DNA from: Campylobacter ureolyticus ACS-301-V-Sch3b
GTDB taxonomy: Bacteria > Campylobacterota > Campylobacteria > Campylobacterales > Campylobacteraceae
Reading direction: 5' to 3'
Length of the DNA: 64,000 bases
Assembly: GCF_000413435.1 (NCBI RefSeq)
Contig: NZ_KE340326.1
Span: 62,001-126,000 of the forward strand
The notes below the pieces were generated by a model, which was not told the DNA's origin, did not search any database, and was given only the letters and a program-made list of their open reading frames with translations. The position numbers were made by a program, and so were the translations under genes. Numbering within the stretch: position 1 is the stretch's first letter; each line of letters starts with the position of its first letter. This document shows positions 1-64,000 of the stretch, one piece after another.

Positions 1-1
1 A

Positions 2-664
2 CAAGATATAAAATGGCTAAATGAGTATAAAAATCCACAAATTAATGCAGTTTTAAAAGAAATTGATGAAGCAATTAATAATAATTTTGAGTTTATCATC
101 TTTCCTGAAAATGCTATTGTGGCTTATTTAAATTTAGAGAAAAATTTAGAAAAAGAGCTAAAAGAAAAATCTTTTAAAATTTCTATTTTAACAGGAGCTT
201 TAGCTTTTGAAAATAATCAAATTTACAACTCGGCTTTTTTATTTCAAAATGGCAAAATATCGCGTTTTGATAAGTATATTTTAGTTCCTTTTGGGGAAGA
301 AATTCCTTTACCAAATTTTTTAAAAAATATTTTTAACAAAGTTTTTTTTAACGGTGCAGAGGATTTTACAAAGGCAAAAAATGTAAGCTTTTATAAAGTT
401 AATGGTGCAAAAATTACAAATGCAATTTGCTATGAAGCTACGCGACCTGAGATTTATAAAAACTCGCCAAATTTTGTAGTTGCCATATCAAATAATGGTT
501 GGTTTGTGCCATCAACTGAGCCTTTTTTACAAAAAACATTAATAAAATATTTTGCCACAAAATATAACACAACAGTTTATCACAGTGTAAATGGTAGTAA
601 AAGTGAGATTATAAAACCAAAAAGTTTATGGATAAAAAGAGTTTTAAAAAGTCTTAATCTTTAA
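2..664 (+). CDS. lnt: apolipoprotein N-acyltransferase, C-terminal part (5' end outside window)
   Basis: The frame is open to the left edge, so 220 residues of the C-terminal nitrilase-like domain are visible. Lnt transfers the third acyl chain onto the N-terminal cysteine of lipoproteins in the inner membrane. The three catalytic positions of the family are present: Glu in FPEN (visible residue 36), Lys in RFDKY (residue 91) and Cys in ICYE (residue 143), with the VPFGE and NNGWF blocks. A GTG at 119 lies inside the domain and is not the start. The C-terminal membrane helix found in E. coli Lnt is absent or reduced. The gene runs convergently into the EamA gene and overlaps it by 11 bases. 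Confidence 0.9.
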   Translation, partial: QDIKWLNEYKNPQINAVLKEIDEAINNNFEFIIFPENAIVAYLNLEKNLEKELKEKSFKISILTGALAFENNQIYNSAFLFQNGKISRFDKYILVPFGEEIPLPNFLKNIFNKVFFNGAEDFTKAKNVSFYKVNGAKITNAICYEATRPEIYKNSPNFVVAISNNGWFVPSTEPFLQKTLIKYFATKYNTTVYHSVNGSKSEIIKPKSLWIKRVLKSLNL

Positions 665-1571
665 TTTTTTTCTCATAATTTGCAAAAACAACACTTATTA
701 AAATAATTAAAACTCCTATAATTTGAGTTAAATTTACATTTTGATTTAAAAAAACATAGGCAAAAAATATAGCTGATGGAAGCTCAACTGAAGTTATTAT
801 CTCTCCAATTCCTGGGCGTAATTTTTTCATATAATATGAAAATGTAACAAGTGGGACAATAAGAGAGAAAAATGCAGCCAAAAGACTAAATATAAAACTT
901 TTTTCAAGCATTTTAAAATCTAAATTTTTTAAATCTGAGTTAAAACCAAAAATATTTAAAATAATAAATATAACAAAAATAGTTAAAAATGCTCCAAAGC
1001 ACATAAATTTTGCCTTTATAATGGGATCTAAGTTTAAGGCTAAATTTTTAGTAAATTGGATAGTAAAAGCATAAGTTATGGCTGAAAGCAAAGCCAAAAA
1101 AGCTCCAAGATATGAAAATTTAATATTTTGATTTAGTAAATCAGTTGCTAAAATTGTGCCAAAAATTATGCAAACCACAACACAAATTTGATAAAGTGAT
1201 GGCATTGTTTTATTTACAAAACAAGCTATTAAAATAGAAATCCAAACTGATTGCATAAGCAAAACAGCACTCGCAGCGACACTTGTATGTATAAGAGAAA
1301 TCATATAAAATGTATTTGTTAAGGCAATACTACTTCCACTTATGATTACCTTTAATTTTGTAATTTTTAAAATTTTATGATTATTGGCTAGAATTTTTAC
1401 AAGCACAAAAAACATAATAAATCCTAAAAGAAACATACCACAAAGCAAAACTCCACTTGTTACACCATGTTTAAAAGCAGTATTATATATGGTTGCAGGA
1501 ATGCCATAGCTTATGGCGCCAATTGTTACAAAAAATGGAGCTAAATTTAAACTTTTATTGCTTATTTTCAT
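654..1571 (-). CDS. EamA/DMT-family transporter
   Basis: A 305-residue, very hydrophobic protein with about ten predicted membrane segments arranged as two similar halves, the layout of EamA drug/metabolite transporters. The second half carries a typical end, with PSAIFFAYVFLNQ followed by a last helix and a short basic tail. The substrate cannot be read from sequence; members export amino acids, nucleosides or other metabolites. It faces the ArsR operon across a 130-base divergent gap and shares its 3' end with lnt. The start codon has only a weak ribosome binding site. Confidence 0.85.
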   Translation of the reverse strand: MKISNKSLNLAPFFVTIGAISYGIPATIYNTAFKHGVTSGVLLCGMFLLGFIMFFVLVKILANNHKILKITKLKVIISGSSIALTNTFYMISLIHTSVAASAVLLMQSVWISILIACFVNKTMPSLYQICVVVCIIFGTILATDLLNQNIKFSYLGAFLALLSAITYAFTIQFTKNLALNLDPIIKAKFMCFGAFLTIFVIFIILNIFGFNSDLKNLDFKMLEKSFIFSLLAAFFSLIVPLVTFSYYMKKLRPGIGEIITSVELPSAIFFAYVFLNQNVNLTQIIGVLIILISVVFANYEKKIKD

Positions 1572-1644
1572 TTCAAACTATTTCACTTTTTTATATTTTT
1601 AAATTAATGGTGCTAAATTTATCAAAATTTAAGAATAAATTCAA

Positions 1645-1650
1645 TACAAT
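1645..1650 (+). promoter_or_regulatory. putative -10 element of the metal-efflux operon
   Basis: TACAAT, six bases upstream of the TATGAA-N6-TTCATA operator, would place the transcription start at about 1657, so a bound repressor would cover the start site. No clear -35 is visible, as is usual in Campylobacter. Inference from spacing. Confidence 0.4.
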
Positions 1651-1656
1651 TCTACG

Positions 1657-1674
1657 TATGAACATATATTCATA
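1657..1674. promoter_or_regulatory. ArsR/SmtB-type operator
   Basis: Perfect inverted repeat TATGAA-N6-TTCATA, containing the TGAA-N6-TTCA core of SmtB/ZiaR/CadC operators. It lies 27 bases before the start codon of the ArsR-family gene, so autoregulation of the three-gene operon is the natural reading. Confidence 0.65.
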
Positions 1675-1701
1675 TATCAATTTAATTAATGGGAGATTGC
1701 G

Positions 1702-2079
1702 ATGGGCAAAAAAGAAAAAATTTTAGAAGATAGCCAAGAAATTTGCGAAAGTGTAGTTATACACAAAGAAGTGGTTGAAAATACAAAAACAAAAATGCCA
1801 GATGATACTTCGCTTAATGAATTGGCTGATTTTTTTAAAATTTTTGGAGACAGTACAAGAGTTAGAATTTTATGGGCTTTAAGCCTAAATCAAATGTGTG
1901 TTTGCGATATAGCTGCACTTTTAAATATGAGTCAATCAAGCATTTCTCATCAGCTTCGAGTATTGAAACAAAACAAATTTGTAAAAAACAGACGCGATGG
2001 AAAAGTTGTTTATTACTCACTTTTAGATGAGCATATTAGCTATATTTTAAAACAGGGTTTAACTCATATAAGTGAGTAA
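1702..2079 (+). CDS. ArsR/SmtB-family metal-responsive repressor
   Basis: 125-residue winged-helix regulator that would repress the downstream efflux genes until metal binds. The helix-turn-helix is around residues 66-90 (VCDIAALLNMSQSSISHQLRVL). Two metal sites are readable. The alpha3N-type site has C15, H21, C66 and C68/D69 (the MCVCD motif). The alpha5-type site has D109, H111, H122 and E125, with the spacing 0/+2/+13/+16 of SmtB D104, H106, H117 and E120. Zn, Cd or Pb sensing is therefore likely. Start chosen for GGGAGA 6 bases upstream. Followed after 17 bases by the HMA gene. Confidence 0.9.
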   Translation: MGKKEKILEDSQEICESVVIHKEVVENTKTKMPDDTSLNELADFFKIFGDSTRVRILWALSLNQMCVCDIAALLNMSQSSISHQLRVLKQNKFVKNRRDGKVVYYSLLDEHISYILKQGLTHISE

Positions 2080-2096
2080 ATATTAAAGGATAAAAA

Positions 2097-2312
2097 ATGA
2101 AAAAATTTAATTTAAAAAATTTGGATTGTGCAAATTGCGCAGCACAAATAGAAGCAAATGTTGCCAAACTTGATGGTGTAAATAGTGTAAGTGTTAATTT
2201 CTTGACCACTACTATGAAAATTGATTTTGATGAAAATAGAAGAGATGAAATCATTGAAAAAATAAAACAAGTCATCAAAAAGCTTGAACCAGATACTATA
2301 CTAGAGGTATAA
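2097..2312 (+). CDS. HMA-domain metal-binding protein (stand-alone metallochaperone)
   Basis: 71 residues forming a single heavy-metal-associated ferredoxin-like domain. The metal ligands are C11 and C14 in LDCANC, and the rest has the beta-alpha-beta-beta-alpha-beta pattern of the fold. In ZntA/CadA pumps this domain is usually the N-terminus of the ATPase; here it is a separate gene that ends one base before the ATPase start codon. The ATPase has no HMA domain of its own, so this protein probably delivers Zn/Cd/Pb to it or senses metal for it. The ATPase ribosome binding site (GAGG) lies inside its last codons, so translation is likely coupled. Confidence 0.88.
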   Translation: MKKFNLKNLDCANCAAQIEANVAKLDGVNSVSVNFLTTTMKIDFDENRRDEIIEKIKQVIKKLEPDTILEV

Positions 2313-2313
2313 A

Positions 2314-4143
2314 ATGAATAAAGCTTTAAAAAAAGATATACAAAAAATTTTAATCTCAGTAATATTTGTAATAGCCTCTTATTTGGTTTCAAATGCTGAG
2401 CTAAAAACTGTATTTTTAATCTTTGCATATTTGGTAGTTGGAGTTGAAATTTTAATAAAAGCTTGTAAAAGCTTAATAAACGGTGGCTTTTTAGATGAAA
2501 ATTTCTTGATGGGAATTGCTTCGATTGGGGCATTTTTCATCGGAGAACAAATCGAGGCTGTAGCGGTAATTTTATTTTATAAAATAGGCGTAGCGTTTGA
2601 AGATTACTCTATAAATCGCTCAAGAAAATCAATAAAAGAAGCCATGAGTATCGCACCTGATTATGCAAATTTAAAAACAAGTGATGGCTCAAAAAAAGTT
2701 GATCCTAATGATGTAAAACTTGGTGATATAATCGTCATAAAACCAGGTGAAAAAGTCCCACTTGATGGCATCATCATAAAAGGAAACTCAACCCTTGATA
2801 CATCAGCTCTAACTGGCGAATCACTTCCGCTTGAAGTTGGCAAAGATACTCAGATTTTAAGTGGAAGCGTAAATATAAACGGACTTTTAGAAGTAAAAGT
2901 AACAAGCGAGTTTGAGACTTCAACGGTTAGCAAAATTTTAGAGCTTGTTGAAGATGCGACTTCTAAAAAATCATCACAGGAAAAATTCATTACCAAATTT
3001 GCTAAAATTTACACCCCTATTGTAGTTGGTTTAGCTCTAATCATCGCATTTGTCGTGCCGATGTTTGTGGGGGATTTTAAAGAGTGGATTTATAAAGCAC
3101 TAATCTTTTTAGTAGTATCTTGCCCTTGTGCTTTGGTGGTTTCAGTTCCACTTAGCTTTTTTGGAGGAATTGGCGGGGCTAGTAAAAAAGGAATTTTGGT
3201 TAAAGGAAGTAATTATTTGCAAGTTTTAGCTAAGGTTAAAAACTTTGTATTTGATAAAACTGGAACTTTAACAAAAGGAAATTTTGTCCTTAAAGATGTG
3301 GTAAATGAGAGTTTTATAGATAAAGATGAGCTTTTAAAGTTATCAGCTTACGCACAAGCTCACAGCACCCATCCTATCGGACTTTCTATCATAAATACTT
3401 ATAATGAAAAAATCGATGAAAAAGCCGTAACAAATCTTGAAGAAATCCCAGGTTTTGGCATAAAAGCGACAATTTTTGGAAAAAATGTAAAAATAGGAAA
3501 TAAAAAGCTTTTAAGTGAGTTTGACTTGCCTGAGATTACACAAACTGCATCATTTGTGGCAGTTGATGGTAAATTTGCAGGGTATTTAACATTTGAAGAT
3601 GAACTAAGAGATGGCTCGGCCCAGCTTATAAAATGGCTTAAAGATAGTGGCATAAAAACAGCTATGCTAACAGGCGATAGATCAAAAGTTGCTAAAAATA
3701 TACAAGAAAAACTTGGCATTGATGAAGTTTTTGCTGAGCTTTTACCAGCTGATAAGCTAACAAATTTAGAAAAAATCATCGCCAAAAAGTCTAAAAATAG
3801 CACAGTTGCATATATCGGCGATGGGATAAATGATGCTCCGGTTTTAGCAAGAGCGGATGTTGGATTTTCCATGCTTGGAACGGACGCTGCCATGGAAGCA
3901 AGCGATATAGTCATAATGGATAATGATATCTCAAAAATCAAAACCGCGATGCTAATAGCTAAAAAAACCATAAGTATCGCCTCGCAAAACATCGTCTTTG
4001 CAATCGGCGTGAAAGTTTTAGTTATGATTTTAGCGATTTTCGGTTTAGCAAATATCTGGATGGCGATATTTGCTGATGTTGGAGTTACCATTTTGGCGAT
4101 ACTAAATTCTTTTAGAACTTTTTCTTATGCTAAAAAACTTTAA
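2314..4143 (+). CDS. zntA: Zn/Cd/Pb-exporting P1B-2-type ATPase
   Basis: 609-residue inner-membrane pump exporting divalent soft metals. Catalytic motifs are intact: TGES at T167-E169, the membrane metal site C270-P271-C272, the phosphorylated aspartate D314 in DKTGT, HP at H353-P354, and GDGIND from G502. D588 in FADVGV of the last helix matches the conserved aspartate of ZntA (D714), which separates Zn/Cd pumps from copper pumps. The N-terminus begins directly with membrane helices; the HMA domain is encoded by the preceding gene. Third gene of the ArsR-controlled operon. CadA would be an equally good name. Confidence 0.92.
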   Translation: MNKALKKDIQKILISVIFVIASYLVSNAELKTVFLIFAYLVVGVEILIKACKSLINGGFLDENFLMGIASIGAFFIGEQIEAVAVILFYKIGVAFEDYSINRSRKSIKEAMSIAPDYANLKTSDGSKKVDPNDVKLGDIIVIKPGEKVPLDGIIIKGNSTLDTSALTGESLPLEVGKDTQILSGSVNINGLLEVKVTSEFETSTVSKILELVEDATSKKSSQEKFITKFAKIYTPIVVGLALIIAFVVPMFVGDFKEWIYKALIFLVVSCPCALVVSVPLSFFGGIGGASKKGILVKGSNYLQVLAKVKNFVFDKTGTLTKGNFVLKDVVNESFIDKDELLKLSAYAQAHSTHPIGLSIINTYNEKIDEKAVTNLEEIPGFGIKATIFGKNVKIGNKKLLSEFDLPEITQTASFVAVDGKFAGYLTFEDELRDGSAQLIKWLKDSGIKTAMLTGDRSKVAKNIQEKLGIDEVFAELLPADKLTNLEKIIAKKSKNSTVAYIGDGINDAPVLARADVGFSMLGTDAAMEASDIVIMDNDISKIKTAMLIAKKTISIASQNIVFAIGVKVLVMILAIFGLANIWMAIFADVGVTILAILNSFRTFSYAKKL

Positions 4144-4204
4144 AAATTTAGCCTTATTTGGAGTTATGGAGTTTTTTAAAATTTTTTAAAGTAGAAGTTT
4201 TTAA

Positions 4205-4282
4205 ATGAGTAATTTTCATGATGGCGAGGTGACTTATACGCTTGATCTACAAGGTGGGGCGTACCCTCCGCCATCAGTATAA
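4205..4282 (+). other. GC-rich hairpin with an overlapping 25-codon reading frame, unidentified
   Basis: Bases 4217-4280 are far richer in G and C than the surrounding DNA. TGATGGCG at 4219-4226 pairs perfectly with CGCCATCA at 4269-4276, and after one bulge AGG pairs with CCT. No T-run follows, so it does not look like a standard terminator. An ATG at 4205 opens a 25-codon frame ending at 4282, with a hydrophilic middle and a GGAYPPP stretch near the end; its ribosome binding site is weak. I cannot tell a structured RNA from a peptide gene or a remnant of transferred DNA. Confidence 0.4.
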
Positions 4283-4398
4283 ACATATCTTTAATTATAG
4301 TGTATTTAAAAAATTATTATCAATACAGATAAATATAAATTTAGTAAATTTCAAGTTAAATTTAGAGATAATAAAAACATATTTACAAAAGGGAAAAA

Positions 4399-4749
4399 AT
4401 GCTTGGAGTTGATATAGTAAGCATAAAAAGAATTTCAAATTTAAAAGAAAAATATGGATTAAAATTTTTAAAAAGAGTTTTAAATGATAGAGAAATTAGC
4501 TTAGTAAAAAGTGATGAAACCTTAGCAGGTTTTTTTGCCGCAAAAGAAGCTGTTTCAAAAGCTCTTGGTGTTGGGATTGGAAATGAATTTTCGTTTTTAG
4601 ATATTGAAATTTATAAAAGTGATAAAAACGCTCCTCTTATAAAATTTAAAGATGAGATAAAAAACAAATTTAAAATAAAAGGCTCAAATCTTAGCATAAG
4701 CCACGATGGAGGTTTTGCCATCGCAGCTGTTATGATAGAAACTCAATAA
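4399..4749 (+). CDS. acpS: holo-[acyl-carrier-protein] synthase
   Basis: 116-residue enzyme that moves 4'-phosphopantetheine from CoA to the serine of acyl carrier protein, needed for fatty acid synthesis. It has the family signature at both ends: GVDIVSI with the Mg-binding Asp near residue 5, and [12 protein letters not shown] with the catalytic Glu near residue 52. The C-terminal [13 protein letters not shown] strand is also typical. The length is normal for the family. A GGGAAAAA ribosome binding site precedes the ATG. It converges with the small acidic gene downstream. Confidence 0.93.
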
Positions 4750-4758
4750 ATCGCTTTT

Positions 4759-4971
4759 TTATCTTGGTAAATCAAGAGCTAAAATTCTTTTTTTGTCAAT
4801 TGGTCCAAACTGCGTTACATACTCATAAGCTTCCTCGTAATCATCATCCATATAACTTGCAACATTGCTCATAAGCTCGTATAATTCCTCATCGTCCATA
4901 TTATCAAAGTTTTTATATTCTTCCAAAATTTCTAAAAGATAAGCTTCAAGTTCTAACTCATCATAAGTCAT
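4759..4971 (-). CDS. small acidic protein of unknown function
   Basis: 70 residues, strongly acidic and rich in Glu, Asp and Tyr (for example DDEELYELM and DDDYEEAYEYV), predicted all-helical and soluble. The frame extends upstream to 5001, but that extension runs through the ribosome binding site: GGAGA lies 7 bases before the ATG at 4971, which I take as the start. I recognise no domain. It may be a Campylobacter-specific conserved protein; its function cannot be inferred from its neighbours. Confidence 0.7.
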   Translation of the reverse strand: MTYDELELEAYLLEILEEYKNFDNMDDEELYELMSNVASYMDDDYEEAYEYVTQFGPIDKKRILALDLPR

Positions 4972-5063
4972 AAACATTCTCCTAAAAATAAAATTTCGCA
5001 ACTATATCAAAAAAACATTAATTTTGCAAGAGATTTCAAGCGATTTTGATAAATTTATTTTTT

Positions 5064-5534
5064 TTATTTATTAAGTGAGTTTTTTACCCATTTTTCAAGC
5101 TCGTTTTGACTGATATTTACATCAAATCTAACGCCATTTTTTAAAATTCCGCCTTTGCAAGAGTTTAAAAGTGCTAAATTTGTATCACCATACGAACTGC
5201 TTCCAGAAGTTACAAATGGGATTATAATTTTGCCATTAAAATCATATTTTTCTAAAAAAGAATTTATAATAACTGGGGCTTTATACCACCAAATCGGAAA
5301 TCCTAAAAAAATAGTATCGAATTTAGAAATGTCAATTTCACCCAAAATTTCAGGGCGTAAATTTTCTCTCATTTCGGTATTTGCCCTGCATTTGTCATCC
5401 CACCAATCCAGATCTTTGTCTATGTAAGGCACTTTTGGTTTTATTTCATAAATTTCACCATTTGTTATTTTGCTAATTTTTTTAGCTAAATTTGCAGTAT
5501 TTCCAGTTGCACTAAAATAAACTACTAATGTCAT
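5064..5534 (-). CDS. flavodoxin-family protein
   Basis: 156-residue flavodoxin-like fold that should bind FMN. The phosphate loop is FSATGNTANLA at residues 7-17, close to the classical T/S-x-T-G-N-T pattern, and the FMN-stacking regions FLGFPIWWYKAP and VTSGSSSYGD are clear. This subgroup (IYEIKPKVPY..DLDWWD) is usually annotated as an NAD(P)H- or flavin-linked oxidoreductase rather than the main electron-carrier flavodoxin FldA. A GGAGATAAA ribosome binding site precedes the start, and an 11-bp inverted repeat lies directly upstream. Confidence 0.88.
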   Translation of the reverse strand: MTLVVYFSATGNTANLAKKISKITNGEIYEIKPKVPYIDKDLDWWDDKCRANTEMRENLRPEILGEIDISKFDTIFLGFPIWWYKAPVIINSFLEKYDFNGKIIIPFVTSGSSSYGDTNLALLNSCKGGILKNGVRFDVNISQNELEKWVKNSLNK

Positions 5535-5544
5535 TTTATCTCCT

Positions 5545-5574
5545 TTAATTTAACTATAAATGCAGTTAAATTAA
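5545..5574. promoter_or_regulatory. inverted repeat upstream of the flavodoxin gene, candidate operator
   Basis: Perfect 11-bp arms TTAATTTAACT and AGTTAAATTAA separated by 8 bases, starting 11 bases upstream of the flavodoxin start codon. The position fits a repressor site over the promoter. Both arms are A/T-rich but include the paired AACT/AGTT ends, which lowers the odds of a chance palindrome. Confidence 0.45.
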
Positions 5575-5594
5575 CTAAATTATAGCCAAAAAGG

Positions 5595-5882
5595 TTATTT
5601 ATCTTTTTTTGCAGGAGTTTTATTATCATAAAGTGAATTGTGATAAAATGCAAATCCAACCATTAAAGCTCCAGAAATAACATGTAAATTTTTAGAAAAT
5701 CTACTTCTTAATGAAAATGCACTTAAAACAGTAAGTCCCATTGAGACACTAAGACCAATTTTAGCAAGCTCTTTCTTGCTCATATCATCTAAAAAAGGTT
5801 TTTTAATCTCTGTTTTTGCTTTTTTCAAGCTCTCGTCTTCTTTTTCTATCAAATTTTGTTTTTGCTTTTGAGATTGTATCAT
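5595..5882 (-). CDS. small membrane protein at the end of the fez-like cluster
   Basis: 95 residues: a Lys/Glu/Gln-rich N-terminal half, then two hydrophobic segments (about 45-62 and 70-87) linked by the basic turn SLRSRFSKN. The second segment reads ISGALMVGFAFYH, similar to the glycine-rich segments in the other small proteins of this cluster. No known domain recognised. The start is uncertain: only a GGTG is visible upstream of the ATG, and the preceding 44-codon frame overlaps it by 80 bases. Probably co-transcribed with the upstream ATPase or driven from the Fur-box-like site at 5948. Confidence 0.65.
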   Translation of the reverse strand: MIQSQKQKQNLIEKEDESLKKAKTEIKKPFLDDMSKKELAKIGLSVSMGLTVLSAFSLRSRFSKNLHVISGALMVGFAFYHNSLYDNKTPAKKDK

Positions 5883-5937
5883 AAGTCATCACCGTTGTCG
5901 CAGTAAATAAAACTGCATTTAGTATAAAAAATGGCAT
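5803..5937 (-). CDS. possible 44-residue membrane peptide
   Basis: An ATG at 5937 with a well-placed AAGGAAATTAA leader opens a 44-codon frame. The product has an N-terminal hydrophobic helix (MPFFILNAVLFTATTVM) followed by a basic tail rich in Lys and Arg. It overlaps the start of the 95-residue gene in another frame. Its ribosome binding site is better than that of the longer gene, so it may be a real gene, or the two may be one protein split by a frameshift. Confidence 0.4.
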   Translation of the reverse strand: MPFFILNAVLFTATTVMTYDTISKAKTKFDRKRRRELEKSKNRD

Positions 5938-5947
5938 TTAATTTCCT

Positions 5948-5966
5948 TGTAATGATAATAAATGTC
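5948..5966. promoter_or_regulatory. Fur-box-like sequence
   Basis: Matches 14 of 19 positions of the E. coli Fur consensus, including an uninterrupted AATGATAAT, and lies just upstream of the small-gene pair at the end of the fez-like cluster. A/T-rich DNA makes such matches fairly common; its value is in co-occurring with two other sites in the same cluster. Confidence 0.35.
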
Positions 5967-5991
5967 ATTATATCATACTAAAGCTGTTTTA

Positions 5992-8085
5992 TTACTGAAT
6001 TTTCACACCCTTCATTGAATTTAAAAGAAGTCCTATCGTCGTTCCATTATGTAAAACCGCTGTTGAAATAGGACTTAATTTTCCTAAAGTTGCACCTAAA
6101 AGTATCGCTGAGTTTATTAAAACTGTGGCATTAAAATTTCTATCAACTAGTTTTAAAGTTTCATTTGCCAACTCTTTTAGTTGAGCAACTGCATAAATAT
6201 CATCTTTTAAAAGACTAATATCAGCAACTGCTCTTGCTATGTCAGCACCTCTTTTCATGCTTATTCCAACATTTGCTTTTGTTAAAGATGGTGCATCATT
6301 TATCCCATCGCCACAAAATACAATTTTTTTACCTTCCTTTACAAGAGTATCTATAACTTCTGCTTTTGAAGTTGGAAGCATATTTGCATACACCTTATCA
6401 ATGCCCAATAAATCTGCAACTTCTTTTGCTTTTGTTTCAATATCTCCTGTTAGCATAATCACTTCTTTAACGCCAAGTTCTTTTAACTTTTTAATAGTTT
6501 TTTTAGCATTTGAGCGAATTTCATCTTTCATAACAATAATTCCTAGAAGCTTTTTATCATAGCCAATATATAAAAGTGCATTTCCATCTTTTAGCTCATT
6601 TCTTATCTTTGTATCGTGCGCTTTAAATGAAATATTTTCATCATCTTCTAAAAAATGTCTATTTCCAATAACTACTTCTTTGCCATGAAAATGTGTTTTA
6701 AGCCCATGTGCCACAATAAACTCAACCTCTCCATGATGCATATGCTTAAATCCTTTTTTCTCTGCCGCACTTACAACAGCTTCTGCAATTGGATGAAAAT
6801 AGTGCTCTTCAGCACTTGCTGCAAGATTTAAAACATCATCTTTTTTCCAGTCTTTATCAAAGCTTATAATGTCAATAACTTCTAAAATTCCTCTTGTAAT
6901 GGTTCCTGTTTTGTCAAAAACAAAAGTATCTGCACTAGCTAGTTCTTCTAATGATTTAGCACCTTTTATAAGCATACCGTTATTTCCAGCTTTACTTATG
7001 CTTGATTTAAAAGCTACTGGAGTAGCAAGCTTTAAAGCACATGAATAATCAGCTTGTAAAACCGAAGCTACACTTGTCATATTTCTATTTATAAAGTATG
7101 ATAATCCAGCCAAACTTAAAGTTATAGGCACTAACTTATCGGCTAGTTTTGTTGCTTTTTGAGCTACATTAGATTTTTCATTGAGTGAGTTTTGTATGTA
7201 GTGGCGAATTCTTTCAGTACTTGTATCTTTTCCAGCAAGCTCAGTCCAAATTTTAATTTTACCATCTTCAACAACAGTTCCACTCATAACTCTATCACCA
7301 TGTTTTTTGGCAATAGCTTCTGCTTCGCCTGTCATAGAGGCTTCATTTACACTTGCATTTCCCTCTAATACATATCCATCTATTGCAATGCTTTCACCAC
7401 TTCCAACTACTACAATATCTCCAACTTTAATATCTTCTGTTTTTGTCTTAACAAGAGTTTTTTTACCATTTTTATTAACCTCAACCCAAGCTTCTTTGAT
7501 AGCTGGCTTTGCCAAAGCCTTAATTAAATCATCGCTTTTATGAGTTGTGCTCTCTTCAATATACTCGCCGATATTTAACATCAAATTTGTACTATTTGCA
7601 GCTAATAAATCTTTTCTTGAAAGTGAAATTCCAACTGCCATTGCCTCTAAAACTTTTGAAGTAAGACCGCTTTTTAAAAGCTCACTTAATCCATCTTTTA
7701 AAAGTGGATATGAGGCAAACAAGCTTATTAAGGTGTTTATATCTTTGTTTCTAATAATAGGCATAAGCCCAAGTGAAATTAAAGATTTTATAATCTCAGC
7801 TTTACTTATATCATCACTTTCATTTTCTAAAACTGGAATTTCAAGTTTTGAAATTTCACCTAGTAATTTATCTAAGTCTACATTTTCAAAATTTACAGTT
7901 ACGCTTTTTATAGTTTTATTAACTCTTGCATTTGTAACATTATCAAGTTTTAATATGGCATCTTCATAAGCTTTGATATCAGAATTTAAACTTAGCTCAG
8001 GCTGTAAAAACCTAACTCGGTTTTTACTTTTATGAAAAATTTTAAACTCTATATTATTGTCCTGCTTCAATTTCTGCTTTTGCAT
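5992..8085 (-). CDS. P1B-type ATPase with YSC metal-site motif, FezB-like (P1B-6 candidate)
   Basis: 697 residues from the ATG at 8085; the frame continues upstream inside the previous gene, but only from TTG codons. The ATPase core is complete: TGE at T252-E254, D391 in DKTGT, a HP motif (YFHPI), and GDGIND from G592. The usual CPC of the membrane metal site is replaced by YSCALK with C349. The N-terminus has no CxxC; instead the HMA-like fold starts with NRVRF (R23, R25). Arginine-rich N-termini and an SCA-type membrane motif are what I recall for P1B-6 pumps such as FezB, which load iron into ferrosomes. Iron as substrate is inference. Confidence 0.82.
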   Translation of the reverse strand: MQKQKLKQDNNIEFKIFHKSKNRVRFLQPELSLNSDIKAYEDAILKLDNVTNARVNKTIKSVTVNFENVDLDKLLGEISKLEIPVLENESDDISKAEIIKSLISLGLMPIIRNKDINTLISLFASYPLLKDGLSELLKSGLTSKVLEAMAVGISLSRKDLLAANSTNLMLNIGEYIEESTTHKSDDLIKALAKPAIKEAWVEVNKNGKKTLVKTKTEDIKVGDIVVVGSGESIAIDGYVLEGNASVNEASMTGEAEAIAKKHGDRVMSGTVVEDGKIKIWTELAGKDTSTERIRHYIQNSLNEKSNVAQKATKLADKLVPITLSLAGLSYFINRNMTSVASVLQADYSCALKLATPVAFKSSISKAGNNGMLIKGAKSLEELASADTFVFDKTGTITRGILEVIDIISFDKDWKKDDVLNLAASAEEHYFHPIAEAVVSAAEKKGFKHMHHGEVEFIVAHGLKTHFHGKEVVIGNRHFLEDDENISFKAHDTKIRNELKDGNALLYIGYDKKLLGIIVMKDEIRSNAKKTIKKLKELGVKEVIMLTGDIETKAKEVADLLGIDKVYANMLPTSKAEVIDTLVKEGKKIVFCGDGINDAPSLTKANVGISMKRGADIARAVADISLLKDDIYAVAQLKELANETLKLVDRNFNATVLINSAILLGATLGKLSPISTAVLHNGTTIGLLLNSMKGVKIQ

Positions 8086-8386
8086 CTTCAAATCTCTCTT
8101 TAAGCTCTTCTTTTCCTGCTTCAAAAAGTTTGCCCATTCTTACAATTGATTTAAAAATTGTCTGTTGTGCATTTTCATTAGTTAAAACATAAGCAGCTAT
8201 TGCTCCAACTACTGCACCTTGCAAAAAATTTGCAGAACTAAAATTTGGAAGTAAATTTCCTAAAATTCCTGAGTTTGGTTGATTTGAAGTTGCGTTTAAG
8301 CCTAGTTTTTCACCTGAGTTTATAGTCGCATCTTTAAACTCATTTTTTACTTCAACTTTTGCTTCTTTTATATATGGATTTGTCAT
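8054..8386 (-). CDS. small glycine-zipper membrane protein with helical tail
   Basis: 110 residues: a polar N-terminus, one hydrophobic glycine-rich segment (FLQGAVVGAIAAYVL, about residues 55-70) and a C-terminal amphipathic helix full of Glu and Lys (EELKERFEDAKAEIEAG). This layout resembles YtxH-like proteins and the small structural proteins of lipid-bounded organelles, but I cannot assign a family. It overlaps the upstream gene by ATGA and the FezB-like gene by 32 bases, so the set is translated together. Confidence 0.75.
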   Translation of the reverse strand: MTNPYIKEAKVEVKNEFKDATINSGEKLGLNATSNQPNSGILGNLLPNFSSANFLQGAVVGAIAAYVLTNENAQQTIFKSIVRMGKLFEAGKEELKERFEDAKAEIEAGQ

Positions 8387-8679
8387 TTTTCATTCTCCGT
8401 TTTTAATATATTTTCAATAGCTAAAATAAGTCCAATTCCTAGTGCCATATCAAAAGCAGCACTTAAATACTGCTTTTGAACAATATTATTTGATGCACTT
8501 ATTGATAATGATGTGGCGATACCACCTTCAATAGCAAATTTACTTATATTTTTGACTTTATCTTTTGAACTTGACTGCTTATTACTATAAAACTCAAGTG
8601 CAGTTGCAGTCATACCACCAAAAAGTGCCCCACTTATAAAATGATCGGCTGGAAGCCTACTAGTTGATGTTTTAAACAT
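8383..8679 (-). CDS. small membrane protein of the fez-like cluster
   Basis: 98 residues with two hydrophobic regions: FISGALFGGMTATALEFYS near residues 13-32 and a longer C-terminal stretch (SAAFDMALGIGLILAIENIL). The first carries the same F-[IL]-x-G-A-x-x-G pattern as its neighbours. Start and upstream stop share a base (TAATG), showing translational coupling. No known domain is recognised. Its position inside the cluster argues for a role in the membrane of the same structure. Confidence 0.75.
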   Translation of the reverse strand: MFKTSTSRLPADHFISGALFGGMTATALEFYSNKQSSSKDKVKNISKFAIEGGIATSLSISASNNIVQKQYLSAAFDMALGIGLILAIENILKTENEK

Positions 8680-9038
8680 TAATTATCTTCCTTTGGCTTA
8701 TTTGAAGTTCTAGTACTTCTAGTAGTCTTTTCTTTTAAATTTTCTACTTCTTTTGAAACAGCTTCTTTTGTTTTATTTACAGCTTTTTTAGCACCTTCTT
8801 TTACTTTTTCACCCTCTTTGATAACACTATCTTTTGCTTTTTCGCAATCTTTGATAATATCTTCTTTTGCTTCCTCGCAATCACACTTGCTATCACAAAC
8901 TTTATCTTTTAAATCGCTTGCAAACTCTTTTGTTTTTTGAGCCTTTTCTAAGATAGTATTTTTTATCTTGCTTTTATTGTTATAAGCGACTATTAATCCT
9001 GCTCCTACTGCAATACCTGCTATAAATGGAAGTGCCAT
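8679..9038 (-). CDS. YtxH-like membrane protein with Lys/Glu coiled coil
   Basis: 119 residues. One N-terminal membrane helix (LPFIAGIAVGAGLIVAY) is followed by about 95 residues of Lys/Glu/Asp-rich helix with no aromatic residues, the pattern of YtxH-like proteins. Three cysteines (near VCDSKCDC) and a fourth further on could bind metal. The frame extends to 9068, but GGAG lies in that extension, 7 bases before the ATG at 9038, so I start there. It sits between the ferritin-like gene and the 98-residue membrane gene. Confidence 0.75.
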   Translation of the reverse strand: MALPFIAGIAVGAGLIVAYNNKSKIKNTILEKAQKTKEFASDLKDKVCDSKCDCEEAKEDIIKDCEKAKDSVIKEGEKVKEGAKKAVNKTKEAVSKEVENLKEKTTRSTRTSNKPKEDN

Positions 9039-9057
9039 TTTTCTCTCCTTTAAAAAA

Positions 9058-9696
9058 TTATTTTTCATGACTATTGTTGTTTTTATCTAAAAGTTGATTT
9101 ACCAAAACACCGCCTAAAGCTCCTATTAACGCTCCGCCAATAAATGATATATTTGGATTTTGAAGCAAATTTAAAGCTTCATTTGCAGTCATTTTACCAT
9201 TTTTTAGTTTTTCTAATGCCTCGCTAAGCTCCTTTGTATAATTAAAGGCATTTGTGTCTTTATTTATATGTTTATCTTCTTTAAAATTTTGTTCGTCATC
9301 TTTAAAAGTTTCTAAATTTAACAAATTTTGCAAAGCTTTTTTATACTCGTTTGTAGAGGTTGCCCAGATTCTAAAATAAAGATCTTTTAAAGCTTCATTA
9401 TCTTCATTTGATGCAAGTTCGTTATATAAATTTTCACTTTCGATCTCATAAGATAATGCTTTAAAAATAGCATCATTTTTATCATTTATGTTATTTAAAT
9501 TTTCAAAGCTTATCTCTTTTAAAAAATCATTATTTTTACCATTTTGCAAATTTGCAGATTTTAAAAACTCACTTCCTGTTTTTTTAACATTTAAAATTTC
9601 AGTAAAAACAGGCTCATTAAATTTTAAAGCAAACTCCTCATACATTTTTATGCCCTGTTCTTCATGAATTATGGCATCATTTAACTCTTTTTTCAC
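9058..9696 (-). CDS. ferritin-like protein with C-terminal membrane anchor
   Basis: 212 residues. The first 130 form a helical ferritin/rubrerythrin-like region with candidate iron ligands in AIIHEEQGIKMYEEF and ALSYEIESENLYNELA. A charged linker follows, then a C-terminal glycine-zipper helix FIGGALIGALGGVLVNQLL. Soluble ferritins lack such an anchor, so this one should be tied to a membrane, as in membrane-bound ferritin-like proteins. Start is GTG, with AAAGGA upstream and a GTGA overlap with the previous gene. Ferritin-like identity is by pattern only; the ligands are not all certain. Confidence 0.7.
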   Translation of the reverse strand: MKKELNDAIIHEEQGIKMYEEFALKFNEPVFTEILNVKKTGSEFLKSANLQNGKNNDFLKEISFENLNNINDKNDAIFKALSYEIESENLYNELASNEDNEALKDLYFRIWATSTNEYKKALQNLLNLETFKDDEQNFKEDKHINKDTNAFNYTKELSEALEKLKNGKMTANEALNLLQNPNISFIGGALIGALGGVLVNQLLDKNNNSHEK

Positions 9697-10031
9697 GCTG
9701 CATCCTTTAATAATTGATTAAATTTATTAGCTGCGATATCTAAATCTTTTCCATTTAAAACATTATCCCAAAAACTTTTTGGAATGATATCTTTATCATA
9801 TTCTATTGTTAGAGACGCAACTGTTTTATTTAATCTTATATTTTTAATGCCTGCAAAGTTTTCAATGCTTGATTTAAAACTCTCACTAAAATTTGCAATC
9901 TCATCTTTACTAAAATTTTCCAACTCCTTCTTAATTGAAGGATTTATTCTAACTCTTAATCTGCCATTTATATGGTGGATTAAAGAGCAATATGACATAA
10001 TTTTAAGTATCATTTCAGATGTTATTTTCAA
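9693..10031 (-). CDS. HMA-like protein with arginine motif in place of CxxC
   Basis: 112 residues with the shape of an HMA_2-type domain: HHINGRLRVRIN near residues 19-30, and the second half-motif IKNIRLNKTVASLTIEYD. The GRLRVR stretch occupies the position where HMA domains have a CxxC metal site, and similar motifs (NRVRF, DRVRL) begin both ATPases of the cluster. TTG start supported by a strong AGGAGG six bases upstream; the in-frame ATGs lie further in. It probably interacts with the pumps, or handles hard metal or phosphate rather than thiophilic ions (inference). Confidence 0.75.
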   Translation of the reverse strand: MKITSEMILKIMSYCSLIHHINGRLRVRINPSIKKELENFSKDEIANFSESFKSSIENFAGIKNIRLNKTVASLTIEYDKDIIPKSFWDNVLNGKDLDIAANKFNQLLKDAA

Positions 10032-10092
10032 TTACTTCCTCCTATTATTTTTAGAATATTATCATATTTTTTATTTTAAACTAAACTTAAAA

Positions 10093-10111
10093 TCATTTAA
10101 AAATCATTATC
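10093..10111. promoter_or_regulatory. Fur-box-like sequence
   Basis: Twelve of 19 positions match the E. coli Fur consensus, with one perfect half (AATCATTATC). It lies in the only sizeable internal gap of the fez-like cluster, upstream of the HMA-like gene at 10031, and overlaps the last bases of the ATPase gene. Confidence 0.3.
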
Positions 10112-12236
10112 AAATTTTGACTTTGCTTGAATTGTATAAAATAGCCCCAGTATGAGCTAAGTGTATAAGTCCTGCAGCCGCTGGTGTAATAGTGCCAAAC
10201 ATTGCCAAAATAGAGCCTAATATATTTGTTGAAGTGCCTATTTTATAGTTTTGATTTGCCTTTTTTAAAGCCAAATTGCTTAAATCAAAAAGTTTTATTA
10301 TATCTTTTGGATCTGAGTTTGTTATAGCGATATTTGATACTTCTATAGCAGCCTCGCTTCCACCACTTGCAAAAGAAACACTAATATCTGCTCTACTCAT
10401 AGCCAAGGTATCATTTACACCATCTCCTATCATTAAAGTAACGCCTTTTTTTGAAAAAGAATTTACTATATTAGCTTTTTCATCAGGCATTAAATTTGGA
10501 TAAACAGCATCAAATTCAAACTCTTTTGCAAATTCATTTGCCACAAGTTCATCATCTCCGGTTAATAAGACTATTTTTTTAACACCTCTTTTTTTAAGCT
10601 CTAATATAGTTTCCTTACTTCCATCTCTTATCTCATGTGATATAGACAAGCATCCAACAAATTTAGAGTTTTTAGCTAAAAATATAATTGTTGCATGCTC
10701 ATTGTTTTTCAAAAAGTTACTATTATATGGAAGTCTTATTGAGTTATCGACCATAAATTTTTTATTTCCAAGTAGATATTTATTATTATTAAACTCGCCT
10801 TTAACTCCAAGTCCAACAACACTGCAACTATTTGAGCTTGCAGTTGGCTCAAAGCCTAAATTTTGGCAATATCCACTCACTGCTTTTGCAATTGGATGGG
10901 TATTTTTATGCTCTAAATTTGACAATACTTGAAAAAACTCATCCTCATCAAGTTTTGTTACATAGCTTAATACAACTGGAGTATTTGTAGTTAGTGTGCC
11001 TGTTTTATCAAAACAAACTATATCTGCTTTGCTCATTTTTTCTAAATGCTCACCACCTTTAATCAAAATTCCATTCTTTGCTGCACTTGCAATAGCCGAA
11101 CTAACAGCGGAACTTGCTGCTAAAATAGTAGCGCATGGACAACTCATAATAATCATTACACTAAAAGCATTAGTAAAAGAACCTGTTAAAAATAGTGTTG
11201 CAACTGTCATAAATGAGCCAAGTTTTAAAACTTTTTTAGCAAGCCTATCAGCCTCAATCTCACTTGCAGATTTTAAGCTTAAATGCTTCTCAACATCATT
11301 AATTACACGCGAAATATAAGTTTCGTTTCCAACAGCATTTACTTTTATATGAATTTTTCCCTCATTTAAGGTTGTATTTGCAAAAACACTACTTCCGATT
11401 TTTTTATAAATAGCTTGACTATAGCCATTTATAATGCTTTCATCAACATATCCCTCACCATATACAACCTCACCATCAACACAAATTTTTTCTCCATTCA
11501 CGCAAACTACGATATCGCCTTTTTTAACATCTTCTAAATTTGTTTGTATTTCGATATCACCATTTAAAACATATACTTGTTTAACATCCATTTCTATCAA
11601 ATTTTTAATTGCAATGCGAGATTTTTGCGCGGTATATTCTTCAAATAATCTAGAAGCCCTTAATATATAAATAACTTCAAAAGCAGCTGCTATCTCACCA
11701 CCAAAAATAGCTAAAAGTAAAGAAAATGCCATGAAAGTTTCAAGGCTAAATTTTTTATTCAAAATATCATTTTTAGCCTCATTTAAAAGTGGCAGTGCTG
11801 CAACTACGCTAAGACTTCCAAGTGCAATATTTGAAATGGCTGAAAAAGGGGTTGCTAAAATATGTTCTTTTATAAAAACAACTACCGCAACTACACTTAA
11901 ACCAACTATTTCATAAACTTTTCTTCTCCAAGTCTTTTTAGAGTGAGTTTTTTTACAAACCAAACACTCGCTGCAAGTTTTAAGCGAATTTTCAATCTTT
12001 TGTTTTGGTAAATTTGAAGAAATTTTAAAATACTCATAGAGTAAATCAAGTATATCGTTTAAAGAAATTTCCAAGGAATTAAATTTTATTATAAGCGAAT
12101 TGCAAGCTAAATTAAATCTTAAATCTATAACCTTATCTTCTAAAATTTGATTTATAAAGTCCTCATTTTTCTTTGTAAAAAGATCTGATTTAAGCCTAAC
12201 TCTATCTTTTAAATTTGATTTTATGACAATTGACAT
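10110..12236 (-). CDS. P1B-type ATPase with CPC site but degenerate TGE motif
   Basis: 708 residues. Start is the ATG at 12236, nine bases after AAGGAG; the longer TTG start would sit on the ribosome binding site. It keeps the membrane site C366-P367-C368, D410 in DKTGT, a THP motif and GDGVND from G604. The actuator-domain TGE is N270-G271-Y272, so the catalytic glutamate for dephosphorylation is missing. The N-terminus has DRVRL (R12, R14) instead of CxxC, and a CxxCxxC cluster at C88, C91 and C94. Paralogue of the other pump in the cluster. It may be slow, regulatory or repurposed. Overlaps the Fur-like gene by 16 bases. Confidence 0.8.
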   Translation of the reverse strand: MSIVIKSNLKDRVRLKSDLFTKKNEDFINQILEDKVIDLRFNLACNSLIIKFNSLEISLNDILDLLYEYFKISSNLPKQKIENSLKTCSECLVCKKTHSKKTWRRKVYEIVGLSVVAVVVFIKEHILATPFSAISNIALGSLSVVAALPLLNEAKNDILNKKFSLETFMAFSLLLAIFGGEIAAAFEVIYILRASRLFEEYTAQKSRIAIKNLIEMDVKQVYVLNGDIEIQTNLEDVKKGDIVVCVNGEKICVDGEVVYGEGYVDESIINGYSQAIYKKIGSSVFANTTLNEGKIHIKVNAVGNETYISRVINDVEKHLSLKSASEIEADRLAKKVLKLGSFMTVATLFLTGSFTNAFSVMIIMSCPCATILAASSAVSSAIASAAKNGILIKGGEHLEKMSKADIVCFDKTGTLTTNTPVVLSYVTKLDEDEFFQVLSNLEHKNTHPIAKAVSGYCQNLGFEPTASSNSCSVVGLGVKGEFNNNKYLLGNKKFMVDNSIRLPYNSNFLKNNEHATIIFLAKNSKFVGCLSISHEIRDGSKETILELKKRGVKKIVLLTGDDELVANEFAKEFEFDAVYPNLMPDEKANIVNSFSKKGVTLMIGDGVNDTLAMSRADISVSFASGGSEAAIEVSNIAITNSDPKDIIKLFDLSNLALKKANQNYKIGTSTNILGSILAMFGTITPAAAGLIHLAHTGAILYNSSKVKI

Positions 12237-12649
12237 TTTTTGCAAACTCCTTGTAAAATTAATATCCTACCTTCTACGTTAAACTCATATATTTTACCCA
12301 AATTTTGCTCTAAGCTTGAAAAACTCTCATCAATAAATTCAACTATTTTTCCACACTTTATGCAAACTAAATGATCATGTCTTAAACCATTTTCAAGCTC
12401 ATAATAAATAACATTCTTTAAATTTATGGATTTTATTAGATTTTTTTCTTCAAGTAAATTTATTATTTGATAAATGGTGCTTATATTAACACTATTTTTT
12501 TCTTGTTTTTCATAAATTTCTTTTATCATTTTTGCGCTTAAATGTTTGTTGTAAAAAAGAATTTTTATAATCGCAGATCGCGTAGGAAAATCCTTGCTAT
12601 CAGGAAAAATCATATTTAAAAATTTAGTAAAAACTCTATCATTAACCAT
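12221..12649 (-). CDS. Fur-family metal-dependent regulator
   Basis: 142 residues. The N-terminal winged helix ends in the recognition helix (ISTIYQIINLLEEKNLI), followed by the Fur dimer domain with RHDHLVCIKCGK and a C-terminal CKKC, giving the structural zinc site (two CxxC pairs). The usual His eight residues before the last Cys pair is Arg (GRILILQGVC), so one regulatory-metal ligand is missing and sensing may differ from classical Fur. First gene of the fez-like cluster and overlapping the next gene, so a local regulator is likely. A 17-bp inverted repeat lies directly upstream. Confidence 0.85.
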   Translation of the reverse strand: MVNDRVFTKFLNMIFPDSKDFPTRSAIIKILFYNKHLSAKMIKEIYEKQEKNSVNISTIYQIINLLEEKNLIKSINLKNVIYYELENGLRHDHLVCIKCGKIVEFIDESFSSLEQNLGKIYEFNVEGRILILQGVCKKCQLS

Positions 12650-12670
12650 ATTTTACCTTATTTAAACACA

Positions 12671-12713
12671 TATAAACTATAAATAAATTATTTTACTTTA
12701 TTTATAGTTTATA
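12671..12713. promoter_or_regulatory. 17-bp perfect inverted repeat, candidate operator of the Fur-like gene
   Basis: Arms TATAAACTATAAATAAA and TTTATTTATAGTTTATA are exact reverse complements separated by 9 bases. The element begins 21 bases upstream of the Fur-like start codon. It could be an operator for the regulator itself or a hairpin in the operon leader; no T-run follows it, so a terminator is less likely. Confidence 0.55.
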
Positions 12714-12856
12714 CGGTTTTTTAGTTGTGTTTTTTAGTTGGGCAATCTTTTCTCCGCTATCATTATAAAAACATTTTGATATTTGAAATCATTGTTTATA
12801 TATTCTTTTAAATTATATCTTTTAGGGACTTAAAAAAATATAAATAGTTGATAAAT

Positions 12857-12875
12857 GTTAATGATAATTTTTATT
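12857..12875. promoter_or_regulatory. Fur-box-like sequence upstream of the fez-like cluster
   Basis: GTTAATGATAATTTTTATT matches 15 of 19 positions of the E. coli Fur consensus, the best of three such sites in this cluster. It lies about 210 bases upstream of the first gene, in the space after the SbmA-like gene, and could mark the operon promoter with a long leader. Confidence 0.4.
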
Positions 12876-12925
12876 AAAATAATATTTTTAGCAAGTTGTT
12901 ATTTGTTTAAAAAATAGCTATAAAT

Positions 12926-13906
12926 TTATGAAAATTTCACACTTTTATAGTTTATATTTTCTTCAAACTCACTAAGTCTTTTATAAATACTTCTTAATTC
13001 TGTTATAGTTGTCCAGTTATTTATAAACACACTAAAACTTTCTCTAACTTGCGAAAAAGCATTGCTTACTTGAACTAAAATACCAAGTGTTATAAGGCCT
13101 GTAAAAAGCCCTGCTCCCATTATCATATATGGAACTATTACCATAAATTGGGAAAATGAAATAAGCCATATATTAAAATAGCCATAATGTAAAAAAAGCT
13201 TATAATAGTTTTTTTGCAAAGCCTTAAAAAGTCCTCTTGCAACTTTTTCATCAGCGTAATTTAGTTTATCATCTTCTGCATAAACAAGCTCTTTTCTAAA
13301 GGCTGCTTCAGCTTTTTGATTATTGTATTCAAGCCCTGGAAGTTTAATGCCAACAAACCATGATATAACAAGCCCTCCAAGACTTATACTAAGAGCTACC
13401 CAAACAAGACTTCCTGGAATTTCTTTTAAATATGGAAGTGGAACTTTATCACTTAAAGCCCATAAAATAGGTGTAAATGCGATTAACGTCATAAAAGCTC
13501 TTACAACTCTAACACCTAAATCTTCCACAATTTTAGCAAATCTATAAATATCTTCTTGCATTCTTTGAGAACTTCCCTCGATATCTTTATGGCACTCTTT
13601 CCATTGATGAATATATGAAAAAGTTATCGCTTCTCTCCATCTAAAAGCCCAATGACTAGCAAAAAAAGAGGTAATTGTGTAAGCGATAACATAAGGCATT
13701 GCAATATATAAAAATCGCCAAATTTCTTTCCAAAAATCATTAATATTATAATCTTTTATATTTTGCAACATATCATAAAAATCTTTATACCAATTGTTTA
13801 TTGCAACATTTAGCTGAGTTTGTAAAACCAAAGAACAAAGTATAAACACAACTCCGCCATAGGCCCAAAGACGCCATTTTTTATCGCAAAAAAAAGATCT
13901 AAACAT
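12926..13906 (-). CDS. sbmA: SbmA/BacA-family peptide transporter
   Basis: 326 residues with about seven membrane helices and the SbmA/BacA core, including FRWREAITFSYIHQW, GSSQRMQEDIYRFA and the closing FSVFINNWTTITELRSIYKRLSEFE. The family imports peptide antibiotics such as microcin B17, bleomycin and proline-rich peptides using the proton gradient, and lacks the ATPase half found in its ABC relatives. Somewhat shorter than E. coli SbmA (about 400 residues). Ribosome binding site GGGAGATAA. Single gene between the fez-like cluster and the CorC-type gene. Confidence 0.88.
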   Translation of the reverse strand: MFRSFFCDKKWRLWAYGGVVFILCSLVLQTQLNVAINNWYKDFYDMLQNIKDYNINDFWKEIWRFLYIAMPYVIAYTITSFFASHWAFRWREAITFSYIHQWKECHKDIEGSSQRMQEDIYRFAKIVEDLGVRVVRAFMTLIAFTPILWALSDKVPLPYLKEIPGSLVWVALSISLGGLVISWFVGIKLPGLEYNNQKAEAAFRKELVYAEDDKLNYADEKVARGLFKALQKNYYKLFLHYGYFNIWLISFSQFMVIVPYMIMGAGLFTGLITLGILVQVSNAFSQVRESFSVFINNWTTITELRSIYKRLSEFEENINYKSVKFS

Positions 13907-13937
13907 TTATCTCCCAAAATTAGATGAAATTGTAAAA

Positions 13938-13964
13938 TAAATTTGAAATTCTAAATCAAATTTA
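13938..13964 (-). terminator. hairpin after the CorC/HlyC-type gene
   Basis: Nine-base arms TAAATTTGA and TCAAATTTA around a 9-base loop, followed on the minus strand by TTTTAC. A/T-only stem, so modest strength. Confidence 0.45.
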
Positions 13965-13972
13965 TAAATTTA

Positions 13973-15274
13973 TTATAAATTACTTATTTTTGTTATTTTT
14001 AATTTTGAAATAGCCGTTTTATCCATAGCTAAAACTTCGTAAGTGCAGTTTTTATCACTTACTTTATCTCCAACTACAGGGAGTTTTCCAATTAGATTAA
14101 AGGCATATCCACCAATTGTATTTTCCTCTATATCATCGTCAAACTTAACCCCCATAATGTCTTCAACATCCTCAATATAGCTTCTTCCTATAAACTCATA
14201 GCTATCATCACTTAACTTTTTAAAAGTTGTAACATTATCATCATGCTCATCTATAATATCGCCTAAAATTTCTTCAATTATATCTTCCATGGTAATAAGT
14301 CCAGATGTTCCACCGTACTCATCAATTACGAGTGCTGCAGAAATTCTTTCTTTATTCATCATTGGCAAAATTTTAGCAATTGAAGTGTTTTCTGAAACAA
14401 TTATAATTTTTCTAACTATTTTATTAAAATCTTTTTCTTTGTTTTGTAAAATCAAATCCCTTATATGTATCATTCCTAAGACATTATCTTTACTTCCATC
14501 AATGTATGGAAATCTTGTAAAGCCGGAATTTACAACGATTTTAAAATTCTCTTCAAAACTAAGTTGTTTATTTAGACAAATCATATCTTTTCTTGGAGTC
14601 ATAACTTCTTTTGCAACTGTATCGCCAAAATCAACCGCATTTTGAATAATATCATTTTCAAATGAGTCTAAAACTCCTACTTTTAGGCTTTCTCCTGCAA
14701 TTATTTTAATCTCTTCTTCTGAGTGAGCTATTTCATTTTCACCTGCAGGTTTTATACCAATTAGCTTTAAAATAGCTCTAGCCAAAATATCAAAAACCTT
14801 TATAAATGGTAAAAATAAAAGCCAAAATGCATGAAGTGGTTTTGCCACAAAAAGAACTATTTTTTCAGTTTTTGCAATAGCTATAGACTTTGGCACAAGC
14901 TCACCTAAAACAACATGAAAAAGCGTAATAAAAGTAAAAGAAATTCCAACTGCAATTGTGTGAAGTGCTATATCATTTACACTAAAAAACTCTTTTATAG
15001 GAGATTCTATAAGTCTTACAACAGCAGGCTCTCCAATCCAACCAAGCGCAAGAGAACTAAGCGTAATTCCAAGTTGAGTAGCACTTAGATAAGTATCAAG
15101 GGAATTTGTGATTTTTAAAGCAAGTTTTGCATTTGGGACATTTTCATGGATAAGCTCTTCAAGCTTACTTTTTCTAACTTTAACAATTGAAAACTCAGAG
15201 AGCACAAAAAAGGCATTTAAAAATATAAAAACAAATGCTAAAAATAGCATAAAAGTGGAATGATCCGTATCCAA
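13973..15274 (-). CDS. CNNM/CBS/CorC_HlyC domain membrane protein
   Basis: 433 residues in the usual three parts: an N-terminal DUF21/CNNM membrane region (residues 1 to about 180, three to four helices), a CBS pair (about 210-340, including MTPRKDM and DEYGGTSGLITMEDIIEEILGDI), and a C-terminal CorC_HlyC domain. Family members are implicated in Mg/Co efflux or Na-Mg exchange; the old name haemolysin C is misleading. TTG start with AAGGA upstream; an internal ATG at 15250 lacks a good ribosome binding site. The hairpin at 13938 follows. Confidence 0.88.
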   Translation of the reverse strand: MDTDHSTFMLFLAFVFIFLNAFFVLSEFSIVKVRKSKLEELIHENVPNAKLALKITNSLDTYLSATQLGITLSSLALGWIGEPAVVRLIESPIKEFFSVNDIALHTIAVGISFTFITLFHVVLGELVPKSIAIAKTEKIVLFVAKPLHAFWLLFLPFIKVFDILARAILKLIGIKPAGENEIAHSEEEIKIIAGESLKVGVLDSFENDIIQNAVDFGDTVAKEVMTPRKDMICLNKQLSFEENFKIVVNSGFTRFPYIDGSKDNVLGMIHIRDLILQNKEKDFNKIVRKIIIVSENTSIAKILPMMNKERISAALVIDEYGGTSGLITMEDIIEEILGDIIDEHDDNVTTFKKLSDDSYEFIGRSYIEDVEDIMGVKFDDDIEENTIGGYAFNLIGKLPVVGDKVSDKNCTYEVLAMDKTAISKLKITKISNL

Positions 15275-15308
15275 AATGGTTTTCCTTTAATTTTAAAATG
15301 TGAAATTA

Positions 15309-15335
15309 TACCTAAAATTTGAGTTATTTTAGGTA
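15309..15335 (-). terminator. terminator of the Bat operon
   Basis: Perfect 10-base arms TACCTAAAAT/ATTTTAGGTA with a 7-base loop, downstream of the last Bat gene on the minus strand. Confidence 0.6.
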
Positions 15336-15355
15336 AATTTCTTTTTTTGTAAATT

Positions 15356-16870
15356 TCAAATGTTTAAAAAATATTCTATGATTTTTCTTTTATCTATTTT
15401 ATTTGAAGCGTTTTTATATAAATTTTCTTCAAGCAAAGCCAAAATTTCATCTATAAATTTAGAAGTTTTAATATATGGAAGAAGTAAATCAAATAGCTCT
15501 TTATCGCTCTTTGCAGCTTTTAGTTTTTCTATGATTGGTTTTTGTTTTTTTTCTCTTTTAAAGTTAATTTTTGAAAACAAAATCATAGAAATAATACCTA
15601 AAATAAATCCCAAAATAAAAGTTAAGATTAAATATTTTTTACTAATTTTAGTTTTTAAATTTGATAAATTTTCATCTTTTATTTCGTTTAAATTATCACT
15701 TTTTAGCTCATCTGAAACCAAAATTTTAGGTGAGCTTTGAGTTTGAGGCAAGTTTTGCAAATTTGAGTTTAAAACTTCTATTTTTATCTCTTGTGAAGAG
15801 ATTGTTTTTGTAGAGTTTAAGTCTTTATCAAAATAGCTAAAATTTATAGCTGGAATTGTAAAATTTCTATCGCTTACTATAGCAAATTTTTGTAAAAACT
15901 CACCGCCATATAAACCATTATTTAAGTAATTTTTAATCTCTGGATTATTTGGATAAATCAATGTATTATCTATCTTTAAATCAAACTTTTTTATATCTTC
16001 TATATTTCCATCGCCATTAATTTTTAGTGTTAAATTAACTGGTTCATTTGCATTTACTTTTGTTTTATCTACAGTTGCATTAATACTAAATTTACCAAAA
16101 TTTTGAACATTGCCAGGAAGAGGCAAAACCTCTAAATTTAAAGAATTTGAAATAGTATCTTTCCACTTTATATTTCCAAAAAATGAGCTAAAAAACGGAT
16201 CACTAAATTGATCTTTTTGTGTATTTCCAAAATAGGCTTTTAATGGAGATATTTCGTAACTTCCAGCTTGTTGTGGAAAGAGTAAAAAAGATATTGTTTG
16301 CGTTATGTAGCCATTTTCGCTGCTGTTTTTTACATCATTTAACTGTTTTACTAAAAAATGTTCTATCTTTGGAAACTCATAATCAAATTTATCAAATTTT
16401 ACATCTGCTCTTATCTTAAAAACAACATCAAGCTTTAAATGATCACCCAAAATAAGCTTATTTTTATTAGTTCTTAATTCAACAATAAACTCATCGCCAG
16501 TTTTATTTGGAGTTTGCTTTACAACTTCTAAATTTGCAGGTTCTGTTTTATAAAGTTTTCCATCAACTAAAACTTCAAAGCTTGGAATTTCAATGCTTTT
16601 TAAAGGCTTAAAAGCATAAATTTTAGAAACGGTTTTGCTTTTAGCTCCATTTATAATACTAATATTTTGCGAACTTGAAGTTCCTAAAATAGCATATCCA
16701 CCAACCTCATCAATATCTGGAAATTTAACCCTATTTCCATCGGCAACTATGCTAAATTGCGCTAAATTTCCCTCGTATACAACTGGTGTATCAAGAGTTA
16801 AGCTAACTTTTGAAAAAGTTAAATTTATAAATAGTGTCAAAATTAAAAATACTCTACCAAGGTTTAACAT
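15356..16870 (-). CDS. batD: BatD-type protein of the aerotolerance operon
   Basis: 504 residues. An N-terminal signal sequence (MLNLGRVFLILTLFINLTFS) is followed by a long beta-rich periplasmic region of immunoglobulin-like repeats (PVVYEGNLAQFSIVADGN, then KVNANEPVNLTLKINGDGNIE), one membrane helix near residue 420 (YLILTFILGFILGIISMILF) and a short cytosolic helical tail. This matches BatD. The frame reaches 16900, but AGGA precedes the ATG at 16870 and only that start leaves the signal sequence at the N-terminus. Last gene of the operon, overlapping the previous one by 17 bases. Confidence 0.82.
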   Translation of the reverse strand: MLNLGRVFLILTLFINLTFSKVSLTLDTPVVYEGNLAQFSIVADGNRVKFPDIDEVGGYAILGTSSSQNISIINGAKSKTVSKIYAFKPLKSIEIPSFEVLVDGKLYKTEPANLEVVKQTPNKTGDEFIVELRTNKNKLILGDHLKLDVVFKIRADVKFDKFDYEFPKIEHFLVKQLNDVKNSSENGYITQTISFLLFPQQAGSYEISPLKAYFGNTQKDQFSDPFFSSFFGNIKWKDTISNSLNLEVLPLPGNVQNFGKFSINATVDKTKVNANEPVNLTLKINGDGNIEDIKKFDLKIDNTLIYPNNPEIKNYLNNGLYGGEFLQKFAIVSDRNFTIPAINFSYFDKDLNSTKTISSQEIKIEVLNSNLQNLPQTQSSPKILVSDELKSDNLNEIKDENLSNLKTKISKKYLILTFILGFILGIISMILFSKINFKREKKQKPIIEKLKAAKSDKELFDLLLPYIKTSKFIDEILALLEENLYKNASNKIDKRKIIEYFLNI

Positions 16871-17885
16871 TTTTATCCTCACTTTTATGATTTTTTTCAC
16901 CTATAGGCATTAAAAAAGTTCCGATATTTCTATGCTCTAAAGCTTTTTGCCATTTTGCTTCTTCCATATCACTAATTGGTTTTATATCTGCTGGAATTTC
17001 ATCTATTTTATCATCTTTTTTATTTTCAACTTGCTTGCCAACATTTTGGTTTTCTTTATTTTCATCTTCTTTTTGCTGATCTTTTTTTTGCTCATTTGCA
17101 ATACTTTTTTGCGCTATGTTACTGTTTTCGTTTTGTCTGTTTTCTTGGCTTTCATTACTTTGTTCATTTTCTTGATTGTTTTTATTTTCTTGCTTTTCAT
17201 TGTTTTGCTCATTTTCTTGATTGTTTTTATCTTCTTGATTTTCATTTGGTTTATTATCGTTTTGCTTGTCGTTTTGTTGCTCGTTTTTTTCACTATTTTG
17301 TTTATTATCGTTTTGCTGATTTTTGTTTTGCTCGTTTTCATCTTTGGAATTTTGACTGTTTTGTTCGCTATTGTTTTGATTGTTTTGTTCTTTGTTTTTA
17401 TCACTGTTTTGGTTACTATTTTGATTTTTATCTTGATTTTGCTCTTTATTATTATCACTATTTTGGTTATTTTGAGTTTTGTTTTGATCTTGTATTTTTT
17501 CAACAAGTTCTAAATTAAACCTTGTGTCATTATCATCTTTTATCTCTAAAGCTTTTTTAAAAGACAAAATAGATTTGTTAAAATCGTGTAAATTTGCATA
17601 CGTGTTGCCTAAATTATGCAATCTCTCAAAACTTAAATTATCATCTTTTACATCGTTAAAATTTTGCAACGCCTGGCTAAAATTTCCATCTTTATAGTTT
17701 GCCACACCTTCATTATATTTTGCTTTTGGCAAATTTAGCTTTTTATAGTTTTTGGCAGCTGTTTTAAAATCTGCCAAATTAAAACTCTCTTTTGCTTTTG
17801 AAATGGTAGAAAACTCAGGATATTTAAAAAATAAAATCAATACAATTCCTAAAATTGATAAAACAAAACCTATATAATATCTCAC
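16854..17885 (-). CDS. TPR protein of the Bat operon with long Asn/Gln/Lys/Glu-rich tail
   Basis: 343 residues. One N-terminal membrane helix (about 4-22), then TPR repeats from about 28 to 130 (NEGVANYKDGNFSQALQNFN, NLGNTYANLHDFNKSILSFKKALE), as in BatB/BatC/BatE-type partners. From about 135 to 290 the protein is nearly pure Asn, Gln, Lys, Glu, Asp and Ser in short repeating units such as NNQENEQ. The C-terminus (PISDMEEAKWQKALEHRNIG) is ordinary again. The tail probably sits in the periplasm and is prone to length change. ATGA overlap with the upstream VWA gene. Confidence 0.8.
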   Translation of the reverse strand: MRYYIGFVLSILGIVLILFFKYPEFSTISKAKESFNLADFKTAAKNYKKLNLPKAKYNEGVANYKDGNFSQALQNFNDVKDDNLSFERLHNLGNTYANLHDFNKSILSFKKALEIKDDNDTRFNLELVEKIQDQNKTQNNQNSDNNKEQNQDKNQNSNQNSDKNKEQNNQNNSEQNSQNSKDENEQNKNQQNDNKQNSEKNEQQNDKQNDNKPNENQEDKNNQENEQNNEKQENKNNQENEQSNESQENRQNENSNIAQKSIANEQKKDQQKEDENKENQNVGKQVENKKDDKIDEIPADIKPISDMEEAKWQKALEHRNIGTFLMPIGEKNHKSEDKNVKPW

Positions 17886-18826
17886 GCTTTTCTCCTAAAA
17901 GGCAAGGAAAAATTTGCCATAAAAAATAAAACTATCGCCAAACAAAGAGGATAATAAAAAAGCTCTTTTTGATCTTTTATCATTTCATCTTTTGTTTCAT
18001 TATTTTTAAATTTTGAACTTATTAATGAGTTTAAAGCTTTCATATCATCGTTATTTAGTGAGCTTTGCATATACGCGCCACCTGTTTTTAAAGCTAAATC
18101 TTTAATGCTTTGATTTGCTTTTAAAAGCACAACATCATTATTTGGTGCTTTAAAAAGTCCGCCTTTATTTGTTGCTGTTAGATAAATAAACACGCTTATT
18201 TTATTTTCTTTAGCAAATTTAATTTCTTTACTAAATTCCTCATTATCCCCACCATCGCTAAATAAAACCAAAATTTTATTTTTTTCATCTTTAAAAAGAG
18301 TATCAACTGATCTTAAAAGTGAGTAAATATCTGTTCCTTGTAAATTTAAATTTGAAAAATTTAAATTTGAAATAAGATATTTTAATGAGCTAAAATCACT
18401 TGTTAAAGGCGATATCATAAAAGCTTCATTGCTAAACCCAACAACTCCTAAACGCTTATCTGCCGCATTATCCAAAAAACTATAAATTTTATTTTTAGCA
18501 AATTCAAAACGGCTTGGAAAAAGATCATCAACTCTCATTGAATTTGATATATCAAGTGCTATAACTGCATTTATATAGCTTTGTTTTATTTTTATTTCGC
18601 CATTTGTAATAACTGGTCTAGCAAGAGAAATAATGCCAAAAATAAGGCTAAAAATCAAAATATAAGCTCTTAATCTTTTTGAAAAGCCACTTTTTTTAAT
18701 ATAAATTTCTTTCATTACTTCTTTTGAAAAAATTGCCTTTAAACTTCTACTTTTTCTAACTAAAAAAATAAATATAAATGGGATTATTAACAAATATAAA
18801 ACTTCTAAATATAAAAACTCAAACAT
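17882..18826 (-). CDS. von Willebrand factor A domain membrane protein (BatB-like)
   Basis: 314 residues: two membrane helices at the N-terminus, a VWA domain of about 190 residues with a complete MIDAS site (DISNSMR near residue 91, then a T in the QGTDI loop and the DGG of LFSDGGDN), and a C-terminal membrane helix. VWA proteins of this operon type are thought to work with the MoxR ATPase in assembling or protecting envelope complexes. It overlaps the upstream VWA gene by 8 bases. Confidence 0.85.
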   Translation of the reverse strand: MFEFLYLEVLYLLIIPFIFIFLVRKSRSLKAIFSKEVMKEIYIKKSGFSKRLRAYILIFSLIFGIISLARPVITNGEIKIKQSYINAVIALDISNSMRVDDLFPSRFEFAKNKIYSFLDNAADKRLGVVGFSNEAFMISPLTSDFSSLKYLISNLNFSNLNLQGTDIYSLLRSVDTLFKDEKNKILVLFSDGGDNEEFSKEIKFAKENKISVFIYLTATNKGGLFKAPNNDVVLLKANQSIKDLALKTGGAYMQSSLNNDDMKALNSLISSKFKNNETKDEMIKDQKELFYYPLCLAIVLFFMANFSLPFRRKA

Positions 18827-19709
18827 TTATTTTCCTATTGTCATATAAAAATAAAACTACCATTAAAAAAAGTCCAAAACCTAAAAAGTAAAAATAAAAA
18901 TAGGTTTTTTTAATAAATTTTTGTGATTCTATCTCGCTTTTTTCAAGCTTATCTATCTCATCATAAATTTGTTTTAGTCCACTGCTTGAGCTTGATGAGT
19001 AATACTTTCCACCTGTTTGTTGTGCGATATATCTTAAAACATCTGGATTAAAATCCCCAACTCTTCCAACGCCAACTGTATAGACTTTGATATTATATTT
19101 TTGAGCTGTTTTTATAGCTACATCAAGTGGAATTGTTCCTGCGTTATCAATACCATCAGTTGGTAAAATTATAATTTTATTTTTGGAATTACTATCTTTA
19201 AATAAATTTGAAGTTAAAAAAAGCCCCTCATAAAGTGCAGTTTTGTTTAATCCAACCATACCAAGTTTTATCTTTTCAAGCAGTCTTTTTATACTTGTTT
19301 TATCGTAAGTTAAAGGAATAGCTGTGTAAGCAAAATCAGCAAAAACATTTAAAGCCAAGGCATCATCTTTTCTTTTATCTATAAAATCATTTAATATCTC
19401 TTTAACAATTTCAAATTTATTTCCCTCACTCATAGAACCACTTGCATCAAGCATTAAAGCTATTTCATATCCTTGTGAGTTTGATGATTTTATCTCATCT
19501 TTTTTTATAGGACTTGCAAGAGCTGTGCTTAATGATAAAATTAAAAGAAATTTTAAAATTTCTTTTAGAATAGTTCTATTTTTTGTCGCATTTTTAAGCA
19601 TTTTTATGTTTGAGAAATAAAAAGCTTCTTTTTTTTGTTTGCAAAATTTTAAAAAAATGAGATAAATAAAAGGAATTAAAAAAGCCCATAAATTTTCAAA
19701 CTCAATCAT
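18819..19709 (-). CDS. von Willebrand factor A domain membrane protein (BatA-like)
   Basis: 296 residues: two N-terminal helices, a VWA domain with MIDAS DASGSMS near residue 89, T in GLNKTALYEG and D in LPTDGIDNAGT, and a final membrane helix (YFYFYFLGFGLFLMVVLFLY). The layout equals that of its neighbour, and the pair corresponds to BatA/BatB. ATGA-type overlap with the gene before it. Confidence 0.87.
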   Translation of the reverse strand: MIEFENLWAFLIPFIYLIFLKFCKQKKEAFYFSNIKMLKNATKNRTILKEILKFLLILSLSTALASPIKKDEIKSSNSQGYEIALMLDASGSMSEGNKFEIVKEILNDFIDKRKDDALALNVFADFAYTAIPLTYDKTSIKRLLEKIKLGMVGLNKTALYEGLFLTSNLFKDSNSKNKIIILPTDGIDNAGTIPLDVAIKTAQKYNIKVYTVGVGRVGDFNPDVLRYIAQQTGGKYYSSSSSSGLKQIYDEIDKLEKSEIESQKFIKKTYFYFYFLGFGLFLMVVLFLYDNRKINV

Positions 19710-20122
19710 TTTATGTCCTTAGGCTTTAAACTTTTAATCAAATTTAAAATTTCATTTTTTAAAATTTTATCAAGCGTTGGAGTATCTTTTTTATATTTAT
19801 AAATTTCAAGTTTTTTATTGATTTCATTAAATTTATCTTTGTTATTTTCATCTAAAAAATATGGAAAATTTTGACTAAATTGATAAATACTTTCTTTTTC
19901 ATTTTTAAAATCAATACTTTTTAGCTCATTAAATGCCAACTCTTTTTTAGATATTTTTTTGATTTTTTTATATCTTGGCATAAAAATTATTTTAAAAAGA
20001 CAAAAAATGGCGATTAAAAATAAAATTAAAATTAAAAAAATCCACGGATATAAAAAGCTTAAATCAATTTCGCTAATGCCTTTAATATCTTTTAACTCTT
20101 TTAAAAGATCAAATTCTTGCAT
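19706..20122 (-). CDS. small membrane protein of the Bat/MoxR operon (DUF4381-like position)
   Basis: 138 residues with one membrane helix near residues 28-50 (FLILILFLIAIFCLFKIIFM) and a Lys-rich cytosolic helical part. Size, topology and position between the DUF58 and VWA genes match the DUF4381-type subunit of MoxR-VWA operons, but the sequence itself is too plain for a firm call. Separated from the DUF58 gene by a single base. Confidence 0.7.
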   Translation of the reverse strand: MQEFDLLKELKDIKGISEIDLSFLYPWIFLILILFLIAIFCLFKIIFMPRYKKIKKISKKELAFNELKSIDFKNEKESIYQFSQNFPYFLDENNKDKFNEINKKLEIYKYKKDTPTLDKILKNEILNLIKSLKPKDIK

Positions 20123-20123
20123 T

Positions 20124-20948
20124 TTAACGCCTTGCTATTTGTATGAGCTTTGAAAGTGGCTCATCATTTGTATAAATTTTGCCAAAAGAAACTTTATTTT
20201 GTAAAAAATGTTCTTTTAATTTTTCATCATGTGTTTTTAAAAGTTTTTTATATCTTTTAATAGAAATTTCATCCAAATTTGCTTCAAATTTATCTCCGTT
20301 AAATGGATTTATCAAATCAACATCATTTAAAGTTGTCAAATTTTCTTCAAATAAATCTCTTAAAACAACCACATAAACATCATTTTGATATGATATTTCA
20401 CTTAAATCAATCTCTTCTAAAAAATCACTTATCAAAAAAACAGCAGCTTTTCTTTTAATGACACTATTTAAAAACTCACTCAATTTTTTAAAATCAATCT
20501 CCTTTTTAAAAGTATTTAGGTTTAAAATATCTTTTGTTATTTCATAGATTTCATTTTCATCACTAACTGGCTCATAAAAAAGCTCAGGTTTATTACTAAA
20601 AACAACTGGAAAAAGCAAATTTTTACCCATAGTTGTCGCAAGAGCCAAAAGTGTAAAAACTTCTGCTGCAAGATCTAGTTTAAGCCTACTTAAGCCAAAT
20701 TTTAAACTACTGCTTAAAGCTAAAACTACAACAACATTCATCTGTTTTGTTTCATTAAAAACATTTGCTTTTAGCTCACCACTTTTTGCACTAGCTTTAT
20801 AGTTAATACGCCTTAAATCCTCATTTTCATACTCTTTAATTTCTCTAAAATCAAGCCCATCGCCTTTTATCAAGCTTTCATAAAGACCAAAGTTTGAGTT
20901 AAAAACATTTTTTTTGGCTTTTATAAAAATTTCTTTTGCACGATTCAT
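20124..20948 (-). CDS. DUF58 domain protein
   Basis: 274 residues. It contains the DUF58 signature near residues 24-60 (YESLIKGDGLDFREIKEYENEDLRRINYKASAKSGEL), where the R-x-Y-x-x-G-D-x-R-x-I-D/N motif is slightly altered, followed by a degenerate VWA-like fold (VVVLALSSSLKFG). These proteins are the regular partner of MoxR ATPases. It starts 4 bases after the moxR stop codon. Confidence 0.88.
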   Translation of the reverse strand: MNRAKEIFIKAKKNVFNSNFGLYESLIKGDGLDFREIKEYENEDLRRINYKASAKSGELKANVFNETKQMNVVVVLALSSSLKFGLSRLKLDLAAEVFTLLALATTMGKNLLFPVVFSNKPELFYEPVSDENEIYEITKDILNLNTFKKEIDFKKLSEFLNSVIKRKAAVFLISDFLEEIDLSEISYQNDVYVVVLRDLFEENLTTLNDVDLINPFNGDKFEANLDEISIKRYKKLLKTHDEKLKEHFLQNKVSFGKIYTNDEPLSKLIQIARR

Positions 20949-20952
20949 TGAT

Positions 20953-21894
20953 CTATGGTGCCTTTATAGTGTTTAGGATTTTTTCTATTATAATATCTGG
21001 CGTTATATCTTTTGCTTTTGCTTTATAATTTAACATTATTCTATGCCTTAAAACGCCTTTTAAAACAGCTGCGATATCAAGTGGAGTTACATAGTCTTTG
21101 CCATTTATCATCGCATAAGCTGCACTTGATTTGTATAAATCAATACTTGCTCTTGGGCTTGCACCAAATTCCAAAAATTCACTAATTTGAGATAAGCCAT
21201 ATTCACTAGGTTTTCTTGTAGCAAAAATAAGTTTTATCATATATTTTTTAACTTCCTCATCAAAATGAATTTTTTTAAGTTCATTTTTTAAATTTAAAAT
21301 TTCATCTTTTGAGGCAACTTGATTTATATTTTCAAAACCTTTTACAACAACTCTATTTACTATTTCAAGCTCTTCCTCGTAAGTGTTATAATCAACTAAA
21401 ATTTTCATTAAAAATCTATCAAGCTGAGCTTCAGGAAGCTTATAAGCACCTTCTTGCTCAATTGGGTTTTGTGTAGCCATAACCAAAAAAGGTTCATCAA
21501 GCTTAAATGAATTATCGCCAATTGTAATTTGTTTTTCTTGCATAACTTCTAAAAGTGCAGATTGAACTTTTGAAGGAGCTCTATTTATTTCATCAGCAAG
21601 AAGCAAGTTTGTAAAAGCGGGTCCTTTTTTAAGATAAAACTCACCAGTTTTTACATTATAAACTTCAGTTCCTATAATATCACTTGGAAGAAGATCGGGT
21701 GTAAATTGAACTCTTTTAAACCTTATGCCAAGACTTTTTGCTAGTGCATTTATAGCTGTTGTTTTTGCTAAGCCTGGAACTCCCTCAACCAAAATATGAC
21801 CGTTTGAAATAAGACCTATAAGTAAAGCATTAATAAGTTCATCTTGACCAACAACCACCTTACTTACTTCTTTTTTTATATCTTGTAAGATCAT
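20953..21894 (-). CDS. moxR: MoxR-type AAA+ ATPase
   Basis: 313 residues. Walker A GVPGLAKTT near residue 39, Walker B LLLADEINRAPSK near 101, sensor 1 ATQNPIEQEGAYKLPEAQLDRF around 141-162, then a helical lid. This is the MoxR subclass, proposed to act as a chaperone for metal or protein loading, working with the VWA proteins downstream. First gene of a seven-gene run: moxR, DUF58, small membrane protein, two VWA genes, TPR gene and batD, all with overlaps or tiny gaps. Confidence 0.92.
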   Translation of the reverse strand: MILQDIKKEVSKVVVGQDELINALLIGLISNGHILVEGVPGLAKTTAINALAKSLGIRFKRVQFTPDLLPSDIIGTEVYNVKTGEFYLKKGPAFTNLLLADEINRAPSKVQSALLEVMQEKQITIGDNSFKLDEPFLVMATQNPIEQEGAYKLPEAQLDRFLMKILVDYNTYEEELEIVNRVVVKGFENINQVASKDEILNLKNELKKIHFDEEVKKYMIKLIFATRKPSEYGLSQISEFLEFGASPRASIDLYKSSAAYAMINGKDYVTPLDIAAVLKGVLRHRIMLNYKAKAKDITPDIIIEKILNTIKAP

Positions 21895-21976
21895 AATCCA
21901 CCTTATATTATTTTTTAGTGAAATTATAATGATGATTGATTAATGATTTTTATATATTTTTAAAATATGATAAAAT

Positions 21977-22312
21977 TTATTTATTTAATACTTCTTTAAC
22001 TCTTGAAAAAGTATCATTTAAAGATAGGCTCAGTCTTATTATACTATCTTCGTTGGCTTTTAAAGAGTGCTTAACCATAGAATCAAGAGCTATCATATCA
22101 AACTGGTTTAAAATAACTTTTTCATTATCCACGCCAAACTCGATACTACCTTTTAAAACCTGAACTTTTATAGGGCTTGGAGCAAAATGCTCCTTCATAA
22201 AACTGCTTTTTGCCATACTAAGACAAATCTCTTTTGAAAATTTATCTTCATATAAAAGCTTAGCATTAACACCATCAAATTCAGTTTTGTTAAATTTATA
22301 AATTTGCATCAT
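21977..22312 (-). CDS. small cupin-domain protein
   Basis: 111 residues forming one cupin barrel: KEHFAPSPIKVQVLKGSIEFGVDNEKVILNQFDMIALDSMVKHSLKANEDSII has the G-x-x-E and the second-motif His. Of the classical metal ligands, a His in EHFAP and one in VKHSL are visible, but motif 1 lacks the second His, so metal binding is uncertain. Probably a small sensor or detoxifying cupin. Single gene, with no operon partners visible. Confidence 0.75.
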   Translation of the reverse strand: MMQIYKFNKTEFDGVNAKLLYEDKFSKEICLSMAKSSFMKEHFAPSPIKVQVLKGSIEFGVDNEKVILNQFDMIALDSMVKHSLKANEDSIIRLSLSLNDTFSRVKEVLNK

Positions 22313-22380
22313 AATATCCTTTATTAAAATCTTAGGATATTATAACTTATATTTTGTTGTAGTTATTGATTTAAGTCAAT

Positions 22381-22400
22381 AAAAGAGTTATAACTCTTTT
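22381..22400 (-). terminator. terminator of the rpsP-rplS operon
   Basis: Perfect palindrome AAAAGAGTTATAACTCTTTT just after the rplS stop codon on the minus strand, running into TTATTG. Confidence 0.6.
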
Positions 22401-22408
22401 ATTTTTGA

Positions 22409-22765
22409 TTATTTTCTAAGCTCTTTAATTTTTGCAGCTTTACCTCTTCTATCTCTTAAATAGAATAGTTTTGCTCTTCTAACTTTTCCATGTCTTAAAA
22501 CTTTTATCTCTTCAAGGTTTTCACCATAAAGTGGAAAAACTCTCTCAACGCCAATATTGTTTGCGCCAATTTTACGAATTATAAAAGTTTGACCTGTTCC
22601 GGTTCCTCTTTTAGCTATACAAACACCTTCAAAATTTTGAATTCTTGTTTTTTCACCTTCGGTAATTCTTATAGCAACTCTTAAAGTATCGCCCGCACGG
22701 AATTCAGGAATACTTCTTTTAGAAACTTGAGCTTCCTCAAAAGCTTGTATATATTTATTTCTCAT
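22409..22765 (-). CDS. rplS: 50S ribosomal protein L19
   Basis: 118 residues, full length, with the L19 signature [27 protein letters not shown] and the arginine-rich [22 protein letters not shown] end. L19 lies at the subunit interface of the ribosome. Last gene of rpsP-KH-rimM-trmD-rplS, overlapping trmD by 11 bases. Confidence 0.97.
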
Positions 22766-23441
22766 GATTGTCCTTTAAGTCAGGGCGAAAATAGTTTGTC
22801 TTTAATCTCGCCATTTGATTTTTTAAAGCTGATATTTTACCGTGATTTCCCTTTAAAAACTCTGAAGGCACAGATAAATTTTCAAAAATATTTGGTTTTG
22901 TAAAAGATGGTGCCTCTAAAAGTGAATTTTCAAAGCTTTCAACTTCCAGTGAATTGGCATTTCCTAAAACTCCATCTATGTTTCTACAAATCGCATCACA
23001 CATGCAAAGAGCTCCAAGTTCTCCGCCTGTCATGATAAAATCTCCAACGCAAAAAACTTCATTTACATATTTTTCTATAACTCTTTCATCTATGCCTTCA
23101 TAGCGTCCGCAAATAAAAGTAATATTATCTTTTTTTGAAAGTCTTTTTGCATCAATTTGCGTAAATTTTTTACCAACTGGAGTTAAGTAGATTATATGAG
23201 TATTGGGATTTTTATTTTTTATATTTAAAATTGCATCACTTAGTGGCTGGGTACCAATCAAAAGTCCAGCTCCACCACCTATCATATAATCATCAACTTT
23301 TTTATGCTTGTCCTTACTAAAATCTCTTGGATTTATAAAATCAACTTCAAAAAGATTTTTATCCAAAGCTCTTTTTAGTATAGAATCATCAAAATAAGGT
23401 TTTATAAGATTTTCAAAAAGAGTTATAAAGTTAAATTTCAT
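22755..23441 (-). CDS. trmD: tRNA (guanine-N1)-methyltransferase
   Basis: 228 residues. SPOUT-class enzyme that methylates G37 of tRNAs to prevent frameshifting. Seen: the N-terminal [15 protein letters not shown], the SAM-binding trefoil knot ([20 protein letters not shown], then [21 protein letters not shown]) and the C-terminal tRNA-binding half ([21 protein letters not shown]). ATGA overlap with rimM. Confidence 0.97.
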
Positions 23442-23965
23442 GACTCTTTTAAAATAAGTTTTGCATTTTTTGTAAAAATTTGTTTTGCTTGGATTGAAAT
23501 TTTATCTAAATATTCATCAATGTATGGCACGAAAAAGTTTTTTGTAAATCCTTGGCTCACTAACTTTTCATCAGTTTTTATCTCAAATAAAAAATTTGCT
23601 CCAACTTCTAAAATATCCACAACTTTTCCTAATGTTTCACCGTTTTCTACAACTTCAAGACCTATTATATCAAAGTAGAAATACTCATCTTTTTTTAATT
23701 TACAATTTTTTCTAGTAGCCTCAATGCTTTGATAAAGAAATTTATTTACCAAATTTGAAGCAAGCTCTATACTTTCATAATCTTTAAAAATTACTTGTGA
23801 GCTAGTGCTATTGTAAGATAAAATTTCAAGCATAGTGCCATCACTTAAAAAAAATTTAGCATTTTTTTTAAATTGTGATATAAAATCACTTTTATTATGT
23901 AGTTTTAAAGCTCCTCTTAGTCCTATGGTTTTGCCAATTTTGGCGACTGTAAGAAGCTCGCTCAT
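23438..23965 (-). CDS. rimM: 16S rRNA processing protein RimM
   Basis: 175 residues with the RimM N-terminal barrel ([18 protein letters not shown]) and the PRC-barrel half ([36 protein letters not shown], then [12 protein letters not shown]). It helps 30S assembly by binding ribosomal protein S19. It starts 4 bases after the KH-domain gene. Confidence 0.95.
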
Positions 23966-23969
23966 AAAA

Positions 23970-24215
23970 CTACTCTTCTAGGGCTTTTACACTAAATTTA
24001 TAAGAAGCTGTATCTTTGGCTTTATAGCCAAGAACAACAGTTCTTATAGCGTTTATCATTTGACCATTTTTACCTATGAGTTTTCCGGTATCAGTTTTGT
24101 CTGCGTAAATGATAATTTCATAAAAATTATCATCAATTTTTACTTTTTCTATTTTTATCTTTTCTGGATACTCACATATAAGTAGGGCATATTGTCTGAT
24201 AAATTCTTCAACCAT
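23970..24215 (-). CDS. khpA: KH-domain RNA-binding protein (KhpA/YlqC type)
   Basis: 81 residues with a single KH domain including the GKLIGKNGQMINAIRTV loop. Conserved in this place between rpsP and rimM in many bacteria; it binds RNA, in some species together with KhpB/Jag. The start lies 8 bases after the rpsP stop codon. Confidence 0.92.
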   Translation of the reverse strand: MVEEFIRQYALLICEYPEKIKIEKVKIDDNFYEIIIYADKTDTGKLIGKNGQMINAIRTVVLGYKAKDTASYKFSVKALEE

Positions 24216-24223
24216 TTCTAGCT

Positions 24224-24451
24224 CTATTTGGTTATTCTCTCTACACGTTCGCTAAGTTTTGCTCCAACACTTTTCCAATACTCTAATCTTTCAGCGTCAA
24301 ATTTAACAACTTCAGGATTTGTCATAGGATCATAATAACCAATGCTCTCTATATATCCGCCATCTCTTCTTTTTCTACTATCTGTTACAACTATACGATA
24401 AAATGGTCTTTTTTTACGACCTATTTTTGTTAGTCTTACAACTGTTGCCAT
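24224..24451 (-). CDS. rpsP: 30S ribosomal protein S16
   Basis: 75 residues, full length; the N-terminus [23 protein letters not shown] and the [12 protein letters not shown] stretch are diagnostic. First gene of the rpsP-rplS operon; a good GGAG precedes the ATG. Confidence 0.97.
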
Positions 24452-24519
24452 ATTTTTTTCTCCTTGTTAATTTTAATATAAGCTTTATTATAAATAAAAA
24501 GATTTATTCATAATAAAAC

Positions 24520-24542
24520 TTTCCGAGAAATTATCCCGGAAA
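24520..24542 (-). terminator. hairpin at the end of ffh
   Basis: TTTCCG/CGGAAA arms around an 11-base loop, overlapping the last ffh codons and followed on the minus strand by GTTTTATT. Confidence 0.45.
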
Positions 24543-25868
24543 TTTTTGTCCACCTTGCATTAAAGATGCCATTCCACGAATGCCACCTTTGTTTGTAAGT
24601 TTTTTAGCAAGCTTTGAAGCATTTGTAAATTGTTTTATAAATTTATTAACTTCCATCTGTGTTAGGCCAGCTCCTGCAGCAATTCTTCTTTTTCTTGAAT
24701 TATTTAACAAATCTGGGTTTTCTCTTTCTTTTGGTGTCATAGAGCCAATCATAGCTTTTATATGAACTATTTCTTTTGAATTATCTAAATCCATATCGCC
24801 TATTCTTTCGGCTAAATTTCCCATTCCTGGCAACATTCCAATTAAGCTTTTCATATTTCCAAGTTTTTTAACACTTTCAAGCTGACTTACAAAGTCATTA
24901 AATGTAAATTTCCCTTTTTTAATTTTTTTGGTTATATCTTTTACATCTTTTTCATTAAAAACAGCACTTGTTTTTTCAACCAAAGTAGCAAGATCGCCCT
25001 CGCCCATGATTCTTCCGACAATTCTATCAGGTATAAAGCCCTCTATATCGGCTACTTTTTCGCCTGTTCCAACAAATCTTAAAGGAACTCCAATTTGATG
25101 AGCTATACCAATAGCTACTCCACCCTTTGTATCAGCATCAAATTTGCTTAAAATAACTCCTGTTATTCCAAGTTCTTTGTTAAATGTATCAGCTGTTCTA
25201 ACGCCATCTTGTCCACTCATAGCATCTGCTACATAAAAAATTTCATCTGGATTTATGGCGTTTTTAACCTCTTTTAACTCGCTCATTAAAGCTTCATCTA
25301 TTGCAAGTCTTCCTGCAGTATCTACAAAAAGCACATCATAAAGCTCTTTTTTAGCTTTTTGTAAGGCCTCTTTTGCAACTTTAACAGGGTCTTTTTCATT
25401 TTCTATATAAAAAAGATCTATCTCGTTTGCCTCGCAAAGTTGTTTTAATTGCTCAACTGCAGCAAGTCTTTGTAAGTCTGCAGCAGCTATTAATACTTTT
25501 TTATTTTTTTGTTTTAGGTTATTTGCAAGTTTGACAGTTGATGTTGTTTTACCACCACCTTGAAGTCCACTCATAAGAACAACTGTTGGTGGCTTGCTTG
25601 AATAAACAAATCCTTGATTTCCTGGAGCTGTTAAAATATCTGTTAAATTCTTTTTAATTGAGTCTAAAAACTGCTTTTGCCCAATGCCATTTTCTTTTAA
25701 ATCATCTTCTATCATAGCAACAAAATCTTTTGTTACTTTATGATGAACATCTGATTTTAAAAGTGCTTTTCTAAGCGTTACAAGGGCATTTTTAAGCGCC
25801 TTTTCATCATCAACAATTCTAAGCTTATTTACAGCTGATCTAAGTGATTCACCTATTTGTACAAACAC
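24531..25868 (-). CDS. ffh: signal recognition particle protein Ffh
   Basis: 445 residues. The NG GTPase domain shows G1 GLQGGGKTTS near residue 106, DTAGRLAID and TKGGVAIGI; the M domain follows from about 295, with the methionine-rich signal-binding segments (LIGMLPGMGNLAERIGDMD, RGMASLMQGGQKFPG). Targets nascent membrane proteins to the translocon together with the 4.5S RNA, which I did not find in this window. GTG start; an overlapping ATG two bases upstream is out of frame. Confidence 0.96.
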   Translation of the reverse strand: MFVQIGESLRSAVNKLRIVDDEKALKNALVTLRKALLKSDVHHKVTKDFVAMIEDDLKENGIGQKQFLDSIKKNLTDILTAPGNQGFVYSSKPPTVVLMSGLQGGGKTTSTVKLANNLKQKNKKVLIAAADLQRLAAVEQLKQLCEANEIDLFYIENEKDPVKVAKEALQKAKKELYDVLFVDTAGRLAIDEALMSELKEVKNAINPDEIFYVADAMSGQDGVRTADTFNKELGITGVILSKFDADTKGGVAIGIAHQIGVPLRFVGTGEKVADIEGFIPDRIVGRIMGEGDLATLVEKTSAVFNEKDVKDITKKIKKGKFTFNDFVSQLESVKKLGNMKSLIGMLPGMGNLAERIGDMDLDNSKEIVHIKAMIGSMTPKERENPDLLNNSRKRRIAAGAGLTQMEVNKFIKQFTNASKLAKKLTNKGGIRGMASLMQGGQKFPG

Positions 25869-25928
25869 ATCTAACCTTTTAAAATATAATCAAAGGGCTT
25901 ATTTTACAATAAACTTTCTTAAATTTGC

Positions 25929-26702
25929 TTAAAATTTCATATCTTTTGAAATCTCAAAACCAAACTCGTTAAAACTATTATCTAGTGGAGCTACAAAAGA
26001 ATATCCTAAAATTTCAGTTTTATATGAGTGCAAAAAAAGTCTTTTTGAGCTTAGTTTTGCATACTTTTCATCACCAATTACAGCGTGATCATAAGCAGCT
26101 AAATGCACTCTTATTTGGTGAGTTCTGCCTGTTTTAATCTCTATTTTGACAAGTGATTTTTTACCACTTACCATAAATGGATAAACGGTAGTAAAAGCAG
26201 TTTTTCCATTATCTGATATTTTAGAAAATGCTTCATTTCTACCTTTTGAATTATTATTTTTTATAGTTAAAATCTTATCATTAATTTCTATTTTTTCACT
26301 AACAATACCATTTACAATCGCAATATATGTTTTTTTTACATTTAAATTTTTAAACTCTTTTATAACTTTTTGTCTAAATCCCTCATTTTTAGCTAAGAGT
26401 ATAACGCCACTTGTTTCTTTATCAAGTCTATTAATAAGTGGAAATTTATATTTTTTTTCAATATCCAAGCTATTTATAAACTCAGGTTTATTTATAGCCA
26501 AAATATTTTCATCTTCAAAAATGATAGTTGGTTTTTTTAATTTTGTTACTTTAAATTTTGCACTTGTGTTAACTAACCCTCTTGCTAAAATTATTTTCTT
26601 GCCACTTAAATAAACTAAACCGCTATCAATCAAGCTTTTAGCCTCATTGTTTGAGATATTTTCTTGCAAAGCTAAAAGTTTATATGCTTTTTCAACAGCC
26701 AT
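25929..26702 (-). CDS. RluA-family 23S rRNA pseudouridine synthase
   Basis: 257 residues. A short S4-like N-terminal domain (NISNNEAKSLIDSGLVYLSGK) precedes the catalytic domain with the RluA-family motif NRLDKETSGVILLAKN (catalytic Asp near residue 94) and the ending GRTHQIRVHLA. The S4 domain argues for an RluC/RluD-like large-subunit enzyme; which uridine it modifies cannot be read. It overlaps waaA by 11 bases. Confidence 0.9.
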   Translation of the reverse strand: MAVEKAYKLLALQENISNNEAKSLIDSGLVYLSGKKIILARGLVNTSAKFKVTKLKKPTIIFEDENILAINKPEFINSLDIEKKYKFPLINRLDKETSGVILLAKNEGFRQKVIKEFKNLNVKKTYIAIVNGIVSEKIEINDKILTIKNNNSKGRNEAFSKISDNGKTAFTTVYPFMVSGKKSLVKIEIKTGRTHQIRVHLAAYDHAVIGDEKYAKLSSKRLFLHSYKTEILGYSFVAPLDNSFNEFGFEISKDMKF

Positions 26703-27840
26703 TTTGTTCCTTTATTTTTATTTTTATCAAATTTTCTATACTTTTTAAATCGGCTTTATTTTTAATCATTGTTTTACTCAAATTTGAACTTAATAGCTCA
26801 TTTAAATTTGATAAATCACTAAAATTTACACCATCAACAAGCTCAAATAAAGCCTTTTGGTTATGATAAAAATAACCATTTATTAAAGGCTTATTAAATT
26901 GAGCTATTTCTATTGGATTATGCCCGCCAATACCGTCTATAAAGCTTCCTCCGAGTACAACAACATCACTTATTTTATAAAAATTTATAACTTCATTCAT
27001 TGTATCAAGCAATATAATATTTGATTTAAAACCTAAATTTTGTGAAAATTTTTCAAATTTTAGATTAAATTTTTTAGCAAAATCTTCACAAATTTTAGCT
27101 ACTTTACAAAATCTTTCAGGATGCCTTGGTGCGATTATAAATTTTTGATTTTTATTTGGCGTTATATTATTTAAAATAAGCTCTTCCTCGCCATCATGAG
27201 TACTTGCAATGGTTACTAAAAACTCACTAAATTTAGGATAATCTTTGCTTGCTGGTTTAAAATTTGCACTTTTTATATTTCCAACAACTTCTATGTTTTT
27301 TGCTCCTAAATTTAAAAGTCTAGTTTTATCAAGCTGGCTTTGAGCTAATACTAAATCAATATATTTAAAAATTTCTTTATAGTAAAATTTAAATTTTTCA
27401 TATCTTTTATATGATCTATCACTAATTCTTGCGTTTAAAAGTATCACGTAAGAGCCATTTTTTTTAGCAGTTTTTACCAAATTTAACCAAAGCTCAGCCT
27501 CAAAAACAACTAAAACTTTACTTTTTGTAAGCCAAAAAGGTATAAAACACTCAAATGGTAAAAATCTTGTATTTTCATTTAGGCTTTTTGCTTTTTCAAA
27601 ACCTGTTGCAGTCGTCGTTGTAAATGAAAAGCTTTCAAATTTTAAAGCTAAAATCTCAAGTGCTGAAATTTCTCCAAAACTGCAAGCGTGAAAATGCACA
27701 TCAGCTTTTTTTAGTGGAGGATTTTTATATAGAAAAAATCTTGCAGGAAGGCTTTTTTTATACTTTTTTTTAAATGAAAAAACCAATATAAAAGGAGTTA
27801 AAAAAAGCCAAACAAAAAAAGAAAATAAGTTATAAAACAC
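26692..27840 (-). CDS. waaA: 3-deoxy-D-manno-octulosonic acid (Kdo) transferase
   Basis: 382 residues. Inner-membrane-anchored GT-B glycosyltransferase that adds Kdo to lipid A precursor. Seen: N-terminal anchor (LFSFFVWLFLTPFILVF), the HFHACSFGEISALE segment with the catalytic Glu, FEAELWLNLV, APRHPERF and GGSFIDGIGGHNPIEIA. GTG start sharing one base with the upstream TAG stop, a tight translational coupling. Confidence 0.94.
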   Translation of the reverse strand: MFYNLFSFFVWLFLTPFILVFSFKKKYKKSLPARFFLYKNPPLKKADVHFHACSFGEISALEILALKFESFSFTTTTATGFEKAKSLNENTRFLPFECFIPFWLTKSKVLVVFEAELWLNLVKTAKKNGSYVILLNARISDRSYKRYEKFKFYYKEIFKYIDLVLAQSQLDKTRLLNLGAKNIEVVGNIKSANFKPASKDYPKFSEFLVTIASTHDGEEELILNNITPNKNQKFIIAPRHPERFCKVAKICEDFAKKFNLKFEKFSQNLGFKSNIILLDTMNEVINFYKISDVVVLGGSFIDGIGGHNPIEIAQFNKPLINGYFYHNQKALFELVDGVNFSDLSNLNELLSSNLSKTMIKNKADLKSIENLIKIKIKEQNGC

Positions 27841-28559
27841 TATTTTTCTTCGTCATTAAAATCTTTATAAAGTATTCTTCCACAATTTGGACAAGTTACA
27901 ATTTCATCAGATCTTATAACGTTGCTGTAAGTTTTATCATTTATATGCATAAAACAGCCATAACATGCTTGTTTTTTAACTTTTGCAACAGCTGTATTTC
28001 CTGCCCATTTTCTAATTTTCTCATAAAAAGAGATGATTTTTTGATCCATTTTTTTTACAAGCTTGTCTTTTTCAAGATAGAATTTTTCCCTTTGGCTTTC
28101 TATATCTTTTAGTTCATCTTCTGTGCTTTTTTGGATATTTTCAAACTCATCTTTTAGTACTTTTTCTTTCTCTAAAAGCTCATTTTGGTTTGATTTTTTA
28201 TTTTCCATCAAATTTTCAAGTCTTTCTATCTCATCATTTGCAGAACTTAACTGATCTTTTGTAAGCTCTTCTTCAAGTTGAAGTGATTTTAACTCTCTTT
28301 CAGTTTTTACGGCTGAGTGTTTTTTAGTACTTGCTTTTAGTTGTGAGTTTAAATCTTTTATGTGATTATCAGTTTTTTTTATCTCATCAGCTAAATCCTC
28401 TATCTCTTTATTTGAATCTTCAACTTCTTTTTGAGCTTCTGAAATTTCGTTTTGTTTATCGCTAAGCTCTTTTTGAATAGCTGCAATTTTTGGTGAAAAA
28501 CCATCAATATTTTTATCGAAATTTGATAGCTGTATTAATTGTTCTAAATTTTTGTTCAT
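27840..28559 (-). CDS. coiled-coil zinc-ribbon protein (FlgZ/HP0958-like)
   Basis: 239 residues: a long antiparallel coiled coil from about 30 to 175 (ISEAQKEVEDSNKEIEDLADEI) and a C-terminal C4 zinc ribbon with CYGC and CPNC near residues 198-225. This is the architecture of H. pylori HP0958 (FlgZ), which stabilises RpoN and binds flagellin mRNA; the neighbouring Nif3-like gene is also a usual companion. A flagellar role here is inference. Confidence 0.85.
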   Translation of the reverse strand: MNKNLEQLIQLSNFDKNIDGFSPKIAAIQKELSDKQNEISEAQKEVEDSNKEIEDLADEIKKTDNHIKDLNSQLKASTKKHSAVKTERELKSLQLEEELTKDQLSSANDEIERLENLMENKKSNQNELLEKEKVLKDEFENIQKSTEDELKDIESQREKFYLEKDKLVKKMDQKIISFYEKIRKWAGNTAVAKVKKQACYGCFMHINDKTYSNVIRSDEIVTCPNCGRILYKDFNDEEK

Positions 28560-28570
28560 AAATTTTCCTC

Positions 28571-29293
28571 TTAAATGTATAAAAATGGATTGATTGAATT
28601 TGTTATTATAATATTTAAATTGTATTTTTGCAAATTTTTAGCTAAAGATTGCCCAAAATAGGCCTCGCTTTCAAAGTGGTTTATATCAATTAAAGATATT
28701 TTATTTTCTAAGCTTTCAAGTGCGCTATGGTATTTTATATCTCCAGTTAAAAAACAATCTGATTTAAAGCTTCCTAGTAAATCTGCTCCACTTCCAGTAC
28801 AAAGCGTAGCTGTTTTTATAAACTCACCTGCCTTTACAACTCTTAGATTTGAAATTTTAAGTTTTTGTTTTATCTCTTTTGCAAACTCATCAAAACTTTT
28901 ATTAACTTCAAAAAATACTAAAAAATCGCGAATTTCAGTGATTTCATAACCTAAAATTTCACTTGCTACAAACTTGTTTAAAACAAATTTATCAAAATTT
29001 GTGTGCATTGAGATAAGTTTTATATCTTTTTTAATAATCTCATAAATTAAATTTGATGGATAAATGCTAGGATTTAGACTTTTTAGGCCTTTAAAAATTA
29101 AAGGGTGGTGAGTTATAACAAGTGAGTTTTTTTCTATTTTTTTAATTAAATTTGAATCTAAATCAATACTTGCATAAATTTTATCAAACTCATCGTCCAT
29201 ATTTCCCAAAAGCAATCCTGAGTTATCCCAGCTTTCTTGAGCTTCAAAAGGTGCAACCTCATCTAAAATTTGATAAATTTCAGCTATTTTCAT
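28571..29293 (-). CDS. Nif3-like dinuclear metal centre protein
   Basis: 240 residues from the ATG at 29293; a GTG 15 bases upstream is possible but offers no better ribosome binding site. NIF3/DUF34 family: N-terminal [29 protein letters not shown] with the metal-binding His pair, MHTNFD, and the C-terminal DINHFESE with further ligands. Family members bind two metal ions; the function is not settled (GTP cyclohydrolase-related activity has been proposed). It overlaps glyQ by 14 bases. Confidence 0.9.
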
Positions 29294-30182
29294 CTGTAAA
29301 ATACTCACTAAATTTTTCTTTTAAGCTAGGATCATCTTTGCTTGCATACACAATAGCACATCCTTTTGCTAAATATCTTATTTTAAGAATAAAATCTTGT
29401 CTTTGAGTTACACTTATCGCACCTCTTGCATCAAGTAAATTAAATATGTGTGATGCAAGCATGCAGTAATCATACGCAGGAAGAGATAATTCTTTTTTAA
29501 GAGTTTTCAAACACTCATTATAGGCGTTTTCAAAAGATTTAAAAAGCATATTTGTATCAGCTACCTCAAAACTATACTTACTAAACTCATACTCACTTCT
29601 TTTATGAACATCTCCATAAGTTATCACATCACCTTTAAATTCATTCCAAACTATGTCAAAAACATTTTCTTTGTTTTGTAAATACATAGCAAGTCGCTCC
29701 AAGCCATAGGTTATCTCACCACTTATAGGCTCACACGCAATTCCTCCAACTTGTTGAAAATAAGTAAATTGAGTTACCTCCATACCATCAAGCCAAACTT
29801 CCCAACCAAGTCCCCAAGCTCCAAGAGTTGGGCTTTCCCAATTATCTTCAACAAATCTTATGTCATGATTTTTAAGATTAAAACCAATAGCTTCCAAACT
29901 TTTTAAATAAAGTTCTTGAATATCGCTAGGGCTTGGTTTTAAAATAACTTGAAATTGATAATACGCGCCCAATCTATTTGGATTTTCACCATATCTTCCA
30001 TCTGCAGGACGTCTAGATGGTGCCACATAAGCTGCTCGCCAAGGCTTTTTACCAAGACTTCTTAAAAAAGTTGCGTGATGAAAAGTCCCAGCTCCTGCAG
30101 GAATATCGTAAGGTTGAACTATCACACAACCTTGGGCTTGCCAAAAATCTTGCAAAGTTAAAATTATTTTTGAAAATGTCAT
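29280..30182 (-). CDS. glyQ: glycyl-tRNA synthetase alpha subunit
   Basis: 300 residues, the catalytic class II subunit of the bacterial alpha2beta2 enzyme. Seen: [64 protein letters not shown], and [24 protein letters not shown]. The beta subunit glyS is not in this window, so the two subunits are encoded apart, as in C. jejuni as I recall. ATGA overlap with purE. Confidence 0.97.
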
Positions 30183-30685
30183 TTATCTTCCTTCAAGATA
30201 ATTTCAATTTTACTTGAATCTTCACAAACTTTTTTTGCCATATTTGCTCTATCATTTTTAATTTTTAAAGCAAGCTCTTCATTGCTTAAAGACAGAATTT
30301 GACTTGCAAAATAAGCTGCATTTTTCGCACCTGCTTTACCAACTGCAAAAGTAGCAACTGGAATACCTCCTGGCATTTGAACAGTTGAGTAAAGTGAATC
30401 AACCCCGCCCAAAGCTCCACCACCTGCTGGAACTCCTAAAACTGGTTTTGTTGTAAGTGATGCAACCACGCCTGCTAGATGAGCTGCCATTCCCGCAATG
30501 CAGATAAAAGCTTCACAACCTTTATTTTGTGCTGCTACAACATAATCATGTGTTCTTTGAGGACTTCTATGAGCAGAACTTACTATCATTTCGTATTTCA
30601 CGCCAAAGATTTCAAGCACCTTAGCTGCCTCATTTGCAATGTCTAAATCACTTCCACTTCCCATTATAATAGATACAAATTTCAT
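30179..30685 (-). CDS. purE: N5-carboxyaminoimidazole ribonucleotide mutase
   Basis: 168 residues. Class I PurE, converting N5-CAIR to CAIR in purine synthesis. Signature: [12 protein letters not shown] near residue 6, [13 protein letters not shown] with the catalytic His, and the [22 protein letters not shown] and [15 protein letters not shown] segments. The purK partner is not in the window. Confidence 0.96.
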
Positions 30686-30700
30686 TTAATTTCCTTTCTT

Positions 30701-31960
30701 TTACTCTATTTCTTTTCTTAAAAAACTGAAATTAGGTAGTTTTATGGGCGAAATTATTTGATTTAAATTCCCGCTGTGAATTTCATCAAATTCTTTGTTA
30801 TTTTTCGCTTTTAAAACTTTAAATTCAAGCCAGAATTTACCATATTTTTCATAAATTTTCCCTATTTCATTCTCAATTGTTTCAATTTTGCTATCTTTTG
30901 GAGCTAAAATTTCATAAGGTGTGTTTTTAGAAATTTTAAACTTAACATCAAAAAACTCACCATCTAAAGTGATTGCACAAACTTGATGAGTGCCCTCTTC
31001 TAAAGTTGAGTTAAAATTTTGTGTATCTTTTCTCTCAAATGGACGACTTACTAAATATCCATCTGTAAAACCACGATTTTTTAAAGTATGAAGTTCTTTT
31101 TGATAAATTTCAGCATTAAATTTACCACTAAGTGCATCATCAATTGCCATTCTATAAGCATTTGTTGAACATGCGGCGTAATACTGAGATTTTGTTCTTC
31201 CTTCTATTTTAAAACTATCAACAGCTCCACTTTGCATAATTTTTTCAACATAAGAACTTAAATTTAAATCTTTTGAGTTCATTATATAAGTGCCATTTTC
31301 ATCTTCATTTAACTTAAATAACGCACCACTTTCATCATTTTTAGCATAAATTTCATAATTAAATCTACAATCATTTGCACAACTTCCACGGTTACTAAAT
31401 CTACCACTTTGCAAAGCTGAAATCAAACATCTTCCACTATAAGCAAAACACATAGAACCATGAATAAAAATTTCAATATCTAAATTTGGTACTTTTTCTT
31501 TTATTGCAATTACATCTTTTAGTCCTATTTCTCTAGCTACAACCACTCTTTTTACACCCATATCATAATAAATTTGAGCATCCATATAATTCATAACATT
31601 TGCTTGGGTTGAAAGATGAATTTCAGTATCTGGAGATATTTTTTTAGCTAAGCTTATAATGCTTGGACTTGCGATTATAAAGGCATCAACACCTAAATCT
31701 TTTAAAAACTCAATATGGGTTTTAAACTTATCAAGCTGAGCATTAAATGGAAATCCATTTATAGTGGCGTAGAATTTTTTACCCATTTTGTGCGTAAATT
31801 CAACGCCCTCTTTAAAACTCTCTTTACTAAACTCTTTTGCGCTTCTTTGCCTTAGAGAAAAAGCTCCTACACTTGCATACACAGCATCAGCTCCATAACT
31901 TAGTGCGATTTTAAGTTTTTCTAAATTTCCAGCAGGTGATAAAAGCTCAGGTTTTTTCAA
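30701..31960 (-). CDS. U32-family peptidase / tRNA hydroxylation protein (YegQ/TrhP-like)
   Basis: 419 residues. U32 family: PELLSPAGNLEKLKIALSYGADAVYA at the start, the cysteine-rich SGRCLISALQSGRFSNRGSCANDCRFNY block near residues 170-196, and DSFKIEGRTKSQYYAA. Members of this group with the clustered cysteines hold an iron-sulfur site and act in 5-hydroxyuridine formation in tRNA, rather than as proteases. TTG start with AAGGAAATATT upstream. Confidence 0.88.
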   Translation of the reverse strand: MKKPELLSPAGNLEKLKIALSYGADAVYASVGAFSLRQRSAKEFSKESFKEGVEFTHKMGKKFYATINGFPFNAQLDKFKTHIEFLKDLGVDAFIIASPSIISLAKKISPDTEIHLSTQANVMNYMDAQIYYDMGVKRVVVAREIGLKDVIAIKEKVPNLDIEIFIHGSMCFAYSGRCLISALQSGRFSNRGSCANDCRFNYEIYAKNDESGALFKLNEDENGTYIMNSKDLNLSSYVEKIMQSGAVDSFKIEGRTKSQYYAACSTNAYRMAIDDALSGKFNAEIYQKELHTLKNRGFTDGYLVSRPFERKDTQNFNSTLEEGTHQVCAITLDGEFFDVKFKISKNTPYEILAPKDSKIETIENEIGKIYEKYGKFWLEFKVLKAKNNKEFDEIHSGNLNQIISPIKLPNFSFLRKEIE

Positions 31961-32029
31961 AATATTTCCTTTTTTTAAAAATCCAAATTTTGCATTATAT
32001 AAAAAATTATTTTAAAAGGTGCTTTGAAG

Positions 32030-32659
32030 CTAAAATTTAAATCTATCAATAAATCTTTTTTTCTTAGTAGGCTTATTTTTAATTTTTTCTTTTGTTAGGA
32101 TAAGTTTTTCTATTTCAGATTTTTTTACACCACTTAACAAAAGATTTTTAATATTTTGCATCTGTTTTTGACTAAATTCTTTTTTTGCATAAAAACTAAC
32201 TTTCTCATAGCTTAACCCTTGGTTAAAACCATCTCTTATTTCGGCCATTCTTAAATTTCCAAACTCGCTTTTTGCAAATAAATTTATCTTTTTTAAAGAG
32301 AGTTTATTTTTAAACCCCTCTTTTATCTCACTCATCTGATGCCAACCAAATTTAGTTTTATCAATTAGTGGGTAAATTTCATCGAGGTTAAAATTTGACA
32401 ATATAGCTTTTCTTAAAATATACATTTGGTTTGAGTTGTACTCATTTTTAGCATATTTGCAAATCTCATCAAAGCCAAGAGAGTTTTCAAAACCTTTTCT
32501 TATCTCAGCCATTTGATGAGAGTTAAATTTTATTTTTGCATAAAATTCTATCTTATCAAAGCCAAGAGAGTTTTCAAATCCAAGTTCAACTTCTCTTAGC
32601 TGATGAGTATTAAATTTATACTCATCTTTGCATTTTTGTAAAAAATCATCTTTTTGCAT
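32030..32659 (-). CDS. tandem-repeat helical protein of unknown function
   Basis: 209 residues made almost entirely of five to six copies of a unit of about 35 residues with the pattern F-x-x-x-Q/R-M-x-x-I-R-x-G-F-x-x-x-L-x-x-x-x-I-x-x-Y/F-A-K (for example HQMAEIRKGFENSLGFDEICKYAK). It ends in a basic tail (KNKPTKKKRFIDRFKF). The unit resembles the QM-EIR-GLE repeats seen in gut bacterial and phage-linked proteins. No enzymatic domain. The two copies near the N-terminus are nearly identical in DNA. Confidence 0.75.
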   Translation of the reverse strand: MQKDDFLQKCKDEYKFNTHQLREVELGFENSLGFDKIEFYAKIKFNSHQMAEIRKGFENSLGFDEICKYAKNEYNSNQMYILRKAILSNFNLDEIYPLIDKTKFGWHQMSEIKEGFKNKLSLKKINLFAKSEFGNLRMAEIRDGFNQGLSYEKVSFYAKKEFSQKQMQNIKNLLLSGVKKSEIEKLILTKEKIKNKPTKKKRFIDRFKF

Positions 32660-32725
32660 TTAAAAGCCCTTTTGTAGAATAGTTAAATTATACCTTACAA
32701 AGCTTTTAAAATAGATTAAAATTAA

Positions 32726-33607
32726 TTATATTCCTCTATTTGCCATTATGATTTTTATCTCATCTTCGTTTATGCCAACCATTGCTTCGCCTAAATCTTC
32801 ACTAACTTCTGCAATAATGTCAGGATTGTCATAATTTTTTGCTGCTTTTACGATAGCTTTTGCTCTTTTTTCAGGATTTCCTGACTTGAAAATTCCACTT
32901 CCTACAAAAACGCCTTGTGCACCTAAAACTCTCATTAAGGCTGCATCTGCTGGTGTTGCAACGCCACCTGCACTAAAATTTGCAACTGGAAGTGAGCCAT
33001 TTTCATGCACATATAAAAGCATCTCATAGCTAACTCCTAAGTTTTTTGCCTCATTAAAAAGTTCATCTTTATTTAAATTTGAAATGCGTCTTATATCACT
33101 CATTATTGATCTCATGTGTGTTACTGCTTGAACCACATCTCCGGTTCCAGCTTCTCCTTTTGTTCTTATCATCATCGCACCTTCGCTAATTCTCCTAAGT
33201 GCTTCACCTAAATTTCTAGCACCGCAAACAAAAGGTGTTTTAAACTCACGCTTATTTACATGATATACATTATCAGCCGGGCTTAAAACTTCGCTCTCAT
33301 CTATAAAATCAATCCCTATACTTTCTAAAATTCTTGCTTCAACGATATGGCCAATTCTGCATTTTGCCATAACTGGAATTTTAACTGCATTCATGATGCT
33401 TTTTATCATTTTTGGATCACTCATCCTTGAGACACCACCAGCTGCTCTAATATCTGCTGGAACTCTTTCAAGCGCCATAACTGCAACAGCACCACTTGCT
33501 TCTGCGATTTTAGCTTGATCTGGTGTTACAACATCCATTATAACTCCACCCATAAATGACTTAGTTGCATTTTCAGCATTTTTTAAAAATTCACAAAAAT
33601 TTGACAT
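32726..33607 (-). CDS. pdxS: pyridoxal 5'-phosphate synthase subunit PdxS
   Basis: 293 residues, full length. It joins ribose 5-phosphate, glyceraldehyde 3-phosphate and ammonia into PLP. Catalytic residues are in place: D25 (MDVVTPD), K82 (VMAKCRIGH) and K150 ([10 protein letters not shown]), with the phosphate loop EGAMM. No pdxT glutaminase lies beside it or elsewhere in the window; it usually supplies the ammonia. Divergent from a MocR/PdxR-type regulator. Campylobacters I know use the PdxA/PdxJ route, so acquisition is possible. Confidence 0.95.
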
Positions 33608-33637
33608 ATTTTCTCCTTATAATTTTAAAACTTGCAA

Positions 33638-33643
33638 ATTATA
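33638..33643 (-). promoter_or_regulatory. putative pdxS -10 element
   Basis: TATAAT on the minus strand, 30 bases upstream of the pdxS start codon and preceded by a T-run, a common Campylobacter promoter pattern. Confidence 0.5.
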
Positions 33644-33659
33644 AAAAAAATATGGTATT

Positions 33660-33681
33660 ATTTCAATAGTCATTTTAATAG
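33660..33681. promoter_or_regulatory. direct repeats between pdxS and its divergent regulator
   Basis: ATTTCAATAG and ATTTTAATAG, 12 bases apart from start to start, with a weaker third copy after them. They cover the -35 region expected for pdxS. Direct repeats are the usual binding pattern for MocR/PdxR regulators, so these are candidate sites. Confidence 0.4.
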
Positions 33682-33709
33682 AATTTAATAATATCAGTTT
33701 AGGATAGAA

Positions 33710-35062
33710 ATGCTTACTTACAATATCGAAAAAAATTCGAAAAAACTACTTTATTTACAACTTTATGAAAATATTAAAAATGATATCTTAAACTTAAAGA
33801 TAAAAGACAAGCTTCCATCAAAAAGATCGCTTGCAAACCATCTCAATATAAGTGTCATAACTGTAGAAAATGCTTATAATCAGCTTATTATGGAAGGATT
33901 TATATACTCGGTTCCTAAAAAAGGATATTACGCAAACAAGGGCATTCAAAAGCAGATAAAACCAATTATTAAAAAACAAAATTTCAATGAAAATGCTAAA
34001 TTTTTAAAAGAAAAAAATCTTTTAAATTTAAGCTTTTCAACAAACAGTGAGCCATCTTTTCCACTATCAACTTGGAAAAAACTTTTAAGAGAGGTTCTAT
34101 CAAAAAATAGTGATGAAATTTATGAAAAAGTCCCATTTAATGGCACCTTAAAACTAAGACTTGCCATAAAAAAACACTTATATGAATATCATAATTTAAT
34201 TTGTGATGAAAATAATATCATAATAGGTGCTGGCTCGCAACACCTCTATACTTTAATTTCACAACTTTTAGATAAAGATTTAATATATGCCCTAGAAAAT
34301 CCAAGCGATACAAAAATAGGAAAAATATATAAGAGTTTAGGTGTAAAATGCGTTTTTTTAGACATTGATAAATCAGGAATGAGCTATGAAAAGCTTTTAA
34401 AAAGCAGTGCAAGTATCGCACATATTTCTCCATCATCACATTTTCCAACTGGAATTTTAATGAAAGCAAAAAGAAGAAGCGAACTACTTAAATGGGCTAG
34501 TTTAAAAGAAAATAGATACATTATAGAAGATGAATATATGGGAGAAATTAGACAAAAAATAGTTCCAACTCTAAAAAGCTTAAATCATGAAAAAGTTATA
34601 TTTTTAAATACTTTTTCAAAAACATTGCTTCCAACTTTAAGGGTTAGCTATATGGCTCTTCCATCAAATTTAACTTTAAAATTTAAACAAAATTTGTCAT
34701 TTTACTCATCGGCCGTGCCAATTTTTGAACAACTTACTTTGGCTAAATTTATAAATGATGGATATTTTGAAAGATTTTTAAATAAATTAAAAAGACAAAA
34801 TTTAATAAAAAAAGAGGGTTTTTTAAATAAATTTAAAGAGCTAAGTATAAATAATTCAGATGTAACTTTTAATGAAACACACGCTTTTATAAAATCAAAT
34901 TTATCTGATGATAAAGTAAAGCAACTTGCTTCTAAAAATGGTTTTTTTATAAATACAATGAGTGATTTTTACTATAAAAACGCACCTAAAAATAGTTCTT
35001 TCTTGATTGATTATAACTGCAATATGGAAAATGTTAAAAAATTCTTAAATATACTTTTATAA
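33710..35062 (+). CDS. MocR-family (GntR-aminotransferase) regulator, PdxR candidate
   Basis: 450 residues. An N-terminal GntR winged helix (residues 14-75: LYLQLYENIKNDILNLKIK, LPSKRSLANHLNISVITVENAYNQL) is fused to a class I aminotransferase-like domain with the PLP-lysine region NTFSKTLLPTLRVSYMALP and IEDEYMGEI. MocR proteins use PLP as a cofactor-ligand. Divergent placement next to pdxS strongly suggests control of PLP synthesis, as with PdxR in Gram-positive bacteria. Relatives that sense GABA or taurine cannot be excluded from sequence alone. Confidence 0.88.
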   Translation: MLTYNIEKNSKKLLYLQLYENIKNDILNLKIKDKLPSKRSLANHLNISVITVENAYNQLIMEGFIYSVPKKGYYANKGIQKQIKPIIKKQNFNENAKFLKEKNLLNLSFSTNSEPSFPLSTWKKLLREVLSKNSDEIYEKVPFNGTLKLRLAIKKHLYEYHNLICDENNIIIGAGSQHLYTLISQLLDKDLIYALENPSDTKIGKIYKSLGVKCVFLDIDKSGMSYEKLLKSSASIAHISPSSHFPTGILMKAKRRSELLKWASLKENRYIIEDEYMGEIRQKIVPTLKSLNHEKVIFLNTFSKTLLPTLRVSYMALPSNLTLKFKQNLSFYSSAVPIFEQLTLAKFINDGYFERFLNKLKRQNLIKKEGFLNKFKELSINNSDVTFNETHAFIKSNLSDDKVKQLASKNGFFINTMSDFYYKNAPKNSSFLIDYNCNMENVKKFLNILL

Positions 35063-35134
35063 AAATATCTGAAATTTACAAAAAATAAAACACTGAATTT
35101 ATAAAGTTTTATAAAAAAATAACTCTAAATATGT

Positions 35135-35140
35135 TAAAAT
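35135..35140 (+). promoter_or_regulatory. putative glnA -10 element
   Basis: TAAAAT 29 bases before the glnA start codon, in a 107-base gap rich in A/T runs. No second promoter or clear regulatory repeat is visible. Confidence 0.35.
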
Positions 35141-35169
35141 AATTAGTTTATTCCAAAGGAGAGAAAAAT

Positions 35170-36597
35170 ATGGGTAAATTTGTAAAAAACAAAGATGAAT
35201 TTTTAAAATTTTGTGATGAAAATGAAGTTGCATTTGTAGATTTTAGATTTACAGATTTAAAAGGAACTTGGCACCATATTTCATATAATTATAAAAGATT
35301 GCCTAAAGATTTCGATGAAGGGCTTCCATTTGATGCAAGCTCAATCGAGGCTTGGCAACCAATCCATAAATCTGATATGATTTTAAAACCAGATTTAGAA
35401 ACTGCTTTTTTAGATCCATTTACTGCTGATGTTACAATCATTGTAATTTGCGATGTATATGATATCTACAAAGGCAAAATGTATGAAAAATGCCCACGAT
35501 CTATAGCAAAAAGAGCAGAAGCCTTTTTAAAAGAAAGTGGCATTGGTGATGCTTGCTATTTTGGACCTGAAAATGAATTTTTTATTTTTGATGATGTAAA
35601 AATAGTAGACTCTATGAATTGTGCGATGTTTAATGTAGATAGTGAAGAAGGTGAATGGAATAGCGCTAAGGAGTATAAAGACTCTTATAACACAGGCCAT
35701 CGCCCAGGACCAAAAGGCGGATATTTTCCAGTTCAGCCAATTGATAGCATGGTTGATTTAAGAGCTGAAATGGTGCAAGTTTTAGAGCAAATTGGAATAG
35801 AAACTTTTGTATGTCACCATGAGGCTGCTCAAGCTCAAGGTGAAATAGGCGTTAAGTTTGGCTCTTTAGTTGAGGCTGCTGATAATGTTCAAAAATATAA
35901 ATATGTTGTAAAAATGGTAGCTCACTTAAACGGAAAAACCGCAACTTTCATGCCAAAGCCACTTTATGGAGATAACGGAAGTGGTATGCATGTACATCAA
36001 AGCATTTGGAAAAATGGAAAAAATCTCTTTTATGAAAAAGGAAAATATGGAAATTTAAGCGATATGGCAAAATATTATATAGGTGGAGTTTTAAAACACG
36101 CTAGAAGCCTTTCAGCTCTTACAAATCCAAGCATTAACTCATATAAAAGATTAATCCCTGGTTTTGAGGCACCAAATATTTTAACATATTCTTGCCAAAA
36201 CCGCTCAGCTTCAATTAGAATTCCTTATGGAGCTGGTGAAAATAGTACAAGAGTTGAGATGAGATTTCCAGATTCATCAGCTTGCCCATATTTAGCTTTT
36301 TCAGCACTTTTAATGGCAGGAATTGATGGTATAAAACACAAATATGAACCAGTTGGCCCAATGGATATAAATTTATTTGAACTTCATCTTGATGAAATTA
36401 GAGAAAAAGGAATAGAACAATTCCCTCACACACTAAGAGGAAGCTTGGAATCTTTAATAAGAGATAATGAGTTTTTAAAACCTGTTATGTGTGATGATTT
36501 TATACAAGCATATCAAAGATTTAAATTTGAAACTCAAGTTTGGCCTTATGAGGCAAGACCTACTCCATTTGAGTTTAAAACTACCTATTCTTGCTAA
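35170..36597 (+). CDS. glnA: type I glutamine synthetase
   Basis: 475 residues. Makes glutamine from glutamate and ammonia. Seen: FDASSIEAW, the metal ligands in [11 protein letters not shown] and [28 protein letters not shown], and [27 protein letters not shown]. At the place of the adenylylation site (E. coli NLYDL, Tyr397) this protein has NLFEL with F403, so it cannot be switched off by GlnE-type adenylylation, as I recall for H. pylori. A strong AAAGGAGAG ribosome binding site and a clear terminator show a single-gene unit. Confidence 0.97.
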
Positions 36598-36614
36598 TTA
36601 TCTTTTAAAAATTT

Positions 36615-36637
36615 AAGGGGAAATTCTCCCCTTTTTT
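36615..36637 (+). terminator. glnA terminator
   Basis: Arms AAGGGGA and TCCCCTT around a 5-base loop, followed by a T-run, 18 bases after the glnA stop codon. Confidence 0.8.
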
Positions 36638-36647
36638 AAGGAATAAA

Positions 36648-38591
36648 ATGAACTTTTTTGTCACTGCAACAAATACAGATGTTGGTAAAACTTTCGTAAC
36701 TTCTTCACTTTTAAAAGCCTTTTTAGACGAAAATTTAAACACTGTTGCCATAAAACCAGTTCAAAGTGGATGTGCGCCAGATACTTTAACCGATGCTATG
36801 GTCTATACAAAAATTTCAAGTAAAAATAACTTTACTCCAAGATATTCCTTAAAATTTCCATCATCACCAGAGTATGCTGCAAAAAAAGAAAATATAAAAA
36901 TAGATTTTAATGAAATTTTAAAATACTGCAATGATTTTTTGCAAAATTATGAAAATGTACTTATTGAAGGAGCTGGGGGGCTTTTTGTTCCACTTAATGA
37001 AAAAAGCTACATTATAGACCTTATACAGGCTTTAAATTTGCCTGTTGTTTTAGTTTGCAAAAATGAACTTGGTGTTATAAATCAAATTCTTTTAAGCATA
37101 GAAGCTTTGGAAAACAGAGGTTTAAAACTTGATTTAATAGTGTTAAATTTTAGTGATTTAAACGATGAGATAAGCCTTTCAAATTTAGAATATTTAAAAG
37201 ATAAATTTAACTGTGATATTATAAATTTAGAGCCAAATTTAAGCATTCAAAAAGCATCTTTAAAATTTAGAAATTTTATAAAAAATTATAAAAAAACTGA
37301 TGATTTTATTGACTTAGAGTTTGATAAAAATCATCTTTTTCATCCATACACCTCATCTATAAAACCTCTTAAAACTTATGGCGTAAGCAATGCAAAAGAT
37401 AGCTATATCTATATAGATGATGAAAAATTTCAAAATAAAGCATTAATTGATGGGATGAGTTCTTGGTGGTGTGCATATCTAGGCTATAAAAACACTGACT
37501 TTAATAAAGCCATAATTAAGCAAATTAATAAATTTTCTCATGTTATGTTTGGAGGACTAACTCACGCTCCTGCCATAAATTTAGGCAAAAAATTACTTAA
37601 TTTAATGCCAAAAAATATGGATAAAATTTTTTATAGTGATAGTGGATCAGTTAGTGTTGAAGTGGCTTTAAAAATGGCTTTACAATACCAGCAAAACAAA
37701 AATCCACATAAAACAAAAATAGCAACTTTTAAAGGTGGTTATCACGGAGATACATTTGGTGCTATGAGCGTTTGTGACCCAGTAACTGGAATGCACTCTT
37801 TGTTTAAAAACACACTCGCAAAACAAATTTTTATGCCAAAACCAACCTCTAAATATGGTTTTGATTTTGATGAAAAAAGCCTTGTAGAGATGAAAAAAAT
37901 CATCTATGAAAACAAAGACGATATTGCAGCCATCATAGTTGAGCCAATTGTTCAAGGAGCTGGTGGGATGTGGTTTTATCATGAAAATTATCTTAAATTT
38001 TTAAGAGAAATTTGCGATGAAATAGATGCACTTTTAATCTTTGATGAAATTGCAACAGGCTTTGGAAGATTAGGTGAAATGTTTGCTTACAAAATAGCTA
38101 ATGTAAGTCCTGATATAATATGCATTGGAAAAGCGCTAACTGGCGGAGTTATGAGCTTTGGGGCTACAATTTGTTCTAAAGAAGTAGCTGATGGAATTTG
38201 CAAAAATAACAGAGTTTTTATGCACGGTCCAACATTTATGGCAAATCCTTTAGCTTGCAGTGTAGCGATAAAAAGCTTAGAAATTTTAGAAAATTCAAAT
38301 TTTAAAGAAAAAGTTAAGCATATAGAAAAACTATTAAAAAATGAACTCATTAAATGCTATGATTTTCAAAGCGTTAAGGATGTTAGAGTTTTAGGTGCTA
38401 TTGGAGTTGTAGAAATTGATAAAGAAGTAAATACAGAAAATATCCAAAGTTTTTTTGTAGAAAATGGAGTTTGGATAAGACCTTTTGGCAAAAACATCTA
38501 TGTAATGCCACATTTTACACAAAATAATAAAGAGTTAAAAACTCTTTGTGATGCTATTTATAACGCAATTAAATTTAAAAAATACGAGTAA
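36648..38591 (+). CDS. fused dethiobiotin synthetase - DAPA aminotransferase (BioD-BioA)
   Basis: 647 residues in one frame. Residues 1 to about 215 are BioD: P-loop TNTDVGKTF (8-16), IKPVQSGC, and EGAGGLFVPL near 107. Residues about 225-647 are BioA: HLFHPYTSSIKP, GMSSWWCAYLGYKN, DSGSVSVEVALKMA, FKGGYHGDTFGAMSV, FDEIATGFGRLG and the PLP lysine K495 in CIGKALTGG. It carries out two consecutive steps, KAPA to DAPA to dethiobiotin. In most bacteria these are separate genes; the D-A order equals the plant BIO3-BIO1 fusion. No stop or frameshift at the joint (about 215-225). Confidence 0.92.
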   Translation: MNFFVTATNTDVGKTFVTSSLLKAFLDENLNTVAIKPVQSGCAPDTLTDAMVYTKISSKNNFTPRYSLKFPSSPEYAAKKENIKIDFNEILKYCNDFLQNYENVLIEGAGGLFVPLNEKSYIIDLIQALNLPVVLVCKNELGVINQILLSIEALENRGLKLDLIVLNFSDLNDEISLSNLEYLKDKFNCDIINLEPNLSIQKASLKFRNFIKNYKKTDDFIDLEFDKNHLFHPYTSSIKPLKTYGVSNAKDSYIYIDDEKFQNKALIDGMSSWWCAYLGYKNTDFNKAIIKQINKFSHVMFGGLTHAPAINLGKKLLNLMPKNMDKIFYSDSGSVSVEVALKMALQYQQNKNPHKTKIATFKGGYHGDTFGAMSVCDPVTGMHSLFKNTLAKQIFMPKPTSKYGFDFDEKSLVEMKKIIYENKDDIAAIIVEPIVQGAGGMWFYHENYLKFLREICDEIDALLIFDEIATGFGRLGEMFAYKIANVSPDIICIGKALTGGVMSFGATICSKEVADGICKNNRVFMHGPTFMANPLACSVAIKSLEILENSNFKEKVKHIEKLLKNELIKCYDFQSVKDVRVLGAIGVVEIDKEVNTENIQSFFVENGVWIRPFGKNIYVMPHFTQNNKELKTLCDAIYNAIKFKKYE

Positions 38592-38593
38592 AA

Positions 38594-39919
38594 ATGAGTA
38601 TATTATTTTTTATATATTTGTTTATAATTTATTTTATAGGATACTTAGAGTTTAAAAAAACTAAAAATGTCACTCACTATACAATTTCTAGCAAAAATGC
38701 CTCTTGGTATTTAGTTGGTGGCTCAATTATTGCATCATGCATTGGAGGAAGTGCAACAATAGGTGTAATAAGCTTAAGCTATGAAGTTGGTTTTCCAGCC
38801 ATTTGGTGGCTTTTAAGCGGAGCAAGTGGACTTTTAGTTTTATGTATATTTTTAGCTAAAAAAATAGCTATTTCAAAAGCTCTCACAATGCCTGAAATGA
38901 TAGAGTATTATATAGGAAAAAAAGCAAGGTTTATAGCTTCTATTATTATAGTTCTTGCTTGGAGTAGTATTTTAGCAGCACAACTTTTAGCAAGTGCTTG
39001 GATACTAGCTGCTATTTTAAAAACTCCATTTAATTTTGCTATTTTTGTAAGTGCATTTATCATAGTTACTTATTCTATTTTAGCAGGTCAAGCAAGTATT
39101 TTAAAAAGTGATTTGGCACAAAGTATGTTGATGTTTATAACGTTTTTTATAATTATTTTATGGTTTATTTTTGTAAAAGATGTTTCGGTAGCAAATTTAA
39201 ATTTTGAGCTTTTAAATGATAAATTTACCATTTCAAGATGGAGTTACTTTATGCTTATAATTGGTGGAAGCTATGTAGTTTGCCCAATGCTCTTTGGAAG
39301 AGTTTTGAGTGCAAAAAGCAAATTTGATGCAAAATTTGGCGTGGCATTTGGCGTTATAGGTATTGTAATAGGCGCTATCATGGTTGTTTTAATAGGTCTT
39401 ATTTCACAAAATTTTATAAATCCAACTGTTATAAATGATCAAATTTTAACAAAAGATATTTGTGAAACTCTACCGCCATTTTTAGGAGCTATTTTATTAA
39501 TAGTTTTATTTTCAGCTATTATTTCATCGGCTGATTCATGCTTAATTACTGCAAGTAGCGTTTTTTGTAATGATATTTTAAAAACAAAGTCGCTAAAAAT
39601 TTATAGAATTTTTACTATTTTATTTGGTCTTTTTGCCCTACTTCTTACTTTTGGCAAAAAAAATATTTTAGGATATTTACTTGGAGCAAATGATATTTAT
39701 GTAAGTGGAGTTGTTTTAGTTGTTTTTATAGCTATGATAAGTAAGAAAAAATTAAATGAAAATATATGTTTATTTGCTATGATTATAGGTGGAGGAGTTG
39801 GACTTATAGGAGCTATGAGTGATGAAAAAATTTACTCATTTATAGCTTTATTTTTAGCATTTATTATTTCAGTTTTAGCACATTTTAAAGGAGAGAGAGT
39901 TGAAGCCAGAAATCAATGA
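38594..39919 (+). CDS. sodium:solute symporter (SSS family)
   Basis: 441 residues with 12-13 membrane helices. Family features: an N-terminal helix and SKNASWYLVGGSIIASCIGGSATIG, then GFPAIWWLLSGASG and LFSAIISSADSCLITASS with the Na-site serines. The substrate cannot be assigned. It starts two bases after the bioDA stop, so a link to biotin precursors is possible but unproven; PutP- or PanF-type cargo is equally open. No strong ribosome binding site is visible, which suggests translational coupling. Confidence 0.85.
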   Translation: MSILFFIYLFIIYFIGYLEFKKTKNVTHYTISSKNASWYLVGGSIIASCIGGSATIGVISLSYEVGFPAIWWLLSGASGLLVLCIFLAKKIAISKALTMPEMIEYYIGKKARFIASIIIVLAWSSILAAQLLASAWILAAILKTPFNFAIFVSAFIIVTYSILAGQASILKSDLAQSMLMFITFFIIILWFIFVKDVSVANLNFELLNDKFTISRWSYFMLIIGGSYVVCPMLFGRVLSAKSKFDAKFGVAFGVIGIVIGAIMVVLIGLISQNFINPTVINDQILTKDICETLPPFLGAILLIVLFSAIISSADSCLITASSVFCNDILKTKSLKIYRIFTILFGLFALLLTFGKKNILGYLLGANDIYVSGVVLVVFIAMISKKKLNENICLFAMIIGGGVGLIGAMSDEKIYSFIALFLAFIISVLAHFKGERVEARNQ

Positions 39920-40673
39920 ACTTACAAATTTTTTAGCTGATTATGCAGATGCGCTAAGTGGCGTGGGAGCGTATAATGCAAGAGTTATAAGATGCGTTAA
40001 AAGAATAGCCTCACACTATGGATATAACGCCTCTATATTTATACTCATTAAATTTATAAACCTAACTGTAAGCAACAAAGAAAACCCTGAAATTAGAAAA
40101 TCTTTTATAAAAGATGCAACTCAAAAAGAGATAAATTTAGAAACTATTTCAGATCTTAGTGCATTAAGCTGGGCGGTAAGTGATGAGAACTTAACCCTTA
40201 AAGAAACAAAAGAAATTTATCAAAAAATCATAGCAAAGAAAAAAAGAAATGTTTTAATTTCTTTTGCTTTAACAAGTATAGCTTTTGGAGCATTTTGCAG
40301 GCTTTTTGGTGGAGATATTTTTGGAGCCATATTTGTAATTCTTGGTACATTTTGTGGAGTTTTATCAAAATTTTTACTGAATTTTAAAAAAGTTGATATT
40401 AGGATAGCTTATATATTTTGTGCTTTTATCTCATCATTTATTGCATATTTAGGATATAAATTTGGATTTAGCAAAACACCTGAAGCTTCAATTAGTTCAA
40501 GTATTTTATATCTTTTTCCAGGCATTGCTTTAATAAATTCAATGTTTGATATTTTAGATAAAAATGTTTTAATAGGACTTAGTAGAGCCGTAAATGCTAC
40601 TATTTTAATACTTTGTATGAGTATTGGAATTTATATAACTTTATCATTAGTAGATTTTGGACTTATCTCATGA
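39900..40673 (+). CDS. threonine/serine exporter, ThrE N-terminal type subunit
   Basis: 257 residues matching the first half of ThrE (DUF1212/Gex domain): a soluble N-terminal part with LADYADALSGVGAYNARVIRCVKRIASHYGY, then five membrane helices (LFPGIALINSMFDILDKN). In Corynebacterium both halves are in one protein; here they are two genes. TTG start with AAAGGAG six bases upstream, overlapping the symporter gene by 20 bases. Substrate is inferred from family; some relatives export other acids. Confidence 0.85.
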   Translation: MKPEINELTNFLADYADALSGVGAYNARVIRCVKRIASHYGYNASIFILIKFINLTVSNKENPEIRKSFIKDATQKEINLETISDLSALSWAVSDENLTLKETKEIYQKIIAKKKRNVLISFALTSIAFGAFCRLFGGDIFGAIFVILGTFCGVLSKFLLNFKKVDIRIAYIFCAFISSFIAYLGYKFGFSKTPEASISSSILYLFPGIALINSMFDILDKNVLIGLSRAVNATILILCMSIGIYITLSLVDFGLIS

Positions 40674-41167
40674 ATACGTTTTTAATAGATGCAATATTTG
40701 CTGCAATTGCTGGACTTGGTTTTTCATACGCTAACAAGCCACCAAAGCGAATTTTAATTTTTTGTGCTACACTTGGTGGTTTTGGATACTCTCTAAGAGT
40801 TATTTTTATGAACTATTTTAGTTACACAATATCAACTTTTATAAGCGCTATTTGTGTAAGTTTTGTAGCTGTTTTTTTAGCTAGAAGGGTAAAAACCCCT
40901 ATTGAAATAATTGCATTTCCATCACTTTTGCCAATGATACCAGGACTTTATGCTTACAAAGCAATGCTTGCAATGTTTTTATTTATACAAACAGATATAG
41001 AAAAGAAAAAATCTCACTATTTAGTTGAAATATTTGACTACGGCTCAACAGCAGTTTCAGCTATATTTGCTCTAGCTGTTGGAGTTAGCGTTGTAATATT
41101 AATTTTTTATGAAAAATCTTTTACAATGACTAGAAATAAAGATTTTAAAAAAAGATATTTAGACTAA
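40670..41167 (+). CDS. threonine/serine exporter, ThrE C-terminal type subunit
   Basis: 165 residues with four to five membrane helices and the C-terminal ThrE (DUF3815) signature FPSLLPMIPGLYAYKAMLAM near residue 77. The reading frame is open earlier, but the ATG at 40670 overlaps the previous stop as ATGA, the natural start for a coupled pair. Together with the preceding gene it forms one exporter. A terminator follows directly. Confidence 0.87.
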   Translation: MNTFLIDAIFAAIAGLGFSYANKPPKRILIFCATLGGFGYSLRVIFMNYFSYTISTFISAICVSFVAVFLARRVKTPIEIIAFPSLLPMIPGLYAYKAMLAMFLFIQTDIEKKKSHYLVEIFDYGSTAVSAIFALAVGVSVVILIFYEKSFTMTRNKDFKKRYLD

Positions 41168-41192
41168 ATTTGGAGTAAAAAACTCCAAATTT
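41166..41192. terminator. bidirectional terminator between the exporter and the M16 peptidase
   Basis: Perfect 11-base arms AAATTTGGAGT and ACTCCAAATTT with a 5-base A loop, in the 26-base gap between two convergent genes. Confidence 0.75.
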
Positions 41193-41193
41193 A

Positions 41194-43926
41194 CTATTTT
41201 GCGCCTTTATAAATATTTGATTTAACGATGAAATTATCTAAATTATATGCCAAATTTACAACTCTTTTTATATCATTTAAAGTTATGCTATCAATTAAAC
41301 TCATCATCTCATCATAGTTGTAAAAATAATTTTTATAAAGCAAATCTTGACTTAACTGATTTAGCCAAAAATTTGGGGTTTGATAAAGTTTTTCTAGTTT
41401 TACTTTTAAAGCAAGTTTTACACTTTTAAGCTCTTTTTCATCATCGTAAGAAGTTTTTAATAAATTTATTGTATTTTTAACATTTTTGACTATTGTGTTT
41501 ATGTTTTTTACATCGCTTGTAAAATAAATACTTATACTTGCTTTTTTGTAAGGCTTATTTTGAAGCTCGTTGTGAGCATAAATTCCATAAACCATAGAAT
41601 CTTCTTCTCTTATTTTTTCTCTTAAAAGTATATTTAAAATATCTGTTCCAAGGCTTAATGCAAGTGCATTTTTAGGTGTGTATTTAAGATCATAACTATT
41701 TATAAAAATACTATTTTTAGATGAGTTTTCTTGCAAATATTTTCTTGTAAAATTTTTTCTTCCTAAAATTTGACGGATGCCATCATCTTTTATAAAAGTT
41801 TGATTTTTATCTGTACTTAAATTTCCGATATAGTTTTTAGAAATTTTAATAAATTCTTTTGGGCTCATATCTCCTACAAATACAAAATCATACTCTCCTG
41901 CGTTTAGAAAAGCTTTTTTTAGCATATTTTCTAAGTTATTTTTATCTAAATTTAAAATATCATCCTTACTTGAAAAACGCATTTTATAGGAGTTGTTAAA
42001 ATAAAACTCATTAAACTCTTTTTCAAATTTATAATCTGGATGATTTAAATTTTTAGCCAATAGATCAAGTGCTAATGTTTGATATCTTTTAAGATACTCA
42101 TCATCTATTTTTGGATTTTCAAAATCAGTAAAAAATGCTTTTAACAAATTTTCAAAGTCTTTAACTTGAGCATTTCCAATATACCCTAAAGATGTTTTAT
42201 CGATAAATTTTTTATATTCAAACATCTGTCCAGCTGTTATTTTCCTAACCTCATAATCGTTAAACTTACCAATTCCACTTCCATTTGAAATATTTATAGC
42301 AAAGTTAAGATTTATAATATCATCAAAATTTGTAAGACCGCCTTTTTTAAAAGCTTTAAAATAAATGGTATCTTTATTTGTATTTACCTCTTTAAAATAG
42401 ACTTTTGCACCATTTTCAAACTCAAATTTATATATTAAATTTTTATCGACACTAGAGCTTATTGGAGATTTATTTGCTAACTTTTTTTCTAAAATGACTT
42501 TAGGTAAATTTAGACTATCATCTTTTAAAATTTGAGCATTTTCTTGCAAAATTTTAAACTCATCTTTGCTTAAAGAAATAGGTTTTTTTGTTGTTAAATT
42601 TACTAAAACTCCACTACTTGAAATACTTTTTTTAAACTCTTTATTTATCTCATCAAGAGTTATTTTATCAATAATATTTTGACTTATTTCTTTTTCATCT
42701 TTTGGACTTAAAAAAGTTGTGTCATCTTCTATTAAATTTAAAATTTCAGAAATTATTTCAGAATTATATCTTTTTTGTTTTTTTTCAAAATTTGCTAAAT
42801 TTTGTGCTAAAAGTTCTTTTTTTGCAATTAAAAAATCATCTTTATTAAAGCCATTTTTTTGAACTGTTTTAATAATTGAAATAAGCTCACTTAAACTAGC
42901 ATTAACATCATCTTTTATAACTGTTGCATAAAATGAGTTTAGTTTTTTTAAATTATATAAATTTATATCATAATAATTTGTGGTTAAAAGCGTCTTGCTT
43001 TTGGACTTTCTTTTTTCGTTTAGCAAAGAAAACATTTTTGAAATAAATCTATTTTTATAGTCTTTTTCCAAATTTTCAATGCTGTTTATTTTATAAGGAG
43101 TATCCTCAAACATTATAGAAACTGAATTATTTGCTATATCTTCATCGTTTGGATTAAAAATAACAAGATCTTTAAAATAACCTATATTTTTATCCACTCT
43201 TTTTGTAAAATCACTATTTTTTATATTATCAAAATACTTTTTTATGAGAGTTTTGGCTTCGTTTTCATTAAAATCTCCAACTATTATTAATTTTGCATTA
43301 TTTGGAGTGTAAAATTTATTATAAAACCCTTTTAAAAGAGCTGGAGTTGCATTTTTTATTATATTCATATCGCCAATTGGAAGTCTACTTGCATAAATAC
43401 TATCTGGATAAAAATATTTTAATCCTTGATTCATTATTCTAACATAGGCATTTTTTCTATTTCTTTCTTCTTCGATGATTACCCCTTTTTCAGCTTCTAA
43501 ATCATCTTTTTCAAACAAAGCCTTAAAGCCCATATTTGATAAAACACTCAATGCCTTATCTAAATTTTCTTTTTTTATATCAAGTTTATAAATAGTTTCA
43601 TTAAAACTAGTTGCAGCGTTTAAATCAGCTCCAAATTTTACTCCTAAACTCTCAAGTGCTTTAATAAGGTCATTTTTTGTATAATCTTTTGTACCATTAA
43701 ATGCCATATGTTCGACAAAATGAGCAATCCCTTTTTCATTTTCAAGCTCATCACTTGATCCAACCTTGAAATAAAGGATTAAACTAATGCTATCTTTTGG
43801 AGTTTGATTTTTATAAAGATAGTATGAAAATCCATTATCTAATTTGCCTATTTTTAGATTTTCATCGTTTTCAAAACCAAAACAAATAGATAAAAAAATG
43901 GATAAAATGAGAATAATTTTTTTCAT
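41194..43926 (-). CDS. M16-family zinc peptidase (pitrilysin/PqqL type)
   Basis: 910 residues. Signal sequence (MKKIILILSIFLSICFG), so periplasmic. The first M16 domain has the inverted zinc motif HFVEH near residue 66 with downstream glutamate ligands; the second half is a diverged, inactive copy with an R/Y-type region. Large two-domain periplasmic M16 enzymes degrade short peptides. It overlaps the Ppx/GppA gene by 4 bases, so the two are read together. Confidence 0.92.
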   Translation of the reverse strand: MKKIILILSIFLSICFGFENDENLKIGKLDNGFSYYLYKNQTPKDSISLILYFKVGSSDELENEKGIAHFVEHMAFNGTKDYTKNDLIKALESLGVKFGADLNAATSFNETIYKLDIKKENLDKALSVLSNMGFKALFEKDDLEAEKGVIIEEERNRKNAYVRIMNQGLKYFYPDSIYASRLPIGDMNIIKNATPALLKGFYNKFYTPNNAKLIIVGDFNENEAKTLIKKYFDNIKNSDFTKRVDKNIGYFKDLVIFNPNDEDIANNSVSIMFEDTPYKINSIENLEKDYKNRFISKMFSLLNEKRKSKSKTLLTTNYYDINLYNLKKLNSFYATVIKDDVNASLSELISIIKTVQKNGFNKDDFLIAKKELLAQNLANFEKKQKRYNSEIISEILNLIEDDTTFLSPKDEKEISQNIIDKITLDEINKEFKKSISSSGVLVNLTTKKPISLSKDEFKILQENAQILKDDSLNLPKVILEKKLANKSPISSSVDKNLIYKFEFENGAKVYFKEVNTNKDTIYFKAFKKGGLTNFDDIINLNFAINISNGSGIGKFNDYEVRKITAGQMFEYKKFIDKTSLGYIGNAQVKDFENLLKAFFTDFENPKIDDEYLKRYQTLALDLLAKNLNHPDYKFEKEFNEFYFNNSYKMRFSSKDDILNLDKNNLENMLKKAFLNAGEYDFVFVGDMSPKEFIKISKNYIGNLSTDKNQTFIKDDGIRQILGRKNFTRKYLQENSSKNSIFINSYDLKYTPKNALALSLGTDILNILLREKIREEDSMVYGIYAHNELQNKPYKKASISIYFTSDVKNINTIVKNVKNTINLLKTSYDDEKELKSVKLALKVKLEKLYQTPNFWLNQLSQDLLYKNYFYNYDEMMSLIDSITLNDIKRVVNLAYNLDNFIVKSNIYKGAK

Positions 43927-44795
43927 AAATTTTCCTTTTTTAAAATTTTTTCTATAATAACACCTTCTTTTAAACCATAATCAATAATTATAAAATTATC
44001 AAAATCTTTTAAAATATTTTCATAAAGATAAATTCCACAAAGTAGCAAATTTCTTTCACTTAAAATTTGACTGTCCATGGCTTGCCCATCTGAGTTTTTA
44101 AGATGTGATTTTGTATTATTTAAAATAAGTTTTTTAAGTTTTTTAAAATCATCAAATTCTAAAATTTTTGAATTTTTATAATTTTGTTTTAAATTTAGTA
44201 GTTTTTTTGAAATAGTAGAGTTTAAGACAATATTTTTTGGTTTTAAATTTTTTAAAAACTCATTTGCTTCTTTTGTTATAAATTTTGAATTTTTTTCTAT
44301 ATTTTCTAAATTTAAAAAATTATTAAAAACTTTTATGATTCCAAATTTAAAGCTTTTAAATTTTTCATCAAGCACAATTTCACAACTAGCCCCACCAAGA
44401 TCAACTATAGCAAGACTGCTAATATTAATGCCAAGCATTTCACATCTTTTATAAACTGCAAGTTTTGTTAGCTCACACTCCCTTAAAGAGCTTATTACTT
44501 CAAATTTTATACCAAACTTATCATTTAATAATTTAAAAAACTCACCACTATCTTTTGCAACTCTAAAAGCTTCGGTTGCAACAGCCAAAGCATTTTTTAA
44601 ATCATAATTTTTTGATATTTTTTCTAAAGCAAGTATGATTTTATTTTTAGCGGTATCGCTTAAATTTTCTTTTAAGCCAAAAGCACTTTGAATGCCAAAT
44701 TCATCAGTTTTTAAAACTTCAAATTTGGCATTCATCAAAGAAATTTTTAAACTGTTTGAGCCTAAATCAACTCCAACCAAACAGTCTTTATTCAT
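43923..44795 (-). CDS. Ppx/GppA-family phosphatase
   Basis: 290 residues, an actin-fold phosphatase of the exopolyphosphatase / pppGpp phosphohydrolase family: VGVDLGSNSLKISLMNAK at the N-terminus, ALAVATEAFRVAKDS, and the second phosphate loop VDLGGASCEIVL. Only the two-domain core is present, without the helical C-terminal domain of E. coli Ppx. Polyphosphate or pppGpp cannot be distinguished. Start chosen at the ATG sharing its first base with the serA stop codon (TGATG). Confidence 0.87.
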   Translation of the reverse strand: MNKDCLVGVDLGSNSLKISLMNAKFEVLKTDEFGIQSAFGLKENLSDTAKNKIILALEKISKNYDLKNALAVATEAFRVAKDSGEFFKLLNDKFGIKFEVISSLRECELTKLAVYKRCEMLGINISSLAIVDLGGASCEIVLDEKFKSFKFGIIKVFNNFLNLENIEKNSKFITKEANEFLKNLKPKNIVLNSTISKKLLNLKQNYKNSKILEFDDFKKLKKLILNNTKSHLKNSDGQAMDSQILSERNLLLCGIYLYENILKDFDNFIIIDYGLKEGVIIEKILKKENL

Positions 44796-46372
44796 CAAAC
44801 ATTTGCGTATCTTGCCCAGATACAAGCTTCAACGCTATTTAACTCTTTTAATATTTCACTGTTTATATCTTCATCAACTAAAACAACAGCTAAAGCGTCT
44901 TTTTCCTCACCACGGCCAAGTCTAAAATCAGCAATGTTAATATTTTCTTTTGCCAAAATTGCACTGATATCACGGATAAATCCTGGGATATCTTTATTCT
45001 TTAAGAAAATCATCTTACCTTTTGGCTTAAAGTCAGTTTTAAAGCCATTAATATTTACAATTCTTTCTTCATTTTCCCCAAACACAACACCGCTAAAAGT
45101 AGTAACTTCTTCATCAGTTATAACTTTAACAGTAACTAAACTTTTTAAATTTAGGCTTGATGTAACAACGGCTTCTGTTTTTATACCTCGCTCATCAGCT
45201 ACAAACTTGGCATTTACATAATTTATACTATCACCAAGTTGAGTTTTTAATGCGCCTACTAATGCGAAAGTAAGCATTGGATCTAAATATTTTTTCAAAT
45301 TTGATGAAACTTCTATTTTGATATTTTTGATAGGATTTTTATTAATTTGTGTTGCAAGATATGACATCTTTGAAATTAAATCTAAATAAAGTTTTATTTC
45401 ATTTGGAATATCTTCTGTTTTTATAGGTAAATTTAAAGCATTTGGATAACAAATTCCTCTAAGAGCACTTATTGCTTGATCGGCTGCTTGAACAGCTATA
45501 TTTTTTTGTGATTCAACTGTATTTGCTCCAAGATGTTGGGTTGCGGTTAAGTTTTCAATATCAAGCAAAGGATGATCTGTTGCAGGCTCTTTTACAAAAA
45601 CATCAATTCCTGCATAAGCAATCTTGCCATTTTTCAAATTTTTTAAAAGTGCATCTTCGTTGATTAAACCACCTCTTGCGCAGTTTACAATCCTTACTCC
45701 ATCTTTCATTTTTGCAATTTCAGCCTCATCTATCATATTTGTTGTTTCAGCTGTTTTTGGAGTATGGATAGTTATAAAATCACATTTTAAAATATCATCT
45801 AAATTTGAAGTATAACCAACGCCTAAATCCTTTGCTTTTGATGGTTCGATGTATGGGTCATAAGCTATTACTTTCATGCCAAAAGCAAGTGATCTAACTC
45901 CTACTCTTGAGCCGATATTTCCAAAGCCTATTATGCCTAATGTTTTTCCATAAAGCTCAGTTCCATACCATTTTTCTCTTTTCCAAATTCTATTTATTTT
46001 TAAATCATTGCAAGAATTTACATATTTTCTAGCCGCGTTTAAAAGATGACACATTGTCATTTCAACTGCTGCAATTGTGTTTGCTGTTGGAACATTCATC
46101 AAAATTATTCCTCTTTTTGAACATCCATCAATATCAACATTATCAACCCCAACACCAGCTCTTACAACTGCTTTGAGTTTTTTACCAGCATTTAAAAAAG
46201 GCTCACTTATTTCAGTTGGACTTCTAGTTATAGCAACATCAGCATCAACTAATAAATTTAAAAGCTCATCTTTTGGAACATTTGTAGCATCAACTACTTC
46301 TATGTCTTTTTCTTTTGCTAGAATTTCAAATCCAGCTTCATTGATTGCATCGCATACGATTATTTTGTTCAT
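44795..46372 (-). CDS. serA: D-3-phosphoglycerate dehydrogenase
   Basis: 525 residues. First step of serine synthesis. Substrate and NAD domains: VRAGVGVDNVDIDGCSKRGI, the Rossmann loop GIIGFGNIGSRVG near 147, and HTPKTAETTNMID with the catalytic Arg/Glu/His regions (ARGGLINEDAL, TQHLGANTVES). Then comes an intervening domain and a C-terminal ACT domain (FLKNKDIPGFIRDISAILAKENINIADFRLGR). This is the long type with the allosteric ASB domain, so serine feedback inhibition is likely. Confidence 0.96.
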   Translation of the reverse strand: MNKIIVCDAINEAGFEILAKEKDIEVVDATNVPKDELLNLLVDADVAITRSPTEISEPFLNAGKKLKAVVRAGVGVDNVDIDGCSKRGIILMNVPTANTIAAVEMTMCHLLNAARKYVNSCNDLKINRIWKREKWYGTELYGKTLGIIGFGNIGSRVGVRSLAFGMKVIAYDPYIEPSKAKDLGVGYTSNLDDILKCDFITIHTPKTAETTNMIDEAEIAKMKDGVRIVNCARGGLINEDALLKNLKNGKIAYAGIDVFVKEPATDHPLLDIENLTATQHLGANTVESQKNIAVQAADQAISALRGICYPNALNLPIKTEDIPNEIKLYLDLISKMSYLATQINKNPIKNIKIEVSSNLKKYLDPMLTFALVGALKTQLGDSINYVNAKFVADERGIKTEAVVTSSLNLKSLVTVKVITDEEVTTFSGVVFGENEERIVNINGFKTDFKPKGKMIFLKNKDIPGFIRDISAILAKENINIADFRLGRGEEKDALAVVLVDEDINSEILKELNSVEACIWARYANV

Positions 46373-46396
46373 GATTTTACACCTTTATGTAGAAAA

Positions 46397-46417
46397 TAGG
46401 CACTTAAAAAGTGCCTA
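46397..46417 (-). terminator. rpsA terminator
   Basis: Arms TAGGCACTT and AAGTGCCTA with a 3-base loop, just after the rpsA stop on the minus strand and followed by TTTTC. Confidence 0.75.
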
Positions 46418-46420
46418 GAA

Positions 46421-48097
46421 TTAATTATGAAGTTGCTCTTTTATAAGATCTCCAATAGTTATATTATCATCATTTTCGCTATTTATTTCATTTAAAACAG
46501 CTCTTTCTTTCTGCCTTGAAAGTCTTTTTACACTTAATCTAATTCTATTTCTTTTAGTATCAAGATAATCAATTGCTGATTCTATCTCATCGCCAACTTT
46601 TAAATCTTCAACATTAGAAACATCTTCTTTTCTTAAAAGTGCATCAACGCCCTCTTCAAGCTCAACAAATAAACCAAAATCTTTAATATTTCTTATTGTT
46701 CCTTTTACTATGTCACCAACTTTGTGACTAGCGGCATATTTTGCAATTGGGCTATCTTCTAAATCTTTTTTGCTTAGAGAAATCTTATCTTCTTTTGTAT
46801 CAATTGAAGTTATTTTTACTTCAACCTCATCACCAACTTTTAATAAATCTTTGCAAGTTTCATTTCTATCCCAAGAAACATCTTCGTTTCTTAAAAGACC
46901 TTCAACTGTGCCTATTTTAATAAATGCACCAAATTTAGTTATAGTTACCACACTTCCTTTTACAACATCGCCTACTTTATAGTTTTTCTTAAACTCATCA
47001 AAAGGCTTTTCTAGTAAATTTTTAAGACTTACTCTAAGTTTTCTTTTTTCAGTATCTATTTCTATAACTTCAACATTTATTTCATCACCCTCATTTATGA
47101 AATCTTTTGGATTTTGAATGTTTTTATCCCATGAAATTTCACTAATGTGTAAAAATCCCTCTATATCATTTCCTAAATCCACAAATGCACCATAAGGCTC
47201 TATGTTATTAACAACTACTTTTATAACATCGCCAGTAGCAAGTCCGCTTTCTGCAAGCTCAAGCCACGGATCTGGCATTGCAGCCTTAATAGAAAGTGAA
47301 AGATGCTTTTTTTCTTTATCATAGCTTAATACTTTAACTGGAACTTTATCGCCTTCTTTAAATAAAGTGCTTGGATTAACAGGGCCTTTGTAGCTTATTT
47401 CACTATAATGAACAAGTCCATCAACACCACCAACATCAACAAACATTCCATAAGTTGTAATTTTTTTAACCACACCTTCAATGACATCTGTTGTTTGAGA
47501 AATTTGATCTAAAACTTCTTTTTTTACTTTTCTTTCTTCATCTAGAATCTTTTTTCTAGATATCAAAATAGCACTATTTTCTTTATCTATTTTAAAAACT
47601 CTTGCTTTGTAAGTTTTTCCAATTAAAGAGTTAGAATCTCTTAAAGCACTTTGTAATCTTGGCATAAAGAACTCAACACCATCTTTGTTTACACAAATAT
47701 ATCCGCCTCTATTTTTTGAAACAATTTTAGCTTCAACATCTACTTCATTGTTTTCATCAAAATTTTCAATAAACTCAGCTACTTTTTTAACTCTTTTTGC
47801 TTTTTCAAATGAAACAAGTGGTTTTCCACCTCTGTTTCCTGTGATGATGACTTCTATTTCATCGCCTGGTTTTACAGTTATATTTCCATCTTTGTCAGTT
47901 ACTTCATACGCTTTTAAAACGCCTTCTGTTTTTCTATCAACATCAACAAAAACGTCTTCACCTTTTATAGCAACAACGATGCCTTTTGTAACACCACCAC
48001 CTGAAGTCTTTTCTAAAGACTCTTCTAACATAGATTCAAAATCTTCAAATTCCTCACCTATAGTATTTTGAACTTCTTTCTCGTTCACCTCAGCCAT
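46421..48097 (-). CDS. rpsA: 30S ribosomal protein S1
   Basis: 558 residues with six S1 RNA-binding domains; the clearest copies read VVKKITTYGMFVDVGGVDGLVHYSEIS, VVNNIEPYGAFVDLGNDIEGFLHISEISW and TIRNIKDFGLFVELEEGVDALL. Length is normal for the class. It brings mRNA to the ribosome. Its own leader occupies the gap to the ispH gene. Confidence 0.95.
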   Translation of the reverse strand: MAEVNEKEVQNTIGEEFEDFESMLEESLEKTSGGGVTKGIVVAIKGEDVFVDVDRKTEGVLKAYEVTDKDGNITVKPGDEIEVIITGNRGGKPLVSFEKAKRVKKVAEFIENFDENNEVDVEAKIVSKNRGGYICVNKDGVEFFMPRLQSALRDSNSLIGKTYKARVFKIDKENSAILISRKKILDEERKVKKEVLDQISQTTDVIEGVVKKITTYGMFVDVGGVDGLVHYSEISYKGPVNPSTLFKEGDKVPVKVLSYDKEKKHLSLSIKAAMPDPWLELAESGLATGDVIKVVVNNIEPYGAFVDLGNDIEGFLHISEISWDKNIQNPKDFINEGDEINVEVIEIDTEKRKLRVSLKNLLEKPFDEFKKNYKVGDVVKGSVVTITKFGAFIKIGTVEGLLRNEDVSWDRNETCKDLLKVGDEVEVKITSIDTKEDKISLSKKDLEDSPIAKYAASHKVGDIVKGTIRNIKDFGLFVELEEGVDALLRKEDVSNVEDLKVGDEIESAIDYLDTKRNRIRLSVKRLSRQKERAVLNEINSENDDNITIGDLIKEQLHN

Positions 48098-48201
48098 TTT
48101 TTTCCCTTTAAATGTAATTTTTATTCACGGCAGAATAAATTAAGACTTAATTTTAGTTAAATTATGCTTTAATTCTTATTAAAATAATGCAATTTAGATT
48201 T

Positions 48202-49029
48202 TTATGAAAGCTCTTTTATTTTGTTTGAAACATTTTTTATAATCCAATCAGGCGTGCTTGCTCCTGCACTTATGCCACATAAATTTTTGCCTTTAAACCA
48301 CTTTTTTTTTAACTCACTTTCATTTTCTATATGGTAACTATCAGAACAAATTTGTTTTGATATTAAATAAAGTTGTTTTGTATTTGATGAGTTTTTTCCG
48401 CCAATTATTATCATTACATCGGCTTTTTTTGCAAGCTTTTCTACAGCTTTTTGATTTTCTAAAGTAGCATTGCAAATTGTATTAAAAACTCTTACTTCTT
48501 TTGATCTGGTTATTAAATAAGAGACTATTTTTGCAAATTCTTCAACTTTTTTTGTTGTTTGTGAAACAACTGCTACTTTGTTTGAAATTTTTTTATCTAT
48601 AAGTTCATCTGTACTTAAAATAACAAAAACATTTTTTAGTGCATAACTCATAATACCTTTTACTTCGGGATGATTTTTATCACCAAAAATAACAATATCA
48701 TAACCCTCTTTGCTCATTTTTTCAACAATGTTTTGAGGCTTAGAAACAAATGGGCAAGTTGCATCAATTATCTTTTTATTTTGAGATTTAAAAGTATCTA
48801 AGTCTTTTTTTGTAATGCCATGAGTTCTTATAATAATACTATTTTCATTTTCTAAATCTTGCATTGTATTTAATGTTTTTACATTAAAATGCTCTTTTAG
48901 TCTTTTTATCTCTTCAGCATTATGAATAAGCTCGCCATAAGTCGCACTATCTTTTGTATTTTCAGCGATTCTTATAGCTCTTTTTACACCAAAACAAAAT
49001 CCATAACTATCAGCAAGTTCAATTTTCAA
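48202..49029 (-). CDS. ispH: 4-hydroxy-3-methylbut-2-enyl diphosphate reductase
   Basis: 275 residues. Last step of the MEP isoprenoid pathway. The three iron-sulfur cysteines are seen in YGFCFGVKRA (near 12), DATCPFV (near 96) and NTICNAT (near 190), plus CGISAGASTPDWII at the end. The frame begins with GTG-TTG; the TTG at 49029 fits better, because GGAG then lies six bases upstream and the protein begins MKIEL as in relatives. It overlaps aroA. Confidence 0.95.
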   Translation of the reverse strand: MKIELADSYGFCFGVKRAIRIAENTKDSATYGELIHNAEEIKRLKEHFNVKTLNTMQDLENENSIIIRTHGITKKDLDTFKSQNKKIIDATCPFVSKPQNIVEKMSKEGYDIVIFGDKNHPEVKGIMSYALKNVFVILSTDELIDKKISNKVAVVSQTTKKVEEFAKIVSYLITRSKEVRVFNTICNATLENQKAVEKLAKKADVMIIIGGKNSSNTKQLYLISKQICSDSYHIENESELKKKWFKGKNLCGISAGASTPDWIIKNVSNKIKELS

Positions 49030-50296
49030 CACTTACTCCAAGACTTTTTAAAATTTCTTTAAAATTTGGAAAAGATGCGTTTATGCACTCATCATCTTCT
49101 ATTATCATTCCACTTTTTAAACCTAAAATTGCAAAACTCATAGCAATTCTGTGATCACCAAAACTATCAATTATGGCAGGTTTTAATTCACCTTTTGATA
49201 CAACACTAAATCCATCCTCAAACTCACTAACCTCAAGCCCACATGCTCTTAATCCACTAACCATAACAGCGATTCTATCACACTCTTTTACTCTTAGCTC
49301 TTTTGCATTTTTTATAATGCTTTTTCCATTAGCACACGCAAATGCAATGGCTAAGGCTGGAATTTCATCAATTAACCAAGAAATATTTTCTTTTACTTCA
49401 ATAGCTTTTAATTTTGCAAATTTAACCTTTATATCTCCGATTTTTTCATAATCATTTTGTGTTTGAATAAACTCAATATTAGCACCCATTTTTTCTAAAA
49501 CTTTATAGGCTTCAATTCTAGTTTTATTAAGCAAAACATTTTTCAAAACAATATGTGAATCAGGTATGATTGATGCTGCAACGGCAAAATAAAAAGCTGA
49601 ACTTGGGTCATTTGGAACCTCAATATTTAGTGGTTTTAATGCATTTTTAAGAGGATTTACATCTATGCTAAGACCATCTCTTTTAATGTCAGCACCCATT
49701 GAAATAAGCATTTTTTCACTATGATCGCGGCTTAACTCAGGTTCTTTAAATTTGCATCCATTTGAATTAAGTGCAGCCAAAATTAAAGAAGATTTTACTT
49801 GCGCTGAGGCAATTTTACTTTCATATTCAAAATATTTTAGCTTGTTTCCTCTTATGCAAAGTGGTGCTTTATCGCCATTATCTCTTCCATCTATGCTCGC
49901 TCCTATTTCACATAATGGTTTTGTAACTCTTTTCATTGGTCTTTGGTTTAAATATTTATCCCCATTTAAAATAAAAAAACCATTTTTGCTAGCCAATAAC
50001 CCCATTAAAATTCTCATCGCAGTGCCTGAGTTTTTACAATCTAGAATTTGATTTGGTTCTTTTATCTCTTTTGGAGGGGTTATTTTTACTAGATTTTTTG
50101 AAATTTCAATTTTTGCACCAAGAAGTTTAATTATCTCTAAAGTTGCATTTGTATCATCAGCAAAAAGATAGTTTTTAATAACCGAAACTTTATCACTTAA
50201 AAGTGAAAAAATAGCACTTCTATGTGAAATAGACTTATCAAAAGCTATATTTGAAAGCTCGCCAATTATAGGGGTTTTTAAAGCATAAATTTTCAT
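49019..50296 (-). CDS. aroA: 3-phosphoshikimate 1-carboxyvinyltransferase (EPSP synthase)
   Basis: 425 residues. Shikimate pathway. Seen: DKSISHRSAIFSLLSD at the N-terminus, LDCKNSGTAMRILMGLLA near 84-100, NGDKYLNQRPMKRVTKPL, and the C-terminal KECDRIAVMVSGL and DSFGDHRIAMSFAILGL motifs. Overlaps pheT by 4 bases and ispH by 11, as part of one run. Confidence 0.96.
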   Translation of the reverse strand: MKIYALKTPIIGELSNIAFDKSISHRSAIFSLLSDKVSVIKNYLFADDTNATLEIIKLLGAKIEISKNLVKITPPKEIKEPNQILDCKNSGTAMRILMGLLASKNGFFILNGDKYLNQRPMKRVTKPLCEIGASIDGRDNGDKAPLCIRGNKLKYFEYESKIASAQVKSSLILAALNSNGCKFKEPELSRDHSEKMLISMGADIKRDGLSIDVNPLKNALKPLNIEVPNDPSSAFYFAVAASIIPDSHIVLKNVLLNKTRIEAYKVLEKMGANIEFIQTQNDYEKIGDIKVKFAKLKAIEVKENISWLIDEIPALAIAFACANGKSIIKNAKELRVKECDRIAVMVSGLRACGLEVSEFEDGFSVVSKGELKPAIIDSFGDHRIAMSFAILGLKSGMIIEDDECINASFPNFKEILKSLGVSVEN

Positions 50297-52620
50297 CTTA
50301 TACCAACATTTAATTTTTCTTTTAAAACTTTTAAAATTTCATCAAGTTCTTTCGAAATTTCACTATCTTCTAAAGTTTCTTCCATGCTTTGAAATACAAA
50401 TTTAATAGTTACACTATTGAAATCTTTTAAGCTCTCATCACTGTAAATGTCAACCAAATTGAAAGATTTTAAATTTTTAGTTTTTATAGATTTTAAAACT
50501 TCTCTAACTTCTTCGTAGCGCATATTTTTAGGGATGATTAAACTTAAATCTCTGCCAATGCTTGGAAATTTAGAATATGCCTTAGCTACAATATCATCAA
50601 ATTTAAGATCTTCATAATTAATCTCGCAAATGTATGTTTTAGGTAATTCCAGCTCGTTTTCAATACTTAAATCAACCCTTCCAATATATCCAATTACTTT
50701 TTTATCTTGAATAATTTGAGCTTGTTCAAATTTATTTAAATAAGAAATTGCGTTATTTGGTACTTTGCAACTAAATTTACCAATTACATTTTGTACTTTT
50801 GAAGCAAAAGTTATAAAATCTATCTCTTTTGGCTTTTGAGTATTTAATAAACTTGCTTCATTTATGAGTCCACTCATTAAAAAGGCAACTTTATCACTTT
50901 GTTTTGTATTTTCATCAAAAACAGCTCCTATTTCAAAAAGCTTAATTGATCTTTGAGAGTTTTTATAGTTTCTTACGCTTGATTTTAATAAGTGATTTAT
51001 TAAAGTTGGTCTAAGAGCATTTAAATCACTTGTTATAGGATTTAAAATTTGTGTTTTGCACTTTTTAAAGCCAAATTTTAAAAGCTCTTCTTCGCTGTCA
51101 AAAATGTAATGAATACACTCAAAAAAACCATTATCGCAAGCTTTTCTTTTTAGATTTTTTTTGTTTTTATACTCTTTAAAATAGTTGTTTATTCTATTTT
51201 GTTCATTGAACATAAGTGGTTTTGAAGGAATATTATCAATGCCAACTATTCTAACTATTTCTTCTGCTATATCATAAACATTTTCAATATCATGTCTAAA
51301 TAAAGGCACTTTTGCATTTATTAAATCTTGCTCTATTCCAATTTCAAATCCAAGTTTTTTAAGAATTTTAACTGCATCATTTCTTAAAATTTCTTTTCCT
51401 ATGATGTTGTTAATTTGTTCAGCACTGAAAATTACAGTTTTTGGTTCTTTTATAGGTTTTACTTTTTGGGTGCCACTGTATAAATTTATACTATCATTTT
51501 TTGAGATAATACTACATAAATACTCAAGCCCAACGCTGAGCTTTGGCTCACTTCCTCTAACTGCTCTATAGATATGCTCATCACCTTTTAACTCTTTATT
51601 TTCATTAGTTGCTGTGGCTATTATTTTTGGATCTGTATAGTTTGCCTCTATTATCACTAGTTTTGAGTTATCATCTATTTTAAATTTATCATCTTGTGAA
51701 ATTCCCGCTAAAGAAACAAATTGGTTGTTTTCATAAACACTTGAGTTTCCAAATTTTTCAGATCTTATTTCAAGCATAACCTTATCGTCTTTATTTTTAA
51801 GCTTTTGCCCATCATAAGCTCTAAGTAAAACTCCAGTTGAGTAAGTTGCATAAGCTAGTAAATTTTCAGTTACGCTGCCTTTTGAAATTCCTGCGAAATT
51901 TATCCTTAAAGACTTCATTAAATCAAGTTTTAACTCTTTTTCTATGCTGAAAGCTTTATATTCAAAAAAACTATTTATTTTTTCATTAGAATGAATTCCT
52001 AAAAGTCTTCCAATGCCCAAAAGACCATCTTGATCGCTGTATGAAAGTGGTTTTAAAGAAATATCTAAAGCAGCACTTAAATCTCTTGCAACACCATAAA
52101 TACTAAGACAATCACCCCTATTTGGTGTAAGACCTATCTCAATAATATCATCATTTAAAAGTGGATATTTGCAAAGCTCTCTTCCAATAACAACATCACC
52201 TATGCTATTATCTAAAACCATAATGCCATCATTTAGCTTTGGAAGCCCAAGTTCTGTAGCTGAACAAATCATACCAAAACTATCAACTCCTCTTAATTTT
52301 GCAGGCTTTATCTTAAGGCCATTTGGCAATGTCGCCCCAATTAGACTTACTGCGACATACTGACCGGTTTCTACATTTTTAGCACCACAAACAATTTGTA
52401 AAATTTCACTTCCTACATCAACTTCACAAATATTTAATTTATCAGAGTTTTCATGAGCTCTTTTACTTTTTACATATCCAATAACCACTTTTTGTGGCAA
52501 TCTTATCTCATTATAACTATCAACTTCTAAACCAATTTCATTTAAAATTTTAACTAATTTTTCACTATTTATTTGTGAAATATCTATCCATTCTTGCAAC
52601 CAATTTCTAGTTACTATCAT
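50293..52620 (-). CDS. pheT: phenylalanyl-tRNA synthetase beta subunit
   Basis: 775 residues, full length, with the tRNA-binding EMAP-like domain (about 40-150, [15 protein letters not shown]), the B3/B4 editing region, B5 and the C-terminal anticodon-binding FDX domain ([17 protein letters not shown] near 685). The alpha subunit gene precedes it with an ATGA overlap. Confidence 0.96.
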
Positions 52621-53609
52621 TTAAATTGCTCCAATAATCTAATATCTCCTTCAAACAACGACCTTAAATCAGGCACACCGTGTAAAAGCATGGCAAATCT
52701 TTCTACTCCAAGACCAAAAGCATATCCACTCACATCTTCATATCCAACAAATTTAAAAACATTAGGATCTACCACACCACTACCTAAAACCTCTAACCAG
52801 CCTGTGTTTGAACAAACCCTACAGCCATGTCCTTTGCAAAATATACAACTTATATCTACTTCAGCAGATGGCTCAGTAAATGGGAAAAAACTAGGTCTAA
52901 ACCTTACTTTTACATCACCAAACATATATCGTAAAAAATTTTCTAAAATATATTTTAAATTTGCAAAGTTTACCTTATTCCCTTTCTCAACAACTAATCC
53001 TTCTATTTGATGAAACATAGGCGTATGAGTAAGATCAAAATCTCTTCTAAAAACAGCTCCAGGCGCTATCATCCTAATAGGTGGCTTTTCATTTTGCATA
53101 GTTCTAATTTGAACTGGACTTGTATGAGTTCTTAAAAGATTATTATCTGATGTGTAAAATGTATCTTGCATATCGCGCGCTGGATGGTATTTCGGCAAAT
53201 TTAAAGCTTCAAAATTATGAAAGTCATCTTCAATTAAAGGTCCATTTTCAATACTGAAATTTTGAGATAAAAAATACTCAATTATTTTATCCATTGTTAT
53301 TGTTATAGGATGTAAGGCTCCGATATTTAGACCTTCATCAAAAAGCGTAACATCAATAGCTTCTTTTTTCATCCTCTCTTGCAGCTTCAAATTTTCAAGT
53401 TCATGCTTTTTTTCTAAAATTGCACTATTTAAAGTCTCTTTTTTTTCATTTAGTTTTTGTGCAAATTCTTTTTTTTCATCCGCTTTTAAATCTTTTATTT
53501 TTGAAAACTCAGCGGTAATTAGCCCCTTTTTTCCAAAAAGTTTAACTCTAATCTCATCTAATTCATCAAGCGTTTTTGATGAATAAATCTTTGACATCAT
53601 TTCATCCAC
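52617..53609 (-). CDS. pheS: phenylalanyl-tRNA synthetase alpha subunit
   Basis: 330 residues, the catalytic class II subunit: the N-terminal coiled-coil arm, then [50 protein letters not shown], motif 2 [22 protein letters not shown] and motif 3 [21 protein letters not shown] start with AGGAATAAAA in front. The residue that fixes phenylalanine specificity lies in the YAFGLGVER region. Confidence 0.96.
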
Positions 53610-53699
53610 TTTTATTCCTTGTGATAAATATTTCTGTAGATTTTATCTAAATTTGTTTAAATTAAAAGTAAAATTTCTCCTAAATTCCGTAATTTTGGT

Positions 53700-53705
53700 T
53701 ATAAT
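53700..53705 (+). promoter_or_regulatory. -10 element of the HIT gene
   Basis: Consensus TATAAT, 28 bases upstream of the HIT start codon, in the divergent gap with pheS. Confidence 0.5.
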
Positions 53706-53733
53706 ACCCTAAATTTACAAAAAAGGTATTGTC

Positions 53734-54093
53734 ATGAAAAATATTTTTGAAAAAATAGTTGATGGAGAAATTCCTAGTAATAAAGTTTTAGAAAATGATG
53801 AATTTTTGGCATTTCACGATATAAACCCAAAAGCTCCAATCCATATATTAATAATCCCAAAAAAATGTTATAAAAACTTTCAAGAAACAGATCCAAAAAT
53901 TATGGTTAAAATGACTGAATTTATCCAAGAAGTTGCTAAAAAAATGGGTGTTGATAAAACAGGATATAGGCTTATAAATAACTGCGGTGAAAATGGCGGA
54001 CAAGAAGTTATGCATCTTCATTTTCATTTGCTTGCAGGTGCAAAGCTTGCATGGGATAATTCAGCAGGATTTAACGCAAAAGATGAGTTTTAG
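53734..54093 (+). CDS. HIT-family nucleotide hydrolase (HinT-like)
   Basis: 119 residues. Histidine-triad fold with the motif HLHFHLLAG (residues 96-104) and the N-terminal FEKIVDGEIPSNKVLENDEFLAFHDINPKAP. HinT proteins cleave adenosine 5'-phosphoramidates and lysyl-AMP. Single gene with its own promoter and a bidirectional terminator; the same place next to pheS is known in C. jejuni, as I recall. Confidence 0.93.
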   Translation: MKNIFEKIVDGEIPSNKVLENDEFLAFHDINPKAPIHILIIPKKCYKNFQETDPKIMVKMTEFIQEVAKKMGVDKTGYRLINNCGENGGQEVMHLHFHLLAGAKLAWDNSAGFNAKDEF

Positions 54094-54096
54094 AAA

Positions 54097-54124
54097 ATTT
54101 AAAGCCTAAATTTAGGCTTTAAAT
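54097..54124. terminator. bidirectional terminator between the HIT and nuclease-like genes
   Basis: Perfect palindrome with 14-base half ATTTAAAGCCTAAA, in the 47-base gap of two convergent genes. Confidence 0.7.
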
Positions 54125-54140
54125 CAATATTATTAGTCGC

Positions 54141-54812
54141 TTATTTTTTAAAATTTAGTATCTCTTTTGGCAAAAAATCATCAATATTATTTATAGCCTC
54201 ATTATCAATTTCTATTAAATTTAAGTTATTTTCTTTATAATGTTTTATTTTTTTATTTTTTCTATTTAGGTATTTACTATCTTCTTCATATCCCCAAAAC
54301 TCAATATAAATATCTTCTTTTGGCAAGTAAAAATCACAATACATATCCTCTTTTATTGGAACCATTTTTTCATAAGCAAAACAGATAAATTCACTATATA
54401 GCCAATCAGCTATAATTACTTCAGCTCTACTTCTTACAAAATGCCCACTTTTTGTTCTATACTTTGCTTTAAATTTTTCCCTAAAATTTCGCTCTTCTTC
54501 ATCGGTTATTTTATCTTTTCCCTCATCATTTCTTAGCATTTTTAAAAACAGCTCATTTTTTAAAATTTTTTCATCCCAGCATACATAGAAATTTCCCATA
54601 TAGTTTTTTTGAATTCCACCAAATTTTTCACCTTTTTTGGTAATCTTGTAGCCTTTACCATATTTTTCAGCCAGACTCATATCAACAAAAACTTGATTAA
54701 TCTGGCTTGCTGAAAATTTACGTTCTAGAATTTCAGATATATCCTTTGCGGTTAAAATTTTTGATTTTAAATTTTCATCGTTTTGTGATTTTTTTGAAGT
54801 ATTTTTAAACAT
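54141..54812 (-). CDS. PD-(D/E)XK nuclease-like protein of unknown function
   Basis: 223 residues. A lysine-rich N-terminal part with a winged-helix-like region (LTAKDISEILERKFSASQINQVFVDM, then KGYKITKKGEKFGG) is followed by a candidate nuclease core: E in RSRAEVIIADWLY (near 132), D in YCDFYLPKEDIYIEFWGY (near 160) and E-x-W just after, then a Lys-rich helix. The order E...D...ExW/K fits the DUF559/Vsr-like branch of PD-(D/E)XK enzymes. Substrate unknown. It precedes tRNA-Leu, but nothing suggests a mobile element. Confidence 0.7.
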   Translation of the reverse strand: MFKNTSKKSQNDENLKSKILTAKDISEILERKFSASQINQVFVDMSLAEKYGKGYKITKKGEKFGGIQKNYMGNFYVCWDEKILKNELFLKMLRNDEGKDKITDEEERNFREKFKAKYRTKSGHFVRSRAEVIIADWLYSEFICFAYEKMVPIKEDMYCDFYLPKEDIYIEFWGYEEDSKYLNRKNKKIKHYKENNLNLIEIDNEAINNIDDFLPKEILNFKK

Positions 54813-54840
54813 ATCGAACCTTGCCTAAAAGTTTCTTTAA

Positions 54841-54926
54841 TGGTGCGATCAGCGAGACTTGAACTCGCATGAGCGTAGCTCACTACCCCCTCAAGATAGC
54901 GTGTCTACCAGTTCCACCATGATCGC
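54841..54926 (-). tRNA. tRNA-Leu (anticodon GAG)
   Basis: 86 bases including an encoded CCA end. Acceptor stem GCGATCA pairs with TGATCGC. The D-arm has GGTGGAACTGGTAGACACGC, the anticodon stem CTATC/GGTAG encloses loop TTGAGGG with anticodon GAG, a long variable arm (GTGAGC...GCTCAT) marks class II leucine tRNA, and the T-loop has GTTCAAGTC. Reads CUU and CUC codons. Confidence 0.95.
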
Positions 54927-54937
54927 ATAAAAGGAAG

Positions 54938-54959
54938 TTACCCTGAAAAATCAGGGTAA
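54938..54959 (-). terminator. hairpin between atpE and tRNA-Leu
   Basis: TTACCCTGA and TCAGGGTAA arms of 9 bases around a 4-base loop, directly after the atpE stop codon on the minus strand. Only a short T-run follows, so read-through into the tRNA is possible. Confidence 0.5.
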
Positions 54960-54963
54960 AAAA

Positions 54964-55308
54964 TTAGTTAGCTACAGCTTTTAGTGCGTCTGTAACAAAT
55001 GGGTTTGCAAAAAGCAAAATAAAGCAAATTACAAGTGCATAAATAACTTGAGCTTCTATCATAGCCAAAGAAATATACATTGTAGTTGAAAGCTTGTTAG
55101 AAACGCTTGGGTTTCTTGCTATTCCTGAAATAGTTGCAGAAGCAGCATTTCCCATACCTAAAGCACCGCCTAATGCAGCAATTCCTAAAACAATAGAACC
55201 ACCAATAACTGAGCAAGCAGTTATAGTTGTATATGAGCCAAGTAGCTCATTGTCAGCTCCAAAAGCAAAGCCAACTAATGCGAACATAAGAAAAAATAGT
55301 TTTTTCAT
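54964..55308 (-). CDS. atpE: F0F1 ATP synthase subunit c
   Basis: 114 residues. Two membrane helices form the c-ring hairpin with the ARNPS loop and the ion-binding Glu in AMIEAQVIYALV near residue 82. A 17-residue signal-like N-terminus (MKKLFFLMFALVGFAFG) precedes it, making it longer than the usual 70-80 residues, a feature of epsilonproteobacterial c subunits. The residues around the Glu look like a proton, not a sodium, site. Encoded alone, away from other atp genes. Confidence 0.95.
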   Translation of the reverse strand: MKKLFFLMFALVGFAFGADNELLGSYTTITACSVIGGSIVLGIAALGGALGMGNAASATISGIARNPSVSNKLSTTMYISLAMIEAQVIYALVICFILLFANPFVTDALKAVAN

Positions 55309-55431
55309 ATGATAATCCTTAAAAATTTATTTTATTTAAAGCCTTTTCGGATCATTACCCCTACTTAGAAAACTTTAAACGTGTAATTTTACAAAAAATA
55401 AGCTTTTAGTTTGATTAAAAATTGAGAAATT

Positions 55432-55456
55432 GCGAGTGCAATTAATATGCACTCGC
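55432..55456 (-). terminator. terminator of the dsb pair
   Basis: Strong stem GCGAGTGCA/TGCACTCGC with a 7-base loop just downstream of the dsbI stop codon, followed on the minus strand by an A/T-rich, T-containing run. Confidence 0.7.
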
Positions 55457-55462
55457 TTAATT

Positions 55463-56128
55463 TTATGCTTTTTTAGCTTTTAATAAGTTTATTATCCAGC
55501 AAATAAACATTACAGCTAAAAGCACAAATGCAACAACATAAGCCAATAATGTACAAGTTGCCATATCAGCAAATTTCATAGATGGGATAAGATACCAACC
55601 CTCACTATAAAGATTTGTAAAAAATTCCTGAATTGAGCTTAATGTAACATCATCTGGAATAACCGGTGCATCATATCCACAATCCCCAGTTGGCTTAAAC
55701 CAATCAGGTGCCCACTCTGCAAGTGGAAGCCCAAAAGGAAAACTAGGATCTGTTGAGCATCCTTGCATACCCATCATAGCAAATGGATCATCTGAATGAA
55801 CAGCTTTGTGAATAGCACGAAGTTTTACACTATATCCAATGCCAATAAGTGCACCATAAAATCCAAAAACATAACCTATCAACTTGTTAATTAAATTTTT
55901 TGGATTTATAGCAGCTATTAATCCACCAAGTGCCATTATAAGCATTGAAAATCTTATATAAACACATTGTTCACAAGGTGCCATATGTAAGTAGTTTTGA
56001 AAAAAGCTGTGAGCTAATAAAACCATACCAAGCATAGCTACAAACATAACTAGCCATAAAAATCTTTGATCTTGCCATCTTGCTACTGTATTTATTGGCG
56101 AGCTTTTAAAATTTTTCCATAACCCCAT
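55463..56128 (-). CDS. dsbI: DsbI/DsbB-family disulfide oxidase
   Basis: 221 residues, an inner-membrane protein with about five helices. It passes electrons from the periplasmic DsbA-type partner to quinone. Redox cysteines: C52-E-Q-C55 after the first helix, and C124 and C150 in a long second loop (MQGCSTDPSF, PTGDCGYDAP). The extended loop with paired cysteines is typical of DsbI rather than E. coli DsbB. It lies 31 bases after the DsbA-type gene in the same transcript. Confidence 0.88.
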   Translation of the reverse strand: MGLWKNFKSSPINTVARWQDQRFLWLVMFVAMLGMVLLAHSFFQNYLHMAPCEQCVYIRFSMLIMALGGLIAAINPKNLINKLIGYVFGFYGALIGIGYSVKLRAIHKAVHSDDPFAMMGMQGCSTDPSFPFGLPLAEWAPDWFKPTGDCGYDAPVIPDDVTLSSIQEFFTNLYSEGWYLIPSMKFADMATCTLLAYVVAFVLLAVMFICWIINLLKAKKA

Positions 56129-56159
56129 TAATTTTATCCTTAAAGTTAAATTTTATTTA

Positions 56160-56855
56160 CTATTTCATATTATGAAGTTCTTTGATCATATCAGCCATTT
56201 GATCTATGCCCTTAATAGCACTTGTTTTAATAAGATATTTTCCATCTACAACAAACGCAGGAACACCTTGAACTTTAGCTATCATATAAGCATCTCCGTC
56301 ATTATCCATACCCCATGAATTTAAAATATTTTTAACTTCATCAGTGTTTAAAGCAGCCTCATAATCAGCTTTTGAAATACCAGCTGCTTCAAGAGCAGTA
56401 TTTAAAAACGCATCTACATTTGCTTGATTGCTTGCATCAGCTCCCCATCTTTCTTTTTTATCGTGATAAGCTTTATAAAGTGCAAATTTAGCTTTTTTAA
56501 ATTTTGATTTATCATCTAGTAGGTTTATTCCATCAGCATTATCTTTTGCGATTGCAACAGCTAAAACCTCGCTACCATATTTACCAAAAACTCCTTTTGT
56601 AGCTAAATGATAAGGTACAAATTTCATATCAGAAACTTTTTCCATAACTGGTTTTGTAACGGCTTTATCATACTTATAGCAAAACGGGCAATCATAACTA
56701 AATGCTTTTATAACTGTTCCTTCAGTATTTGGAATAGCTCTTTCAAGTAAAACATAGTCTTTTCCTTCTTCTAAAGCATTAGCTCCTACGCCAAATACTA
56801 AAGCTAAAACAGCAATTGATTTTGCAACACTTTTAAAAATTGAAGATATTTTCAT
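56160..56855 (-). CDS. DsbA-family thiol oxidase with CPFC active site (DsbL-like)
   Basis: 231 residues with a signal sequence (KSIAVLALVFGVGANALE). Thioredoxin fold with active site C56-P-F-C59 and the cis-Pro loop GVPAFVVDGKY near 207. CPFC is the site found in DsbL, the partner of DsbI and of periplasmic arylsulfate sulfotransferase, whereas DsbA has CPHC. Here the pair is complete but no sulfotransferase gene is in view. A general disulfide role is equally possible. AAGGAG lies before the ATG. Confidence 0.88.
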   Translation of the reverse strand: MKISSIFKSVAKSIAVLALVFGVGANALEEGKDYVLLERAIPNTEGTVIKAFSYDCPFCYKYDKAVTKPVMEKVSDMKFVPYHLATKGVFGKYGSEVLAVAIAKDNADGINLLDDKSKFKKAKFALYKAYHDKKERWGADASNQANVDAFLNTALEAAGISKADYEAALNTDEVKNILNSWGMDNDGDAYMIAKVQGVPAFVVDGKYLIKTSAIKGIDQMADMIKELHNMK

Positions 56856-56995
56856 TTATTACTCCTTAAAAAATTATTTTTGAAAATTTCAACTCACATT
56901 TTATAATATTTTTAGTAAAAAGTCAAATTTAATTTACCTAAATTTTATTTTGATTTTATTAATGATATTTATAAATTCATAAAATTTTATAAAAT

Positions 56996-57015
56996 TAAGG
57001 TATTGCTTTACCTTA
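56996..57015. promoter_or_regulatory. inverted repeat upstream of the pckA -10
   Basis: TAAGGTA and TACCTTA separated by 6 bases, centred about 30 bases before the pckA -10 element, that is over the -35 region. Candidate regulator site for the gluconeogenic gene. Confidence 0.35.
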
Positions 57016-57032
57016 TAAAGACTATTTTTAGG

Positions 57033-57038
57033 TATAAT
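57033..57038 (+). promoter_or_regulatory. pckA -10 element
   Basis: Consensus TATAAT preceded by a T-run and GG, 53 bases before the pckA start codon, giving a leader of about 45 bases. Confidence 0.5.
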
Positions 57039-57090
57039 TTCACAAAAGTTTTTAAAATAAGATAAAAAATTTATTAAAAAAGGATTAAAA

Positions 57091-58668
57091 ATGGTAAATG
57101 ACTTGGACAAACTCGGACTTACAAACATAAAAAAGATATATCACAATCTTAGCTATGATGAACTTTTTAAACATGAAGTTAAAAACAAAGAAGGTAGAGT
57201 AAGTGATAATGGAACTTTTATGGTTGATACAGGTATTTTTACAGGAAGAAGCCCAAAAGATAAGTATTTTGTGAAGCAAGACCCATCGCAAAAGTATATT
57301 GCTTGGGGAAATATCAATAAACCTATTTCAAAAGAACTTTTTGATAAGCTTTATAAAAAAGCAAAATCTCAACTTTCAAACTCAGAAATTTATATCCAAG
57401 ATGCGTTTTGTGGTGCAAGTATTTCAAGCAGAAAAAATGTTAGATTTGTAACTCAAGTTGCGTGGCAAGCACATTTTGTAAAAAATATGTTTATTCGCCC
57501 AACTGAAGCAGAGCTAAAAGAATTTCATCCTGAATTTGTAGTATATAACGCTTGCAAATGTGTTAATGAAGAGTATAAAAAAGATGGTCTTAATAGTGAG
57601 GTTTTTGTCATTTTTAATATTGAGGAAAATATCGCTGTAATTGGCGGAACATGGTATGGTGGAGAGATGAAAAAAGGAATTTTTTCAATGATGAATTATT
57701 GGCTTCCACTAGAAGGCAAACTTTCAATGCATTGTTCTGCAAATATTGGTAAAGATGGTGATACAGCTTTATTTTTTGGACTTAGCGGAACTGGAAAAAC
57801 AACTCTTTCAACTGATTCAAATAGACAATTAATAGGCGATGATGAGCATGGCTGGGATGATGATGGTGTATTTAATTTTGAAGGTGGGTGCTATGCAAAA
57901 TGTATAAATTTAGATCCAAAAAGTGAACCTGAAATTTATGCAGCTATCAAAAGAAATGCACTCTTAGAAAACGTTGTGGCTGATGAAAACGGGAAAGTTG
58001 ACTATAGCAATGGCAGTAAAACAGAAAACACAAGAGTAAGCTATCCAATAACTCACATTAAAAATAGAAAAGAAAACTCACAAGGAAATCATCCTAAAAA
58101 TATCATCTTCTTAACAGCAGATGCATTTGGTGTTTTACCACCTGTTGCAAAGCTAAATAAAGAGCAAGCAATGTATTATTTCTTAAGTGGATATACTGCA
58201 AAAGTTGCAGGAACTGAAAGAGGCATAACTGAGCCAGTTGCAACATTTAGCGCTTGTTTTGGAGAGGCATTTTTACCACTTCACCCAACAGTTTATGCAA
58301 GGCTTTTAGGTGAAAAAATAGATAAGCACGAGGTTAATGTATATCTTGTAAATACTGGCTGGAGCGGCGGTGAATACGGCGTTGGCAAAAGAATGAGCAT
58401 AAAAGCCACAAGAACTTGCATAAATGCTATTTTAGATGGAAGTATAAATAAATGCGAATTTGAAAATTTTGATATTTTTAATATTTTAATTCCAAAAGAA
58501 CTTAATGGCGTTGAAACAAAACTTTTAAACCCAATAAACGCTTGGGCTGATAAAAAAAGATATGCTGAATTAAAGCTAAATTTAGCAAAAAGATTTATAG
58601 AAAATTTCAAAAGATATGAAGATGTAAAAGAAGGCATTGAGTTTGCAAAAGCTGGACCAAATTTATAA
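57091..58668 (+). CDS. pckA: phosphoenolpyruvate carboxykinase (ATP)
   Basis: 525 residues. Converts oxaloacetate and ATP to PEP for gluconeogenesis, central for organisms that do not use sugars. P-loop LSGTGKTT at residues 231-238, the kinase metal site [38 protein letters not shown] near the start and the C-terminal [10 protein letters not shown]...[26 protein letters not shown] ribosome binding site. Confidence 0.97.
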
Positions 58669-59974
58669 GCTTTTAATTTCGCTCTCGCTGCTTTTTTTAC
58701 TAAGTGCATGTGATGATAAAAAAGATCTTAAAACTCCACTAGAACCAACTGGTGGAGTTATTTCAAATAATGCATTAAGCTACTTAAATTCTTTAAGGCT
58801 TAACTCAAATCTAAGCACACTTTCCAAAAATGATATTTTAACAACCTCAGCACAAAATCATGCAAAATATACTTTTATAAACAAGGTTGATTCGCATAAT
58901 GAAGTTTCAAATTTGCCAAATTTCACAGGCACAACCCCAAAAGATAGAGCTTTTAGTGTAGGATATTTTACGCAAATTAGTGAAAATTTGTCAGTTGGCG
59001 CAGAAGATGAAGTTGCATCAATTGATGGATTAATGAGTGCGATTTATCACCGTTTTGGCTTTTTGGATACAAAAATAAACGAGATTGGATATGCCAAATT
59101 TGGTGATGAAAAATCTCAAAATTTCGTTTATAATATGGGAAATTCAAAACTAAATGATTTTTGTAAAAAGGCAAAATCTGATGATGGATATGGTAAATTT
59201 TACACAAAAGTTTGCAAAAATGAAAATGTTGCAATTTCTGGAGATAAATATAACTCTTTAAATAGAATTGATAAAAATGAATATGTTTATTTTCCAAACT
59301 CCAGCCAAACAAAAGCATTTTTTAGTAGAGAGACTCCTGATCCAATGCCTGAGTGTAAAATTACTGCAAATCCTGTAAGTATCGAATTTAATGAGTTTAG
59401 AAAACCTGTAAAAATGAAAAGTTTTAAGGTTTTTGAAAACGGAAATGAGCTTAAAAATAGTAAAATTTTAACTAAACAAAATGATCCAAATTCTATTTTT
59501 AATGAATTTCAATTTGCATTTTTTTCAAAAGATGTATTTAAGTTTAACCAAGATTATAAAGTTTCATTTTCTTACATTCAAGATAATAAAGAAAAAAACT
59601 TGGAATGGAGTTTTAAAACATCCTCGCCTAAATTTCCATATTTTGTTGTAAAAGATGGCGATAAAATAGGCGTTGAGGCAAATAAATGGTATAGCATATT
59701 TTTTGAGCCCAATGATTGCAATGATGTTTTTACAAGCTACAAAACAACATATAGATTCATGAAAAAGCCACTTATCGAGTCAGTTGATACAAATTTAATA
59801 AATATAAATTTAAGTGGTTCAAAAAATGCAAAACTTACTATAAAAACAGATAATGGAAAAAAAATAACTGTTTATATCACAAATAGTTCTGGTGGTTTTT
59901 TTATAAATAAACTTTATTTAGGTGTTATTTTAGTTATAATTTTAGCTTTATTTTTTATAATTAGGAGAAGATAA
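58643..59974 (+). CDS. CAP/SCP-domain lipoprotein with C-terminal membrane helix
   Basis: 443 residues. A lipoprotein signal ([15 protein letters not shown]) ends in lipobox LSAC with Asp after the Cys. A CAP/SCP-like domain follows ([35 protein letters not shown]..., [18 protein letters not shown], then [23 protein letters not shown]), then a beta-rich region and a C-terminal helix ended by RRR. The frame opens at TTG 58637, but AAGG is too close; the TTG at 58643 has proper spacing. It overlaps pckA by 26 bases. Function unknown. Confidence 0.8.
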
Positions 59975-61366
59975 ATGCAAAAAATGTGGGAAGGAAGATT
60001 TAAAGAGGCAAGTTCAAAACTTTTAGAAGATTTTAATGCTTCAATTAGTTTTGATAAAGCTTTGTATAAAGAAGATATTAACGGCTCAATAGCCCACGCT
60101 ACAATGCTTTGTGAATGTGGCATTTTAACAAATGATGAAAAAGATAAAATTTGCAATGGGTTAAATCAAATTTTAGATGAAATTAAAAATAACAAATTTG
60201 AATTTAAAATAGAAGATGAAGATATTCACATGGCTGTTGAAAAAAGACTAAGTGAAATTATCGGCAAAGAAATAGGTGGAAAACTTCACACAGCAAGAAG
60301 TAGAAATGATCAAGTTGCACTTGATTTTAGAATGTTTGTCTTAAATGAAAACAAAGAAATTTCTAATTTATTGCTTAAATTGATAAAAACATTAAATGAG
60401 ATTGCTAAAAAAAATTTAAACACTTTAATGCCTGGCTTTACCCATCTTCAACATGCTCAACCAGTTAGTCTTGCATTTCATCTATTAGCTTATGCAAATA
60501 TGTTTAAAAGAGATTTTGAAAGATTTCAAAATAGCTTTGAGAGAAATAACTTTTTACCACTTGGAGCATGTGCATTAGCAGGAACACCACATCCAACTAA
60601 TAGAAACATTACAGCAAGATTATTAAATTTTACTGCTCCAACACAAAATGCAATGGATAGTGTGAGTGATAGAGATTTTGCTTTAGAAATTTTATTTAAT
60701 ATAAGTGTTGTTTTTATGCACACTTCAAGACTTTGTGAAGAGCTTATTTTATGGAGCTCACAAGAGTTTAAATTTATTGAGATAAGCGACAAGTTTGCGA
60801 CAGGTTCAAGCATAATGCCACAAAAGAAAAATCCTGATGTAGCTGAGCTAATACGCGGAAAAACAGGTAGAGTTTATGGAAATTTAATATCACTTTTAAC
60901 TACTATGAAGTCTTTACCACTAGCATACAACAAAGATATGCAAGAAGACAAAGAAGGAGTTTTTGATAGCGTAAAAACAGCTACTTCATCGCTAATAATA
61001 TTAAATGAGATGCTAAAAACTGCTCTATTTAAAAATGAAAATATGGAAAAAGCTTGTCAAATGGGACATTTAAGTGCAACTGATCTGGCTGATTATCTAG
61101 TAAGTAAAAAAAATATTCCTTTTAGAGAAGCTCATTTTATAACTGGTAAATGCGTGGCATTGGCTGAAAGCAAAGGAATAGATTTAAGCCAAATTTCGCT
61201 TAAAGAATTACAAAGTGTTAATGAAATTTTTGATGAAGAGGCTTTAAAAGTTTTAGACTTACATAACTCAAAAGAAGCTAGAAAAAGCTTTGGTGGAACA
61301 GCAAATAAAAGCGTTTTAGCTCAAATTGAATTTATAGATGAGTTTTTAAAAATTAATGAAATTTAA
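59975..61366 (+). CDS. argH: argininosuccinate lyase
   Basis: 463 residues. Last step of arginine synthesis. Signature [16 protein letters not shown] with the catalytic Ser region near 279, plus [21 protein letters not shown] at the start, [16 protein letters not shown] and [14 protein letters not shown]. The start follows the lipoprotein stop directly (TAAATG) with AGGAGAAG upstream, so it is translated with it. Confidence 0.96.
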
Positions 61367-61400
61367 ATTTTTACAAGCAAAAAAGTAAAAAAAATTATAA

Positions 61401-61434
61401 ATTAAAATTCCAAGAGTGCTTTTGGAATTTTAAT
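61401..61434. terminator. bidirectional terminator between argH and the paralogue array
   Basis: Perfect 13-base arms ATTAAAATTCCAA/TTGGAATTTTAAT around an 8-base loop, between convergent argH and the first paralogue. Confidence 0.7.
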
Positions 61435-61435
61435 T

Positions 61436-62062
61436 TTATATCTTATTTGAATTTTTATTTAACTCTTTTTTAAAATATCTGTATTCGCTTATTAAATTTA
61501 AAGGTATTGATAGTAAAAAAGATAGTGGCAAAATTGTATAAACGGCTATCCATACTAATACAATCCACAATTCCGGCTCTTTAGTTTTAACTGAATATTT
61601 ATCATATAACAATGCAATATGTAGAATAAACATAAAAATTACTGAAAAATTTATATATAAAAACGACTTAAATAAAGCCTTTTTAGAAATTGATTTTAAA
61701 AATTTATACATCAGATAAGTTGTAAATAAAAACAAAAAAATACTTAATAAAAAAAATGAAATACTTACAATATTTTCATCAATAATATATAAATAACATA
61801 GCGATAATAAATTTAAAAATAAAATAAACATATATTTTTTAGATTGTATAATGTTGTCGAAATAAAAAGTCTTGCAAAAAGAAATTAATATAAAAAATAA
61901 AAAATATATCTTGAAAAATTGAAATTTTATTACCAAATCATCACCAAAATAATATGCACTAAATATAACAGCAACAATACACAAGAAATATATCATAACC
62001 TGTATTTTAACCAAAAAAATTCTTTTGTTATTTAGCGATATTTGAAATTTCTCATTTGACAT
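61436..62062 (-). CDS. tandem paralogue 1, multi-helix membrane protein of unknown function
   Basis: 208 residues with five to six predicted membrane helices. It shares with the next two genes the N-terminal motif NEKFQISxxxKRIFLVK and the C-terminal SIPLNLISEYRYFKKELN, while its middle differs. No known domain; cysteines and charged residues in the helices are few. Read on the minus strand behind paralogue 2, with AAAAGGAAAAAG before the ATG. The tail after helix six is cytosolic by the positive-inside rule. Confidence 0.75.
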   Translation of the reverse strand: MSNEKFQISLNNKRIFLVKIQVMIYFLCIVAVIFSAYYFGDDLVIKFQFFKIYFLFFILISFCKTFYFDNIIQSKKYMFILFLNLLSLCYLYIIDENIVSISFFLLSIFLFLFTTYLMYKFLKSISKKALFKSFLYINFSVIFMFILHIALLYDKYSVKTKEPELWIVLVWIAVYTILPLSFLLSIPLNLISEYRYFKKELNKNSNKI

Positions 62063-62243
62063 CTTTTTCCTTTTTATGCTACAAATTTATAACTTTTAAA
62101 ATTATAAATCTTTTTAGTTATTATTTGGTTGCAAAAAACATTACAATTAAAAATTTTATTTGCTTATATTTAACTCTTTTTTAAAATATCTATATTCTTT
62201 TATTAAATTTATTGGGATAGATAGCCAAATTGATAGTGGTAAA
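62041..62243. repeat. tandem repeat copy A (gene end plus spacer)
   Basis: About 203 bases nearly identical to 62830-63032, offset 789 bases (about 11 differences by eye, roughly 95 percent). It spans the first codons of paralogue 1, the intergenic spacer and the last 88 bases or so of paralogue 2. Confidence 0.8.
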
Positions 62244-62851
62244 TATATAATAAAAAAGCCCAATAAGAAAAATACATAAAACATACGAAATATACCATTA
62301 TTCTGTACTTCATCAGAAAAATTAGTAATCTGAATTAAATCAATTCCGCAAAGTAGAAATATGCTGATTGTTGGGAGAACTATAAAAATAAATGCTTTAT
62401 ATAGCTTTATTTCATTCAATATTTTATAGTTTTTTTTAATTTTATGCACAAAAATAATATAAATAAAAATAGAGATAAAATATAAAATATATGCAAATAT
62501 TAAATTATTTTTATTCATAGAGGCTATATACAAGATAAAAATACTAAAAATATATGTTAAAAAAAGTTGTTTTTTATTGCCAGAATCTGCAAAATAAAAC
62601 ATTTTACAAAGTATAATTATAGATAAAAATAAAACATATATTTTGCGAAAAGTATCTTCCACTAAGGCTCCAAATAGTGCTCCTACTAAAATATCAACAA
62701 TATCTATCTTACTATAATTGAGACTTTTTATAAATTCTAAGCCACCAAAATATACAGCAAAAGCCATACCAACTAAAAATATAATAGCTTGAACTTTAAC
62801 CAAAAAAATTCTTTTTTTAGTTGGCGATATTTGAAATTTTTCATTTGGCAT
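62156..62851 (-). CDS. tandem paralogue 2, multi-helix membrane protein of unknown function
   Basis: 231 residues with about six predicted membrane helices. It begins NEKFQISPTKKRIFLVKVQAII and ends with WLSIPINLIKEYRYFKKELN, as in its neighbours. Its first 45 residues are nearly the same as in paralogue 3 (for example IIFLVGMAFAVYFGGL), but residues from about 60 to 200 have diverged strongly. Ribosome binding site AAAAGGAAAAAG. Function unknown. Confidence 0.75.
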   Translation of the reverse strand: MPNEKFQISPTKKRIFLVKVQAIIFLVGMAFAVYFGGLEFIKSLNYSKIDIVDILVGALFGALVEDTFRKIYVLFLSIIILCKMFYFADSGNKKQLFLTYIFSIFILYIASMNKNNLIFAYILYFISIFIYIIFVHKIKKNYKILNEIKLYKAFIFIVLPTISIFLLCGIDLIQITNFSDEVQNNGIFRMFYVFFLLGFFIIYLPLSIWLSIPINLIKEYRYFKKELNISK

Positions 62852-63032
62852 CTTTTTCCTTTTTATGCTACAAATTTATGACTTTTAAAATTATAAATCT
62901 TTTTAGTTATTATTTGGTTGTAAAAAACATTGCAGTTAAAAATTTTATTTGCCTATATTTAACTCTTTTTTAAAATATCTGTATTCGTTTATTAAATTTA
63001 TTGGGACGGATAGCCAAATTGATAGTGGTAAA
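62830..63032. repeat. tandem repeat copy B (gene end plus spacer)
   Basis: Second copy of the 203-base repeat described at 62041-62243; it joins the start of paralogue 2 to the end of paralogue 3. Confidence 0.8.
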
Positions 63033-63619
63033 AATATGGCGACAACAACGACTAATAATGCCATAAAAAATCCAAGTTCTTTTCCTTTAATAGCATAATT
63101 ATCATACAACAAGCCAATGTATAAAACAGCCATAAGAATCGTTGAAAAATTTATATATAAAAATGACTTAAATAGCGGAATTTCATTTATTAACTTATAA
63201 AATTTATCCATTACTAAGATGGAACATAGATAAATAAATACACATGTTAAATAAATACTTAAAGATACATATAAATTATTTAATGTATATAAATTTACAA
63301 GACAAATATAAATTGGTAATAAATTTAGCAATATACCAAATAAATACTTTTTTGATAACTTATAATCATAAGGATAAAATGCTTTTAAAGCTAAAATTAT
63401 AGAAAAAAATAAAATATATATTTTATAAAAAACAGTTTCAAGCAAAGATCCTATTAAAATGTCAAAGATATCTATTTTATTATAGTTATATCTATTAACA
63501 GAATCCAAGCCACCAAAATATACAGCAAAAGCCATACCAACTAAAAATATAATAGCTTGAACTTTTACTAAAAAAATTCTTTTGTTATTTAGCGATATTT
63601 TAGATTTTTCATTTGTCAT
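62945..63619 (-). CDS. tandem paralogue 3, multi-helix membrane protein of unknown function
   Basis: 224 residues with about six predicted membrane helices; I start at the ATG at 63619, with GGA in front, because the longer frame adds only a short unlike extension. Motifs as in paralogues 1 and 2. Its C-terminal third (FKSFLYINFSTILMAVLYIGLLYDNYA) resembles paralogue 1, while its N-terminal third resembles paralogue 2, a mosaic pattern. First gene of the array in the direction of transcription. Confidence 0.75.
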   Translation of the reverse strand: MTNEKSKISLNNKRIFLVKVQAIIFLVGMAFAVYFGGLDSVNRYNYNKIDIFDILIGSLLETVFYKIYILFFSIILALKAFYPYDYKLSKKYLFGILLNLLPIYICLVNLYTLNNLYVSLSIYLTCVFIYLCSILVMDKFYKLINEIPLFKSFLYINFSTILMAVLYIGLLYDNYAIKGKELGFFMALLVVVVAIFLPLSIWLSVPINLINEYRYFKKELNIGK

Positions 63620-63749
63620 TTTAGTTCCGTCACAATGCAATTTTACAACTTTGAAAATTATAAAATATTTTTATCTATTTTATCTTTTAAATTTTTTATA
63701 AAATTTTATAGTACTGCCAAGTATTTATATAATAAATTTTAGATGATAA

Positions 63750-63770
63750 AATAGCCCAAAAAGGGCTATT
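63750..63770 (-). terminator. terminator of the UspA-family gene
   Basis: AATAGCCC/GGGCTATT arms with a 5-base loop, followed on the minus strand by TTATC, 5 bases after the stop codon. Confidence 0.7.
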
Positions 63771-63774
63771 AAAT

Positions 63775-64000
63775 TTACATCATTACAGGATATTTTGTAT
63801 TTTCAAGGAAGTATTTTGAAGCTCCACCTAAGAAAATTTCTCTAATTCCAGTATTTGTGTCAATACCCGCTACGATCATATCAACTTCGTATTTATCAGC
63901 TGCTTTTAAAAGTGCTTGACCTGGAACTTTGCCTTCTGTTTTTACAACTTCAAAATTAGGGTTAATACCATGAATATCAAGATAATTTAAAATTCTTCCT
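63775..64000 (-). CDS. universal stress protein (UspA family), C-terminal part, start outside window
   Basis: About 74 residues to the edge. It contains the UspA end: GQALLKAADKYEVDMIVAGIDTNTGIREIFLGGASKYFL, where the G-x-x-x-x-x-x-x-G-S/A pattern of the ATP-binding loop is recognisable (GIDTNTGIREIFLGGAS), followed by the final strand TKYPVMM. Small-protein Usp involved in stress survival; the partner domain lies outside the window. Confidence 0.85.
   Translation of the reverse strand, partial: GRILNYLDIHGINPNFEVVKTEGKVPGQALLKAADKYEVDMIVAGIDTNTGIREIFLGGASKYFLENTKYPVMM

Follow-up and report, generated by a model that had tools for sequence, protein, structure and literature searches.

A predicted ferrosome (fez-type) operon of Campylobacterota with a membrane-anchored ferritin-fold protein and a motif-altered second P1B ATPase

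The window, that is, the whole 64-kb stretch of Campylobacter ureolyticus DNA that was analyzed, contains a minus-strand gene cluster which, from its open reading frames and from profile searches, encodes in order a Fur-family regulator, ATPase 1, an HMA_2-like protein, a ferritin-fold protein, GZA, a MamC-like protein, GZC, ATPase 2 and a two-His protein. These genes are listed below together with the Fur-box-like sites of the cluster, which were scored against TGATAATNATTATCA.

12221..12649, minus strand: Fur-family regulator (142 aa), opening the cluster (Pfam FUR, E 2.4e-19)
10110..12245, minus strand: ATPase 1, a CPC-type P1B ATPase with N-terminal RVRLKS and NGY for TGE (TIGR01525, E 2.8e-127)
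9693..10031, minus strand: HMA_2-like protein (112 aa) with an HxxGRxR motif, HHINGRLRVR (HMA_2, E 1.8e-5)
9058..9696, minus strand: ferritin-fold protein (212 aa) whose C-terminal hydrophobic helix is a glycine-zipper anchor (fold prediction and search)
8679..9068, minus strand: GZA (129 aa), an N-terminal glycine-zipper anchor followed by a long Lys/Glu-rich amphipathic tail (conserved slot)
8383..8679, minus strand: MamC-like membrane protein (98 aa) (NCBIfam MamC, E 1.4e-3)
8054..8386, minus strand: GZC (110 aa), a glycine-zipper protein directly 5' of ATPase 2, FezA-like by position (R. palustris match, E 1.7e-19)
5992..8124, minus strand: ATPase 2, a FezB-type P1B ATPase with a DYSC motif and an Arg-motif, HMA_2-like N-terminus, NRVRF (clade placement)
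5595..5882, minus strand: two-His membrane hairpin (95 aa), FezC/DUF4405-like (DUF4405, E 0.005)
12862..12876, no strand assigned: Fur-box-like site 5' of the Fur gene (12/14 positions)
10098..10112, no strand assigned: Fur-box-like site at the gap between ATPase 1 and the HMA_2-like gene (12/14 positions)
5953..5967, no strand assigned: Fur-box-like site ahead of the two-His gene (12/14 positions)

By their coordinates the genes abut or overlap, leaving gaps only before the Fur gene (276 bp), between the ATPase 1 and HMA_2-like genes (78 bp) and before the two-His gene (109 bp). ATPase 1, ATPase 2 and GZA probably begin not at the first codon of their listed frames but at ATGs 3, 13 and 10 codons further in, respectively; for the two ATPases this choice follows from near-identical homologues of 708 aa and 697 aa. 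The original prediction of overlapping genes on one strand, running from a Fur-like regulator to an ATPase with YSC for CPC and an N-terminal RVR, was borne out, with all of these genes present where they had been placed. Of the "one or two" further small membrane proteins that it foresaw, one is there (5882-5595, minus strand) and a second is not, and its three glycine-zipper proteins stand as three small Gly-rich membrane proteins, one of which is a distant relative of MamC. The upstream neighbor of the cluster in the window is SbmA/BacA, and feoB is not adjacent to the cluster there. A promoter and terminator scan returned promoters at a number barely above chance (47 against a mean of 40.3).

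Phylogenetic analysis placed ATPase 2 in a 51-row clade with the ATPases of R. palustris (L127), Desulfovibrionaceae and Firmicutes (SH-aLRT 99), with CopA and ZntA outside. This placement agrees with the original prediction of a fez-type operon; FezB is a P1B-6 ATPase. ATPase 2 retains TGE, DKTGT, GDGxND and HP, and its single full-length match in R. palustris, where the strain compared was XCP (L127) and not CGA009, lies in a run of six contiguous genes.

Synteny comparison, which had been suggested as a check on the cluster, repeatedly found the order HMA_2-like, ferritin-like, GZA, MamC-like, GZC, ATPase 2, two-His in other Campylobacterota, and because this order recurs the cluster is more than a chance assembly. 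Counted at E <= 1e-160, ATPase 2 was carried by 66 of 200 sampled Campylobacterota genomes, and within 4 kb of it in these 66 genomes were found the ferritin-like gene (62), the MamC-like gene (65) and the two-His gene (63). Strong matches to the ferritin-like protein in the 200 genomes were without exception located within 4 kb of ATPase 2 (62/62). The carriers include C. concisus, C. rectus and C. sputorum, as judged from the best 120 of 4400 homologues. Additionally, a contig scan for the pattern DYSCALK plus a P-type motif gave at least 80 loci among the matches listed, and DYSC is common to the scanned loci partly by construction because the pattern itself contains it. Among 43 Campylobacterota loci, 41 kept the GZA slot and 18 had a Fur-family gene upstream. 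This set includes one duplicate (L073 and L078, the same contig), and its profile models were built partly from the same loci; because of this partial circularity and duplication, the 62/62 ferritin linkage and the searches with Campylobacterota-only models provide the cleaner counts. All genes of the cassette are intact, and they are conserved at two-thirds identity or less. In C. concisus-like loci, ORFs of 475-487 aa separate the two-His gene from ATPase 2, and in Arcobacter-like loci ORFs of 409-421 aa lie upstream. A role as iron transporters was considered for these neighbors and rejected, their N-termini resembling by eye those of amino-acid and Na+/H+ transporters.

The small proteins of the cassette were then compared family by family. 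Matches to HMA_2 at E <= 0.01 extended to 32 of 33 HMA_2-like proteins, with G23, R24 and R26 invariant across the 33-row alignment. By hhalign, GZA shares a related anchor with the ferritin-like protein (probability 93) and with GZC (94). Matches to the NCBIfam model of MamC, a magnetosome membrane protein, were obtained at E <= 0.01 for 22 of 37 MamC-like members (best in Thiobaca, 3.2e-11; R. palustris, 3.1e-5), but none of the 37 reached the family cut-off of 100 bits (best 43.4 bits; window protein 18.9), so that this protein is only a distant MamC relative. Using Campylobacterota-only rows, comparison with the FezA-like proteins of Desulfovibrionaceae and Firmicutes gave hhalign values of 42 and 19 for GZC and of 93 and 11 for GZA, and a mixed alignment of GZC gave 89.6; with the sequence evidence split in this way between GZC and GZA, the identification of GZC as FezA is uncertain. 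Both His residues of the two-His family are invariant in 31 rows, 15 of the 31 members match DUF4405 at E <= 0.01 (the match of the window protein, E 0.005, is under the Pfam cut-off), and the family aligns with the FezC-like hairpin of Desulfovibrionaceae (hhalign 91.8). Judged by these matches, the two-His hairpin qualifies as a putative FezC-type, DUF4405-like membrane protein; FezC is described in passages of PMC11334425 as a heme-binding relative of DUF4405.

Fold prediction and search assigned a four-helix ferritin fold to the ferritin-like protein, with a likeness to DUF2202/rubrerythrin-type proteins; a Foldseek search against the PDB gave nothing at E <= 0.001 (best 1.3e-3). The cluster protein shares its fold with DUF2202 and rubrerythrin but differs from them in its C-terminal membrane anchor and, in the Campylobacter lineage, in its metal site, where H41 is replaced by G or A and H118 by Y in 16/16 proteins. 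E12, E84 and a new E117 are present in all 16, and a complete set of diiron ligands is absent from the protein of this lineage. Among 27 loci outside the lineage of the window, E12 was found in 24, H41 in 21, E84 in 27 and H118 in 27. Because two His ligands are lost, ferroxidase activity of the Campylobacter protein is, from its residues, doubtful. The ferritin-like member with a membrane anchor was rightly called as to its fold and its C-terminal helix, but its metal site proved to be altered in Campylobacter. The anchor is nearest to those of GZA (hhalign probability 93) and GZC (83); the protein in slot 2 of the six-gene R. palustris-type operon gave 18 and was rejected as its origin. A search for literature linking DUF2202 to a P-type ATPase found none.

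In ATPase 1 the catalytic TGE is replaced, by NG[R/Y/H/T] in all of the best 120 of 1744 homologues. Each of 68 further P1B and KdpB sequences has TGE or SGE at this place; in ATPase 1 the phosphorylated Asp and the CPC are kept and the Glu required for dephosphorylation is absent. The family forms its own 10-row clade (support 100) on the CopA/ZntA side of the tree (88), and this placement, together with the loss of TGE, rules out the reading of ATPase 1 as a second FezB. The original prediction was to fall if its two ATPases grouped with Zn or Cu pumps outside P1B-6; since ATPase 1 lies outside the FezB clade, this half of the phylogenetic claim failed. ATPase 1 adjoins the cassette, directly upstream, in 13 of 13 loci examined (7/7 and 6/6). 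Loci L050 and L051, considered as possible carriers, have ordinary TGE pumps.

Several features suggest a link of the cluster to iron. The Fur-family protein scores below the NCBIfam cut-offs for canonical Fur and PerR (73 of 200 bits) and for that reason is considered a divergent paralogue. Each of the three gaps of the cluster holds one of the window's five best Fur-box-like sites. Across loci such sites were significant (p <= 0.05) 5' of the HMA_2-like gene in 15 of 48 (non-significant in 33) and 5' of the two-His gene in 6 of 40, with locus L035 matching 14/14 positions at the same place, and the site 5' of the Fur gene was non-significant in 15 of 18 regions tested. FeoB is a ferrous-iron importer, and FeoB-like ORFs lay within 6 kb of an ATPase 2-type ATPase in 16 of 89 loci (counting loci of at least 9 kb only; 11 of them checked by Pfam), including the genome nearest to the window; in R. 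palustris XCP, feoA, feoB and feoC are directly 5' of the fez operon. The feoB neighbors and Fur-box-like sites, as sequence features, point to iron as the probable metal.

These same features would suit any iron system, among them Fur-controlled Fe(II) efflux or detoxification at the cytoplasmic membrane, with no compartment, in which ATPase 2 would export Fe(II) to the periplasm, with the ferritin-fold protein as a buffer for the excess. P1B pumps act generally as exporters, which is in favor of this alternative; however, an exporter needs neither as many as three or four small membrane proteins that share anchors nor a MamC-like protein, and the R. palustris relatives are reported as ferrosome genes; we consider efflux unlikely. 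A compartment or pump system of fez architecture for Zn, Mn or Cu is more improbable still: the metal choice of a YSC site is not readable from sequence and the CPC of ATPase 1 is usual in Cu/Zn pumps, but the feoB neighbors, the Fur-box-like sites, the ferritin-fold subunit and the iron role reported for the R. palustris genes all argue against it. Least probable of all is a decayed or repurposed fez operon which has lost its compartment and in which the ferritin-fold protein and ATPase 1, their catalytic residues altered, act as sensors or scaffolds, an idea that draws on the missing TGE of ATPase 1 and the two lost His but that conflicts with the retained TGE, DKTGT, GDGxND and HP of ATPase 2, with cassette genes that are all intact at two-thirds identity or less, and with the E12, E84 and E117 found in 16/16 Campylobacter-lineage ferritin-fold proteins.

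Taken together, these results favor, with a probability of roughly 0.78, a fez-type operon that includes, in addition, a membrane-anchored ferritin-fold protein and a motif-altered second P1B ATPase and that is predicted to assemble a ferrosome, an iron store bounded by lipid. At the level of sequence, the original proposal, a fez-type variant that has a ferritin-like member besides its two pumps, is supported by the clade of ATPase 2, the matches of its companions, the feoB linkage and the Fur-box-like sites. Because a cluster homologous to those of ferrosomes has two added genes, for the ferritin-fold protein and the second pump, it likely specifies a bacterial iron compartment of a new kind.

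Under this ferrosome reading, low iron would lead Fur, through the Fur-box-like sites, to permit expression of the operon, and GZC, GZA and the MamC-like protein, which have glycine-zipper membrane segments, would shape and populate the membrane compartment. Cargo may be bound or passed on by the Arg-motif HMA_2-like protein and by the Arg-motif N-terminus of ATPase 2, which would import cytosolic Fe(II) into the compartment. The two-His hairpin, by its homology a DUF4405/FezC-like cytochrome, would carry electrons across the membrane and so set the redox state of the iron, and the ferritin-fold domain, on the same membrane and probably at its cytosolic face, would capture iron and either supply the pump with it or receive it from the pump. 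ATPase 1, with its Asp and CPC kept and its dephosphorylation Glu absent, may be a slow or regulatory pump. More tentatively, and with a probability somewhat below even, we suggest that Campylobacterota may possess a hybrid iron organelle, that is, a ferrosome membrane that bears its own ferritin by way of the glycine-zipper anchor of the shaping proteins. A MamC relative would serve as the scaffold on the mineral side, and a P1B ATPase that has lost the dephosphorylation Glu would act, in some lineages, as a gate or sensor and not as a pump. If so, the two classic iron stores, the protein cage and the lipid compartment, would be joined in one machine. Furthermore, the cluster places a ferritin within the fez machinery, connects a ferrosome gene at the sequence level with MamC of magnetosomes, and includes a P-type ATPase family without the textbook TGE motif; occurrence of the cassette in a third of the sampled Campylobacterota offers cultivable hosts for tests.

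Ferrosomes are reported from S. putrefaciens; in the literature covered, the reports concern few bacteria, namely D. magneticus, R. palustris and C. difficile. A 2025 review raises the question of their presence in further pathogens and commensals (PMC12574912). Campylobacterota may stand among the fez carriers that were listed by Grant et al. (2022) and by Pi et al. (2023). The ferrosomes of R. palustris CGA009 are, according to passages of PMC12016538, made from six fez genes. This operon (RPA2333-2338 in CGA009; compared in XCP) shares with the window cluster the DYSC ATPase with its Arg-motif N-terminus, an HMA_2-like first gene, a MamC-like gene and a GZC directly upstream of the ATPase, with Campylobacterota-only models matching the HMA_2-like gene 1 at E 7.9e-13, the MamC-like protein at 2.4e-5 and GZC at 1.7e-19. 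It differs in having no ferritin-fold gene, in its slot 2 (a 103-aa membrane protein) and gene 6 (HMA_2 plus a membrane segment), for neither of which hhalign and the Campylobacterota-only models gave a clear counterpart in the window cluster, and in its two-His homologue, which stands apart from the six genes, next to feoAB and 3 kb upstream (E 5.9e-12). The three-gene fezABC-like clusters of Desulfovibrionaceae (L096, L098, L102, L116, L132), presumably the fezABC of D. magneticus, have an ATPase in the same larger clade as ATPase 2, but lack the ferritin-fold, MamC-like and second ATPase genes, and their downstream protein is a fusion of HMA_2 and the two-His hairpin, whose halves match the first cassette gene (hhalign 97.5) and the last gene (91.8) of the window, where they are separate. 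In C. difficile, the fezAB genes are given as CD630_05910-05920 in passages of PMC11651100, and ferrosome genes are placed under Fur control in those of PMC12574912; fezAB represents the two-gene core only and was compared through Firmicutes loci of like layout, a small membrane protein followed by a DYSC ATPase, which share the larger clade. Relative to these systems, both a ferritin-fold subunit in a fez-type operon and ATPase 1 beside a fez-type cassette are new.

The cluster in the window consists of nine genes:

12649 to 5595, minus strand: Fur-like regulator, ATPase 1 (a P1B ATPase), HMA_2-like protein, ferritin-like protein, GZA, MamC-like protein, GZC (GZA and GZC are small glycine-zipper membrane proteins), ATPase 2 (a FezB-type P1B ATPase), and two-His protein (a FezC/DUF4405-like hairpin)

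The order of the seven genes from HMA_2-like to two-His (the cassette) is kept at loci of many Campylobacterota. In an even draw of 200 Campylobacterota genomes, 66 carried ATPase 2 (E <= 1e-160). Separate searches of the genomes placed 62 of 75 ferritin-like, 63 of 65 two-His, and all 65 MamC-like matches within 4 kb of ATPase 2. The linked ferritin-like matches all had E <= 1e-38 and the 13 unlinked ones were all weaker than 1e-12, while the 2 unlinked two-His matches fell in genomes whose short ATPase 2 loci sit on other contigs. The seven-gene cassette also occurs on an Arcobacter plasmid (CP129951.1), with a gene for a tyrosine recombinase about 4 kb away, so the operon may be mobile.

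ATPase 1 retains CPC, DKTGT, and HP; among the best 120 of 1744 homologues, TGE is replaced by NG[R/H/Y/T] in all 120 and the Pro of GDGxNDxP is gone, vs. 68 other sequences with TGE in 67 and SGE in 1. Seven of the 200 Campylobacterota genomes carry it (1e-100), as do 7 of the 104 genomes searched from an Arcobacteraceae-like family (1e-120). Since it lies directly 5' of the cassette at 7/7 Campylobacterota loci and at all six Arcobacteraceae-like loci examined (of 7 carriers), ATPase 1 is no chance neighbor and belongs to a two-ATPase form of the operon. P-type ATPases lacking the Glu of TGE are expected to dephosphorylate more slowly, and ATPase 1 may be a slow or regulatory pump.

Ferrosomes of Rhodopseudomonas palustris CGA009 are reported to be made from six fez genes, RPA2333-2338 (PMC12016538). 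Strain XCP, the strain compared, has six contiguous genes that are probably their orthologues:

L127 (XCP locus): HMA_2-like 118 aa, 103 aa, MamC-like 160 aa, 199 aa, ATPase 721 aa, 126 aa
L127:2560-6196: two-His homologue, feoA, feoB, feoC, all directly 5' of the six-gene operon

The only whole-length match to ATPase 2 in the XCP genome was the L127 ATPase (9.5e-140); the second best (6.2e-70) covers the catalytic part only. Models built from Campylobacterota rows alone matched HMA_2-like (7.9e-13), MamC-like (2.4e-5), and GZC (1.7e-19) proteins within that operon, and the two-His model matched a protein 3 kb upstream, beside feoA and feoB (5.9e-12). In a quick-method tree of 78 ATPases (SH-aLRT support, no bootstrap), ATPase 2 fell within a 51-row group (SH-aLRT 99) including L127, five Desulfovibrionaceae, and Firmicutes; CopA and ZntA of E. 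coli fell outside it, as did the ZntA-like pump of the window. FezC is described as heme-binding and DUF4405-like (PMC11334425), and 15 of 31 two-His family members matched DUF4405 at E <= 0.01. As judged from its genes, the cluster is a fez-type operon, and ATPase 2 stands apart from CopA and ZntA.

The ZntA-like pump is encoded on the opposite strand, at a distance of 1.8 kb from the cluster:

2314-4143, plus strand: P1B ATPase, ZntA/CadA-like (TIGR01512, E 3.4e-152)

Elsewhere in the tree, an operon from 'Gammaproteobacteria bacterium isolate BB4' sits inside the Campylobacterota clade beside the Arcobacter plasmid copy, reflecting either gene transfer or a mis-binned contig. In the enterobacterium Kluyvera cryocrescens, HMA_2-like and GZC genes accompany an ATPase of the FezB type.

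At 16 of 89 loci (each at least 9 kb, 1,374 kb summed), the FezB-type ATPase had a FeoB-like ORF (>200 bits) no more than 6 kb away, and all 11 of these ORFs checked with Pfam were FeoB; given one feoB per 2-3 Mb genome, chance would supply about one over the summed length. No feoB lies beside the window cluster, where an SbmA/BacA gene stands upstream instead; in the genome nearest the window among those compared (34% of sampled words), this Fur-ATPase 1-cassette block is preceded by feoB. The Fur-box consensus has a 7-1-7 form. Five 12/14 matches occur in the 64-kb window, three of them filling the cluster's three gaps, vs. 0 to 4 in total in simulated sequences. Upstream regions at other loci scored p <= 0.05 for HMA_2 (15/48), two-His (6/40), and the Fur gene (3/18), the best site outside the window being 14/14 (L035).

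Beyond the cassette, a flavodoxin gene begins 60 bp 3' of the two-His gene:

5064-5534, minus strand: Flavodoxin_4 (E 3e-50)

Among the loci mapped, only the nearest genome shares this arrangement; in flavinylation clusters, Flavodoxin_4 genes are reported to occur alongside DUF4405 genes (PMC11334425). A periplasmic-looking protein (…AHFQMLYTP…), absent from the window and presumably DUF4198, recurs beside the cassette (L054:2824-3642, L177:13682-14533, L179:13409-14206). A Methylocystaceae FezB-type locus (L089) has a separate ferritin-like ORF (194 aa, minus strand) upstream of the cassette and on the opposite strand to it, 37% identical to the Arcobacter ferritin-like protein.

The NCBIfam MamC model matched 22 of 37 cassette proteins at E <= 0.01, in hosts from R. 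palustris to Thiobaca, with none of the 37 reaching its cut-off; a distant relationship between a gene for ferrosomes and one for magnetosomes is likely. The consulted portions of the literature naming both contained no statement of this kinship. The neighboring GZA has a Lys/Glu-rich tail:

8679-9068, minus strand: GZA, with weak apolipoprotein (3.9e-4) and synuclein (1.9e-3) matches, below cut-offs

These resemble matches expected of amphipathic membrane-coating helices, and may reflect composition alone.

Taken together, the original prediction of a fez-type variant with two pumps and a ferritin-like member holds in sharper form: a predicted ferritin-bearing fez operon, widespread in Campylobacterota, in which the ATPase without TGE is optional and whose predicted product is an iron-filled compartment. 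The XCP operon and the window share the HMA_2-like, MamC-like, GZC, and FezB-type ATPase genes, whereas the XCP two-His homologue lies outside the six genes. In Desulfovibrionaceae, the gene 3' of the ATPase encodes an HMA_2 domain fused to a two-His hairpin, and its halves match the window HMA_2-like (hhalign 97.5) and two-His (hhalign 91.8) proteins, which in the window are two separate genes.
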